Shown one piece after another: positions 1 through 49,770 of a stretch of DNA of 49,770 nt (within the stretch, counting starts at the first letter, position 1; every line of letters begins with the position of its first letter). Made by a program: the position numbers and the translations under genes. The notes below the pieces were generated by a model. That model did no database searches. It had not been told where the DNA came from and saw nothing but the letters and a program-made list of their open reading frames with translations. Source of the stretch: Acidobacteriota bacterium (lineage in GTDB: Bacteria > Acidobacteriota > Aminicenantia > JBFLYD01); assembly GCA_040756905.1 (NCBI GenBank), contig JBFLYD010000034.1:1-49770 (forward strand). The letters are read 5' to 3'.

Positions 1-125
1 GGAAAAGAAAGTCATCCTTGACTCAATCCAGCCACTCTGAGGTATAATGAAAATTCAGCGTCACTTCGCTCCGACAGGTGGCCGGTTTCAATCAGAATCA
101 GTGGCCAGATTCATCGGAATATGCA
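1..125. mobile_element. Terminal end of an IS21-type insertion sequence (partial, runs off the window)
   Basis: Read on the minus strand from position 125 outward, the sequence starts TGCATATTCCGAT and carries two imperfect units of about 23 bases, each built as ATTCYGAT, a short AT-rich stretch, then GGCCAC. The same unit recurs at the other window edge. TG at the tip, CA at the inner border and several subterminal repeats are the usual design of IS21-family ends, where they serve as transposase-binding sites. No transposase gene is included. The family call rests on end structure alone. Confidence 0.65.
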
Positions 126-199
126 GTGAGGGAGAATCAGTTGTTGTAGAAGGAAATTATACTCTTGAGGAAGGAAAATTAATTAAAATAATTGAATAG
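126..199 (+). pseudogene. 3' remnant of an RND-pump membrane-fusion (adaptor) protein gene, cut by the IS
   Basis: The frame ending at the TAG at 197-199 reads SEGESVVVEGNYTLEEGKL and then IKIIE, which looks like the conserved C-terminus of HlyD/AcrA-type periplasmic adaptor proteins (G-L-x-x-G-D-x-V-V-x-x-G). It lies 9 bases before the RND permease start, the normal adaptor-permease order. The frame stays open upstream as far as 41, but those codons are insertion-sequence DNA. The adaptor is therefore broken on this side; whether an intact 5' part survives beyond the IS cannot be seen. Confidence 0.6.
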
Positions 200-208
200 G
201 AGGGGTAT

Positions 209-3200
209 ATGAACATTCCTGAATTTTCTGTAAAGAAAAAAGTTACCACAACAATGCTGATATTAATCGTTGTTGTGGTTGGAATTATTTCATTCACAAA
301 CCTTGGCTTAGATCTATTCCCAGATATTGAATTCCCTCAGGTTTCAATCATAACTCAATATCAAGGGGTCTCTTCAGAGGATATGGAATCTCTCATCACA
401 AAGCCAATTGAAGGCTGGGTGAGTTCGGTAACAAACGTTAAAAAAGTAAGGTCAATATCTCAAGAAGGTCTATCATTGATTATGGTTGATTTTGAGTGGG
501 GAACCAACCTTGATTTTGCTGCTCAGGATATAAGAGAAAGAATTGGGCTTTTTAAAAAATTCCTGCCTGAGAATGCATCTGACCCATTGGTACTTAAATT
601 CAATATGGCAGATTTCCCTGTGCTTTTTTATGGAATTACAGGGGAAATGGATGAAAGAGATCTCCAAAAATTAATTGAGAAAAATGTGGCTGAAAGACTG
701 GAAAGAATAGATGGAGTTGCTTCTGCCCAAGCATTTTCGTCAAAACTAAGAGAAATAAACATATTGATAAATAAATTTGCAATGGAAAGTCGTTTATTAA
801 CTCTTGATCAGATCATAAATTCATTGAGATTGGAAAACTTGAACCTTCCAGCTGGTTTTATAAAAGAAAATCACCATGAATATGTTTTAAGAACCCTTGG
901 TGAATTTAACAATTTAGAAGATATAAAGAAAACCATAGTTGGAATTTCTCAGGAGGGAAAACCCACATACCTTGGAGATGTTGCAGCTGTGGAGGATGGT
1001 TACAGGGAATCAAGATACATAGCAAGAATAATGAGAAAAAGCGGTGTTGTGATGTTTATTCAAAAAAATTCAGGTGCAAACACTGTGAAAATTGTTAATG
1101 AAGTAAATAAAAAGCTTGAAGAAATTAAAAAAACTCTTCCTGAAAATGTGAAATTTCATGTAGTAATGGATTTTTCGGAGTTCATAAAGCTGATGGCATC
1201 TCGAACTACTTCAAATGCACTCGTTGGAGGGTTGTTAGCGATATCATTTATACTTCTATTCTTAAGAAACTGGAGGCCCACTTTGATTATAGGACTCGCT
1301 ATTCCCCTTTCAATTATCGCCACTTTTATAGCTTTCTATTTAGCAGGATACACTTTGAATCTTTTTACTTTGATTGGCCTTGCCCTGGGCGTGGGAATGA
1401 TGGTTGATAATTCAATCGTTGTAATAGAAAATACATTCAGACATTTAGAAGAGGGGAAGCCAAGGGAAAAAGCTGCAATTTTTGGTGCCTCTGAGGTAGG
1501 AATGGCAATTACTGCTTCTACCTTGACCACGATAGGAGTATTTTTTCCGATGGTATTTGGAACTGGATTGGTTGGGAAACTTTCAAGATCTCTGGCTCTT
1601 TCAATCTCATTTTCACTTTTTTCCTCTCTTTTTGTCGCGATTACCATAGTTCCAATGCTTGCTTCAGTTCTATTCAAAAAAGAGATAAAGCCAGAAGAAT
1701 ACGAACGGAAATTCGGTGAGAAGCAATTTATAAGGATGAAGAAGTTTTATTCAAAGCTTCTGGAGAAAGTTTTAAAAAATAAATTGAAAGTTTTAGGCGG
1801 AGTACTAATTTTATTCATAATTTCAATTTTGCTTGTGTTAGTCGTAGGGACTGAATTCATGCCAAAAGTGGATAGAAGTATGCTTTTCTTAAAAATAAAA
1901 TTACCTGTTGGAACAAACATCGATGAGACAGATAGAGTTGTATCAGAGATGGAGATAAAATCTTTGAAGGAAAAAACAATTGAGACTTTAATAGCTGAAG
2001 TTGGGGTTAATGAGCAGGATATAGGTTACAGCGAGTTTACTCCATCTGGACCCCATGAGGGTTCATTATTTGTAAGATTGATAAGTCGGGAGCAAAGAGA
2101 TTTAAGCGCAGAGGAAATCCTGGAAAAACTCCGAAATAAAATCCCCCATTTCAGGAATGTAGAAATGGAGGCAATTGACTTGGGAACAATGTTCATGGGT
2201 GGTTCTATGAGTCCGATAGAGATAAATATTTATGGAGAAGATATTCCTGTTCTGCAAAGGTATTCTGAACTTATAAGAACTAAATTGGAAGGAATAAAAG
2301 AATTAAGGGATATAAAGGTTTCGATGGAAGAAGGAAAACCTGAGTTTAGAATAAGAATTGATAGAGAAAAGGCTTCAAGGTTAGGTTTAAAAGTGGCATA
2401 TGTGGCCTCAGTGCTTGAGACATCAACATTAGGAAAACTATCAACAAGGTATAAATCAGGAGGAGAGGAGATTGATGTAAGAGTAAAATTGAGAGAGGAA
2501 GATAGAAACAATATAAGAGAGATTTTAACTCTTCCAATCATGACTCCATTTGGGAAAAAGATTTATTTGAGTGAGGTGGCATACCTTGAAAAAAGCGAGG
2601 GTCCTGTCAGAATTGAAAGAGAAAATCAGGTAAGGAAGATAGCAATTCAATCGAACTACATTGGTGGAAGTCTTGGAAAGATAGTTAAGGAAATAAAAAA
2701 GAGAGTTGAGCCAATAGAGAAAACATTGCCATTTGGGTATTTTATCGAGTACGGCGGTCAGTATGATGATATGATCGAGGCTTTCAAAACCATGGTCTGG
2801 GTATTTTTACTTGCCACTCTAATTACATACATGATAATGGCTGCTCAGTTTGAGAGTTTTACCCAATCTTTTATTATTATGTTTACAATTCCTCTTTCTT
2901 TGATAGGAGTTGTGCTTGGACTTTTAATTGCTGGAAGAAATATAAATCTTCCTGTTCTTATGGGATATGTTATGCTTGCTGGAATTGCTGTAAACAATGG
3001 AATAGTAATGATTGATTATATCAATAGGCTTAGAAGGTCAGGTATGAAAAAATTTGATGCGATAGTGCATGGAGCAAGTGTAAGATTGAGACCTATTTTG
3101 ATAACCTCATTTACTACAATTCTTGGAACAGTTCCGATGGTTTTCTCAAGGTCAGAAGGTTCAGAGATGAGAGTTCCTTTAGGATTAACGATTGGTTCTG

Positions 3201-3289
3201 GGTTGTTGACAACAACTCTACTTACTCTTTTTATTCTTCCGATTGTTTATGACTTATTTACAAGGGAGTTTAAAAGAAAAGAGGAATAA
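209..3289 (+). CDS. RND efflux permease, AcrB/HAE1-like
   Basis: This is an inner-membrane proton-driven pump subunit of the resistance-nodulation-division family, which exports hydrophobic or amphiphilic compounds from the periplasm or membrane through an adaptor and an outer-membrane channel. It has 1026 residues, the usual full length. The sequence shows the N-terminal helix, the first porter domain, a first block of helices containing GVGMMVDNSIVVIENTFRH (the family's intramembrane aspartate region), a second porter domain, and a second helix block with MAGIAVNNGIVMIDYINRLRR-like sequence and RLRPILITSFTTILGT. The ATG follows a strong GGAGGGG ribosome site at 199-206. Only the C-terminal end of the partner adaptor gene remains upstream, because an IS end has cut it, so expression and function may be damaged. 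The substrate cannot be predicted. Confidence 0.93.
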   Translation: MNIPEFSVKKKVTTTMLILIVVVVGIISFTNLGLDLFPDIEFPQVSIITQYQGVSSEDMESLITKPIEGWVSSVTNVKKVRSISQEGLSLIMVDFEWGTNLDFAAQDIRERIGLFKKFLPENASDPLVLKFNMADFPVLFYGITGEMDERDLQKLIEKNVAERLERIDGVASAQAFSSKLREINILINKFAMESRLLTLDQIINSLRLENLNLPAGFIKENHHEYVLRTLGEFNNLEDIKKTIVGISQEGKPTYLGDVAAVEDGYRESRYIARIMRKSGVVMFIQKNSGANTVKIVNEVNKKLEEIKKTLPENVKFHVVMDFSEFIKLMASRTTSNALVGGLLAISFILLFLRNWRPTLIIGLAIPLSIIATFIAFYLAGYTLNLFTLIGLALGVGMMVDNSIVVIENTFRHLEEGKPREKAAIFGASEVGMAITASTLTTIGVFFPMVFGTGLVGKLSRSLALSISFSLFSSLFVAITIVPMLASVLFKKEIKPEEYERKFGEKQFIRMKKFYSKLLEKVLKNKLKVLGGVLILFIISILLVLVVGTEFMPKVDRSMLFLKIKLPVGTNIDETDRVVSEMEIKSLKEKTIETLIAEVGVNEQDIGYSEFTPSGPHEGSLFVRLISREQRDLSAEEILEKLRNKIPHFRNVEMEAIDLGTMFMGGSMSPIEINIYGEDIPVLQRYSELIRTKLEGIKELRDIKVSMEEGKPEFRIRIDREKASRLGLKVAYVASVLETSTLGKLSTRYKSGGEEIDVRVKLREEDRNNIREILTLPIMTPFGKKIYLSEVAYLEKSEGPVRIERENQVRKIAIQSNYIGGSLGKIVKEIKKRVEPIEKTLPFGYFIEYGGQYDDMIEAFKTMVWVFLLATLITYMIMAAQFESFTQSFIIMFTIPLSLIGVVLGLLIAGRNINLPVLMGYVMLAGIAVNNGIVMIDYINRLRRSGMKKFDAIVHGASVRLRPILITSFTTILGTVPMVFSRSEGSEMRVPLGLTIGSGLLTTTLLTLFILPIVYDLFTREFKRKEE

Positions 3290-3343
3290 TAAGTTTATGA
3301 GGTCTCTGAAAAAGTAATTATGAATCAACAAAATAATTTTCTA

Positions 3344-3485
3344 AAGCAAACGCATTAATATAAATGTAGGGCAACCTTTCCCCGAACCTTGCCCTGAACT
3401 CGTTTCATGGGTTGATTCGGGGGTTGCTTGATGCAAGGCTAAAGCCTTGCCCTACATGTAACATTATTTAGTGCATTTGTATTAG
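3344..3485. repeat. MITE-like palindromic repeat, family A, copy 1
   Basis: It is bounded by AAACGCATTAAT on the left and GTGCATTTGTATTAG on the right, which are near-inverted copies. Inside lie TGTAGGGCAACC on the left and GCAAGGCTAAAGCCTTGCCC then TACA on the right, forming hairpins. Related copies are at 25917-26026, 33311-33441, 42081-42138 (partial) and 45430-45571. It is non-coding and probably mobilised in trans. Confidence 0.75.
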
Positions 3486-3511
3486 TTTGATACTTCATAT
3501 TGTAGATATAT

Positions 3512-3638
3512 AAGAGACCTCTTAAAAAGCTCCAGATGGAAGGCGCAGGGAAGCTTTGAGCGGAGGCGTACTTTCTGTACGTTGGAGCGATAAAGCTGAG
3601 GCTGCAACGAAGCAGATGGACTTTTTCAGAGGTCTCTT
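3512..3638. repeat. Inverted-repeat element with AAGAGACCTCT / AGAGGTCTCTT ends
   Basis: The element begins AAGAGACCTCTTAAAAAG and ends CTTTTTCAGAGGTCTCTT, so its termini are inverted copies of each other. Inside are GC-richer stretches with a small GTAC-centred hairpin. A fragment of the same end sequence lies at about 3299-3313. Only one full copy is visible here. It resembles short non-autonomous repeats. Confidence 0.6.
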
Positions 3639-3651
3639 TATAAAAACTTGA

Positions 3652-4281
3652 CTATTTTTCAATTCCAGTCCTGGCTTTAATCCCTTTCGAATAATAATGT
3701 TTAATTTCTTTCATTTCAGTTACAAGGTCAGCTATTTCTATAAAAGATTTAGGTGCATATCTTCCAGTTAGAATTATTTCAACATTTTCTGGCTTCTTTT
3801 TTAAAAAGTTGATAACATCTTTTTCCTTTAAAAGGTTGAAATAAACTGCCACATTTATCTCATCCAGAATTATTATCTGATATTCTCCCAAGAGCATTGC
3901 ATTCTCACATTTTTCCAGTCCTTTTTTGGCCATTTCAACATCTTCTTTATTTGGTAATTTTTTTACATGAATGAAACTTTTTTTCCCGAACTGTTCAATA
4001 GTTATAAATTTTTTAAAAGATTTTATAGATTTTAACTCTCCATATTTCTGTCCCTTCATGAATTGGCCGATATAGCTTCTCAATCCATTTCCGGCAGCTC
4101 TAAGTGCCAATCCAATAGCAGCTGTAGTTTTTCCCTTGCCATTCCCAGTGTATACCTGTATGTATCCTTTAAATGGGGTCAGGCTTTTATTTTTTGCTAT
4201 TTTTTTAGCCATTCTCCAATGATATTTATTTTTTTTCTTTGAGTAAAGAAAAAAATTTTGAAAAAAAATCTCTCTCTTCAA
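3652..4281 (-). CDS. cobO: Cob(I)yrinic acid a,c-diamide adenosyltransferase (CobA/CobO/BtuR type)
   Basis: This cytoplasmic enzyme transfers the 5'-deoxyadenosyl group of ATP to cob(I)alamin or its corrinoid precursors, giving adenosylcobalamin. The P-loop VYTGNGKGKTTAAIGLALRA is diagnostic, followed by YIGQFMKG and the IIILDEINVA Walker B-like segment. The longest frame starts at a TTG (4279-4281) and has 209 residues; an ATG at 4210-4212 gives 186 residues, closer to the family's usual length. The TTG has only a distant AGGA and the ATG has GGAG set too close, so the start is uncertain. The codons for KSLTPF overlap a GGGGTCAGGCTTTT motif (4174-4187, plus strand) that resembles a common dispersed repeat. 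No other corrinoid genes are nearby. Confidence 0.88.
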   Translation of the reverse strand: MKREIFFQNFFLYSKKKNKYHWRMAKKIAKNKSLTPFKGYIQVYTGNGKGKTTAAIGLALRAAGNGLRSYIGQFMKGQKYGELKSIKSFKKFITIEQFGKKSFIHVKKLPNKEDVEMAKKGLEKCENAMLLGEYQIIILDEINVAVYFNLLKEKDVINFLKKKPENVEIILTGRYAPKSFIEIADLVTEMKEIKHYYSKGIKARTGIEK

Positions 4282-4405
4282 AAAAATTCTTTTTTTCCTT
4301 TTTTGAGATCCCTATGAATAAAAGATCTTCTCCCAAAAAATTTTTCCATTAAGAGCAAGATCAGAAGTTTTTATAGCCTCTTTTTTCTTTTACGACAAGA
4401 ATAAC

Positions 4406-4427
4406 AGTTTCTCCGTTTAGAGAAACT
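4406..4427 (-). terminator. Possible hairpin terminator after dinB
   Basis: AGTTTCTC and GAGAAACT pair as a perfect 8-bp stem around a CGTTTA loop, 10 bases past the dinB stop. The T-run on the minus-strand side is weak (TTATTCTTG), so intrinsic termination is only possible. Confidence 0.35.
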
Positions 4428-4437
4428 TCATTTATCC

Positions 4438-5661
4438 TTACTTTGTAAGAGAGGCGGTTTTAAGGGTGAAGCCTCTTCTTTGTTCAAATTCATATATTTC
4501 TTCAAGTCTGCTTTCAATTGCTGTAATGACCGAGCCAAACCCGAAACGCCTCCTCACAGTGTCCAGTGATTTCATAAGGTTCTCTCTTTTCAGGAAATTT
4601 TCTTCAAAAAGATGAAGATTTATCTCTCTAACGAGGTCAGAAGCTCTCACTCCAACAAGCCTCAGAGGGAAAGGGGAGGAGTAAAAATTTTTTAAATAAA
4701 GCTTCTTTGCAATTTCATAAATTTTATACATATCCTGTGTGGGAGAGATGAGAGATTGTCTTCTTGTATAGGTTGTAAAATCTGAAAGCCTGACTTTGAT
4801 TTCTACCGTAAAGGAAGATAGGCTTTCTTCTCTCAAAGAGGAAGCTAACCTGTCAGAGAGATATGCAAAATGAGCTAAAATCATTTCTCTGTCCCATAAA
4901 TCTTCTAAAAACGTTGTCTCTCTTGACATTGATTTCGGGATGAATTCTCTTTCCACAATCCTCTCATCAATTCCTCTTGACTGGAAAAATATCTCGTAAC
5001 CTGAGATTCCAAAAAGACTTTTTAAAGTTTCTTTAGATATCTCCCAGAGGTCTTTTATCCTGTCAACTCCCATCATAGTGAAAATCATCTGAGTCTTTAG
5101 CCCTATTCCAGGGAGTTTATCTATTGTTAGTTCTCCTAGAAACTCCACCTCCTTTCCTGGCTCTATATAGATGAAACCCCCTGGTTTAGCTTTTGATGTC
5201 CCTAGCTTTGCAAGAAGTTTATTAGAAGCTAAGGAAGCTGAGATTCCTATCTTGAGTTCTTTCTCTACCTCTTCTTTTATTTTTTTAGCCTGGGATGGAA
5301 TTGAGGGATAAAGAAGATTACAGTGAGTTAAATCAAGATAGGCTTCATCTAAAGATGCCTCTTCTATGTCAGGAGTGTACCTTGAAAGAAGCGAGAAGAA
5401 TTTTTCAGAGAATTCTTTGTAAAGATGATAGCTTCCCCTTAAAAAGATACAATTAGGGCATAGCTCATAGGCTTTTTTCAGCGGCATACCGGAATGAACA
5501 CCATATTTTCTTGCTTCATAAGAGGCAGTTGAAGCAACCCCCCTCTCGTATGGCATCCCTCCGACTACAACTGGTTTTCCTCTTAAGGAAGGGTTCTGGA
5601 GAATTTCAACAGAGGCAAAGAACGAGTCTATGTCGAGATGGAGAATCCATTTATTTTTCAT
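4438..5661 (-). CDS. dinB: DNA polymerase IV (Y-family, DinB)
   Basis: This is an error-prone translesion DNA polymerase. At 407 residues it is typical for the family. The N-terminus MKNKWILHLDIDSFFASVE carries the first catalytic acidic residues, EEASLDEAYLDLT carries the second pair, and LPGIGLKT is the helix-hairpin-helix region. The C-terminal little-finger domain follows. The ATG has an upstream AGAGAGG. lexA lies 87 bases upstream on the same strand and no separate SOS box was found in that gap, so dinB is probably co-transcribed with lexA and induced by DNA damage. After the TAA stop, another frame stays open for about 27 codons (VRINEVSLNGETVILVVKEK and on); this may be chance or an eroded longer C-terminus. 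Confidence 0.95.
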   Translation of the reverse strand: MKNKWILHLDIDSFFASVEILQNPSLRGKPVVVGGMPYERGVASTASYEARKYGVHSGMPLKKAYELCPNCIFLRGSYHLYKEFSEKFFSLLSRYTPDIEEASLDEAYLDLTHCNLLYPSIPSQAKKIKEEVEKELKIGISASLASNKLLAKLGTSKAKPGGFIYIEPGKEVEFLGELTIDKLPGIGLKTQMIFTMMGVDRIKDLWEISKETLKSLFGISGYEIFFQSRGIDERIVEREFIPKSMSRETTFLEDLWDREMILAHFAYLSDRLASSLREESLSSFTVEIKVRLSDFTTYTRRQSLISPTQDMYKIYEIAKKLYLKNFYSSPFPLRLVGVRASDLVREINLHLFEENFLKRENLMKSLDTVRRRFGFGSVITAIESRLEEIYEFEQRRGFTLKTASLTK

Positions 5662-5748
5662 CGTTTACCTCTCTTTCATCCTCTACCACCCATCATTAAG
5701 GGCAGTACCTGGCCTCTCTGTCTTAAATGATTTCCGTTTCCTTTGAAA

Positions 5749-6330
5749 TTAATATTTCCTCAGAACTCCAACCACTTTTCCAAGCACTCTCAGTTCCTCC
5801 ACCTTTATTGGTTGATAATCAGGGTTTTCAGGAACAAGGTATATTGAAGAGTTTTCCTTTTTTAACCTTTTAAGGGTAACACTTCCATCCTCAAGGCTGG
5901 CTATTACCATCTCTCCTGATTGGGCTATTGAGCTTTTCTCTATTATTACGATATCTCCTTCATCGATGTAAGCATCGATCATACTTTTACCTTTTACCTT
6001 TAAGGCAAAAAGCTCTTTTCTTTCAGGGGAGAAAAAGGATGGTATCTCAACTGTTTCTCCCAGGTTTTCAAAAGCTTTCTCAGGGTTTCCTGCTGGGACA
6101 AGGCCAACAAGGGGTATTGAGAGATGAGGCCTCTTTAGAATTAATTCCACTCCTTCCTCCCCTCTTCTTATGAATCCTTTCCTTTCAAGAGAAACAATAT
6201 GCTTGTGCACTGTGGATGGAGAGGCTAACCCCAGCTCTTTTCCTATCTCCCTTATAGAAGGAGAGTAGCCTTTTTTTGTGAGGAATTCCTCGATAGCATC
6301 GAGGACTCTTTTCTGTTTTTTGGAGATCAT
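5749..6330 (-). CDS. lexA: LexA repressor, SOS regulator with self-cleavage serine protease domain
   Basis: LexA represses DNA-damage genes and is inactivated by RecA-stimulated self-cleavage. An N-terminal winged helix (KKQKRVLDAIEEFLTKKGYSP then IREIGKELGLASPSTVHKHI) is followed by the peptidase S24 domain. Counting from the ATG at 6328-6330, the cleavage site is A80-G81 (VPAG), the nucleophile is S116 in GKSM, and the general base is K154 in VTLKRL. This start gives 193 residues and has an AGGAGGG site at good spacing; the frame runs 14 codons further upstream, through the operator region, and that longer start is unlikely. A promoter and a GAAC-N7-GAAC operator candidate sit directly upstream, which predicts autoregulation. 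dinB follows downstream. Confidence 0.95.
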   Translation of the reverse strand: MISKKQKRVLDAIEEFLTKKGYSPSIREIGKELGLASPSTVHKHIVSLERKGFIRRGEEGVELILKRPHLSIPLVGLVPAGNPEKAFENLGETVEIPSFFSPERKELFALKVKGKSMIDAYIDEGDIVIIEKSSIAQSGEMVIASLEDGSVTLKRLKKENSSIYLVPENPDYQPIKVEELRVLGKVVGVLRKY

Positions 6331-6346
6331 CGTTTCCCTCCTGTTC

Positions 6347-6399
6347 GTTCTCTTTTTGTTCTCCATATACAATATAATTCCTCAATTCAAGTTTGTCAA
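6347..6399 (-). promoter_or_regulatory. lexA promoter with a direct-repeat SOS-box candidate
   Basis: On the minus strand TTGACA (6394-6399), a 17-base spacer and TATATT (6371-6376) form a near-consensus sigma-70 promoter. About 10 bases downstream of the -10 box, GAAC-AAAAAGA-GAAC (6347-6361) matches the GAAC-N7-GAAC (GTTC-N7-GTTC) arrangement known for LexA in Alphaproteobacteria. A further GAAC (6343-6346) abuts it. LexA bound there would cover the transcription start, fitting autoregulation. Confidence 0.6.
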
Positions 6400-6441
6400 G
6401 TGAGTAATTCTGAATGAAAAGAAAATTCTAAAAAGGTCAGG

Positions 6442-7476
6442 TTAATAGAAAAATGAGATGCCGGCATAGGCAATTTTTGGAAATTGCCATGCACTTGAAC
6501 CTGCTTTGGAATAAAGAAAACCAATGTGTGTATCTAAATTTTTTGATATGTCATAAGAAAATCTTAAAAAAAGAAAATTTCCGTTACCCGGTGATGTATT
6601 AAAATAACCGAATTGAATTCTTGATAAAGCTGAGATTTGGTAATCTCCAATTATGACGAATACTTTTCCTTTGGGATACAATTCTGATCCGTCGGAAGAG
6701 AAGTATTCTCCAATTAAATAAATTTTTGAGCTCAGCTGGTAATCTGCTCCTATCGAAAGGTCACTCATTAATGATTTTTTTTCTTTTTTGACTGCCAGTT
6801 CTCCTCTAAAAACAAACCTTCCTTTGCTTCCTTCAAAAGCAGCGCCATAAATCATCTCTCCAGTTATTGAAAATATACAAAAGTTTATGTCAGTGTGTCC
6901 ACTTGAGAAGAATACTGCACTTCCATAATAATTTCTTCCATTCCTTCTAACATAAACACTTTCTACCCAGGAAAACCCGGTAAAATAATATTGAATTCTT
7001 AGAGAATTAACGCCTTGTTTTTCTTCTTTTTCTAAGGAGAAAGGGTTGTATGGATTAAACATATCGAGAACTGAAAAAAGCTTAGCCTTTCCCCATGGAA
7101 TTCTTTCTCTTCCCATTCCGAAAATGAATTTTTCTGTTTTATAACTTAGAGAGAGTTTGTCAAAGAAGTGATAAACTTTAAGTTGATTCCCTTTGTAAAG
7201 ATAAAAAGGATTGAGCTCCTCTAAGAGGCTTCCTGTAAAAAGAGAGTAGAATTTTTCGCTTCCATTTAGAGCATTTGTTTCAGAATGGAGTTTGAATGAA
7301 AAAGAGTTCCAGCTTTTTTCAATTTTCAGTCTAAATCTTAAAAGCTGAATGGAAGAAAACTCATTCGAATAATTTAAATAAAACGAATTTACTTTAAAAT
7401 AACCTGATATTGAAGAATAAAGACAGGGAGCAAAAATTAATAGAAAAATACATTTAGCTTTGTATGATTTTACCAT
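6442..7476 (-). CDS. Predicted outer-membrane beta-barrel protein, last gene of the Lol/MacB-like operon
   Basis: The protein has 344 residues with an N-terminal hydrophobic segment (KCIFLLIFAPCLYSSISG). The rest is rich in alternating aromatic and polar residues and ends ...GISFFY, with a terminal aromatic residue typical of barrels inserted by BamA. No exact family is recognised; the barrel call is inference. Its start lies inside the end of the ATPase gene (23-base overlap), so translation is probably coupled. With a LolA-like protein and two FtsX-type permeases in the same operon it could be the outer-membrane partner of an envelope export or lipoprotein-handling system. Confidence 0.6.
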   Translation of the reverse strand: MVKSYKAKCIFLLIFAPCLYSSISGYFKVNSFYLNYSNEFSSIQLLRFRLKIEKSWNSFSFKLHSETNALNGSEKFYSLFTGSLLEELNPFYLYKGNQLKVYHFFDKLSLSYKTEKFIFGMGRERIPWGKAKLFSVLDMFNPYNPFSLEKEEKQGVNSLRIQYYFTGFSWVESVYVRRNGRNYYGSAVFFSSGHTDINFCIFSITGEMIYGAAFEGSKGRFVFRGELAVKKEKKSLMSDLSIGADYQLSSKIYLIGEYFSSDGSELYPKGKVFVIIGDYQISALSRIQFGYFNTSPGNGNFLFLRFSYDISKNLDTHIGFLYSKAGSSAWQFPKIAYAGISFFY

Positions 7477-8125
7477 CCGAAAGCTTTATCACCCTTTTTG
7501 TCATTTTGACTACTCTTTCATCATGGGTTGAAAGAAGGAAAGTGATGTTTTTCTCCTCATTAAGTTTTTTCATTAGCTCAATGAGAATCATGACATTTTC
7601 AGAATCCAAGTTTGCTGTCGGTTCATCTGCAAGAACTATTTTTGGTTCTCCTATTATTGCTCTTGCGACAGCTACTCTTTGCTGTTCTCCTCCACTCAGT
7701 TTTGTGAGGCGTCTGTGGGCAAGCTCTTCCAACCCAACATCTTTCAATGCTTTTAGAACTCTCTTTCTTCTTTCTTTTTTTTCAACTCCTTGAAGGATTA
7801 GCACAAATTCAACATTTTCGAATGCAGTAAGTACAGGAATAAGATTAAAAGATTGAAAGACAAACCCAAGGTTATTAAGCCTTATCTCAGAAAGTTTTTT
7901 TTCTGGAAGAGAAGAAATATCTACCCTATTTAGAATAACTTTTCCTTCAGTTGGTTTGTCTATTCCTCCAAGAAGGTTTAAGAGAGTAGTTTTTCCAGAC
8001 CCAGATGGTCCAACTATTGAGGTAAATTCTCCTTCGTCAATCTTAAGGTTTACTCCATCGATCGCTTTTATAATTCCCCCATCGTGGTAATACTTGCAAA
8101 GGTTAAAAGTCTCTATAATCCTCAT
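7454..8125 (-). CDS. ABC transporter ATP-binding protein, LolD/MacB type
   Basis: The cytoplasmic ATPase energises the two FtsX-like permeases encoded just upstream. At 223 residues it is a single nucleotide-binding domain. Visible motifs are Walker A GPSGSGKTT (residues 39-47), the Q-loop VFQSFNLIP, signature LSGGEQQR, Walker B IVLADEPT and the switch histidine in STHDERV. The motif set and length fit the LolD/MacB/FtsE group rather than substrate importers. It sits 8 bases after the second permease gene and overlaps the barrel gene downstream. Substrate unknown; lipoproteins or other envelope molecules are likely from the LolA-like neighbour. Confidence 0.9.
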   Translation of the reverse strand: MRIIETFNLCKYYHDGGIIKAIDGVNLKIDEGEFTSIVGPSGSGKTTLLNLLGGIDKPTEGKVILNRVDISSLPEKKLSEIRLNNLGFVFQSFNLIPVLTAFENVEFVLILQGVEKKERRKRVLKALKDVGLEELAHRRLTKLSGGEQQRVAVARAIIGEPKIVLADEPTANLDSENVMILIELMKKLNEEKNITFLLSTHDERVVKMTKRVIKLSDGKIIQS

Positions 8126-8133
8126 ATCTCCTC

Positions 8134-9354
8134 TTATTTTTCAAATTTAAGTTGAATTGCGAGCTCTTCTTTTGAAACTTTTATTGCAGGAAAAATAGCC
8201 ATCACTACTGATATGAAAAGTATTGCGGCGGTTATGTATGCCATCACTTCAAAAGATAGTTTAAAATGGAGTTCAGGCACCCAGGAATAGGATTCGTATA
8301 TTTCAGTTATTTTTTTTGAGAGTTTTATTGGATTTAACTTGAAGTAGAGAATTATAGGATAAGAAAATACAAATCCTGCAGCAGAACCTATAGTGGACAT
8401 CAATAAAGATTCAAGAATTATCATCCTTCCTATTTTAAAGGCCTTCATTCCAATTGCTCTTAAGACAGCTATTTCTTTTTTTCTCTCAAAAATTGACATG
8501 TAAATTGTATTAAGAAGCCCGAAAGCGATAATTATGATTAAAAGAGCATACATTAGATAACCTGAAACCCTGTCGAATTCTATAAGTTCTAAAAGCTCTG
8601 GCATAATCTCCTTCCAATCAAGAACCTCAAAGTTACCATCACTTAAAATTGATTTGATTTTATCTTTTGCTTTGTTAAGCTTTACTTTTCCCTCGGGAAA
8701 ATAAATTACTATCGTCGTGACTCTTCCACCCATTGAGAACAACTCATCAGCAGAGAGAATGCTTGTAATGATTTTAGACCTATCTAAATCAATCATTCCT
8801 GTGTTAATTACTCCAACAACTCTTAAAAGCTTTGCACCGATCGAGCCATCTCTTCCCTGAGCGACCACTGCCACTTCATCTCCTATGTTTAATTTCAAAT
8901 TTTCTGCTAATTTAGCTCCAACAAGAGCTGTGTTTTCTTCATCAATTTCGAGAAATCTTCCTTTAATTATTTTATGTTTAAAATCTGTTGTTTCAATCTC
9001 TCTTTTTACATCAATTCCGGTAATAGAAGCTCCATAGGTTTTATCTTTGAAATTTACCAAAGCAAATCCATCAATTCTCTCAGTCCATTTCTCTCCGATA
9101 AAATTAAGCTTTTTTATAAGATTTTCTGAGAAAACAAAATTTTTTGCTAAAGATTCGTTTCCAAAATATCATTCAGCGAAAATCCTGATTTTCCCATTCC
9201 AGATTTTTGTAGTTATTTCAAGCTGTCTTGAATATGTTCCTTCCTGCATACTCATCATCCCATTGAGTAAAAAAACAGAAAACAAGATAGCGCTTATGGT
9301 CAGGATTGTCCTTCTTTTGTTTCTCCAGATATTTCTCCAAGAGATTTTAAACAT
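8134..9354 (-). pseudogene. FtsX-like ABC permease (LolC/E-MacB type) with one in-frame TGA
   Basis: The frame from 9354 to 8134 encodes a 406-residue permease broken only by a TGA at 9169-9171. The N-terminal part (MFKISWRNIWRNKRRTILTI, 61 residues) ends ...GKIRIFAE; after the TGA the same frame continues YFGNESLAKNFVFSEN through the periplasmic domain to the three C-terminal helices with YMSIFERKKEIAVLRAIGMK. The neighbouring paralogue reads HIQIHRQ-G-YLKDPE at this point, so the TGA replaces a glycine; GGA to TGA is one base change. TGA ends other genes here, so general recoding is unlikely. It may be a recent nonsense mutation, a sequencing error or, less likely, readthrough. The start overlaps the upstream permease gene by 8 bases. 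Restart at a TTG at 9058-9060 has no good ribosome site. Confidence 0.75.
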
Positions 9355-10555
9355 ATCTAAGAGCCTCTGTAATGATTATTTTTGCTGATTTTCTCGCTGG
9401 TAATATTATTGATAGAAACACAACTATTATAACTAATGATATAAGCCCCATAGAATTTTCAAAACTTAGACTTGGATAGATAATAGAACCGGATCCCCAC
9501 ATCTCAAGGCTTCTTGCAAAAACTGAAAGGTTAAGACCTTTAAACGATAAGTATAAATAAAGGAAAGAATTGAGAAAAGAGCCTATTATAATTGAGATAA
9601 GCCCGATAAGAATTCCTTCTAACACAATTAACTTTTTTAATTGAAATGGCTTAAGTCCCATTGCTCTTAAGATTGCAAATTCTCTCATGCGTTCAAAAAT
9701 TGACATAAAAAATACATTCATAATTCCGAAAGATGCTCCGAATAGTATGATAAAACCAAAGAGAAGCATTGATTTACTGAGGACTTCAAATTGGTATTTT
9801 AAGGATGGGTTCACATCTCCCCAGCTTAGAACCTCATATTCAGAATTTAATATATCTTTAATTTTATTCAGAGTATCTGGAATAAATTTCTCCTCCTTTA
9901 ACCTTATTACTATTTCATTTGCCATATTTTTATAACTGCTTATTTTAGATGCCGCAGTAATATCTATCAAAACTATAAATTTATTTACTTCCATTGAAGG
10001 GGATTTGAATATACCTCCAACTCTAAAAGCATAAGAAGATATCTCAGCATTTATATCTGAACTGCTGAGCACAACTTTTTCGTTGAGTTTTACATCTAAT
10101 ATCTCTGCGAGTTTATTTCCAATTAGAATTTCGCTTTCAGCCTTGGGAAAATCCCCCTCTACAATATATTCCTCAAATTTAGTGAGGAGTTTTTCTTTTT
10201 CTAAGACTCCTCCTATCACCTGGACAGGAGAAGTTTCCTGGGGAGAGTAAAGGACTCCCTGAAGGTTTACTCTCTTTGATATCAATTCAATTTCTGGGAA
10301 GTTTAATTTATCTATGACAGAATCAGGATTTTTTATAATTTTTTTCACTTCAGGGTCTTTTAAATATCCCTGTCTGTGAATCTGAATATGCCCTATTCCT
10401 GAATCGATTATATTTTTTACTGCTTGTTTTACAGCACCTTCTGTTATGACCATGAAAAAAAACAGCCCAAAAAATCCTATGGTAACAGCTGTGATAAGAA
10501 TCCATGTTCTTCTTTTTTGGCGCCATATATTTCTCCATGCAAGTTTAAGGATCAT
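9347..10555 (-). CDS. FtsX-like ABC transporter permease (LolC/E-MacB type)
   Basis: This 402-residue inner-membrane protein has one N-terminal helix after the signature MILKLAWRNIWRQKRRTWIL, a large periplasmic domain and three C-terminal helices containing FMSIFERMREFAILRAMGLKPFQLKKLIVLEG, the usual FtsX-domain layout. It is paralogous to the next gene downstream, suggesting a heterodimeric LolCE-like transporter with the LolD-like ATPase. It overlaps the LolA-like gene by 4 bases (ATGA) and the second permease by 8, so all are translationally coupled. This copy is intact. Confidence 0.9.
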   Translation of the reverse strand: MILKLAWRNIWRQKRRTWILITAVTIGFFGLFFFMVITEGAVKQAVKNIIDSGIGHIQIHRQGYLKDPEVKKIIKNPDSVIDKLNFPEIELISKRVNLQGVLYSPQETSPVQVIGGVLEKEKLLTKFEEYIVEGDFPKAESEILIGNKLAEILDVKLNEKVVLSSSDINAEISSYAFRVGGIFKSPSMEVNKFIVLIDITAASKISSYKNMANEIVIRLKEEKFIPDTLNKIKDILNSEYEVLSWGDVNPSLKYQFEVLSKSMLLFGFIILFGASFGIMNVFFMSIFERMREFAILRAMGLKPFQLKKLIVLEGILIGLISIIIGSFLNSFLYLYLSFKGLNLSVFARSLEMWGSGSIIYPSLSFENSMGLISLVIIVVFLSIILPARKSAKIIITEALRYV

Positions 10556-11277
10556 TTCTCAATTTCTTTCAAATACCTGAGGGTGAATATTTTATCAGGA
10601 ATGGAGATGTCAAATTTTATGTTAAGAATCTCGACCTCTGTTTTTTCCTCAGGAGTTTTCTCAGGATATAGAGACCATAAAAAAGGGAAGCTTCTATTAC
10701 CTACTTTTTTTATGCCTGAATAGACAATACTTCTTATTTTTTCACCTTTCTCATCATAATAAACAGCTCTTAATGGAAGAAAGGTTTTTTTGTCTATTTC
10801 AATTTCGATTTTTCCCCAGATAACTACCGCAGATGTCATTGGAATAAGCTCGATGTAATATTTTTCAGAGTCCAGTTTGGCAAGTGTTGCATTATAATCT
10901 GATGCAAGAGAACTTTCTCTAACCAAATCATCGTTTGAGAAGTGTGAGCCCATCCAGCTCTGACTCATCATAGATGGAGGTAGTTTTATGGTTCTTTCTA
11001 TCGATGGCAGGTAATTCCATATGTATTTATCTATTTTCAGTGTGGCTATTCCTTTTTCCTTAGCGGGCTCTAAAATTACAACCAGAGTCTTTTTTTTTCC
11101 TTTTTCCCAGAATTTAAATCTCAATTCTCTTGTCCAATTTTTTTTAACAACGGTCATCTTCATCTCTCCTGCACTGCTTTCTCCTCTAAGAGCTTGCTCA
11201 GTCTTTTTGATGATTTCCTGGGCATCCTGTGCGATCAAATTGAAAGAAAGAAAAAATAAAAAAGATATTTTTTTCAT
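10552..11277 (-). CDS. Outer-membrane lipoprotein-sorting protein, LolA-like
   Basis: The protein has 241 residues with a signal peptide (MKKISFLFFLSFNLIAQDA) and the LolA/LppX-type half-barrel pattern: an N-terminal helix AQEIIKKTEQALRGESSAGE, then strands with RELRFKFWEKGKKKTLVVIL and PAKEKGIATLKIDKYIWNYLPSIERTIKLPPSMMSQSW. That last stretch is characteristic of the LolA-like group found beside FtsX-type permeases. It likely carries or binds lipid or lipoprotein in the periplasm. It is the first gene of the operon, with AAGGAAG before the ATG and a promoter at about 11365-11393. Confidence 0.87.
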   Translation of the reverse strand: MKKISFLFFLSFNLIAQDAQEIIKKTEQALRGESSAGEMKMTVVKKNWTRELRFKFWEKGKKKTLVVILEPAKEKGIATLKIDKYIWNYLPSIERTIKLPPSMMSQSWMGSHFSNDDLVRESSLASDYNATLAKLDSEKYYIELIPMTSAVVIWGKIEIEIDKKTFLPLRAVYYDEKGEKIRSIVYSGIKKVGNRSFPFLWSLYPEKTPEEKTEVEILNIKFDISIPDKIFTLRYLKEIEK

Positions 11278-11364
11278 AAGCTTCCTTATGAAAGTTTATT
11301 CTTAGACATTAATGTTAATCAAAAATAGAAAAATTCCTTTTTAAAAAGGTTTTATTTATATTTC

Positions 11365-11435
11365 ATATTATTAAAGTAGAAATAGAATGTCAAATTAGGT
11401 TTTTAATTTGACATTGAATTTTTTTTATATAATAT
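11365..11435. promoter_or_regulatory. Back-to-back divergent promoters built on a 12-bp inverted repeat
   Basis: AATGTCAAATTA (11386-11397) and TAATTTGACATT (11404-11415) are a perfect inverted repeat separated by GGTTTT. Each arm contains a TTGACA pointing outward. Leftward: TTGACA (11388-11393), 17-base spacer, TAATAT (11365-11370), toward the LolA-like operon. Rightward: TTGACA (11408-11413), 16-base spacer, TAATAT (11430-11435), toward the glycosyltransferase. A dimeric regulator binding the repeat could control both directions. Confidence 0.6.
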
Positions 11436-11474
11436 TAATAAAAATTTATGATATAGAGAAGGATTGATGAAGTG

Positions 11475-11519
11475 ATGATAAAAGATTTTAAAAAGAATCA
11501 AAAAAAAGAACCTGAATGA
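11475..11519 (+). CDS. Possible 14-codon upstream ORF coupled to the glycosyltransferase
   Basis: ATG at 11475-11477 opens MIKDFKKNQKKEPE and stops at TGA 11517-11519, overlapping the ATG of the glycosyltransferase as ATGA. A GAAGGATTG lies upstream at usable distance, while the glycosyltransferase itself has no clear ribosome site, so translational coupling is plausible. The composition is low complexity and it could be chance. Confidence 0.25.
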   Translation: MIKDFKKNQKKEPE

Positions 11520-12226
11520 AAAAAAATGGCAATGGTCTAATTTCAATAATAATTCCTTGTTTTAATGAAGAAAGAACAATCGAAAGAATAATAAGAAGAG
11601 TCCATCAAACAAAATACAAAAAAGAAATAATAGCTATCAATGATGGTTCTACTGACAGAAGCGGAGAGATTCTTGAAAATTTAAAAGAGAAAATTCCAGA
11701 TTTAAAAGTTATATCTCATCCAAAAAATATGGGGAAAGGTGCTGCGATAAGAACTGCTTTAGAACATGTAAATGGAGATATAGTTATAATTCAGGATGCT
11801 GATTTGGAATATGATCCTGTTAATTATCCGAAGCTTTTAAGTCCTATTTTGGAAGGAAAGGCTGATGTTGTTTATGGATCAAGGTTTGTAGGAAGTGAGG
11901 CACATAGAGTATTATTTTTCTGGCATTATATGGGAAACAGGATTCTGACATTATTGTCAAACATGATGACAAACCTTAACCTGACAGATATGGAAACAGG
12001 TTATAAAGTTTTCCGCGCAGAGGTTTTAAAAAGAATAAAGATTGAGCAGAATCGATTCGGGTTTGAACCTGAAATTACAGCGAAAGTTTCAAAATTAAAG
12101 GCGAGAGTTTATGAAGTCGGAATTTCTTATTATGGAAGAAACTATTCAGAGGGGAAAAAAATCACATGGAAAGATGGTCTTTTAGCTTTATGGTATATTT
12201 TAAAATACAGGGTTAAGAAATTATAG
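11516..12226 (+). CDS. Family 2 glycosyltransferase, dolichol-phosphate mannosyltransferase/DPM1-like
   Basis: It transfers a sugar from a nucleotide donor, in this subgroup usually to a polyprenyl-phosphate carrier at the cytoplasmic membrane face. 236 residues form a single GT-A domain. Motifs are IIIPCFNEERTIERII, the donor-binding AINDGSTDRS, NMGKGAAIRTALE, the metal-binding DADLEYDP and METGYKVFR. No C-terminal membrane helices are present, so it is the soluble DPM1-like form. Its ATG overlaps a tiny upstream ORF. It ends 5 bases before the convergent hypE gene. Substrate not predictable. Confidence 0.9.
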   Translation: MKKNGNGLISIIIPCFNEERTIERIIRRVHQTKYKKEIIAINDGSTDRSGEILENLKEKIPDLKVISHPKNMGKGAAIRTALEHVNGDIVIIQDADLEYDPVNYPKLLSPILEGKADVVYGSRFVGSEAHRVLFFWHYMGNRILTLLSNMMTNLNLTDMETGYKVFRAEVLKRIKIEQNRFGFEPEITAKVSKLKARVYEVGISYYGRNYSEGKKITWKDGLLALWYILKYRVKKL

Positions 12227-12231
12227 ATTCG

Positions 12232-13251
12232 TTAACAAATCCTCGGCAATAGTTCATATGTTAGAGGCTCCAAAAGCCTTATTCCTCCTGTTAGAGTTTC
12301 AAAAAGAAGTTCTCCCTTTTCTCCTCTTTCAGATATCTCGCCAATGATTTCAGCTTCTCTTCCCAGTGGATTACTTTCTAAATATTTTAGAACATCATCA
12401 GATTTTTCTTCTTCTACAATTATAACTGCTCTTCCTTCACAGGCAAGGTATAGAGGGTCAATCCCAAGTAATTCAGTAGCTCCTTTAACAAAATCAGAAA
12501 GCCTTATTTTTTCCTCATAGATATAAATGGAGTAGGGAATTAACTCAGTGAGTTCATAAAGACATGTTGCAAGGCCACCCCTTGTTATATCTCTCATCCA
12601 TTTTGCACGGCTATTCCAGAGAGGAAGAAGGAAATTCAGAGGAGCGCAATCACTTTTTATGTTTCCTTCAAGATGGAATTCTTCTCTTGCGATGAGAACT
12701 GCTATCGAATGTTCGCCTAAATTTCCTGTTAAAATTACTTTATCTCCAATTTTGATATTTTCTGGTGATGGCTTCGAAATTACATTGCCAATTCCCGCTG
12801 TATTTATGAATATTCCATCTGCTTGCCCTTTTCTTACTACTTTTGTGTCTCCTGTGACAATTTCAATTTTTGCTTCTTTTGATGCTTCTTTGATTGATTT
12901 TAAGATTTTTTTTAGGATTTTCCATGGAAAGCCCTCTTCCAGTATCAGAGAAAGAGATAAATATTTAGGTTCTGCTCCTGAAACCACAAGGTCATTTACT
13001 GTTCCAAACACAGCTAATCTGCCAATATCTCCGCCGGGAAAAAATATTGGGTCCACTACAAATGAATCTGTTGTGAATGCAATTTGATTATTAATTGAAA
13101 AGATAGCAGAGTCATCCATCCTTTTGAGAATCTTAGAGGAAAAGTTTTTAAGGATGTCTTCTCTGAGGAATTTTCTCATCAATTTCCCTCCTGAGCCAAG
13201 CTCAAGGGGGACTGTTCGTTCCTTTTTACTTTTTAGTTTTGTTCTCACCAT
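12232..13251 (-). CDS. hypE: Hydrogenase maturation protein HypE (carbamoyl dehydratase)
   Basis: HypE dehydrates the carbamoyl group delivered to its C-terminal cysteine by HypF, making the cyanide ligands of the NiFe-hydrogenase Fe(CN)2CO centre. The 339-residue protein is PurM/AIR-synthase-like: LGSGGKLM at the N-terminus, DDSAIF, FTTDSFVVDPIFFPGGDIG, the GDTKVV loop and the essential C-terminal PRIC ending in cysteine. The start at 13251 has no obvious ribosome site. hypD is 67 bases upstream on the same strand and hypC before that. No hydrogenase structural gene, hypA, hypB or hypF is in the window. Confidence 0.95.
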   Translation of the reverse strand: MVRTKLKSKKERTVPLELGSGGKLMRKFLREDILKNFSSKILKRMDDSAIFSINNQIAFTTDSFVVDPIFFPGGDIGRLAVFGTVNDLVVSGAEPKYLSLSLILEEGFPWKILKKILKSIKEASKEAKIEIVTGDTKVVRKGQADGIFINTAGIGNVISKPSPENIKIGDKVILTGNLGEHSIAVLIAREEFHLEGNIKSDCAPLNFLLPLWNSRAKWMRDITRGGLATCLYELTELIPYSIYIYEEKIRLSDFVKGATELLGIDPLYLACEGRAVIIVEEEKSDDVLKYLESNPLGREAEIIGEISERGEKGELLFETLTGGIRLLEPLTYELLPRIC

Positions 13252-13318
13252 TTTTTATTTATTATTACATTAAAAAGTCGCTATATTTTTATAGATTTCA
13301 TCTTTTATTTTTTTCTGC

Positions 13319-14431
13319 TTATCCCTTGCTTAACATTGTTTTTCTATATTTATAGCTTGAGAGGCATGCTCCTTCATAGGAGACCATGCAGGGACCTTTT
13401 GGTGAATCTGGATTGCATATCTTTGAAAAGAGGGGGCATTCTTCAGGGGAGATAATTCCTTTGATCACTTCTCCACATTTACAACCTGGAAGGTCAGCGG
13501 ATGAAAGTTTTATATTTATATTGAATCTTTTTTCAGCATCAAAATCTGAATAGAGAGATTTCAATCTAAGCCCGCTTCTTTTTATTAACCCAAGCCCTCT
13601 CCAGATTGTGTCCTTTTCTTCAAACATTTCTCCCATTAATTTTTTTGCTTTTTCATTCCCATTTTTTCTTACAACTCTTTTATATTGAATATCCACACTG
13701 GGCCTGTTTTTAATTATTTGAGTAAGTATTGAATCAATGCCCATTAGGACATCACATGGTTCAAATCCAGTTATTGCTCCTGGAATGTGATATTCTTCTG
13801 GGATAAATCTGTATGGCTCAGTGCCAATTATAGCGCTTACATGTCCTGGATATAAAAAACCGGAAATTCTTATCTCATCTGACGAAACAAGAGCTTTTAA
13901 TGGGGGAGGGATAAGCCAAAGGGCGGTTAAAGCTGAAAAATTTTTTAAGTTTTTTTCTTTTGCTTTCTTAACAGTCCAACCTATCGATGGAATTGTGGTT
14001 TCGAACCCGACTCCGAAAAATACAACCTCTTTTTTTGGGTATTTTTCAGAGAGCTCGATAGCCTCTTCTGGAGAATAGATGATTTTTTTTATCGAGCCTT
14101 TTTCTGGAGAGAAATCCTGCATTGAGCCTTTTCTTGTGGGAACTCTTGTCATATCTCCAAAAGTAGCGAGGATGAAATTTTCTCTTTCAAGGATTGATAT
14201 GGCAGATTCGATAATCTCATTTGGAGTAACACAAACAGGGCAGCCAGGGCCGGAAATCATATCGATGGATAAATCCTTAAGTATTTTCCTTAAACCATAT
14301 TTATAGATCACAACAGTATGAGTTCCGCAAACTTCCATGATTTTTAAAGGATATTTTATTTTTTCGGTTTTTTTGGAAATCTCTTTCAGGTAATATTTGA
14401 TTAGTTTTTTATTTCTAAGATTTTCCAGCAT
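13319..14431 (-). CDS. hypD: Hydrogenase maturation protein HypD
   Basis: HypD is an Fe-S scaffold protein that, with HypC, holds the iron on which the cyanide and CO ligands are assembled. Visible are MEVCGTHTVVIYKYG, the redox-active GPGCPVCVTP, GFETTIPS and the C-terminal cysteine-rich part SADLPGCKCGEV, ECPLFSKIC and GPCMVSYEGAC that binds the 4Fe-4S cluster. The ATG at 14429-14431 gives 370 residues; a TTG two codons earlier (14435-14437) is an alternative. It overlaps the end of hypC, so the two are translationally coupled. Confidence 0.95.
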   Translation of the reverse strand: MLENLRNKKLIKYYLKEISKKTEKIKYPLKIMEVCGTHTVVIYKYGLRKILKDLSIDMISGPGCPVCVTPNEIIESAISILERENFILATFGDMTRVPTRKGSMQDFSPEKGSIKKIIYSPEEAIELSEKYPKKEVVFFGVGFETTIPSIGWTVKKAKEKNLKNFSALTALWLIPPPLKALVSSDEIRISGFLYPGHVSAIIGTEPYRFIPEEYHIPGAITGFEPCDVLMGIDSILTQIIKNRPSVDIQYKRVVRKNGNEKAKKLMGEMFEEKDTIWRGLGLIKRSGLRLKSLYSDFDAEKRFNINIKLSSADLPGCKCGEVIKGIISPEECPLFSKICNPDSPKGPCMVSYEGACLSSYKYRKTMLSKG

Positions 14432-14642
14432 TCTCAATTTCTTGGATTAATTTCAGTGTTTCTTCTGCTTCACCTTCATCAAGTTTTGATATGGCGAACC
14501 CAACATGAAGGATAACCCAGTCTCCTACTTTCACATCTTCAACCAGTGAGAAGTTCGCCTCCCTTCGAACTCCCATTATCTCTACTTTTCCCCTTTCAGG
14601 AGAAGATAATTCAATTACTTTAGCAGGAATTCCAAGACACAT
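14415..14642 (-). CDS. hypC: Hydrogenase maturation chaperone HypC/HybG
   Basis: This small chaperone carries the iron centre from HypD to the hydrogenase large-subunit precursor. 75 residues begin MCLGIPAKVIEL, whose Cys2 is the functional residue, followed by the OB-fold region VGDWVILHVGFAISKLDEGEAEETLKL. First of hypC-hypD-hypE, and 10 bases after the periplasmic protein gene at 14653-15474, so all four probably share a transcript from the promoter at about 15500. Confidence 0.95.
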   Translation of the reverse strand: MCLGIPAKVIELSSPERGKVEIMGVRREANFSLVEDVKVGDWVILHVGFAISKLDEGEAEETLKLIQEIENAGKS

Positions 14643-14652
14643 TTTTCTTTTT

Positions 14653-15474
14653 TTAAAATTCTATATCTTCTGATTCAAGTTTGATTGCCTCTTTGAGGGT
14701 AACTTTTTTGTATCCAGGAGGCGGAAGAAACTCTGAGTCAGGAATGTTTAGCTTCTCTGCTTTTGTTATTTCTTCTATCTGTTTTGAAGTATCATAGTAA
14801 GTAATTGTTCTGAATGGAAATCCTTTCGACAATAAGTTTAAGTATTCATCAGTTTCATCGTAAAGGGGTATTTCTTCCGTTGTAAAAGTTTTAGCAATTG
14901 AACTGAAAACTTTCACTATCAGTTCGAAAAATTTTTGCATGCTGAATTCTTTTTCAATACCAGTATCAGGTGCAATCCATACCTCTTCTTTTAGATTTCC
15001 ATCTTCAAAAACCTGAAATTTCAAAGTTCTAAACCCAGCAATTGAAGCCATTTCATTCGTTGATTTTATATCAACTTTTGGTTTCATCTGAGGCTTTTCC
15101 TGTATCTTTTTTGAGGTAGCTGTTTTCTGTTCTCTTAAATATTTCTCAAATTGAGCTTTATATTCCTCCATCTCTTTTTTCAACTCATTTAGGTATTCCT
15201 GCCATTCTTTTTTAAACTCATCAATAGTTCCGCCATAATAAAGTTCTTTTTCAGGATTAAGAAAGAATATCAATTGTTTCTCCGAATCGATAATCTGAAC
15301 ATAATCTTCTGATAAAAATTTAATTTTTCCTTGGGAAATTAAAAATGTCTCTGTGGTCTTTTCTTCTTCTCCTTCAATGTAAGAGACCTGTTGTATTTTC
15401 CATCCTGCTGATGAAAAAGCAGTAATTATTAATAGAAAAGCTGCTATAAACAAAAATTTTTTGAATACTTTCAT
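14653..15474 (-). CDS. Secreted periplasmic protein of unknown function (DUF4412-like)
   Basis: The 273-residue protein has a clear signal peptide (KFLFIAAFLLIITAFSSAGW). A first beta-rich part (KTTETFLISQGKIKFLSEDYVQIIDSEK) resembles DUF4412/LolA-like folds that read out bound ligand. A charged coiled-coil-like stretch at about residues 85-120 (EFKKEWQEYLNELKKEMEEYK) and a second beta part with REVWIAPDTG-like sequence (EEVWIAPDTGIEK) follow. The ribosome site is GGAGG. It is the first gene before hypCDE; the spacing suggests shared transcription, although a role in hydrogenase maturation would be unexpected. Confidence 0.6.
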   Translation of the reverse strand: MKVFKKFLFIAAFLLIITAFSSAGWKIQQVSYIEGEEEKTTETFLISQGKIKFLSEDYVQIIDSEKQLIFFLNPEKELYYGGTIDEFKKEWQEYLNELKKEMEEYKAQFEKYLREQKTATSKKIQEKPQMKPKVDIKSTNEMASIAGFRTLKFQVFEDGNLKEEVWIAPDTGIEKEFSMQKFFELIVKVFSSIAKTFTTEEIPLYDETDEYLNLLSKGFPFRTITYYDTSKQIEEITKAEKLNIPDSEFLPPPGYKKVTLKEAIKLESEDIEF

Positions 15475-15498
15475 TTTTCCTCCTAAGTCTAACTATTT

Positions 15499-15549
15499 TT
15501 TATACATTATTATTGGAAAATTATCAATTTTAAATTAAGAAGGTATAAT
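15499..15549. promoter_or_regulatory. Overlapping divergent promoters between the hyp-linked operon and the GH99-like gene
   Basis: On the minus strand TTGATA (15522-15527), a 17-base spacer and TATAAA (15499-15504) make a strong promoter for the 15474 gene and hypCDE. On the plus strand TATAAT (15544-15549) with a weak TTATCA -35 (15521-15526) would start transcription almost at the ATG at 15556, implying a leaderless or very short-leader message. The two -35 boxes overlap, so the promoters may compete. Confidence 0.5.
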
Positions 15550-15555
15550 AATTTT

Positions 15556-16905
15556 ATGGCGGCTAAAAAGACAAAATTTTTTAAAAAAAATCAAATTATC
15601 CTGTTAAAGCATGTTTTACTTTTTTTAGGAGTAATTGCTGTTACACAAAACTTTTACCCTATTGGCAAGGATTCTTATACTGGTTATCATTCTTCTTGTC
15701 ATGAGTTAGAGGATTGCTCTCTTATTGACAATGAATTTCAAAGAAGAATTCAGCAAACTTCTATAAACAATATTTGTTCTGAAAATGATAATGCCACAAG
15801 TATACTGGTTGGAGCTTTTTATTATCCATGGTGGAGGGAAAAAAATTTCGTTCAGACAAAAGCTGAGCCTTACATCGGGCCATACGATACATCTAATTCA
15901 GTTGTAATTTCAAAACATTTAGCACAGGCAAAAAGGGGAGGGATAGATGTTTTAGCCCTCGAATGGACAGGTCCCCATCCTTCAGATGTATCTGGGGATA
16001 AAATTTATACTGAATATGATATAGATAAAAGACTTTTAATGATTATCGAGTCAATCAAAAAGGAATTTGTTGAAAAAAAATTCCAGGATGAGAGATTATT
16101 CAGAGAAATTTATCTTAGAAGAAGTCCATGGGGGAGTTATTTTATTTTTTATGATCAGGCAATAAGGATGCATCAGAAGTATGAGTATAGCATAGAAAAA
16201 GCTTATGACTTTGATAATAAAATAGTTTACAACACATTTGTCTCAGATTTAATCCATATAGGTAAAAAATATTTTGATGACATTGATTATTTTCGAATCG
16301 ATGGAAAGCCTGTTGTATGGCTTTATCTTTCGCGTGTTTTTAAAGGAAATTATGAAAAGGCTCTAAAAGATGTGAGGGAGGCCTTTGATTATAGAATATA
16401 CATTATCGGAGATGAAATATTTAATACAATAGCCCTTGACAAGGCAGAAAAAAGAATTAAAAATTTTGATGCAATTGGGTGTTATGGAATCGGGATCGAT
16501 TCTATGTATTATAGAGATGAAGCCAATACAAAAGAAATTGCGGATATTGCAATACCTATTTATAAAAAATGGTTCAAATATGTGTCTAATTTAAGAAATG
16601 TAATGGGAAACCCTATTGATTTTATATGGCCAGTTCAACCTCAGTATGATGATGATCATATTAAAGATAGACCTCTGAACGGAGAGTTTTTTTGTGATTC
16701 TCCAGAGGATTTTGAATATTTTTTGAAGAGAACAAAAGAGGCAATAGATGAACTTCCAAATGGAAAAGGAATTGTATTTGTCACGAGTTTTAATGAATGG
16801 TATGAAACAACCTCTGTTGAAGCAAGCTCTATAAGAGGCTTTCCTTATAGATATAATTTTGGCTTTGATTTTCTGGACATATTGTTTAAAATATTTAAAA
16901 AATAA
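15556..16905 (+). CDS. GH99/GH71-like (endo-alpha-mannosidase-type) secreted protein
   Basis: The 449-residue protein has a hydrophobic N-terminal segment (HVLLFLGVIAVTQNF) that should export or anchor it. The barrel signatures ILVGAFYYPWW near residue 90, KRGGIDVLALEWTGP, FRIDGKPVVWLYLSR and the C-terminal FVTSFNEWYETTSVEAS are typical of GH99-like proteins that cleave or bind alpha-mannose polymers, and also occur in WbsX-type O-antigen proteins. Catalytic activity cannot be confirmed. The only purine-rich site is AAGG 12 bases upstream and the -10 box lies directly before the ATG, so the message may be leaderless. It stands alone between divergent hyp genes and aconitase. Confidence 0.75.
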   Translation: MAAKKTKFFKKNQIILLKHVLLFLGVIAVTQNFYPIGKDSYTGYHSSCHELEDCSLIDNEFQRRIQQTSINNICSENDNATSILVGAFYYPWWREKNFVQTKAEPYIGPYDTSNSVVISKHLAQAKRGGIDVLALEWTGPHPSDVSGDKIYTEYDIDKRLLMIIESIKKEFVEKKFQDERLFREIYLRRSPWGSYFIFYDQAIRMHQKYEYSIEKAYDFDNKIVYNTFVSDLIHIGKKYFDDIDYFRIDGKPVVWLYLSRVFKGNYEKALKDVREAFDYRIYIIGDEIFNTIALDKAEKRIKNFDAIGCYGIGIDSMYYRDEANTKEIADIAIPIYKKWFKYVSNLRNVMGNPIDFIWPVQPQYDDDHIKDRPLNGEFFCDSPEDFEYFLKRTKEAIDELPNGKGIVFVTSFNEWYETTSVEASSIRGFPYRYNFGFDFLDILFKIFKK

Positions 16906-16982
16906 AAATAATGGTTAATTGCAAAATTTCAATATTTTCAATAGACTTAAATATAATCTAATTTTAACAAGGAGAGGGAATC

Positions 16983-18920
16983 ATGGGTAAAAATATATTA
17001 GAAAAAATTCTCGAAGAGCATCTCATCGAAGGAGGTATAAAAACTGGGGAAGTTGCATTAATTAAGGTAGATCAGGTTCTCACTCAGGATGCAACAGGAA
17101 CAATGACTTACCTTCAGTTTGAAGCAATGGGCTTAGACAAAATTCAGGTTTCCTTGGCTGTTTCCTATGTTGACCACAATATGTTACAGATTGACAATAA
17201 AAATGCTGATGACCATGTTTATCTTCAAACTGTGGCTGCAAAGTATGGTGCATATTTTTCAAAGCCAGGAAATGGAATATGCCACCAGGTTCATTTAGAG
17301 AGATTTGCTGCTCCTGGAGCAACACTACTTGGTTCTGATTCTCATACTCCCACAGCAGGAGGGATCGGTTCGTTGGCAATTGGAGTTGGAGGTTTAGAGG
17401 TAGCCTCTGCAATGGGAGGCGAGCCATTTGAATTAAAAGTTCCCAAAGTAGTCAGAGTATGGCTTGAAGGAGAATTGAACAGACCTTATGTTACTTCAAT
17501 GGATATAATTTTGGAATTATTGAGAAGACTTTCAGTTAAAGGAGGGGTTGGGAAAATATTTGAATATGATGGTCCTGGAGTTAAAACTTTATCAATTCCT
17601 GAGAGAGCCACAATAACAAACATGGGAGCTGAACTTGGAGCAACTTCATCGATCTTTCCCTCTGATGAGAGAACAAAGATATTTCTAAAAGCTCAAAAAA
17701 GAGAAAGAATCTGGAGAGAACTAAAAGCTGATAAAGATGCCCATTATGATGAGGAGATAACTTTAAATTTAACTGAATTAGAGCCAATGATTGCACAACC
17801 CCATTCACCTGATAATGTTGTTAAAGTAAAAGATATAAAAGGCCTGAAGGTTAATCAGGTTAATATTGGTTCATGTACAAATTCTTCATATCAGGCATTG
17901 AAATCTGTTGCTTTATTTCTAAAGGGAAGAACTGTTCATCCTGATGTCTCGGTTACGATTTCCCCGGGAACAAAACAGGTTCTTGAAATGATGGCAAGAG
18001 AGGGAGATCTTGCAGATTTAATCAGTTCAGGCGTGAGAGTTCTTGAAAGTGCATGCGGACCTTGTATTGGAATGGGTCAAGCTCCGATTGCAGAGGGCGT
18101 TTCAGTTCGTTCTTTTAATCGGAATTTTAAAGGAAGGTCAGGAACTCAGGATGCAAAAGTTTATCTTGCTTCACCCCTAACATGCGCTGCTATTGCTTTG
18201 AAAGGAGAAATCGTTGACCCGAGAGATGCTGGAGTAAAAATCCCTGTGATTCAGGAACCAGAGAAATATATGATTAATGACAATTTAATTGTACCTCCTC
18301 CTGAAGACCGTTCATCTGTAAAAGTTATAAAGGGTCCTAATATCAAAGAGGTTCCATTGAGGAAACCCCTTGAAGATAAAATTACAATTGAGGTATTACT
18401 AAAAGTAGGAGATAACATTACAACAGATGACATCATGCCAGCTGGAGCTGAAATTCTTCCTTTAAGGTCAAACATCCCTGAGATCTCAAAATATGTTTTT
18501 TATAGAATTGACAAAGATTTTTATAAGAAAGCAAAAGAAGCAGGGGCATCTGTGATTCTGGGTGGAGAGAATTACGGTCAGGGCTCTTCAAGAGAGCATG
18601 CTGCATTAGCTCCTATGTATCTTGGTGTTAAGGCAGTAATTTCAAAATCATTCGCAAGAATTCACAGAGCTAATCTTATAAACTTTGGAATCTTGCCTTT
18701 AACTTTTAAAGATTCTTCTGATTATGAAAAGATAGAAACAGGAGACTGGCTCGATATCGAAAATGTAATAAGATCAATAGATGAAAATAAGCCTCTTATA
18801 GTTAAGAACAAGACAAAGGGAACAGAGTTTGAAGTTGTATGGACCTTAACAGAGAAGGAGAGAGAGGTTCTCAGAGCTGGTGGCTTACTTTCATATATAA
18901 AGAAAAAAAGAGCTTCTTAA
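16983..18920 (+). CDS. acn: Aconitate hydratase
   Basis: It interconverts citrate and isocitrate in the TCA cycle through a 4Fe-4S cluster. 645 residues is the shorter bacterial monomeric form. Cluster ligands are C298 in IGSCTNSS and C358/C361 in SACGPCIGMG. Other family motifs are GSDSHTPTAGGIGSLAIGVGG at the N-terminal half and the swivel-domain GENYGQGSSREHAALAP. The ATG has GGAGAGGG upstream, and a TATAAT (16952-16957) is likely the -10 box although its -35 is weak. It ends 3 bases before sdhB on the other strand, placing two TCA-cycle units tail to tail. Confidence 0.95.
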   Translation: MGKNILEKILEEHLIEGGIKTGEVALIKVDQVLTQDATGTMTYLQFEAMGLDKIQVSLAVSYVDHNMLQIDNKNADDHVYLQTVAAKYGAYFSKPGNGICHQVHLERFAAPGATLLGSDSHTPTAGGIGSLAIGVGGLEVASAMGGEPFELKVPKVVRVWLEGELNRPYVTSMDIILELLRRLSVKGGVGKIFEYDGPGVKTLSIPERATITNMGAELGATSSIFPSDERTKIFLKAQKRERIWRELKADKDAHYDEEITLNLTELEPMIAQPHSPDNVVKVKDIKGLKVNQVNIGSCTNSSYQALKSVALFLKGRTVHPDVSVTISPGTKQVLEMMAREGDLADLISSGVRVLESACGPCIGMGQAPIAEGVSVRSFNRNFKGRSGTQDAKVYLASPLTCAAIALKGEIVDPRDAGVKIPVIQEPEKYMINDNLIVPPPEDRSSVKVIKGPNIKEVPLRKPLEDKITIEVLLKVGDNITTDDIMPAGAEILPLRSNIPEISKYVFYRIDKDFYKKAKEAGASVILGGENYGQGSSREHAALAPMYLGVKAVISKSFARIHRANLINFGILPLTFKDSSDYEKIETGDWLDIENVIRSIDENKPLIVKNKTKGTEFEVVWTLTEKEREVLRAGGLLSYIKKKRAS

Positions 18921-18923
18921 AAT

Positions 18924-19772
18924 TTATCGGAGAGTCCTTTTGGGGGGCTCAGGGATTTCTTCCAATCTTTTTACTTCTTTGGTTAGAGTTGTAATGGGAG
19001 CTCCTTTTCTTTTTTTCTTAAGTCCGAATCTCATCAGAAGAATTTCCCGTTTTATTAACTGAGAAGCAAATGCAGGGTCGACCCCCTTGGGACATACTTG
19101 AGAACAGGATGAAGCAAAATGGCATCTCCAACATCCATGGGAACTATCTAAAATCTTTATTCTCTCAAGAAATCCTTCATCTCTTGTGTCAGCTGAATAT
19201 CTGTATGCCTGAGAGATTGCCTGAGGACCTAAAAATTCTGAATCTGTTGCAAGTGTCGGACATGCACTGGAACACACTCCGCATTTGATGCAATATGTAA
19301 ACTGGGAGATTAATTCTTTCTCTTCTTCAGTTTGGAAATATTCTGAGGTTGGGTTTCCTAACTCTTCGATATGTTCTCTTATGATGAAAGGCTTAACTGA
19401 TTTGTGTTTCTGAAATAAAGAATTGAAGTCAGGAACGATATCCCTTATCACATAATAATTTGGTAAAGGCTTTACTTCAACTATATCAGAGTTAAGATGT
19501 GATATCTGTGTGTGACACCCAAGGGCAGGGAGACCGTTGATAAACATCCCGCATGAGCCACATACTCCCATCCTGCATGAATACCTGAAGTTTAGAGTTG
19601 AGTCTAAGTTCTCTTTTATGTGTATCAATCCGTCGAGGACGGTCATGCCCTTTTTTACAGGGATTTCGTAGATTTTAAATGATGGTTCATCGCTTTCTTC
19701 ACTGCTGAACCGGAAAACTTTAAATTTTACTATTTTAGCTTCTACAATTTCTTGATTTTTTTCGATTGCCAT
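18924..19772 (-). CDS. sdhB: Succinate dehydrogenase/fumarate reductase iron-sulfur subunit
   Basis: The subunit wires electrons between the flavoprotein and the membrane anchor. In 282 residues it has the 2Fe-2S motif C66-x4-C71-x2-C74 with C86 (SCRMGVCGSCGM then LGC), the 4Fe-4S motif YCIKCGVCSSACPT and the third motif CWRCHFASSCSQVCPKG for the 3Fe-4S cluster. It is the last gene of sdhA-sdhC-sdhD-sdhB, separated from sdhD by 9 bases. Direction (succinate oxidation or fumarate reduction) cannot be fixed from sequence, though nearby aconitase favours an oxidative TCA role. Confidence 0.94.
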   Translation of the reverse strand: MAIEKNQEIVEAKIVKFKVFRFSSEESDEPSFKIYEIPVKKGMTVLDGLIHIKENLDSTLNFRYSCRMGVCGSCGMFINGLPALGCHTQISHLNSDIVEVKPLPNYYVIRDIVPDFNSLFQKHKSVKPFIIREHIEELGNPTSEYFQTEEEKELISQFTYCIKCGVCSSACPTLATDSEFLGPQAISQAYRYSADTRDEGFLERIKILDSSHGCWRCHFASSCSQVCPKGVDPAFASQLIKREILLMRFGLKKKRKGAPITTLTKEVKRLEEIPEPPKRTLR

Positions 19773-19781
19773 TCTGACCTC

Positions 19782-20153
19782 CTACATCCTGAATATGGTA
19801 ATTGTTGCCCAGGTTCCATAGATAAATAGAAAAATTCCAAGTATTATGAAGAGAACTGTAATTATTCTCTCAATTTTTCTTCTTGAGATTGCTTCAATCA
19901 AAATGTTCCTAAGGCCATAAAGACCATGATAAAGAGCAAAGGCGAGAAAGAGGATATAAATTATAAGGAATGAGACTTCTTTTCCCCTTTGTTTAACTGC
20001 AGACCAGTCAACAGGTTTTTCAGTTCCAGGAATTATATGATAGACAAACGAAAAAATTTCCTCTAAATGTAAGAGTCCCATATGAATTGCGAGCAAGAAT
20101 ATTAAAAATAAGCCAGTTAAAATTTGGATAGCCCATAGAGTTGATTCTTTCAT
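19782..20153 (-). CDS. sdhD: Succinate dehydrogenase membrane anchor subunit (SdhD-like)
   Basis: This is a 123-residue integral membrane protein with three predicted helices (ILTGLFLIFLLAIHMGLLHL, SFLIIYILFLAFALYHGLYGL, IITVLFIILGIFLFIYG). Histidines in the first two helices (AIHMG and ALYHGLYGLRN) are candidate haem b ligands, as in SdhD of other bacteria. The gene order and size make the assignment good although the family diverges strongly. It sits 9 bases after sdhC and before sdhB. Confidence 0.82.
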   Translation of the reverse strand: MKESTLWAIQILTGLFLIFLLAIHMGLLHLEEIFSFVYHIIPGTEKPVDWSAVKQRGKEVSFLIIYILFLAFALYHGLYGLRNILIEAISRRKIERIITVLFIILGIFLFIYGTWATITIFRM

Positions 20154-20162
20154 TTTTTTCTC

Positions 20163-20609
20163 CTAAATCAGTTTAAAAAATTCCAAAGAAGAGAAAATAA
20201 TCAGAATAGCTGCTAATATCATAAGTATGAAGAATAAGATTCTCTGTCGATTAATTGAGGTAACATATGGATACTTTGGGGATGCTGGTTTTCCAAGAAA
20301 TATAGCAAGTTCTGTAAGGATCAACCGAAACCCATTTATTGCATGGTATAAGAATGCAACAAGTACTAAGTATTCAAGGAATTTAAACAATGGCTGGTTA
20401 AGAAAATCCATTATGTTTTTCCAAGCTTGTTCTCCTTTTGCTCTTTCTCCTGTTACAAATATATGGAATAAGAGATAAAGTATAAGACCAAATCCTGTAA
20501 TTCTATGAAGAATGTATGCATATCTTTCAATATGGTATTTTCCCGCATAAAACCAGCCAATTATTCCAAGTTTATTGTTGTATTGCTTATTTTTTAGTAA
20601 ATTTTCCAT
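20163..20609 (-). CDS. sdhC: Succinate dehydrogenase cytochrome b subunit (SdhC-like)
   Basis: The 148-residue protein has three predicted helices. The motif YAYILHRITGFGLILYLLFHIFV matches the SdhC signature (H-R-x-T-G); its histidines are candidate haem b and quinone-site residues. A second histidine-bearing helix is FLYHAINGFRLILTEL. It anchors SdhAB in the membrane and passes electrons to or from quinone. Spacing to sdhA is 58 bases and to sdhD 9 bases. Confidence 0.86.
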   Translation of the reverse strand: MENLLKNKQYNNKLGIIGWFYAGKYHIERYAYILHRITGFGLILYLLFHIFVTGERAKGEQAWKNIMDFLNQPLFKFLEYLVLVAFLYHAINGFRLILTELAIFLGKPASPKYPYVTSINRQRILFFILMILAAILIIFSSLEFFKLI

Positions 20610-20667
20610 TTAAATTATCTCCTTTCTCTGTTTATTCTTCACTGGTCCCTGCTCACTATTTACTATA

Positions 20668-22386
20668 TTAGTATTTTCTCTCCACCGGTTGCCACATTGT
20701 TATGTTTACTGGAATGTATTCGAACCGGGGTCTTTCAGGAGTGAAATAAGTCATAGTGTGTTTCAGCCAATTTTCATCGTCTCTTTTGGTGAAGTCTCTT
20801 CTTGCATGTCCGCCTCTGCTTTCCTCTCTTCTCAAAGCACCATCTACAACAATTTCTGCCACATCGAGCATAAATTCTATCTCTAAAACGCTTATTAAAT
20901 CTGTGTTGTAGATTTTATTTCTATCTCCTAAATATATATTTTTAAACCTGTCTTTTAACTCATGTATTTTTTCCAGAGCCTTTTTCAATGACTCTCCTGT
21001 CCGAAAAATACCGACATTGCTGTCCATTGTTTCTCTGAGTTCTTTTCTTATTCTGTATGGGTTTTCTTTGCCACTTTTGTTTAAAATCTCACCAAAAATT
21101 CTTTTTTCTTCTCTTTCCACTAAAGATTTTGATGGTTCTGGAATTTCTGATTTTTCTTTTGTATATTTATATGCTTCTTCACCGGTTATCTTTCCATAGA
21201 CTAAACATTCAGCGGTGGAATTTGCTCCCAGTCTATTCGATCCATGCAAAGATACGCAGGCAGTTTCTCCCGCTGCCCATATACCTTCAGCGGTAGTTTT
21301 TCCATTTATGTCAGTATGAATTCCTCCCATAGAATAATGGGAAACAGGTCTTACAGGAATTGGTTCCTCAATCGGGTCAAGTCCAACGAATTTAATGCAG
21401 ATTTCTCTTATCAATGGAAGTCTTTCATTTATTTTCTTAGCTCCAAGATGCCTTAAATCAAGATGGACATAATCCAATCCTTCAGGGCCTTTGAAGCCTC
21501 TTTCTTCTTCAATTTCAGTCATCGAAGAGCGGGAGACGATATCTCTCGGAGCAAGTTCCATTTTCTGAGGAGCATATTTTTCCATGTACCTTTCACCTTT
21601 GTTGTTTATTAAGTAACCTCCTTCACCTCTTGTGGCTTCAGTTATGAGAATTCCAGATGGAACAAGTCCTGTTGGATGAAACTGGATAAATTCCATATCC
21701 TTCAATGGAATCCCTGCTCGATATGCCATTGATAATCCATCTCCTGTAACAGAATGAGAGTATGTTGTAAATCCATATATCCTTCCAGCACCTCCAGTGG
21801 CGATTATGAGTGCTTTTCCTTTGAATAAAACAAATTTTCCAGAGCTCATATCAATACCTGTGATACCTTTAAATTTGTTGTCTTCCACAAGAATTGATGT
21901 TATGAAGAGTTCATTATAGATTGAAATTTTCGAATATTTAAGAAGGGTGTCGTAGAGAGTTTGCATTTCGAAAAATCCTGTCTTATCAGCTGCAAATGTT
22001 GCTCTCGGATAAGAATGACCACCAAATGGCCTCTGGGCAATTCTTCCATCTTCTCTTCGAGACCAGGGTAGACCCCAGTGTTCGAGCTGGATAATTTCTT
22101 CTGGCATAATTTTTACAAACCTTTCAGCCACATCCTGGTCTGCCAGAAAGTCAGAGCCTTTTACTGTATCCCAGGCATGGAGCTCAAAAGAATCTCCCTC
22201 TTCAGGTCTTAAAACTGCAGCAGTTCCTCCTTCTGCGGCAACAGAATGGGAACGCATTATTTGAATTTTAGATATTAATGCAATATCTGTTTTATCATTG
22301 GATAATTTAGCTATTTCGAGAGCAGCTCTAAGACCTGCAATTCCAGTTCCAAGTATGAGTATTTCATGAGATATTACATCCGCCAT
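20668..22386 (-). CDS. sdhA: Succinate dehydrogenase/fumarate reductase flavoprotein subunit
   Basis: The catalytic subunit with covalent FAD. The start is taken at the ATG 22384-22386 because GGAGGAAG precedes it; the frame runs 17 codons further up through the promoter. 572 residues. Motifs are the FAD-binding HEILILGTGIAGLRAALE, SHSVAAEGGTAAV (candidate flavinylated histidine), PFGGHSYPRATF, FIQFHPTGL, TRGEGGYLINNKGERYM and the C-terminal REESRGGHARRDF with the catalytic-domain RPVSHYSMGGIH. First gene of sdhACDB. Confidence 0.95.
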   Translation of the reverse strand: MADVISHEILILGTGIAGLRAALEIAKLSNDKTDIALISKIQIMRSHSVAAEGGTAAVLRPEEGDSFELHAWDTVKGSDFLADQDVAERFVKIMPEEIIQLEHWGLPWSRREDGRIAQRPFGGHSYPRATFAADKTGFFEMQTLYDTLLKYSKISIYNELFITSILVEDNKFKGITGIDMSSGKFVLFKGKALIIATGGAGRIYGFTTYSHSVTGDGLSMAYRAGIPLKDMEFIQFHPTGLVPSGILITEATRGEGGYLINNKGERYMEKYAPQKMELAPRDIVSRSSMTEIEEERGFKGPEGLDYVHLDLRHLGAKKINERLPLIREICIKFVGLDPIEEPIPVRPVSHYSMGGIHTDINGKTTAEGIWAAGETACVSLHGSNRLGANSTAECLVYGKITGEEAYKYTKEKSEIPEPSKSLVEREEKRIFGEILNKSGKENPYRIRKELRETMDSNVGIFRTGESLKKALEKIHELKDRFKNIYLGDRNKIYNTDLISVLEIEFMLDVAEIVVDGALRREESRGGHARRDFTKRDDENWLKHTMTYFTPERPRFEYIPVNITMWQPVERKY

Positions 22387-22417
22387 TTCTTCCTCCAGGA
22401 TTTTATAATTAAATTTG

Positions 22418-22446
22418 AATATATTAATTATAAACACTTATGTCAA
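22418..22446 (-). promoter_or_regulatory. Promoter of the sdhACDB operon
   Basis: On the minus strand TTGACA (22441-22446), a 17-base spacer and TATATT (22418-22423) form a near-consensus sigma-70 promoter, the same hexamers as at lexA. The predicted start is about 25 bases before the sdhA ATG. Confidence 0.65.
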
Positions 22447-22600
22447 GGAAACAAGAGGAGGGACCTCATAGAGCTTTTTAATCATCTCAGCCAAGCCTTT
22501 GCTAAACCTGCAATCACAGATGTGCCAAAATCGGTAATTTTTTAAGGTCTAAATGAGTAGTTTAAGGAGAGTGAATGAGAAAATTTTTAGTAGTAATAAT

Positions 22601-24058
22601 TTATACTCTTAGATTATTTGACTCAGATCTTAATTTTTGATAAAGGCTTCTAACTTCAGGATCTTCTTTTAGCCAGAGTGAAAATTCAATTTCTTCCAAT
22701 GCGTTTTTATGAAGTTTAAGGTGGAAATAGACCCATCCAAGAAGATAATAATTATAGCTTTCATAAGGAGAAGCATAGATAGCTTTTTTTATTTCAGTTA
22801 TAGCTTTATGATAATCTTTATTTTTTATAGAATTTAGTGCAAACTCAATGTAACTTCTTGATACATTTTTATCAGGGACTTCTGAAGAATTTTCGGCAAA
22901 TAAAATATTAGGGATCTTTAGAAAATTTAAAGAGTTATCGATTTTTTTATCAGGTTCTTTTGAAAAATACATTTTTATTATTTCAAGTTCTTTTTTTGCT
23001 ATAAAGTCAAGATTATTTTTAATTAATTTATTATAAAGGAAATTGTGGAAATTAAAATCTAAATGGTTGATTTGAAGAGAATTTTTTAAATTATCAAAGC
23101 ATTCATCAGTATTTTCAGCAACAAGACTTTTATTAAAAAAGTAATCAGCAGATTTTTTTGTATCAAGCGCCATATTAAAGTATTCAAGGGCTTTTTCATT
23201 GTTGTTTAACTTTGCATAACATACACCGATATTGTTATAAATTATATCTTTATTCTTTGTATCTTTTAAAATCCTGTTTAAAATTTCAATTGCTCTTTCA
23301 AATCTTTCCAAGTTATAAAAATTCATAGCCAGAAGAAACGAGCTTTTATACGCAAAATCTTCGTTACCTTTTAAAAGCATGAGGTAGTTTAAACTTTTTT
23401 CATACTCTGATTTTTGAAAATATAGCTTTGAAATTTCCCAGAGAGCAAAAGGAAAATGTTGAAAATTTTCAAGGGATTTTTTAAAAAAACTTTCTTTTTT
23501 ATCCTTTTCTTTTGCAATCATCCCTTTTATGAAATTTTCCCAGCTTGAAAGAGGTATGTCTGAATATTTTTTTAAGAATTCTTCCCCGTTCTTTTCTTCA
23601 ATATGGATTTCATTATTGAGAATTTTCCAAGCTAAAAGATTTTGAAGAAAAATTAAACTTTTTAGCTCGCCTTCGACTGAGACAATTTCCTTTGGCTTTA
23701 TATTCTTTAATTCGATCGATTCTCCTTTAATGTAAATTTTTTCATCCTCAATCTTAAATTCGCCGTATAAAATTTTTGATGCTTTTGCTCTGTTTCCAAG
23801 TTTTATCATCGTGGCTTTTGAGAAAGGAATGGAAAATGGAATTTGAAATTCTTCAAAGATTTGATTTCTCTCTTCCTGGGAGATTATTTCAAGGTTGTAA
23901 TTATCAAAAAAAAACTCGAGGGAATAAGAGATACTTTCAGAAATCCAGGAGAAATTTTTATTGTTAGATTTATTTTCGAAAGGAAGTATTAATGTTTGGG
24001 AAGGTATAAAGGTAGGAAAAAACAAAAAAATACAAAAAATAAAAAAAATTTTTTTCAT
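22601..24058 (-). CDS. Secreted tetratricopeptide-repeat protein of unknown function
   Basis: The 485-residue protein has a signal peptide (KIFFIFCIFLFFPTFIPSQT). Residues 20-150 resemble the ligand- or peptidoglycan-associated N-domains (LILPFENKSNNKNFSWISESISYSL) seen in TPR lipoproteins and CsgG/FlgO-like proteins. Several TPR units follow, for example YKSSFLLAMNFYNLERFERAIEIL, IIYNNIGVCYAKLNNNEKALEYF and YNYYLLGWVYFHLKLHKNALEEI. It probably acts as a periplasmic or outer-membrane scaffold. No ribosome site is seen, and the promoter lies so close that the message may be nearly leaderless. Confidence 0.7.
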   Translation of the reverse strand: MKKIFFIFCIFLFFPTFIPSQTLILPFENKSNNKNFSWISESISYSLEFFFDNYNLEIISQEERNQIFEEFQIPFSIPFSKATMIKLGNRAKASKILYGEFKIEDEKIYIKGESIELKNIKPKEIVSVEGELKSLIFLQNLLAWKILNNEIHIEEKNGEEFLKKYSDIPLSSWENFIKGMIAKEKDKKESFFKKSLENFQHFPFALWEISKLYFQKSEYEKSLNYLMLLKGNEDFAYKSSFLLAMNFYNLERFERAIEILNRILKDTKNKDIIYNNIGVCYAKLNNNEKALEYFNMALDTKKSADYFFNKSLVAENTDECFDNLKNSLQINHLDFNFHNFLYNKLIKNNLDFIAKKELEIIKMYFSKEPDKKIDNSLNFLKIPNILFAENSSEVPDKNVSRSYIEFALNSIKNKDYHKAITEIKKAIYASPYESYNYYLLGWVYFHLKLHKNALEEIEFSLWLKEDPEVRSLYQKLRSESNNLRV

Positions 24059-24066
24059 GAACTCTT

Positions 24067-24095
24067 TTTTTATCTGAGAAAAGATGAATTGTCAA
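24067..24095 (-). promoter_or_regulatory. Promoter candidate for the TPR gene
   Basis: On the minus strand TTGACA (24090-24095), a 17-base spacer and TAAAAA (24067-24072). The expected start at about 24060 is only a few bases before the ATG at 24058, consistent with the lack of a ribosome site. Confidence 0.4.
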
Positions 24096-24496
24096 GGCTA
24101 TGGAGTTAAATTGTTAGAGAATATTACCCTCGGTATAATTTTTTAAGAATTTTTAAAATCTCAATATGAATTTCTCTAATAATTATCTGAGAGTTGATTA
24201 AGATATAATCAATTCAAAGAGCTGATAAAATAAGTTTTCCATGAAAAATCTTTGATATTCAATATCCAATCACTTTAAGAAAAAATGCTCTAAAATAATA
24301 TGAAGAAGTTTGGGGGATGGGGATTTGCTTTTTGTCGCTGCAATGTATCACAGGAAAAAGGAGCGATTATGTAAGATATTCTGCTGATTTCTCAACCCCA
24401 ATGATGGCGACCTGCTCAAAGCCATGGGGCGGAAGAGGATTTGCCAAATATAAATAATTTTGCATTTAGTAGCACTATATGCTAATATGACTGCAT
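24096..24496. other. Gene-free region before the AAA/DUF4143 gene
   Basis: No ORF with a usable start, RNA gene or strong repeat was recognised. The right part (24310-24440) is visibly richer in G and C than the left and matches the composition of the following ATPase gene, so it probably arrived with it. Confidence 0.5.
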
Positions 24497-25651
24497 ATGG
24501 TAAAAAGGCATTTCTGGCTTAAAAGGATAGAGGAATCATGGCAGAGGCGTTCTGTTGTCTGGCTATCGGGGGTTAGAAGGGCTGGGAAGACATACCTATG
24601 CCAGAGTCTACCAGGAATTGAGTATTTTGATTGTGAGCTGCCACGGGTGCGGCGGATGATGGAAGACCCTGAATCTTTCCTCGATGATTTAAGAGATTGC
24701 ACAATTGTACTTGATGAGATCCATCGATTTCCGAATCCCTCCGAAATACTCAAAATTGCTGCTGACCACTACCCTGACATCAAGATACTTGCCACGGGAT
24801 CATCCACACTTGGAGCATCATCGAAATTTAGAGATACCTTGGCCGGTCGTAAGACAGAGATATGGCTTACACCCATGACTTCCCATGATCTTGTTGATTT
24901 TGAGGATACTGATCTGAAACACCGTTTTCTTCACGGAGGACTGCCGCCTTTTTTCATGGCAAACACACTTCCTGAAAGGGATTTTCAGGAATGGATGGAT
25001 GCCTACTGGGCTAAGGATATTCAAGAGCTGTTCAGACTTGAGCGGAGGTATTCATTTTTAAGATTTGCGGAACTTTTAATGGCTCAGAGCGGGGGGATAT
25101 TTGAGGCAAACAGATTTGCCAGACCTTGCGAGGTAAGCCGGACAACCATTACTAATTATCTCTCTATCCTTGAGGCAACTTATTTAGTGCACATAGTACG
25201 TCCATTCAGTTCGCATCGTCCAACAGAGATAATCTCAGCACCAAAGGTATATGCCTTTGATACAGGCTTTGTATGTTATTATTGTGGCTGGCATGAACTG
25301 AGAAGAGATGACCTCGGAGTGTTATGGGAGCATTTTGTGCTTAATGAGATATATGCCCATCTGCAATCCAGGAGGGTCTTATACTGGAGGGATAAACGCG
25401 GTCACGAGGTGGATTTTGTATTGGTCAAAAATAAATTAAAGCCTGTGGCTATAGAATGCAAATGGTCTCAGGCAGAATTTGATCCATCTAACCTGAAGGC
25501 ATTCAGAAGGCAGTATCCTGATGGAGACAATTTTGTGGTTTCATCAGATGTGAAGAAATCATTTTCTCGTACTTTTGATAGTATTCAAGTAAGATTTTTA
25601 AATCTGAAAGATCTGGTGAAGTCTATACTCATGGAGAGGATGGGGACTTAA
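24497..25651 (+). CDS. AAA-type ATPase with DUF4143 domain (AAA_14 family)
   Basis: The 384-residue protein has a P-loop GVRRAGKT at residues 25-32 and Walker B IVLDEIH near residue 72. LATGSS, the LAGRKTEIWLTPMTSHDL segment, and a C-terminal DUF4143 part with YAFDTGFVCY, LWEHFVLNEIYAHL, RDKRGHEVDFVLV and AIECKWS follow. The D/E-x-K-like pattern in EVDFVL...ECK resembles nuclease folds. Such ATPases are widespread, mobile and functionally obscure, some being linked to toxin-antitoxin or defence loci. Codon use is more GC-rich than in its neighbours, which suggests horizontal transfer. It is solitary. Confidence 0.85.
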   Translation: MVKRHFWLKRIEESWQRRSVVWLSGVRRAGKTYLCQSLPGIEYFDCELPRVRRMMEDPESFLDDLRDCTIVLDEIHRFPNPSEILKIAADHYPDIKILATGSSTLGASSKFRDTLAGRKTEIWLTPMTSHDLVDFEDTDLKHRFLHGGLPPFFMANTLPERDFQEWMDAYWAKDIQELFRLERRYSFLRFAELLMAQSGGIFEANRFARPCEVSRTTITNYLSILEATYLVHIVRPFSSHRPTEIISAPKVYAFDTGFVCYYCGWHELRRDDLGVLWEHFVLNEIYAHLQSRRVLYWRDKRGHEVDFVLVKNKLKPVAIECKWSQAEFDPSNLKAFRRQYPDGDNFVVSSDVKKSFSRTFDSIQVRFLNLKDLVKSILMERMGT

Positions 25652-25916
25652 TCCATTCCACGTAATCTATACTCTCCTGATATATTAAGACTGAGCAAAT
25701 CATATGCCAAATTGATTTATTATATTTATCAATAAATTATAATTTTATTAATAGATAAAAATTGAGAAATTTTTGCACAATTTTTAAATAATCTATAAAG
25801 CCAATAATTATGAGGCTCTATGGATTAATAAATGGGAAAAATTTGCACAAGATTTAATGAGCCTTTTTTGTGTCCAAAGATTTCAGATTCAAAAAGGGTG
25901 GAAGGGATAGAAGAAG
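25652..25916. other. Gene-free AT-rich region with a short direct repeat
   Basis: GAAATTTTTGCACAA (about 25763-25777) and GAAAAATTTGCACAA (about 25834-25848) form an imperfect direct repeat roughly 70 bases apart. No gene or RNA is recognised. The repeat's role is unknown. A MITE-like element follows directly. Confidence 0.45.
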
Positions 25917-26026
25917 AATTAATACAAACGAATAAAATAAGTTGACATGTAGGCCATGGCTTTAGCCTCGAATTAAGCAACCCTAAAGGGTTGCCCTACA
26001 AATTATTTATTGCTTTTGTATTAATT
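25917..26026. repeat. MITE-like palindromic repeat, family A, copy 2
   Basis: The ends AATTAATACAAACGAATA and TGCTTTTGTATTAATT are inverted copies. Inside are a GTAGGCCATGGCTTTAGCC arm and AAGCAACCCTAAAGGGTTGC then CCTACA. The core is in the opposite orientation to copy 1. It lies directly upstream of the dGTPase gene and could influence its transcription. Confidence 0.75.
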
Positions 26027-26060
26027 GAAATAAACTTCTTATTCTGATAAATATTGCCTG

Positions 26061-27092
26061 ATGGAGAAGAGTATTAGAGAATTTCTGGAGGAAAGGGAAA
26101 GAAAGATTTTATCACCAAAAGCAGCTTTTAGTTCAGAAACAAAAGGAAGAAAAAAGCCTGAAGAATTGTGTTTGATAAGACCGGAGTACCAGAGAGACAG
26201 AGATAGAATAATCCATTCAAAAGCTTTTAGACGACTCAAACATAAAACACAGGTTTTCCTTTCTCCAACTGGAGATCATTATCGAACAAGATTAACCCAT
26301 ACCCTTGAAGTTTCTCAAATAGCTCGAACCATTTCAAAAGCTCTTTGTTTGAATGAGGATTTAACTGAGGCGATTTCCCTGGGACATGATTTAGGTCATA
26401 CACCTTTTGGCCATGCTGGAGAAGAGGCATTGAGAGAACTTCTTCCAGGCGGGTTCAATCATTATGAACAAAGTCTTAGAGTTGTTGATTTTTTAGAGCA
26501 GAATGGAAGAGGTCTTAATCTCACCTATGAGGTAAGAGATGGAATTCTTAAACATTCAAAAGGGTTTGGGGAGATCTTTGTTGAAAAAGATGGACCTGAA
26601 ACTCTTGAAGGGAATGCTGTCAGAGTTTCTGATTTAATAGCCTATGTGAACCATGATATTGATGATTCTATAAGAGGAGGGATAATAAAAGCTTCTGATC
26701 TTCCTCAGGAAGCAATAAAAGTTCTGGGAAATACCCATGCGAAAAGAATTAACACAATGGTTATGGATGTGATAAGAAATAGTGTTGAAAATGGAATGGA
26801 GAGAATATGTATGTCTGATGAGATTTTCAATGCCACTCAAAAACTCAGGGATTTTTTATATGAAGCAGTTTATTTTAATGATAAATCAAAAGCTGAATTA
26901 AAAAAAACAAAGAAAATAATCTATGATCTTTTTTATTATCTTATGGAACATCCAGAAAGAGGGGTTGAAGCTTTTCCTGTGGGAGATCTTCTGGAAACCA
27001 GGGTTGGAGATTTTATCGCAGGTATGACTGACAGATACGCTCTGAGGATTTATGAAGAGATATTTTTACCAAAGCCCTGGATGATTGTTTAG
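26061..27092 (+). CDS. dgt: dGTPase-like deoxynucleotide triphosphohydrolase (HD domain)
   Basis: The family hydrolyses dGTP or other dNTPs to the nucleoside and triphosphate. The 343-residue protein has [24 protein letters not shown] at the N-terminus, then the metal-binding histidines and aspartate in [15 protein letters not shown] and [19 protein letters not shown]. This is the shorter bacterial type rather than the 505-residue E. coli Dgt. The ATG lacks a clear ribosome site. The stop overlaps the region before the MFS gene, so the two are probably co-transcribed. Confidence 0.92.
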
Positions 27093-27093
27093 G

Positions 27094-28263
27094 ATGAAAA
27101 AGAGTAAAATACCTCCAAGAGTTAAAATACTCGGTTTTGTTTCCCTTCTCAATGATTCTGCCTCAGAGATGATCTACCCTTTTCTTCCTGTTTTCATTAC
27201 TAAATATTTAGGAGCAGGACCTGCATTTTTAGGCCTGATAGAAGGAGCTGCAGAAAGTATCAATAGCTTTTTAAAGCTGGGTTCTGGTTGGTTTTCTGAT
27301 AGAGTGAAAAGAAAAAAACCTTTTGTTTCAATTGGTTATGTAATTGCTTCATTTTTAAGACCTCTTATTGGTATCGCAAGGTCATGGATTACAGTTTTTT
27401 TTCTCAGATTTTTTGACAGGGTAGGAAAAGGAATAAGAGCATCACCAAGAGATGCAATGATTGCAGAATCCTCCTCAATCGAAATTAGGGGAAAGTCTTT
27501 TGGTTTTCATAGGGGAATGGACAATTTAGGAGCATTCATTGGACCATTGATTGCTTTCTCCCTTGTAAAATTTGCAAACATTGATTTGAGAACCCTTTTC
27601 ATTCTCACATTGATTCCAGGAATTTTTGTGTTTATCCTTGTTGTTTTCTTTTTAAAAGAAATTGGAAGCTTTAGCTCTGAAAAGGTCGAACATAGAGAAA
27701 ATTCTAAATTTTCTTTTACTTTTAAGTATTACCTTTTTACTCTTATGATTTTTACCCTTGGGAATTCATCAGATACTTTTCTTTTTCTTAAAGCTACAGA
27801 GACAGGAGTTTCAATGGCATTCCTCCCAGTTTTATGGATGGCTCATAATCTTGTTAAATCATCTCTTTCGTATCCATCCGGGTCATTATCCGATAAAATT
27901 GGAAGGAAAAAAATTATAATATTTGGCTGGATTCTCTATTCGATAATATATTTTGGATTTGCTTTCTCCACGAGTCCTTTTCATGTATTATTTTTATTTG
28001 TAGTATATGGCTCGGTATTTGGAATTACTGAAGGAGTGGAGAAAGCTTTTGTAGCAGATATGGTGAAGCCAACTCAGAGAGGAACTGCTTACGGGCTTTA
28101 TAATTTTATCCTTGGAGTTTCTCTTTTTCCAGCCTCTCTAATCACTGGAGTTTTATGGCAAAAGATAAATTCAAAAGCTGCATTTCTTTTTGGGGCAATG
28201 ATGGCTCTTGTTGCATCAATCTTAATGATGATGCTAAAAGAATCTAAACAAAAGGAGATATAA
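27094..28263 (+). CDS. Major facilitator superfamily transporter
   Basis: This is an inner-membrane secondary transporter of about 12 helices. The ATG at 27094 directly follows the dGTPase stop; a TTG at 27085 would add three residues. The sequence LGFVSLLNDSASEMIYPFLPVF and GWFSDRVKRKKPFV between helices 2 and 3, with a repeat (SLSDKIGRKKIIIF) in the second half, are MFS hallmarks. It resembles the bacterial MFS group whose N-terminus begins LxxVSFLTDxSSEMxYPxLP. Substrate unknown. It is followed by ugd 1 base downstream. Confidence 0.88.
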   Translation: MKKSKIPPRVKILGFVSLLNDSASEMIYPFLPVFITKYLGAGPAFLGLIEGAAESINSFLKLGSGWFSDRVKRKKPFVSIGYVIASFLRPLIGIARSWITVFFLRFFDRVGKGIRASPRDAMIAESSSIEIRGKSFGFHRGMDNLGAFIGPLIAFSLVKFANIDLRTLFILTLIPGIFVFILVVFFLKEIGSFSSEKVEHRENSKFSFTFKYYLFTLMIFTLGNSSDTFLFLKATETGVSMAFLPVLWMAHNLVKSSLSYPSGSLSDKIGRKKIIIFGWILYSIIYFGFAFSTSPFHVLFLFVVYGSVFGITEGVEKAFVADMVKPTQRGTAYGLYNFILGVSLFPASLITGVLWQKINSKAAFLFGAMMALVASILMMMLKESKQKEI

Positions 28264-28264
28264 A

Positions 28265-29572
28265 ATGGATAGAATAGGAATAATTGGAATAGGTTATGTG
28301 GGTCTTGTTACTGCTGTTGGGTTTGCAGAGCTTGGATATAAAGTTACTGGAGTTGATAAGGATGGAGAGAGAATATCTCTTTTGAGAAACGGCATTTCTC
28401 CGATTTTTGAGCCAGGAGTTGATGAGCTTTTAAAAAAGAATGTGTCAAAGGGAAATCTATTTTTTTCAGATAAACTGGAAGATGTGGTGGATAAAACAGA
28501 TATAATATTTATCTGTGTTGGGACTCCTTCCCTTGAGGATGGAAGAGCGGATTTAACTCAGGTTGAGGAGGTTTCAAGAAATATAGCCATGAATCTGAAT
28601 TCATACAGATTAATAGTTGAAAAAAGCACTGTTCCTGTTAAAACAGCCCAATGGATAAAGCGGACTATAAAGTTATACAATCGAAAAAGGGTAGATTTTG
28701 ATGTGGCTTCAAATCCTGAATTCCTAAAAGAGGGAAATGCTTTGAATGACTTTTTCCATCCGGATAGAATCGTAATTGGAGTGGAATCTGAGAGAGCAAG
28801 AGAAAAATTAAGAAGACTCTATGAAAGATTTGGTGTGCCGTTAATCGAGACAGATATAAATACTGCTGAAATCATAAAACATGCTTCGAATGCTTTCCTA
28901 GCTATGAAGATTTCATTCATCAACATGATAGCTGATCTCTGTGAGAAAACTGGAGCTGATATTGAAAAGGTTTCGATGGGGGTAGGACTGGACAGAAGAA
29001 TCGGAACAGAGTTTTTAAAGGCAGGAATTGGATATGGCGGTAGTTGTTTCCCAAAAGATGTTAAAGCATTTTATAGGATTGGTGAAGAACACGGGTTGAA
29101 TTTTGGACTTCTGCGAGAGGTGGACAGAATAAATGAGGAGAGGGTTGAAAAATTCATGAACAGGTTGAAAGAAGCCCTCTGGCTTTTCAGAGAGAAAAAA
29201 ATAGGAATTCTTGGAGCTTCTTTTAAGCCAGAGACTGATGATATAAGAGAAGCACCGAGTTTAAAAATCATTGAAAGACTGTTGAAGGAAGGGGCGATCG
29301 TAAAAGTTCATGACCCAAAGGCTATTTCAAATTTAAAAAAGCATTTTGGGGATAGGGATGGCCTTAAGTATTGCGAAGAGCCATACGAAGTTGCAAGAGA
29401 TGCAGAGGCATTGCTGCTTTTGACTGAATGGGAAGAGTATAAGGGGATAGATTTAAAAAGGCTAAAAGAATTGATGAAGACTCCGATTTTTTTAGATGGG
29501 AGAAATCTATTTTTTCCTGAAAAAATGAAAGAAGCAGGATTTGAATATCATTCGATAGGTAGAAAAAACTAA
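28265..29572 (+). CDS. ugd: UDP-glucose 6-dehydrogenase
   Basis: It oxidises UDP-glucose twice with NAD+ to UDP-glucuronate. The 435-residue protein starts with the Rossmann motif IGIIGIGYVGLVTAVGFAELG. It carries the catalytic cysteine in GIGYGGSCFPKDVKAF and the C-terminal GILGASFKPETDDIREAPSL. The next gene, 2 bases downstream, is a UDP-xylose synthase that uses its product, so the pair should make UDP-xylose for cell-surface glycans. Confidence 0.95.
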   Translation: MDRIGIIGIGYVGLVTAVGFAELGYKVTGVDKDGERISLLRNGISPIFEPGVDELLKKNVSKGNLFFSDKLEDVVDKTDIIFICVGTPSLEDGRADLTQVEEVSRNIAMNLNSYRLIVEKSTVPVKTAQWIKRTIKLYNRKRVDFDVASNPEFLKEGNALNDFFHPDRIVIGVESERAREKLRRLYERFGVPLIETDINTAEIIKHASNAFLAMKISFINMIADLCEKTGADIEKVSMGVGLDRRIGTEFLKAGIGYGGSCFPKDVKAFYRIGEEHGLNFGLLREVDRINEERVEKFMNRLKEALWLFREKKIGILGASFKPETDDIREAPSLKIIERLLKEGAIVKVHDPKAISNLKKHFGDRDGLKYCEEPYEVARDAEALLLLTEWEEYKGIDLKRLKELMKTPIFLDGRNLFFPEKMKEAGFEYHSIGRKN

Positions 29573-29574
29573 AA

Positions 29575-30531
29575 ATGAAAGTTTTAATCACTGGAGCAGC
29601 CGGCTTCATCGGTTCTTTTTTGTGCGAAAGATTTCTCAAGGAAGGATGGTATGTAATTGGTCTTGATAATTTTCTCACGGGTTCAGAAGAGAATATATCT
29701 CATCTTTTTTCAAACTCAAATTTTAAATTCTACAAATATGATGTCACATATTTCATTTATGTGGATGAGGATGTGGATTTGATTTTACATTTTGCATGTC
29801 CTGCGTCTCCTCTGGATTATTCAAATCATCCCATCCACACGATGAAGGTTGATTCTCTTGGAACGCTTCACACTCTTGGGCTTGCAAAGAAAAAGAGAGC
29901 AAGATACCTTTTTGCATCCACATCAGAAGTATACGGTGACCCGGAAGTGCATCCTCAAAATGAAGAATATTGGGGAAAAGTGAATCCAATTGGACCGAGA
30001 GCAGTTTATGATGAAGCAAAGAGATTTTCAGAGGCCTTAACAATGGCTTATCATAGAGTTCATAAAATTGATGTGAGAATAGCAAGAATATTCAATACAT
30101 ATGGACCTCGAATGCGAATCGGAGATGGAAGAGTTATACCCACATTTATCGTAAACTCTCTTCAGGGAAAATCCATTCCTATATTCGGTGATGGAACTCA
30201 AACTCGAAGTTTTTGTTTCATCGATGATTTAGTTGATGGAATTTACAATCTCTCTGTAATTGATAATTTAGAAGGAGAAGTTTTTAATCTTGGAAATCCA
30301 GATGAATACAGAATTTTAGACATAGCAGAAAAGATAAAAAGGATCACAGAGTCAAAATCTGAATTTGAATATCATCCGCTTCCCCAGGACGACCCGAAAA
30401 AAAGAAAGCCTGATATAGAAAAAGCAAAGAAAATATTGGGCTGGGAACCGAAAATCTTACTTGATGAAGGACTGAAAATTACCATTGATTGGTTTAAAAA
30501 AAAATTATTAGGGTCAGGTCTTGACATGTGA
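29575..30531 (+). CDS. uxs: UDP-glucuronate decarboxylase (UDP-xylose synthase)
   Basis: An extended short-chain dehydrogenase/reductase that decarboxylates UDP-glucuronate to UDP-xylose. Of 318 residues, GAAGFIGSFLCERFL binds NAD. LHFACPASPLDYSNHPIHT, FASTSEVYGDPEVHPQ, the catalytic YDEAK and IARIFNTYGPRM are typical of this subfamily rather than of general 4,6-dehydratases. It directly follows ugd. The last codons (GSGLDM then TGA) lie inside an AGGGTCAGGTCTTGACATG motif that resembles a dispersed repeat, so the natural C-terminus may have been altered. Confidence 0.92.
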   Translation: MKVLITGAAGFIGSFLCERFLKEGWYVIGLDNFLTGSEENISHLFSNSNFKFYKYDVTYFIYVDEDVDLILHFACPASPLDYSNHPIHTMKVDSLGTLHTLGLAKKKRARYLFASTSEVYGDPEVHPQNEEYWGKVNPIGPRAVYDEAKRFSEALTMAYHRVHKIDVRIARIFNTYGPRMRIGDGRVIPTFIVNSLQGKSIPIFGDGTQTRSFCFIDDLVDGIYNLSVIDNLEGEVFNLGNPDEYRILDIAEKIKRITESKSEFEYHPLPQDDPKKRKPDIEKAKKILGWEPKILLDEGLKITIDWFKKKLLGSGLDM

Positions 30532-30587
30532 CATTATTCAATTAAGTATCTAATATTGAATATCTAATAAAGATTAAGTAAAACAAG

Positions 30588-31976
30588 ATGAAATGGATTC
30601 TATTTTTAGCCTATTCATTTTTAGTGTTGATTTTTGGGTTAATTCCAGCAAAGAGTATAAAGAACAACAATGATTATTTCCTTGCCTCAAGGTCTCTTTC
30701 ATGGAGAAGTCTTACCTTTACTCTTGTAGCAAGCTGGTATGGAGCCTCGTCAATTTTTGTTTCCATCAGTGAAGCCTACTGGAAAGGCTTGAGCTCTCTA
30801 TGGATTATCGGTGTTCCAGCTTTTTTAACTCTTTTAATATTTTCATTTTTTTCAAGAAGAATTTATAACTCAGAAGTTAATTCAATTCCGGAGATTTTTA
30901 GAAAGAAAAACTATAAATTTTCTCAAGTTATAACTTCTGCTATTATTTTCTGGTATCTGATAGTTCTTTCATCATCCCAGCTCATTGCTCTTGGCCAGGT
31001 AATAGGAGGTTTCTTAAGTATTAAATATGAGCTCTCTCTTTTGTTGGGCCTTTTAATCATTCTTTTTTATTCAACTGGAGGTGGACTGAAATCAGTTGTT
31101 ACAACTGATAAAATTCAGTTTTTTATCATTGTTGGAGTGATTTTATCGGTTTTTATTTTTTTATCCGAGAAAAACTTTAATTTTTTTTCTTCTGAAGAAA
31201 TTATGAAATTAATGAATCCTTTTGACTCTATCACTGAAAATCTTTTGATTACTTTATCTTTCACGCTTGCATGGTTGATATCCCCAATTGTTTGGCAAAG
31301 GATAAAGTCTGGAAGAAATAATTATGAGGTAAAAAAATCTTTAATTCTTTCAGCATTAATTTTATTTTTTCTTTATTTAATATCAATCGGAATAGGTATA
31401 CTTTCTCATCCTTTTAATTTTGATAAAAAAGAAGGAGAGTTATTTATTTTGCTTATAAATAAAAAATTGGGAATTATCCTCGGAAGTTTAGGTTTTTTAG
31501 CTGTTGTTTCTGCGATAATGTCTACCCTTGATACCACTCTGAATACTTCTTCAATGACTTTTACATGGGATGTATATGGTTATTTTAGAAAAAATCTCAG
31601 AGGTGGCCTATTAAAAATCTCAAGAATTACTTTAATTGGTTCAGGGCTTTTAACTTTTCTAATCGCCTACAGAATGGATGGTATATTAAAAACCCTCGGA
31701 TTTTCTTCCGAAATAATTGCCTGCGGCTTTTTTATTCCCCTTGTTTATGTATTTTTCTCAAAAAGAAATTCTCCAAATGCAGTATCGCTTTCGATGATTT
31801 TAGGTCTTATAATTCCAGTATGGCACTTCATTCAAGCGTTTAAACTAATTCCCGAGCTTTTCCCAGCTTGGCCTTTATCTGTTCCAGTTGGGATTTCGAT
31901 GAGTTTTGTGGGACTAATACTTGGAATAATTTTGGATTATTTTCTTACGAAAAAAACCTTATCGTTGAAAGAATAA
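30588..31976 (+). CDS. Sodium/solute symporter (SSF family)
   Basis: A 462-residue inner-membrane transporter with about 13 predicted helices. Early helix LTLVASWYGASSIFVSISEAYWKG, the FYSTGGGLKSVVTTDKIQFFIIV segment and AVVSAIMSTLDTTLNTSSMTF are typical of SSF proteins such as PutP and proline/pantothenate carriers. The substrate is unknown. It follows uxs by 56 bases. Its 3' end overlaps the end of the radical SAM gene on the other strand by 40 bases. Confidence 0.88.
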   Translation: MKWILFLAYSFLVLIFGLIPAKSIKNNNDYFLASRSLSWRSLTFTLVASWYGASSIFVSISEAYWKGLSSLWIIGVPAFLTLLIFSFFSRRIYNSEVNSIPEIFRKKNYKFSQVITSAIIFWYLIVLSSSQLIALGQVIGGFLSIKYELSLLLGLLIILFYSTGGGLKSVVTTDKIQFFIIVGVILSVFIFLSEKNFNFFSSEEIMKLMNPFDSITENLLITLSFTLAWLISPIVWQRIKSGRNNYEVKKSLILSALILFFLYLISIGIGILSHPFNFDKKEGELFILLINKKLGIILGSLGFLAVVSAIMSTLDTTLNTSSMTFTWDVYGYFRKNLRGGLLKISRITLIGSGLLTFLIAYRMDGILKTLGFSSEIIACGFFIPLVYVFFSKRNSPNAVSLSMILGLIIPVWHFIQAFKLIPELFPAWPLSVPVGISMSFVGLILGIILDYFLTKKTLSLKE

Positions 31977-32857
31977 TTTCTTATTTCTCCTTTCTCAAGC
32001 AATGCATGGAGGATTTTTCCAATTTTTTCCTTATCAATCCCCAGAGATGCTGAAATATCATCTGAGGTGAGAGGTCTTCTCTTTAAAAGATTTTTAATAA
32101 ATTCTATCTTGTCGGAATAAATTTCTTCTTTTTTTTCTTTTATTCCAGAGGAAATTACCTCTGTTTTTTCTCCAAAGATTTCTTTTATTTTTAAAAGTTC
32201 TTCATAAGATAAAGGAAGAGAAAATTTTTCCGTTCCAGGTCTTATAACTGTGTTAAGATGGATTTTATCAGGAGAGATATTTTTAATTTCTCTTTTCAAT
32301 TTGAATATTTCTTCTTTGGTATCATTCACTCCTTTTACAAACAGAATTTCAAGAAAAATCTTTCCCTTATATTCTTTTCTTAATTTTTTTAATCCGTTTA
32401 TCATCTTTCTAACTTTTATACTTTTATGGGGTCGATTGATTTTTCTGAATGTCACATCTGATACAGCATCCAGGGACGGAAGAATAATATCTGCTTTCAA
32501 TAAAGCTTCTCTTACTTTTTTTAAATGGAGCAGACTCCCATTTGTAAGAACAGCAACAGGAATTCTTGTTGTATCTTTTATTTTAGAAATAATATCTTCA
32601 ATTTTAGAGTGAAGGGTGGGTTCTCCAGAACCCGTTATTGTAATGTGGTCAATCTCTTTGTTGTTTTTTAATGCTTCTTTAAGTTCTTTTATGATTTCTT
32701 CAACAGGAGCCCATTCTTTAATTTCAATAGTTTTCTCTGTTGTTTTTCCACACTCACAGTAGATACAATCGAAACTGCATGTTTTTAGAGGAACTATGTC
32801 AATTCCAAGGGAAAACCCGAGCCTTCTTGATGAAACAGGTCCAAATATGTATCTCAC
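31937..32857 (-). CDS. Radical SAM protein, COG0731-like, with C-terminal winged helix
   Basis: The 306-residue enzyme has the radical SAM motif CSFDCIYCECG, so it should bind a 4Fe-4S cluster and S-adenosylmethionine, and DHITITGSGEPTLH matches the family's GGE-like motif. The N-terminus YIFGPVSSRRLGFSLGIDIVP is typical of the COG0731 group distantly related to the wybutosine enzyme TYW1. The last 60 residues look like a small helix-turn-helix. It overlaps the MTH1187 gene's end by 4 bases. Substrate not known. Confidence 0.88.
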   Translation of the reverse strand: MRYIFGPVSSRRLGFSLGIDIVPLKTCSFDCIYCECGKTTEKTIEIKEWAPVEEIIKELKEALKNNKEIDHITITGSGEPTLHSKIEDIISKIKDTTRIPVAVLTNGSLLHLKKVREALLKADIILPSLDAVSDVTFRKINRPHKSIKVRKMINGLKKLRKEYKGKIFLEILFVKGVNDTKEEIFKLKREIKNISPDKIHLNTVIRPGTEKFSLPLSYEELLKIKEIFGEKTEVISSGIKEKKEEIYSDKIEFIKNLLKRRPLTSDDISASLGIDKEKIGKILHALLEKGEIRNYSFNDKVFFVRK

Positions 32858-33156
32858 TTAAGTTTATCCACAACGGATTTTACTTTTGCCTCCATAGAGA
32901 TTTCTTTATCCCTTCTATCGTCGACTGTTAGCTTTGTTACTACTCTTTTCGCACCAAATTTGAATTGAGCTTCATGCATTTCTTCAAGAGCTTTCAGAAT
33001 GTCTTCAAATTCGCCCTCTAAGATTGTTCCCATTGATGTAATTTGATAATTCAAATTTTTATAATTCTTTAAAACTTTTACGCTTTCAGTTACATAATCA
33101 CTAACGCTCGTTGAGTAAGACCCAATTGGAATAATGCTCACTTCAGCAATAACCAT
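32854..33156 (-). CDS. MTH1187/YqgV-type thiamine-binding protein
   Basis: A 100-residue single-domain protein of the DUF77/thiamine-binding family, with VIAEVSIIPIG at the start and YQITSMGTILEGEFEDILKALEEMHE in the middle. Family members form small tetramers; some bind thiamine-like molecules. The GAGGAGGG ribosome site is strong. It precedes the radical SAM gene with an ATGA-type overlap. Confidence 0.88.
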   Translation of the reverse strand: MVIAEVSIIPIGSYSTSVSDYVTESVKVLKNYKNLNYQITSMGTILEGEFEDILKALEEMHEAQFKFGAKRVVTKLTVDDRRDKEISMEAKVKSVVDKLK

Positions 33157-33244
33157 AATCCCTCCTCTTTATTTAAAGATTTAGATATTAGTATAAATAT
33201 TTACTTACAGAATCTCAACAATAAATTGGATGATTTAGCTTATC

Positions 33245-33601
33245 TGGGCAGCAAGGGTGACTTCGAAAACACGCTGTATTTTCCCCAGTCCCGCACTAAC
33301 TTATTATTACCTAATACAAACGCATTGAATAAATTGTAGGGCAACCCTTTAGAGCCTGCCCCGAACTTGATTCGGGGGTTGCTTAATGCAAAGCTAAAGC
33401 CATGCCCTACATGTAACAATATTTTATGCGTTTGCTATAAATTAAGGAATTCATAATATCTCTACTTCCATCACTTAATTTTTTTGGGAATAAATACAGT
33501 TAGTGCGGGAGCACTCATGCTTCGCTCCCCCTCACTTATCCCGCTTCGCATTCGTGATGGTTTTCAGGAACCTTCGGTTTCTTGGACACCCTTGCTGCCC
33601 A
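33245..33601. repeat. Large inverted-repeat element interrupted by a MITE
   Basis: Outer arms TGGGCAGCAAGGGTGAC (33245-33261) and GACACCCTTGCTGCCCA (33585-33601) pair at 16 of 17 positions. Inner arms CCCGCACTAACT (33290-33301) and AGTTAGTGCGGG (33498-33509) pair perfectly. Family A copy 3 (33311-33441) lies between the inner arms, so it probably inserted into an older palindromic element. No coding capacity was recognised. Confidence 0.6.
33311..33441. repeat. MITE-like palindromic repeat, family A, copy 3
   Basis: It begins TAATACAAACGCATTGAATA, has TGTAGGGCAACCC and, on the right, AAGCTAAAGCCATGCCCTAC, and ends ATGCGTTTGCTATAAATTA. It is the copy closest to copy 1, also in the core ATTCGGGGGTTGCTT. 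It lies inside another inverted repeat. Confidence 0.75.
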
Positions 33602-33699
33602 TAAAAATTAAATTAAATTCTCTTATCACAAAACTTTACCTGCTTACCTCAATACAAGGCAACGTCAAAGTCCATAAAATCGCACTTTAGATACCCTCA

Positions 33700-33770
33700 T
33701 GTCATTCCCACGAAAGTGGGAATACAGTCTAATCAACAAATTCTGGATTCCTGCTTCCGCAGGAATGACA
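33700..33770. repeat. REP-type palindrome
   Basis: TGTCATTCCCACGAAAGTGG on the left and TCCGCAGGAATGACA on the right form two small hairpins whose outer ends are inverted (TGTCATTCC and GGAATGACA). This sequence type is common in intergenic regions of many Gram-negative genomes. Only one copy is visible here. Confidence 0.6.
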
Positions 33771-33852
33771 AAAAAGGGAACTTTGACGAAGTCATGACCT
33801 CAATAAGTTTTGGGCTGTACGATGAAAATTTTGGTTGACAAGGGAAGAATTT

Positions 33853-35769
33853 ATGATAAATAATAAGCCAATGTTTCGTATTGAATCCCACGGACAGTCA
33901 GATTTAGGTCTGATACGGGAAAATAATGAGGATTATTTCGGCATTTACAGAATTTCAGAAACCCATCAGATTTTTATAGTAGCGGATGGAATGGGAGGGC
34001 ATAAAGCAGGAGAGATTGCCAGTAAACTTGCAGTTGAAAAATTTTATGAATCATACAGTACAGAAATACAGAGTAACAGTCTTGTTGATTCCATTAAAAA
34101 ATCTATCGATGAAGCAAATAAAGCTGTTTTTTATGAGGGAAATAGAGGAGATGAAAAAGTCGGGATGGGAACAACCCTTTCTGTTTTGATTCTCAATGAA
34201 AATAAAGCATATTTGGGTCATGTAGGGGATTCCAGGGCCTATCTGATAAGAGACAACAAAATTCATCAGCTCACAACTGACCATTCCCTTGTTGGAAAGA
34301 TGGTAAGAGAAGGGGTTATATCTAAAGAAGAAGCAAGGCTTCACCCTCGAAAGAATGTTCTTTACATGTCTCTGGGAGTAAAGGAGGAAATCGAGCCAGA
34401 AATTATTAAAGATTTACAGATTGAGGGTGGAGATATATTTCTACTCTGTTCAGATGGGTTAAGCAATTTGGTAACGGAAGAAGAGATCGTTGAGAATGTT
34501 ACTCTTTACGATCCAGAGGAGGCTATTGACAATATGGTGCAAGTTTGTCTTGACCGGGGAGCTCCTGATAATGTTACAGTCGAAGTTATAAAGATTGAGA
34601 AAGAAATTCCAGTGGAGGATGAAAAAGAAAAAACAGCTCCTGTTAAACGAATTAAAAATAGAAGGATTATTTTTTTAATTTTAATCTTAGCAATATTGGT
34701 TTTATCCTCTTTGCTATTTTTTTTGCTCAACAAAGATTTTTTTAGAAATGTTATACCCTCAAAAGAATCTCCTAAGGAGAAAATCCAAAAAGTTAATGAT
34801 GGATTGAAAGAAAAGATAAATTTTATTAGCGTTGGAGCTGAAAAGAATTTTTACTTTCAAAAAGATTTGAAATGGATATTTGAAAATGGGAATGAATTTT
34901 TACTTTTCAACGGAGAAAGTATCTTAAAATTTAATTTTAGCCAGAGCAGTCTCTTTAATCAACCTTTCCCAATCCGCCCAGATGAATTTCCCTTATTAAG
35001 GAGAGGAGAGTTAAATTTTATAATTGCCAGAGTAGATAACCCCGGCAATGAAATAAAAATTTATGAGAGCGGAAACCCTGAAAGAAGTTTATTTTTAGTA
35101 AAAAAGGGAAAATTCATTCTGAAGGGGTATTTAAAAGACAAAGACTTAATTGAGATTCCTGATTTAAATGAGCCATTTATCCCAATTTACTTTGATGAAG
35201 AATATTTTTTATTCAGAGATAAAATAAAATTATATTTAATATCAGAAATTAAAGAAAATGATATAAAATTTTCTAAGAGAATAATTGATTCATCAAAAGT
35301 TTTTACTCAAAATGATAATATATTTATCTGGAGTAATGATAAAAAAAGAATCGAAGTTTTTAACATGAATCAGGGTTTAAATCAGTCTACATGGGTTTAT
35401 GAAAATTTTCCAGTTTTGCTAAAAGATTTTCTCGAGTTGTATTCCGGGAATCAGAATCTAATTTTGTTTTTTCGGGAAAAAGCTATTGTTTTCGAAAAAG
35501 ACAATTTAAATAATTTCAGGGAATTGTCCTATTTTGCTGATCAGAAAAAGTTAACTTGGGATGTTATAATTAAATCCAGAGATGGAAGTAAAATAATCTG
35601 TATAAATGAAATAGAGGGAATTTTTTATTCTGATAATAAATTTGCTTATTCAGAAATTGTTGAACGGAAGGCGAGCAATATTAATGATGAAGTACCTTGC
35701 CGTCGAAGAATCCCCGCCATTTCTTGTCCTGAACTTGATTCAGGAATGGCGGGGTTCTTCAATAACTGA
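33853..35769 (+). CDS. Membrane-anchored PP2C-type protein phosphatase with a large extracytoplasmic domain
   Basis: From the ATG at 33853 (AAGGGAAG upstream; a TTG at 33835 is less likely) the protein has 638 residues. Residues 1-250 are a PP2C/Stp1 serine/threonine phosphatase: GLIRENNEDYFG, VADGMGGHKAGE with metal ligand D45, HVGDSRAYL, LLCSDGL (D201) and DN at 239-240. Residues 271-293 form one helix, so the remaining 340 residues should be outside the cytoplasm. That domain, beta-rich with many FxxxxxIFxW-like stretches, is not recognised and may be a propeller-like sensor. The last 36 codons or so are made of a dispersed repeat (35656-35766), so the natural end has been replaced. No partner Ser/Thr kinase gene is nearby. 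Confidence 0.88.
   Translation: MINNKPMFRIESHGQSDLGLIRENNEDYFGIYRISETHQIFIVADGMGGHKAGEIASKLAVEKFYESYSTEIQSNSLVDSIKKSIDEANKAVFYEGNRGDEKVGMGTTLSVLILNENKAYLGHVGDSRAYLIRDNKIHQLTTDHSLVGKMVREGVISKEEARLHPRKNVLYMSLGVKEEIEPEIIKDLQIEGGDIFLLCSDGLSNLVTEEEIVENVTLYDPEEAIDNMVQVCLDRGAPDNVTVEVIKIEKEIPVEDEKEKTAPVKRIKNRRIIFLILILAILVLSSLLFFLLNKDFFRNVIPSKESPKEKIQKVNDGLKEKINFISVGAEKNFYFQKDLKWIFENGNEFLLFNGESILKFNFSQSSLFNQPFPIRPDEFPLLRRGELNFIIARVDNPGNEIKIYESGNPERSLFLVKKGKFILKGYLKDKDLIEIPDLNEPFIPIYFDEEYFLFRDKIKLYLISEIKENDIKFSKRIIDSSKVFTQNDNIFIWSNDKKRIEVFNMNQGLNQSTWVYENFPVLLKDFLELYSGNQNLILFFREKAIVFEKDNLNNFRELSYFADQKKLTWDVIIKSRDGSKIICINEIEGIFYSDNKFAYSEIVERKASNINDEVPCRRRIPAISCPELDSGMAGFFNN
35656..35766. repeat. Palindromic repeat, family B, copy 1 (forms the PP2C gene 3' end)
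   Basis: It begins TTGTTGAACGGAAGGCGAGC, continues through AGTACCTTGCCGTCGAAGAA and CCCCGCCATT, and ends AATGGCGGGGTTCTTCAATAA. The second copy is at 45591-45716 in the opposite orientation. Both overlap the 3' ends of genes. Confidence 0.75.
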
Positions 35770-35780
35770 GGTTAATCGGA

Positions 35781-36485
35781 ATGAGGTCATTAATATTAAT
35801 TTTGTTGTACACTTTTTTGGTTATCTTTTTGGGGGTTCCAGCAATTATATTTTCATACATTACAGGAGCTAAGGATTTGCTTTTTAGGTTAGGTAAATTT
35901 GGGCTACGGCTTTCAAAACCGATTCTCGGGATGAAATTGATAGTGCTGGGAAAGGAGAATATAAATTTTAAAACTCCTTATGTATTTATGGCGAATCACC
36001 AGAGTTTTATTGATGGTCCTCTTGGATTTTACTTGATTGATATCCCTGTTAGAGTTTTTCCAAAAAAGGAAGTATTTAAAATACCTATAATCGGGCTAGG
36101 AATGAAACTGGCGGGATTCATTCCTGTTGACAGAAAAAACAGGGTAAAAGCAAGATCAGCGATAGAAAAAGCAGTGGAAATCATAAAAAAGGAGAAATGT
36201 TCATTTTTGATATTTCCGGAAGGAACAAGAAGTATCGATGGAAATCTCTTGCCTTTTAAAAAGGGAGGCTTTGTTCTTGCAATAAAGAGTAATGTTCCAA
36301 TTGTGCCAATTTCTATTGTTGGGTCAAAGGATATTATTCCCAAAGGGAAATTTTCAGTAAGAAAGGGGACTGTAAGAGTAAAATTTCATTCTCCAATTTC
36401 AACAGATGGATATACAATTGAGGACAGGAATAAACTTGTTGAAGTCGTAAGAAATGAAATTAAAAAAGGATTGGAGGAAAAATAA
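35781..36485 (+). CDS. plsC: 1-acyl-sn-glycerol-3-phosphate acyltransferase (PlsC-like)
   Basis: It adds the second acyl chain to lysophosphatidate in phospholipid synthesis at the inner membrane. Of 234 residues, the first 40 form a hydrophobic anchor. The catalytic NHQSFIDG motif (H-x4-D), KLAGFIPVDR and FPEGTRS are typical of the family. It lies 11 bases after the PP2C gene and directly before gmhA (the next ATG follows its stop), so these genes may be co-transcribed. Confidence 0.92.
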   Translation: MRSLILILLYTFLVIFLGVPAIIFSYITGAKDLLFRLGKFGLRLSKPILGMKLIVLGKENINFKTPYVFMANHQSFIDGPLGFYLIDIPVRVFPKKEVFKIPIIGLGMKLAGFIPVDRKNRVKARSAIEKAVEIIKKEKCSFLIFPEGTRSIDGNLLPFKKGGFVLAIKSNVPIVPISIVGSKDIIPKGKFSVRKGTVRVKFHSPISTDGYTIEDRNKLVEVVRNEIKKGLEEK

Positions 36486-37055
36486 ATGGATGATTTGATA
36501 GAAAAAATAATTTCGGAAAGAAATAGAATAGCAGAGGAATTTTTCAATAAGAAAAAAATTTTATTGTACGATGTTGGAGAGAAAATATCTCAATCGCTTA
36601 AAAATGGGAAAAAAATATTAATTTTTGGGAACGGAGGCTCTGCTGCTGATTCCCAGCATTTTGCAGCAGAACTTGTCAATAAGTTTAAAAAGAAAAGGAG
36701 GGCTATCCCTTCGATTGCCCTTACGACAGATACATCGATTCTTACATCGGTTGGAAATGATTCATCTTTTGAAGAGATTTTTTCAAGACAGATTGAAGCA
36801 CTTGGAGAAAAGGAAGATTGGGCAATAGGAATATCAACCTCAGGAATTTCCTCTAATATAATAAGAGGTCTGGAAAAAGCCAGAGAACTGGGTTTACACT
36901 CCCTTGCTTTAACAGGAGAGGGTGGAGGTAAGCTTAAATCCATATCAGAATATTTGATCGATGTTCCTTCAAGGGAAACTCCTCGAATTCAGGAATTTCA
37001 TATATTAATTCTTCACATAATCGCTGAAATCATCGAAAATGAACTATCTCCTTGA
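36486..37055 (+). CDS. gmhA: Phosphoheptose isomerase, SIS domain
   Basis: GmhA converts sedoheptulose 7-phosphate to heptose 7-phosphate, the first step toward ADP-heptose for lipopolysaccharide core. The 189-residue protein carries GNGGSAADSQHFAAELVNKF and AIGISTSGISSNIIRGLEKARELG, both characteristic. It directly follows plsC, in line with a role in envelope lipid and glycan formation. It ends in TGA, showing that TGA is read as stop here. Confidence 0.93.
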   Translation: MDDLIEKIISERNRIAEEFFNKKKILLYDVGEKISQSLKNGKKILIFGNGGSAADSQHFAAELVNKFKKKRRAIPSIALTTDTSILTSVGNDSSFEEIFSRQIEALGEKEDWAIGISTSGISSNIIRGLEKARELGLHSLALTGEGGGKLKSISEYLIDVPSRETPRIQEFHILILHIIAEIIENELSP

Positions 37056-37112
37056 TTTTATTATTTATTTTATTTAATTTATAATAGTATTCATTACTGA
37101 GGGAGAGATAAT

Positions 37113-38300
37113 ATGGATTTTAAATTTGCTAAAAGAGTTAACTCTCTTGAGGTTTCTTCCACGCTTGCATTTTTAAATGTTGCAAATGAAATGAGGGCAA
37201 AGGGGATAAAGGTAATTGATTTGGGAGCAGGCGAGCCTGATTTTAATACTCCGGATAACATAAAGAGAGCAGGTATCGATGCCATTGAGAAGAATTTTAC
37301 AAAATACACTTCAGTAAGCGGGATAGATGAGTTAAAAGAGATTATATGCGAGAGATATTTTATTGAACAGAGAGTAGGATTCTCTAAAGATGAAATTATC
37401 GTTACTTCAGGAAGTAAGTTCTCTCTTTTCCTGATAGCTTTAGTGCTTTTCGAAAAAGGAAATGAGGTAATAGTCCCGAAACCTTTCTGGGTTACATATC
37501 CAGAGCTTGTTAAGTTTACAGAATCGATTCCAAAGTATGCCAGAATAATCGATGATAATGGAAAGAGTGTTTTTAACGCAGATAGCTTTTTGCCATTGAT
37601 AAACAAAAAAACAAAAGCAATCATATTAAATTATCCTTCCAACCCAACTGGAAGCATTATTGATGAAGAAAGCTTGAAAAAACTTTCTGAACAGGCTGTT
37701 AAAAAGGGCTTTTACCTTATTGTGGATGATTGTTACAGACATATTATCTTTGATAATAGAAAATTTCCATCTATAATCGAACTTTATCCTGATGCGAGGG
37801 ATAAAATTATAATTGTTGAATCTCTTTCCAAATCCTACGCCATGACAGGGTGGAGAATTGGGTTCACATTAGCATCAAAAGAAGTAATAGAGGAAATGAA
37901 TAAGCTCCAGAGTCATTCTACTTCAAATCCTACATCCATCTCCCAGAAAGCAGCTTTAGAAGCTTTAAAAGGAAATCAGGATGAAGTTGAAAAAATGAGA
38001 AATATTTATGAAAAAAGGAGAAATTTTATAATTTCTTTGTTAAAAGAGATAAGAGGAGTTGAAGTTGAAACTCCAGAAGGTTCCTTCTATGCATTTCCTT
38101 CTTTTAAATACTATATCGAGAATGGAAAATTTAAAAATACTCAGGAAATATCAAAATATCTTTTAGAAAAAGCCAATGTTATCTGCTTACCAGGAGAATC
38201 TTTTGGAGAACCGGGATACATTAGATTTTCATTTGCAACATCTGAAGAAGATATTAAAATTGGGATATCAAAAATAAAACAGGCTCTCGAGTCTATTTAA
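37113..38300 (+). CDS. Class I/II aminotransferase, aspartate aminotransferase-like
   Basis: This pyridoxal-phosphate enzyme has 395 residues, typical of the AspC/AAT Ib group. Key segments are DLGAGEPDFNTPDNIKRAG, the YTSVSGIDELKE substrate loop, LNYPSNPTGSI, the PLP lysine in SLSKSYAMTGWRIGF and YIRFSFATSEEDI near the C-terminus. Substrate preference between aspartate and aromatic amino acids cannot be fixed. The ribosome site GAGGGAGA is good; the gene follows gmhA by 57 bases and ends opposite the DUF5916 gene. Confidence 0.92.
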   Translation: MDFKFAKRVNSLEVSSTLAFLNVANEMRAKGIKVIDLGAGEPDFNTPDNIKRAGIDAIEKNFTKYTSVSGIDELKEIICERYFIEQRVGFSKDEIIVTSGSKFSLFLIALVLFEKGNEVIVPKPFWVTYPELVKFTESIPKYARIIDDNGKSVFNADSFLPLINKKTKAIILNYPSNPTGSIIDEESLKKLSEQAVKKGFYLIVDDCYRHIIFDNRKFPSIIELYPDARDKIIIVESLSKSYAMTGWRIGFTLASKEVIEEMNKLQSHSTSNPTSISQKAALEALKGNQDEVEKMRNIYEKRRNFIISLLKEIRGVEVETPEGSFYAFPSFKYYIENGKFKNTQEISKYLLEKANVICLPGESFGEPGYIRFSFATSEEDIKIGISKIKQALESI

Positions 38301-38355
38301 ATAAGAACATAGATAAAAAAATTTTTATTTTAAAATATTTAAAAGAATTAGAATA

Positions 38356-40590
38356 TTATATCCTTATCCAGTAGGAGAATTTTACAAATAAAGCTTTATT
38401 CGTTCGATTTAACCTATAATAACCATTATTCTCTTCAACTAAATAATTGCTGTCGAAGCCAAGGAAGAAAACCGTTCCTGGTCTGTAGATGTAGCTCAAT
38501 AAGAAATTTCCAAATAATTCTTTATAGTAGTGATCATAATCCACTATCGTTCTAATCGATAGCTCTTTGGTTAATTGATAGGTAATTCTGTTTCTTATTA
38601 CATCATAATCCCACATCAATTCTTTTCTATTTTTGTCTTTCCATAAGGTGTTTTTGTTATAGTTTATTGAAAAGTTTAATCTATCAGAAGGCCTTAGAGT
38701 TATGTTTGCATTAAAAGATTGGCCCCATCCGAGGAAAGGATTTTCCTCATCATAATTAATTGTATCTCCTTGAGAATAGTTTATCCAGAAAGTTAGCCAC
38801 CAGAGAATATTTGAAAATGCCCTTGCTTCATACCTTTTCTTTTTAAAATCGATATCTGCAAATCTTTCCATGCTGTCAAAGTATTCTGTTGAAAAGAACG
38901 TATTTGCTGTAAACTGAATTCTTAACTCGAAAGAGTTCCTCTCTTCAATTGGAATCCCCTTAAAATCCTCCCATCTTGCAATCTGAATCTGAGGAGTAAT
39001 TGCTGTGAGGAATTTTTTCTGGGGAAGGATATTGTATTCAAAAATTCCTCCCCATTCTTTAAAATCAGTTCTATTTACAAAACCTGATGCTGCCTCGAAA
39101 TCAGGAGCGATGCTTTTATAATAAATGCTTGAATAAAAATTTCTTGAGTCATACTTAAAGTTGTAATACTGAGCGGAAGAAAATCTTTTTTCGTTCTCTG
39201 AGGGTCTCTTTTGAGAACCCAGAACTTGAAAAGTGAGATAGAAATTATCCTGCCATTTAAACTGGCCATCTATTCCGCCAGCTCTACTGAATTTATTTCC
39301 CACGGGATCATACAGATATTTATCAGTGAGAGTGAACCCTACAAAGGATTCTTTAAAAATATCAGCTTTCATCCTAAATATATTAAACAGGGCTTTCAAT
39401 TGAGTAATTTCAGTGTTGTTACTATCGCTTATTTCCCATAAAGATTCAGTTGATTTTTCATCCATTGCTGAGATGTATCCTAAAGTAAATGGTCCAACTT
39501 TCCCTGTTAGTTTTGCACCCCAGAGTGGATCTGTAATTCTTCTTGTATAGATTAGATCTATTAAACCGAAAGGAGATTGAAATATTTCTTCTCCTTCGAG
39601 GAAAAAAGGTCTTTTTTCTGGATAATATAACGCATACCTCTGATTTAACTCAATCTGGGGAACGTCAGCTTCTACCTGGCTAAAATCAGGATTATATGCA
39701 AAATCAAGGGTTAGATTGGATGTCAATCCATACTTTAAATTAATACCTTCTTCAGGCTTCATTTTTTCCTTGTTTTTTTGGAGACCTGTTATTACAGGAA
39801 TTATCTCTATGTTGTTAGAAGTGGCAATTTTTGAAGGCAGTTTTATCTGAGCAGCCTGCGGAAGGCTTCCACTTATAGATCTTTTCATCACAGGCCATGT
39901 GATAATCTCCCCTTTTCTCGATATATTTCTTGTAAGGATAACCCTCCAGATTTTGTTCTCTTTTTTTGGAAAACGGAGACTTTTAAAAGGAATTGCAATC
40001 TCAACTGTGTAACCATCATGGTTGATCTTACCATCGCTTGAAAATACAGTATCCCAGCTATCACCGCTCATTCCTCTTCCCCTTTGACCTCCTCCCATTC
40101 CTCCGCTTCCTCTTCCCCCTCCTTCTTCTGTTCTTATTCCATCAGATTGGACTCCAAGAGGATTTACATTGAAACCAAAAGCTCTTCTTTTTTCATTAAA
40201 GGTATCAATTGTTATCGAAACCCAGTCATCCTGTCGAATGTTATCTCTGTTTGTAACAGAGGCTCTGATTTTCATCGGATTGGAATCAAAACAGCGAAAT
40301 GCGACGTAAAGATTTTTTGTATCACAACCAAGGTATGCAACTGTTTTCTCGGAAGGTGTTCCCATTTCTTTTGGGATAAACTGAGTGAAATTTTCGATTT
40401 TTAAAGCTTCTTCTTCCCATAAAGGATTATCAAGAATTCCGTCTATTCTTGGAGGCTTGGAAAAAACAGGGATTTCATATATATTGTCGTCAGAAATAAC
40501 ATTTAAAGGACAAAAGACAATTGTAAACACCAAAAACAGTATCCATATAATATGTTTTTTCAGAAAAAATGGAAATAAATCTTTTTTCAT
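38356..40590 (-). CDS. DUF5916/CBM9-like domain protein with C-terminal outer-membrane barrel
   Basis: The 744-residue protein has a signal peptide (KKHIIWILFLVFTIVFCPLNVI). The N-terminal carbohydrate-binding-like domain reads PPRIDGILDNPLWEEEA, LYVAFRCFDSNP and DDWVSITIDTFNEKRRAFGFNVNPLGVQSDG. A glycine-rich linker (GGGRGSGGMGGGQRGRGMSG) and DFAYNPDFSQVEADVPQIELNQRYALYYPEKRPFFLEG follow, the hallmark of DUF5916. The remainder is a barrel ending FVKFSYWIRI. Such proteins are frequent in Acidobacteriota, Bacteroidota and relatives; function unknown, possibly polymer or peptide handling at the outer membrane. Confidence 0.82.
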   Translation of the reverse strand: MKKDLFPFFLKKHIIWILFLVFTIVFCPLNVISDDNIYEIPVFSKPPRIDGILDNPLWEEEALKIENFTQFIPKEMGTPSEKTVAYLGCDTKNLYVAFRCFDSNPMKIRASVTNRDNIRQDDWVSITIDTFNEKRRAFGFNVNPLGVQSDGIRTEEGGGRGSGGMGGGQRGRGMSGDSWDTVFSSDGKINHDGYTVEIAIPFKSLRFPKKENKIWRVILTRNISRKGEIITWPVMKRSISGSLPQAAQIKLPSKIATSNNIEIIPVITGLQKNKEKMKPEEGINLKYGLTSNLTLDFAYNPDFSQVEADVPQIELNQRYALYYPEKRPFFLEGEEIFQSPFGLIDLIYTRRITDPLWGAKLTGKVGPFTLGYISAMDEKSTESLWEISDSNNTEITQLKALFNIFRMKADIFKESFVGFTLTDKYLYDPVGNKFSRAGGIDGQFKWQDNFYLTFQVLGSQKRPSENEKRFSSAQYYNFKYDSRNFYSSIYYKSIAPDFEAASGFVNRTDFKEWGGIFEYNILPQKKFLTAITPQIQIARWEDFKGIPIEERNSFELRIQFTANTFFSTEYFDSMERFADIDFKKKRYEARAFSNILWWLTFWINYSQGDTINYDEENPFLGWGQSFNANITLRPSDRLNFSINYNKNTLWKDKNRKELMWDYDVIRNRITYQLTKELSIRTIVDYDHYYKELFGNFLLSYIYRPGTVFFLGFDSNYLVEENNGYYRLNRTNKALFVKFSYWIRI

Positions 40591-40709
40591 TTTTTATAAA
40601 AAAATTATAACATATTATACGCATAATTTTGATAAAAAGAATATTTTATGTCAGATACAACAGTTCTTCAATCTATCGAAGATGAGTCATTCTTTATTTT
40701 AATTTTTCT

Positions 40710-41318
40710 TCAATCAATTACTTTTAATCTAACTTTTCTTTCAAAATAATTTCCCATCATTCCTTCCCCGGGCTTTGCCTTGACAGACTCTCCTTTTGTA
40801 AGCATTACCTGTAAAATCAATTCTGAATCCTGGGCAGAATCAGTGGGTCTGATTGACATTGGAAGAACAGAAACTTTTGCTCCTTCAAGTCCTTCAAATT
40901 CATCACCCACAATTCTACACCCCATCGGTAGATTTACATCCCAACCAGGAGAAAACTTTGAGAGAGAGGTTGTTTCAATAGTATTAGGGTCTACATAAAG
41001 CCATGCATTCCTGTAAGGAGCTTCTATGTTATCCTCCTTTAAGCAACCTATTAATGTGAGCACTGTTTTTATTTTATTTCTCTTTACAGAAATCAAAAAA
41101 CTCCCATCGGGTTGTTTCAAGGACTTATTTGTATCTTTATCCAGGATGTCGATAATAGTTTTTCCATCATCCTTCCATGGACCATTATTTACATGACAGG
41201 AAAGACAGTTCTTTGATTTCCCCAGGATTCCCACAGCTGGTGGATATGAAAATCCCCAATAAGATAATCCTGCTAATAATATTAATAGCATCGGGATTGT
41301 GATTGTCTTTAATTTCAT
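40710..41318 (-). CDS. Secreted protein with a single CXXCH haem site
   Basis: The 202-residue protein has a signal peptide (TITIPMLLILLAGLSYWGFSY) and one c-type haem motif CLSCH at residues 38-42. The rest is beta-rich without further haem motifs (NAWLYVDPNTIETT, KVSVLPMSIRPTDSAQDSELILQVMLTKGESVKA). It resembles cytochrome-c-domain proteins linked to respiratory gene clusters, but no exact family is recognised. It lies about 0.85 kb from the nos locus on the same strand, separated by a broken sensor gene, so an electron-transfer role for NosZ is only possible. Confidence 0.65.
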   Translation of the reverse strand: MKLKTITIPMLLILLAGLSYWGFSYPPAVGILGKSKNCLSCHVNNGPWKDDGKTIIDILDKDTNKSLKQPDGSFLISVKRNKIKTVLTLIGCLKEDNIEAPYRNAWLYVDPNTIETTSLSKFSPGWDVNLPMGCRIVGDEFEGLEGAKVSVLPMSIRPTDSAQDSELILQVMLTKGESVKAKPGEGMMGNYFERKVRLKVID

Positions 41319-41426
41319 TTTTCTTCACCTCCCATGATTTTATTTTATTGATACCATAATTTATCCTTTGTCGACTTTTGTATTTCTGGTTGTTTTATCA
41401 TAAATAGTTTATTTTTTCCAAAGTTT

Positions 41427-41953
41427 TTAATTGAAAATATCAAGAACCTCCCTTACCTTCCTTGCAAGAGCTGATGGAGTAAAAGGCTTTGATAGAAAAT
41501 ATGCCTTGCCCTCAGAAATTTCAGAAAGAGAAATTCTATTATCAGCATATCCAGAGATATATAATACTTTAATTTTAGAATGTATTCGTCTAATCTCCTC
41601 TGCCAATTCAGGACCTTTTTTTTCTGGCAAGATAACATCGCTGATTAGTAAATCTATCTTATCTTTATGGACTTTTGCCTTAAGAATAGCCTCCTCTGCA
41701 TCTGAGGATGAAATCACACTGTATCCTATTATGTGTATTCTTTCTCCCAGGGTGAAGGAAGATCTGTTAAGCGATGTAAATGAAATGTTATCCTCAATGT
41801 GAGCATTCTCTCCCTGCCTGCAAGATTTATTTTCCTTGCTTCTCCTTCAATATGATGTGTAAAAATATACCCTGTAGTTATATAGATGGCAATAAATGTG
41901 AGAGTCAGAATACCTATAAAAATAAATTTTGTGGTTATGGATTTAAGTTTCAA
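41427..41953 (-). pseudogene. Remnant of a hybrid sensor kinase with its middle deleted
   Basis: The N-terminal piece (41729-41953, 74 codons) has one helix (FIFIGILTLTFIAIYITTGYIF) and then GEARKINLAGRERMLTLRI, the start of a PilJ/nitrate-type sensor domain, and stops. In another frame the sequence continues TLGERIHIIGYSVISSSDAEEAI and the C-terminal two-thirds of a response-regulator receiver: DLLISDVILPEKKGPELAEEI, VLYISGYAD and FLSKPF with the switch lysine. The sensor end, histidine kinase and receiver start are missing, and the join near 41715-41770 shifts frame. It is dead as a kinase. As the PilJ-type N-terminus recalls nitrate/nitrite sensors, it may once have regulated the neighbouring nos genes. 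Confidence 0.7.
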
Positions 41954-42080
41954 CTTCCTTTACCTTTTTAAATATTTCTAAAATTCCTTCCTTTTATTTA
42001 CATATAATATAATATAAAAGAAATACATTAGTAAAAGCTAAAAATAAATATACAGAAGGGAAGACTTTATCCTTCCGAAA

Positions 42081-42138
42081 AGCAACCCTAAAGGGTTGCC
42101 CTACAAAAAAATGACAACTTATTTATATTGTTCGCTTT
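42081..42138. repeat. Family A repeat, copy 4 (partial)
   Basis: AGCAACCCTAAAGGGTTGCC then CTACA matches the palindromic core of copy 2, followed by a degraded end (TATTGTTCGC). The left half is missing. It lies between the sensor remnant and the nos locus. Confidence 0.55.
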
Positions 42139-42168
42139 TTAAATGAACTTCTTTTTTAAAAGTTTTCA

Positions 42169-44052
42169 TCATCCTCCGAATAGCCAGTGGAAAAATACGC
42201 TCAATCCTATTAAAAATATCAGTATGGGAATCCAGCCTCTTTTTGCCTCTTTTTCATTGGAATATGTTATCCTCGAAAGTTTGTGCCCAAACTCCAGGGC
42301 AAATATCAATCCTAAAATTAAAATACCTGTTTGAAGATAAGACATGGTTCCGGTGAGGACAGGAGTCCATGCAAAATTTGCCGTTTTGAATAAGTTCCAT
42401 CCAAACGCATAGGGGTCAGATACAACATGGAGAAGATAGCTCCCGTTTGGCAAAATAACACCAAGGCTGAATGCTATCCATCTTGCAATACCAATCGGAA
42501 CGAGGCAGTAGGAGAAATTTACAAAAACTTTTTTCAAAGATATCTCTTTATTTCCACTCATTTTCTTTGAAAGATAGGAGAATATAAAAAACAATCCAGG
42601 GATAAACGCAAGGCAGAGCAATGAATAAATCGGTAAATAAGCCAGATATCCTGTAAAATTATGGGCTCTTACTATATCCTTAACCCATCCCCATGGTCCC
42701 TGCATTGCTATGTAGAACATAATCACAGCTCCAACCATGATGAAACTTTTGAATGCCTCATCCAAACCCCGTCTGTTATACACATCATCTGTTCGTTTTC
42801 GCTCCACGAAGAAATCCTTTGCAGGAGTTCTGAGGTTAAAAGCCATATTATCGTAAGGACAACTCTTAAAACATTCCATACATAAGCCGCAGTATGTGTT
42901 GCGATTCATATCATAGGGAAGTTCCATCCATGGGCATCCATAGCCGTTTTCATTGCCCACATAGCATGTTTTTGGTGTATGATTTTTACAGATATCAGGG
43001 TCTTTAACCCTGACCTCAACTGAACCAAAATTTGAATAAAGCCCCTGAAACCCGCTCACAGGGCAGAAAAAAAGACAGAATGTTCTTTTTTCGTATATGA
43101 GTGAAATAACTATTGCTCCTATGATAATTATTCCTAAAAGAATAAAGTTTGCGATGGGCATTACAGTAAAAAAACCTGAAAAAAATGTTGCCACTAAAAA
43201 GATTATATTTGTTGGCCATAGATTACGAAGGCGATTGGGCCATCTCTTGTTCAATCCAAAAAGCTTTTTTCTTCTCACTCCTATGATTTTCAATCTCTGG
43301 AGCCATTCGCCAAAAACAGGAAGAGGACATACCATGCACCAGATTCTTCCAAAGAAAGGAACCATGATTATCATAAGAAGAACCCACCAGAGAATCCATA
43401 CGATCATAATTCCAAAATTATAATTACCAGCACCTATTCCACCGGTCCACCCGGCCACGAGAATTACTGTGAAAATGAAAATGTTTATAAGGATTGGTAC
43501 AAAGGGAAACCAGCGATTTTTGAGAAAATTACGAACTCCTTTATAGTTTGTCAGTTCGAATTTCCAGTTCAGAGGTATTGATTTAAAGAGTTTATTCTCA
43601 GGGTTTCCTATCTTTTTTCTTGTGATGATTAATGAGCCAATTCCAAGGAGAAATATCGTTAGCAATCCTACGTGGAACTTTCGATTCGGTAGAACTTTTA
43701 AATATCCAATCATGTAAGGATGAAATGAACCACAGGTAACTGAACATCGAAAAGAAAATCTGCCTGTTTTGTTTGCCCTAAAAATTGTACTTCTTGTCTC
43801 GCCTGGGTTAACAAAAAAATCAACTCCATATCCATCGAGAAAGAACCCATGAGTAACATCCTCACTCGTGAGTTTAAGAACAACTAAATCTCCTTTATTT
43901 ACTGTGATAATGTTCGGAGAATAGGAGAATTTTTTTGCTTTTATCTCTATAACTTTTTCTTTGCCGGTTGTGGCGTACACATATGAGCCAAAGAAAATTG
44001 GCATGAATAATATTAATAAAGCAAAAGTTAATATAGGAAAAAACCTCTTCAT
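42169..44052 (-). CDS. CuA-type cupredoxin fused to a NosR/NapH-like membrane polyferredoxin
   Basis: Start chosen at the ATG 44050-44052: GGAGGG precedes it, it overlaps the upstream stop as ATGA, and a signal peptide follows (RFFPILTFALLILFMPIFFGSY). 627 residues. Residues 28-120 form a cupredoxin with all CuA ligands: H68, C103, C107, H111, M114 (CSVTCGSFHPYM), at the same 35-residue H-to-C spacing as NosZ. Then come several helices and iron-sulfur motifs GRIWCMVCPLPVFGEW, FCLFFCPVSGFQGLY and CGLCMECFKSCP, as in NosR/NapH. Classical NosR has a periplasmic FMN domain instead. It probably takes electrons from the quinone pool or cytoplasm and delivers them through CuA to NosZ. It is the last intact gene of the nos run. 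Confidence 0.85.
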   Translation of the reverse strand: MKRFFPILTFALLILFMPIFFGSYVYATTGKEKVIEIKAKKFSYSPNIITVNKGDLVVLKLTSEDVTHGFFLDGYGVDFFVNPGETRSTIFRANKTGRFSFRCSVTCGSFHPYMIGYLKVLPNRKFHVGLLTIFLLGIGSLIITRKKIGNPENKLFKSIPLNWKFELTNYKGVRNFLKNRWFPFVPILINIFIFTVILVAGWTGGIGAGNYNFGIMIVWILWWVLLMIIMVPFFGRIWCMVCPLPVFGEWLQRLKIIGVRRKKLFGLNKRWPNRLRNLWPTNIIFLVATFFSGFFTVMPIANFILLGIIIIGAIVISLIYEKRTFCLFFCPVSGFQGLYSNFGSVEVRVKDPDICKNHTPKTCYVGNENGYGCPWMELPYDMNRNTYCGLCMECFKSCPYDNMAFNLRTPAKDFFVERKRTDDVYNRRGLDEAFKSFIMVGAVIMFYIAMQGPWGWVKDIVRAHNFTGYLAYLPIYSLLCLAFIPGLFFIFSYLSKKMSGNKEISLKKVFVNFSYCLVPIGIARWIAFSLGVILPNGSYLLHVVSDPYAFGWNLFKTANFAWTPVLTGTMSYLQTGILILGLIFALEFGHKLSRITYSNEKEAKRGWIPILIFLIGLSVFFHWLFGG

Positions 44053-44807
44053 TTTCCCTCCAGAGTTAAGGTTCTTAAAATTGAAATGGATTTTCTTGAA
44101 AAACTTTCCATCTTTATTCCATCCCAAACAGCAAAAGCTATGTTTTTATCTGTACCAGGTTTAAATTCAAATTCACCTTCCTGGTTGCTTTTTAGATCTC
44201 TTTTAAAGACCACTGCCCACTTTCCATCTTTGTGCATTCCTCTTCCTTCTACGTTCTGGTTTTCCATAGGAGTTTGTGTTCCAGGACCATGAGCTATTAA
44301 TTCACGAACTGTTTTTATAGATTCATTACCTTTTTGATATTTTTCTGTATCTCTATCTGCAAGCCACTGCCAGACATTTGCCTTACTCCCATAGCCCATC
44401 ATCTGTGCTGTGGCAGGGCCATCATTTGGAACAAATAATATGGCACAGGCGTCAGGATTAACCGGACCTCCCCTATCTTCTGTTTCATCATAAAATTCTA
44501 AAAGGAATGCAATTTCTCTATCGTTGTATAAAGCCTTGACCAGGAGTTCTTTCTCTGAATTTCCATAGGGAATCCGGGCTGATTGAGGATAGAGGTGTAT
44601 TTTTGTAAAATCTGCACTCTTCCATACTTCAGAGATCGGGTTAACGGAAATACTTTCTTCAGTATATCCTACATTCAGATTTTTTTTACCTTCTATTGAT
44701 GCTGAGGGAGGAGGTATATTTAAACGATGTGCTATAAGGAAATATCCTCCTACAGCAATTAGAATAACTGTAAAAATCATTATTGCGTTGAAAAATGGTT
44801 TTTTCAT
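44049..44807 (-). CDS. Ethylbenzene dehydrogenase gamma-type haem-binding protein
   Basis: The 252-residue protein has one N-terminal helix (FNAIMIFTVILIAVGGYFLIA) and an extracytoplasmic beta domain. VKALYNDREIAFLLEFYDETEDRG, PDACAILFVPNDG, YGSKANVWQWLADRDTE and the C-terminal AFAVWDGIKMESFSRKSIS are typical of the EB_dh family, which holds haem b with Met and Lys ligands in type II DMSO reductase-like enzymes. Related membrane-anchored proteins occur near respiratory oxidoreductases. Here it overlaps both neighbours by 4 bases, so it is most likely a haem protein of the NosZ electron path. Haem ligands were not assigned. Confidence 0.75.
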   Translation of the reverse strand: MKKPFFNAIMIFTVILIAVGGYFLIAHRLNIPPPSASIEGKKNLNVGYTEESISVNPISEVWKSADFTKIHLYPQSARIPYGNSEKELLVKALYNDREIAFLLEFYDETEDRGGPVNPDACAILFVPNDGPATAQMMGYGSKANVWQWLADRDTEKYQKGNESIKTVRELIAHGPGTQTPMENQNVEGRGMHKDGKWAVVFKRDLKSNQEGEFEFKPGTDKNIAFAVWDGIKMESFSRKSISILRTLTLEGK

Positions 44808-45415
44808 GATCTATTCCTCGCGTTTTTTACTGTTTTCCTCTTAAATGAAAAAATCCACTGACCAGAAGAGGCATAGAAAGTTAAAATTGTGGAAGTTACA
44901 AATAAAATGGAACCCAGATGGGGAAGATGATAGATTTTTATCTTGCTTATTTTTGTCATTCCGATCAAAGGAGGAGTAAAGGGCTTTGCAACATTCCTTA
45001 AAGGTGCTTTTGGGTCTAAATTATGTCCTGCTTGATAGAGTCTGTATTGGGCCCAGAGAGCGAGTGAAATACCGGTTACAATGAGGGAAATGCTTACAAT
45101 TTTCTTCCACTTCCCACTCCTAAAGGCTGATATGAAAGTAAACATTCCAAGAATTACAACAATTATTGCAATTATTTTAAGGTCAAGCTCTGGAAGATTA
45201 GGTTCAACATTTATTCCGATGTATCTTCCCACCACTTTCCATTCTTGCACATCACCCTTTATCCCATATGTGTAAAGAAACATTTTAGGGCTTCTATCTG
45301 GATATTGAGGAGAAGTAAATATAATAAATAGATATGGGAAAAAAAGTGAGAAGAATAGAAATCCGCTTGCGATAAACGCAGCAATTTTTTTAAATTTTAT
45401 CGAGCCTAACTTCAT
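44804..45415 (-). CDS. Four-helix membrane protein of the nos locus, function unknown
   Basis: The 203-residue protein has four predicted helices at about residues 10-35, 80-95, 107-123 and 165-182. Its first extracytoplasmic loop contains SPKMFLYTYG and its second YQAGHNLDPKAPLRNVAKPFTPPLIGMTKI then HLPHLGSI; histidines there could bind haem or copper. No family is recognised. A NosB-like role has been considered only from position. It is coupled to the EB_dh gene by a 4-base overlap. Two palindromic repeats separate it from the TlpA-like gene. Confidence 0.65.
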   Translation of the reverse strand: MKLGSIKFKKIAAFIASGFLFFSLFFPYLFIIFTSPQYPDRSPKMFLYTYGIKGDVQEWKVVGRYIGINVEPNLPELDLKIIAIIVVILGMFTFISAFRSGKWKKIVSISLIVTGISLALWAQYRLYQAGHNLDPKAPLRNVAKPFTPPLIGMTKISKIKIYHLPHLGSILFVTSTILTFYASSGQWIFSFKRKTVKNARNRS

Positions 45416-45429
45416 ACTTAATTTGTCCC

Positions 45430-45571
45430 AAATTACGCAAACCTATGTCAAAGCCCTTGTAGGGCAGGGGTTTAGCCCTGCCTGTGCCAAAGGCAGATAG
45501 ACATCTTTGGTGAAGCAAAGCAAGGCTAAAGCCTTGCCCTACATATAAAAATATTTTGTGCGTTTGTATTA
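45430..45571. repeat. MITE-like palindromic repeat, family A, copy 5
   Basis: The ends are ATTACGCAAACC and TGTGCGTTTGTATTAG, inverted copies of each other. Inside are GTAGGGCAGGGGTTTAGCCC and GCAAGGCTAAAGCCTTGCCC, two strong hairpins. It sits within the nos operon, between tlpA-like and membrane-protein genes, together with a family B repeat. Confidence 0.75.
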
Positions 45572-45590
45572 GAATCGCAGAAGTTTCTGA

Positions 45591-45716
45591 TTTATTGAAG
45601 AACCCCGCCATAAATGGCGGGGATTCTTCGACGGCAAGGTATTTTTTCATTAATATTGCTCGCCTTGACCCGCCCCTGAAGGGACGGGATTGTGGCGAGC
45701 CTCCCGTTCAATATTA
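45591..45716. repeat. Palindromic repeat, family B, copy 2 (forms the tlpA-like gene 3' end)
   Basis: On the minus strand it reads TTGAACGGGAGGCTCGCC, a hairpin AATCCCGTCCCTTCAGGGGC, AGGCGAGCAATATTAATGA, ACCTTGCCGTCGAAGAATCC and CCGCCATTTATGGCGGGG. It matches copy 1 at 35656-35766, which lacks the inner CCCGTCCC hairpin. It contributes the last codons and the stop of the TlpA-like gene. Confidence 0.75.
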
Positions 45717-46267
45717 TCATGATTAATTACTTCCTTTAGTCTCCTGCGAAGGTCACCTTCTGAGAGAAGTCCACCTGCGAATTGAACAATTCCTTTTTTG
45801 TCGATAATTATATTCACTGGAACATATTTTATGCCGTAAAATTTGCTTATTTTTCCGCCTTCATCAAGAATAACAGAAAAAGGTATGTTGTATTTTTTCG
45901 CAAAATCAGCCACCAGTTTTTCTTTTTCCATCAAATTTATCCTGAAAAACACCACATCTTCACCCTTATATTCTGAATAAATCTTATTGATTCCCTTTGT
46001 TTCCCAGTTGCATCTTCCACACCATGTTGTAAAAAAATTTAGATATATATAATTTTTCCCGAGATACTTCGTTAAATCTATAAATTCCCCTTTAACATCT
46101 TTACCTGTAAAAGGTTTAGCTTTTTCTCCTGCTGATATCAACCTGGCACTTTCCTCCCTCTCTGAAGACGCAGCGTAGAGACCATGAAAGATTGGAAGGG
46201 TGACAAATAGCACACTCAGAAAAGTATGTAATTTTAAGTATTTAAATTTTTTTATTTCTTTTCCCAT
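45650..46267 (-). CDS. TlpA/ResA-like periplasmic thioredoxin
   Basis: The 205-residue protein has a signal anchor (HTFLSVLFVTLPIFHGLYAA) and a thioredoxin-fold domain with the redox motif WCGRC (C83, C86) and the cis-proline region YGIKYVPVNIIIDKKG. Such proteins reduce disulfides of apo-cytochromes or of copper-site cysteines; in this locus a role in keeping CuA cysteines reduced before copper insertion is likely. The ending NIEREARHNPVPSGAGQGEQ then Y is encoded by a family B palindromic repeat, so the original C-terminus is replaced. It lies 82 bases after nosZ. Confidence 0.87.
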   Translation of the reverse strand: MGKEIKKFKYLKLHTFLSVLFVTLPIFHGLYAASSEREESARLISAGEKAKPFTGKDVKGEFIDLTKYLGKNYIYLNFFTTWCGRCNWETKGINKIYSEYKGEDVVFFRINLMEKEKLVADFAKKYNIPFSVILDEGGKISKFYGIKYVPVNIIIDKKGIVQFAGGLLSEGDLRRRLKEVINHDNIEREARHNPVPSGAGQGEQY

Positions 46268-46349
46268 TTTTTAACCTAACTCCCTGATGTTTTCAATTTT
46301 ATTTTAAAATTTTTAAATAAATAAAAACTGTCTTATAAATTTATATTTT

Positions 46350-48263
46350 TTAAGCCTGGGGTTTCCACTCTTTAGATGGATTCCATTCTGATTCAGGTAT
46401 AACTATCATTCTTCCCCGCATTTCAAGATGCAGTTCGCTACAGAACCATAAACAGTAGTACCAGAAAACCCCGGGTTTTTTTGTGGAAAATACTAACTCC
46501 TTAGCTTCACCAGGTTCAATTGACTCAAGCACATCATGTCCGGTGAAGGAAATTCCATGGCTTATGTCCATTGCCTGTTCTATGTTTGTTACTTTTAGCT
46601 TAACTTTCCATCCGCTTGGCACTGTAAACCAGTCAGGAGTGAAAAATGACCTCACAGCTGTCATTTTTACACGAACTTCTTTAGCAGCGTAATCATATTG
46701 TACAGAAGGTTTGTCGACCTCTTTAGGCAATTGATAAACCTTTTTTACCTTAGGCTTAAGAAGGCTTACAGGTATTGCCTGAGAATAATGAGTTTCAGGA
46801 GGAAGGGGCATCTGGTCGATTAATCTTGCAGGATTCGAATCTACATTGAATAATTCGTGATTTTCTGTAAATAGGGGTCCGTGAGGAACAAAGGTATCTT
46901 TTGTTAACTTATTCATGATGATGAGGTATTTTCCATAGGGAGTTGCCATATCTCCACCAGGAACCAGAAGATGTCCAACTGAATAATGGCAGGGAATTGT
47001 TTCAACAACCTGCCAGGGTTCCATCTTATGCTTATCAGAGTAAGGTGGACCAAGGGTTATTTTTTTAACATCTGAATCCACGAAAAACCCTACATAGGCA
47101 AAGCCTTTATTGTCAAACTCCACATGAGTGGGACCAAGACCTGCATCTATATCTACAGATACGGATTCCTTGTCTATTATTTTTACTCCAAACTCCTCAC
47201 CAGTGAAGCGTTTATCTGAAATTGCTTTTTTTACTTTTTCAAAATCAAATGTCCTTACGATAGTTGTTGCTTTTCCTCCTACTACTGCATATTTTCCTGT
47301 TGGTGATACATCAACACCATGGGGATTTAAAGGACATGGGACAGCGTATACCTCAACATCCTTCCATGAGATCACCGGAACATCAGGTGCCTCTTTTGTT
47401 GTTATGTATTTTTTATTTTTTACAGCCTCTTTAATGCTATTTATATTCCAGAAGAATATATAATCTTCGGGTCGCTGGAACATCCCTACAACATTTACTG
47501 ATCTTTCGGTATTATATGCAGTGTTTACAAACCATCCGTCCATAACTCCCCATCCAACTCTTACCATGTCAAACTGCCATGGGCCCCAGATCTGCCAGGC
47601 ATTCTTCATTGTTCCATCTTTTGAAACTTCAATCCCTGCAAGACATGAAACATAAGGACCTTTGATAAAATCTGTTGGTACGGCAAGATAATCTATTATT
47701 TCTTTATTCGGATATTGTTCTAACTCAATGTTGGCTACGAGTAAACCTGAGTCAGGGCTTATATGGGCACCATGCATGCCGCCTCTGACATTGGGAACCC
47801 AGATTATCTGGGCTGTTCTATATGTTGATAGATCCACTCTTGCTACTCTTGCATAAACCTTATCATTTATAAAAAGCCATCTTCCATCATAAATTCCATC
47901 TGTCTTGCTGATGACAGGATGGTGGGTATCACCTTGCACAGCAACTTCTCCAGTCCATGGATTGGTAAGCATTTTTTTTACTTCAGGGTTTGAGAGTGTC
48001 CAGCCTGTTGAGGCGGTCGGTTCAAAAATTGGAATCTCTTGAAGAAGTTTCATTGTTGGAATAGTATAAACATATATGCCTCCCTGCTGACCACCACTGG
48101 CAAATACATAGAACTCATCTTTTTCCTGCCAGTACTGATGAGGCATTGGATATATTCTTTCGTAAGGATTGGCTGTTACCTCTTGTTTTTTAAAGCTCCG
48201 ACCAATAATAAATGCTATTACAGCAATTATGATTATTAATAGAAAGATTCTAAACTTTTTCAT
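46350..48263 (-). CDS. nosZ: Nitrous oxide reductase, Sec-dependent (clade II-like)
   Basis: It reduces N2O to N2 in the periplasm. The 637-residue protein has a hydrophobic N-terminus (FRIFLLIIIIAVIAFIIGRSF) without a twin-arginine motif, so export is Sec-type, as in clade II NosZ. The seven CuZ histidines can all be placed: H114, H115 (GDTHHPV), H164 (GGMHGAH), H315 (NPHGVDVS), H380 (GPTHVEFD), H431 (SVGHL) and H492 (PETHYSQ). The C-terminal cupredoxin has H569, C604, W606, C608, H612 and M615 for CuA; spacings equal those of the Pseudomonas enzyme. Neighbours are CuA, SCO1 and TlpA proteins; nosDFY and nosL, normally needed for CuZ assembly, are not in the window. The ribosome site is AGGAGG. 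Confidence 0.95.
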   Translation of the reverse strand: MKKFRIFLLIIIIAVIAFIIGRSFKKQEVTANPYERIYPMPHQYWQEKDEFYVFASGGQQGGIYVYTIPTMKLLQEIPIFEPTASTGWTLSNPEVKKMLTNPWTGEVAVQGDTHHPVISKTDGIYDGRWLFINDKVYARVARVDLSTYRTAQIIWVPNVRGGMHGAHISPDSGLLVANIELEQYPNKEIIDYLAVPTDFIKGPYVSCLAGIEVSKDGTMKNAWQIWGPWQFDMVRVGWGVMDGWFVNTAYNTERSVNVVGMFQRPEDYIFFWNINSIKEAVKNKKYITTKEAPDVPVISWKDVEVYAVPCPLNPHGVDVSPTGKYAVVGGKATTIVRTFDFEKVKKAISDKRFTGEEFGVKIIDKESVSVDIDAGLGPTHVEFDNKGFAYVGFFVDSDVKKITLGPPYSDKHKMEPWQVVETIPCHYSVGHLLVPGGDMATPYGKYLIIMNKLTKDTFVPHGPLFTENHELFNVDSNPARLIDQMPLPPETHYSQAIPVSLLKPKVKKVYQLPKEVDKPSVQYDYAAKEVRVKMTAVRSFFTPDWFTVPSGWKVKLKVTNIEQAMDISHGISFTGHDVLESIEPGEAKELVFSTKKPGVFWYYCLWFCSELHLEMRGRMIVIPESEWNPSKEWKPQA

Positions 48264-48301
48264 TTTTCCTCCTGTTTAAAAATTTAATTGAAATTTGCTC
48301 T

Positions 48302-48808
48302 TCATAATGGTTCTACTATCAATTTTCCCCTCATCCAGGGATGATTAACACCGCAGAAAACAGGACATTCAAAATCAAATTCTCCTGACACTGTTGCTTT
48401 AAAAGATATCTCTTTTACCACATTTGCCCTCAGGCCAGTTATCCAGATGTCATAAGGTCCGAGGACATGAAATCCATGGCCGCTAAACTCTCTGAGTCCT
48501 GTGATTTTTGGTAGATCCCCATCGTCTGTGCCTTTAAGGATTAGTTTTACAACCTGATTTTGCTTGACTTTAATTAAGTTAGGCTTGAATTCAGAAGTAT
48601 AAGTATTAATAGTAAAAGTTACATCAGGACTTCCAAGAGGACTGAGAGGTTGGAGCGAAGGTTCTGCTATTCTTTTGTATGGTCCTGGCCAGCGTTTTGT
48701 TCCAGGAACAAACTCTTCTGCCTGCGAAATTTCTTTTTCTGGAGCACAGGAAATTATCAGCATAAGAATTGATATGGCTGAGAAAAACTTAATTATTTCT
48801 TTTTTCAT
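48302..48808 (-). CDS. CuA-type cupredoxin lipoprotein
   Basis: The 168-residue protein has a lipoprotein signal with lipobox LIISC (C21), so it should be anchored by lipid. The cupredoxin fold ends with CPVFCGVNHPWMRGKL, giving a full CuA set C148, C152, H156, M159, and H114 (or H111) in GHGFHVLG as the remaining ligand. It looks like the CuA domain of cytochrome oxidase subunit II without its helices. It lies between the SCO1-like gene and nosZ, so it may pass electrons to the NosZ CuA site. A free-standing CuA donor is unusual. An oxidase subunit origin is an alternative, but no oxidase subunit I gene is nearby. Confidence 0.85.
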   Translation of the reverse strand: MKKEIIKFFSAISILMLIISCAPEKEISQAEEFVPGTKRWPGPYKRIAEPSLQPLSPLGSPDVTFTINTYTSEFKPNLIKVKQNQVVKLILKGTDDGDLPKITGLREFSGHGFHVLGPYDIWITGLRANVVKEISFKATVSGEFDFECPVFCGVNHPWMRGKLIVEPL

Positions 48809-48809
48809 T

Positions 48810-49478
48810 CTATCCCCTCCTTTCTTTTAATAGATAGTTAATATCTTTGGTAATGATTTCTTCCGGGTCAACAAGTCCTACATACCTGTATCTGATAAGT
48901 CCTTGTCTATCGATTAAAACAACCATATAACTGTGATAAACAAGGTCTGAATCCTGTTTTGTTTTTACAAAAACCCGATAATTGTCCCATGTTTCTTTCA
49001 ATTGAGATTCAGTTCCAGTTAAAAAGTGCCATCTTCCTTCATAGCCTTTAGTATAATAAGCTATTCTCTCTGGCGTATCCCTTTGCGGGTCAGTGGTAAT
49101 TAAAATCAGAGTCAAATCTTTATCGATTACATCCTTGAACTCTTTTTGGATCCGGCGAAAGTGCAATGTGAGGATTCCACACACATCAGGACAGTTTGTG
49201 TATATAAAACCTATCAGAACCAATTTTCCTCTGAAGTCTTTAAGGGAAGTGGGGGAATTATTCATATCTATTAGATTAAAATTAAATGCTTCCTTTGGCT
49301 CAAGAAGCTCTATTCTATCAACCACTCTTTTACCCGCAACTTCAGGATTTTCAATAGCTGGATGTTCAAAGAAATGAGTTTGGCTTTCCTGGCTTTTTGT
49401 TGAGTTAAAGATAATTTTTACAGCTAAAGTGATAACCACAATGGAAACCAATGTTAAAATAATTAAATATTTTTTCAT
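48810..49478 (-). CDS. SCO1/SenC-type copper chaperone
   Basis: The 222-residue thioredoxin-fold protein is anchored by one N-terminal helix. It has the copper-binding C96-x3-C100 (YTNCPDVCGIL) and the conserved histidine in LVYHSYMVVLIDRQG. SCO proteins insert copper into CuA sites of cytochrome oxidase subunit II, and homologues serve NosZ. With three or more CuA domains in this locus, CuA assembly is the natural role. It lies 1 base before the CuA lipoprotein gene. Confidence 0.93.
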   Translation of the reverse strand: MKKYLIILTLVSIVVITLAVKIIFNSTKSQESQTHFFEHPAIENPEVAGKRVVDRIELLEPKEAFNFNLIDMNNSPTSLKDFRGKLVLIGFIYTNCPDVCGILTLHFRRIQKEFKDVIDKDLTLILITTDPQRDTPERIAYYTKGYEGRWHFLTGTESQLKETWDNYRVFVKTKQDSDLVYHSYMVVLIDRQGLIRYRYVGLVDPEEIITKDINYLLKERRG

Positions 49479-49519
49479 CCTATCAGTCCTCCATTTATTT
49501 TTAAAACATTTTTAATTTC

Positions 49520-49644
49520 TTATTTTATAACTAAGGTGCCTCTCATCTGCATATGATAATCTCCGCACCATAGAGAGCAATAGAATGGATATTCTCCTTT
49601 TTTATCTGCAAAAAACCTAACTCTTTTTACTTCACCAGCTTTAA
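49520..49644 (-). pseudogene. 3' remnant of a CuA-type cupredoxin gene, cut by the IS
   Basis: About 41 native codons remain: KAGEVKRVRFFADKKGEYPF, then YCSLWCGDYHMQMRGTLVIK. The CuA core C-x3-C-x3-H-x2-M is complete, and the sequence resembles the end of NosZ and of cytochrome oxidase subunit II. The upstream part of the frame (MGGHFQSESVAGLNRNRWPL) is insertion-sequence DNA, so the gene's 5' part is lost or lies beyond the element. It was the first visible gene of the nos run, 41 bases before the SCO1 gene. Confidence 0.75.
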
Positions 49645-49770
49645 TGTATATTCCGATCCAAAGTGGCCATCGATTCCGATTCAAACCGGCCACTGATTCT
49701 GATTGAAAGTGGCCACCCATTCCGATTTATTCCGGCCACTTTTTCGATGAAATCAGAATTTGAAAAAGTT
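49645..49770. mobile_element. Terminal end of an IS21-type insertion sequence (partial, runs off the window)
   Basis: The element starts with TGTATATTCCGATCC. Four tandem imperfect 23-base units begin at 49650, 49673, 49696 and 49719, each like ATTCCGATTCAAACCGGCCA. Two such units occur at the left window edge in opposite reading, so the two edges look like the two different ends of one element type. Multiple subterminal repeats and TG...CA tips fit IS21-family ends. No transposase gene is included. Confidence 0.65.

Follow-up and report, generated by a model that had tools for sequence, protein, structure and literature searches.

A CuA cupredoxin fused to a NapH/NosR-like polyferredoxin in a nos operon of Aminicenantia, a candidate quinol-dehydrogenase-type electron outlet to NosZ

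The window, the whole 49,770-nucleotide stretch of DNA analysed here, carries at its end a nos operon encoding, in same-strand order, an IS-interrupted CuA protein, SCO1, a CuA cupredoxin, NosZ, a TlpA-like protein, a NosB-like protein, an EB_dh-type gamma subunit, and a protein in which a CuA cupredoxin domain is fused to a polyferredoxin. The features of the region are as follows:

40710..41318, reverse strand: monoheme c-type protein (CLSCH), 202 aa, no Pfam family
42169..44052, reverse strand: CuA cupredoxin - NapH/NosR-like polyferredoxin fusion, 627 aa
44049..44807, reverse strand: EB_dh family gamma (heme b) subunit, 252 aa (Pfam EB_dh, E=4e-27; TIGR03477, E=2e-32)
44804..45415, reverse strand: NosB-like membrane protein, 203 aa
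45650..46267, reverse strand: TlpA/ResA-like thiol-disulfide protein, 205 aa
46350..48263, reverse strand: NosZ, clade-II-like nitrous-oxide reductase, 637 aa
48302..48808, reverse strand: CuA-type cupredoxin, 168 aa; CPVFCGVNHPWM
48810..49478, reverse strand: SCO1/SenC copper chaperone, 222 aa (Pfam SCO1-SenC, E=2e-28)
49520..49650, reverse strand: 3' fragment of another CuA cupredoxin, CSLWCGDYHMQM; its 5' half lies on contig C14
49650..49770, no strand assigned: terminus of a multicopy IS with 23-bp repeats, in which the contig ends

The NosZ of this operon matches TIGR04246 (E=5e-150; 500 bits against a cut-off of 625), shows, when aligned to solved NosZ, every one of the seven histidines of CuZ as well as a CuA site of its own, and is divergent, sharing no more than 42% identity with any other NosZ protein sampled in the phylum. 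Homologs of the NosB-like protein adjoin NosZ in sampled acidobacterial NosZ loci, and in Thermomicrobium and Haloferax the homolog is flanked by nosZ and nosD. The gamma subunit also aligns to NXR-C and EbdC structures, with a Met and a Lys aligned at the EbdC heme-ligand positions. Membership of the monoheme c-type protein, downstream of the fusion, in the operon is uncertain. A decayed sensor fragment at 41400-41980 (reverse strand) shows, by eye, a NarX/PilJ-like stretch, after which comes a response-regulator receiver ORF (41427-41717).

The fusion gene starts with an ATG at 44052, with GGAGGGAAA directly before the start codon, and its start overlaps the stop of the upstream gamma-subunit gene by 4 bp. 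The encoded protein comprises a signal peptide (residues ~1-27), a CuA domain (~31-121) and a first TM helix (124-145), followed by nine further TM helices and a cytoplasmic Fe-S region (~235-425), and positive-inside loop charges place the CuA domain outside and the Fe-S region inside. The CuA ligand set (H68, C103, C107, H111, and M114) has a spacing of 35-4-4-3, which is also that of Pseudomonas stutzeri NosZ (H583-C618-C622-H626-M629). Residues 31-122 resemble the CuA domains of both NosZ and cytochrome oxidase, matching the NosZ CuA models TIGR04246 (E=3e-15) and TIGR04244 (E=1e-11) and, by sequence, Thermus-based CuA structures (E=5e-13). As judged from these alignments, the ligand match to CuA cupredoxins is far above chance, and copper binding by the domain is putative. 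Residues 180-627 contain two stretches of Pfam Fer4_5 and a weak NapH match, and the membrane part has no sequence match among solved structures. An AlphaFold model built with 44 homologs (pLDDT 88.8, pTM 0.90) presents a signal helix, a beta-barrel and ten TM helices, and its cupredoxin part matches solved CuA domains. An earlier note on this DNA had described a single protein at 42169-44052 with a full CuA ligand set joined to helices and 4Fe-4S motifs, and its coordinates and residues are borne out, as are the joined motifs, by the Fer4_5 stretches and the invariant cysteines.

Both redox parts are strongly conserved among relatives. C103, C107, H111, and M114 are invariant in 78/78 sequences, and H68 is kept in all 76 sequences readable at that position. 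Eleven Fe-S cysteines are invariant across the 44 homologs, namely C239/C242 (CxxCP), C326/C330 (CxxxCP), C355, C363, C373, and C388/391/394/398, and the TM helices contain no conserved histidine that could bind a bridging heme. The CuA ligands are lost in the cupredoxin domain of two fused relatives (L049:5382-7304 and L048:8887-10779).

The IS terminus that makes up the final ~120 bases of the window terminates many further contigs as well (92 matches, against none in the control), and the multicopy element is putatively IS21-like. The interrupted CuA gene continues with its 5' half at the end of contig C14, beside the other IS terminus, and a 7-bp repeat (TTAAAGC) flanks the insertion on both sides. 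Expression of the nos operon is uncertain, because the CuA gene interrupted by the IS is its first. Directly upstream of the interrupted gene, on C14, lies an Rrf2-family regulator with three cysteines (L213:19077-19520) and a weak match to the NO-sensing NsrR. The genes beyond this regulator do not resemble nos genes, and there is therefore no nosD or nosL on either side of the operon. NosD and NosL are normally tied to CuZ assembly. With both operon sides read, neither NosL nor a true NosD was found in the window genome (97.82% completeness), and the window NosZ may for this reason be inactive. The NosD candidate encoded in the genome is a generic beta-helix protein (37 bits against a cut-off of 300), and ABC ATPase matches to NosF/NosD-fusion queries, at 7463-8125 of the window and on contig C14, were taken as generic.

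FMN_bind was likewise detected neither in the fusion protein nor elsewhere in this 97.8%-complete genome, and therefore no NosR or NosR-type flavin route was detected. The genome context, together with the NosZ operon, thus agrees with the proposal of the earlier note that CuA occupies the periplasmic N-terminal place held in NosR by FMN. The window contains no NapG-like gene. Other molybdopterin enzymes are encoded in the genome, with no close homolog of the NarG-like alpha subunit discussed below, and sets of Rieske, cytochrome b and multiheme c genes are present that may feed electrons to NosZ. COX1 matches appear to be small COX1/NorB-like membrane proteins and not an oxidase with a CuA subunit. 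A plasmid search returned no match spanning 80% of the query.

Relatives of the fusion protein (80 named relatives and 11 other loci, a few duplicates included) come from the Omnitrophota, Planctomycetota, Desulfobacterota, Chloroflexota, Acidobacteriota, Methanoperedens, Eisenbacteria, and others. The CuA-polyferredoxin fusion is in frame in 33 of these 91 loci, across several phyla, and in most non-fused loci a CuA gene lies just upstream of the polyferredoxin gene. Among the 142 genomes of the class, one other, an Aminicenantes MAG, encodes the fusion protein (58%), which assigns the window to this class within the Acidobacteriota. Acidobacterial relatives of 800-1000 residues fall outside the group and have no CuA motif. 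Close relatives are found mostly in operons ordered MoA-FeSB-TorD-gamma-(SCO1)-CuA-polyferredoxin-CuA, that is, with a NarGH-like enzyme, and other neighbours include a Rieske_3/molybdopterin enzyme, CuA-cytochrome c proteins and a copper ATPase. The reading of NosZ as the dedicated partner of the family is not supported, since NosZ accompanies none of the 80 named relatives within the fetched flanks (at most 10 kb a side, many contigs being shorter). In a second acidobacterial genus, genome G069 carries an unfused module in the order CuA-polyferredoxin-CuA-NosZ-NosB-NosD/F, with NosL, and two congeneric genomes (G095 and G107) also keep the polyferredoxin adjoining NosZ, for a total of three genomes.

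In a quick tree, in which L049, L165, and L166 form long branches of unsure placement and from which NosR was left out as too distant to place, the window protein groups with seven other fused proteins (support 99), and these eight fall within a larger NarGH-type clade that has 37 members (support 100). Of the seven companions, at least four (L061, L064, L065, and L124) lie in Mo-enzyme operons, and the simplest reading of this pattern is that the window module changed partner from a Mo enzyme to NosZ. Where branches are well supported, the distribution of fused and split forms calls for five or more changes, and fusion or fission therefore occurred repeatedly. The window fusion more likely arose by the joining of a CuA-TM gene to a nine-TM NapH-like gene. 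The polyferredoxin of the G069 genus branches outside the 37-member clade, and its NosZ pairing thus arose separately; NosZ hence seems to have gained CuA-polyferredoxin wiring at least twice.

The closest described counterpart of this module is the nar operon of Methanoperedens, in which a nine-TM NapH protein lies between two HCO II proteins, with NarGHJ and Orf7 (Arshad et al., 2015; PMC4683180), and which was mentioned again in 2026 (PMC13079737). Methanoperedens and the window share a CuA protein, a nine-TM NapH-like protein, a second CuA and a gamma subunit, and the Methanoperedens CuA and polyferredoxin are ~53-59% identical to the corresponding parts of the window protein. In Methanoperedens, however, CuA and NapH-like protein are two genes and the module accompanies NarGH, whereas in the window they are one gene, the module adjoins NosZ in an operon without a NarGH-like Mo enzyme, and one further CuA gene of the module is IS-interrupted. 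The Fe-S core is also shared with E. coli NapH (profile match 95% over 91 columns), but that protein has four TM helices, no CuA and a NapG partner, while the fusion has ten TM helices. FMN_bind - NapH-like proteins have an extracytosolic redox domain, fused or split, and varied partners (Meheust et al., 2021; PMC8238504); their fusions share the N-terminal redox-domain layout of the window protein, carrying FMN instead of CuA, and this analog, which occurs both fused and split, shows that NapH-like proteins are modular. In Wolinella, the clade II NosG/C1/C2/H and NosB system (Hein et al., 2017, cited in PMC11409646) likewise combines Fe-S donors of NapH type with a NosZ linked to NosB, and has cytochromes c and ferredoxins in place of CuA.

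Architecture, ligand conservation, operon, ancestry, and the lack of detectable NosR or FMN_bind can all be read from the sequences, and together they suggest that the fusion is probably a quinol-dehydrogenase-type membrane module re-used for NosZ, with CuA as its periplasmic electron outlet. The source module would have consisted of the gamma heme-b subunit, CuA, the nine-TM NapH-like protein and a second CuA, as found in periplasmic NarGH-like operons, and the covalently attached CuA domain would replace FMN (in NosR) or NapG (in Nap) as electron outlet. Quinol oxidation with outward electron transfer is the accepted role of NapH and NosR (PMC8238504). We infer, by extension, quinol oxidation, an order of carriers and NosZ as acceptor: electrons would pass from menaquinol to the membrane Fe-S protein and its CuA, from there to the soluble CuA and/or the gamma heme b, and then through the NosZ CuA to CuZ and N2O. 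A direct iron-sulfur to copper route, as first suggested for this protein, is doubtful, because the membrane separates the two sites and its TM helices hold no conserved histidine, so that an electron jump between them is unlikely without an intermediate, for which quinol would be the natural candidate. Several observations speak against the quinol-dehydrogenase reading: the long gap between CuA and the Fe-S region, on opposite faces, the rarity of NosZ linkage, the IS in the first CuA gene of the operon, the failure to find NosD and NosL, and the Rieske, cytochrome b and multiheme c sets as another possible source of electrons for NosZ. At a more general level, we see even chances that the CuA-NapH-like module is a membrane-to-periplasm outlet parallel to the FMN outlet, separately recruited by NarGH-like enzymes, NosZ and perhaps others, which here would fully replace NosR and serve a NosZ perhaps matured without NosD and NosL.

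Part of this evidence could also be accommodated by a role in copper homeostasis or assembly, in which the CuA-like domain would store copper or pass it to NosZ and the soluble CuA proteins, with the Fe-S part acting as a source of reductant alongside SCO1 and TlpA. Both of the latter are encoded in the operon, several relatives have TlpA or SCO1 nearby, a chloroflexotal relative adjoins an HMA protein and a P-type ATPase, and copper delivery must differ here, given that no NosD or NosL was found. Such a role is nevertheless unlikely, as nearly all relatives retain the full CuA set, the topology of the fusion is of NosR type, and most close relatives lie in operons of Mo enzymes whose catalytic subunits have no need for copper. 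Retention of the gamma subunit, a NarGH-like enzyme as ancestral partner and the other molybdopterin enzymes of the genome would instead fit a module that merely adjoins nosZ and serves a different acceptor, such as a gamma-linked enzyme encoded elsewhere; the lack of a close homolog of the ancestral alpha subunit, the tight operon with NosZ-NosB and the separate NosZ-module pairing in another genus make this quite improbable.

The initial proposal of a CuA-for-FMN swap in NosR fares considerably worse. The position and topology of the fusion are equal to those of NosR, and a profile comparison does detect NosR, with a match limited to the shared Fe-S/TM core. The two proteins share a periplasmic redox domain, TM helices, the CxxCP/CxxxCP motifs, cytoplasmic 4Fe-4S motifs and location in a nos operon, but NosR (Pseudomonadota) has FMN_bind where the fusion has CuA, and the fusion, unlike NosR, continues beyond the Fe-S region with five more TM helices. 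The polyferredoxin, however, falls in the NarGH-type NapH-like clade, in a tree without NosR, and pairwise BLAST returns no similarity to the canonical NosR of C. necator. A fusion rather than a swap is further indicated because the CuA partners are unfused in most relatives, and a NosR variant is accordingly very improbable. Merging of two genes by misassembly or gene calling, conceivable in a fragmented MAG with contigs ending in IS copies, has a negligible probability in view of the recurrence of the same in-frame fusion in the 33 loci, its presence in independent assemblies at 53-62% identity, and a joint with no IS nearby.

The earlier note would have been refuted by a fusion both common and already characterised; fusions proved fairly common, and none was found characterised. 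In the open-licence literature, covered in part, no report of a CuA or cupredoxin domain fused to NapH or NosR was found. The unfused CuA/NapH-like pair is already known from Methanoperedens (2015); as far as that literature shows, the fused form, its spread over several phyla and its use by NosZ appear to be new, and so does a NosZ operon that has CuA and SCO1 while NosR, NosD and NosL are undetected. The module, widespread and found mostly with nitrate-reductase-like enzymes, may thus represent a second wiring for an enzyme that destroys a greenhouse gas, and a membrane-tied CuA offers a concrete candidate route from quinol to NosZ for clade II reducers without NosR or cytochrome c. CuA-polyferredoxin could also serve as a search marker for N2O-reduction operons missed by NosR-based surveys, and a single membrane module appears to be transferable across enzyme types, here one with molybdenum and one with copper.

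Two further loci show the CuA-polyferredoxin pair in other company. A paralog in the same genome (L031:12355-15870), with no evident terminal reductase nearby, consists of a CuA gene, a polyferredoxin gene (45% identity), a CuA-cytochrome c fusion and SCO1. At L097:7532-8971, directly after a CuA-polyferredoxin pair, a CuA domain is fused to a multicopper-oxidase domain.
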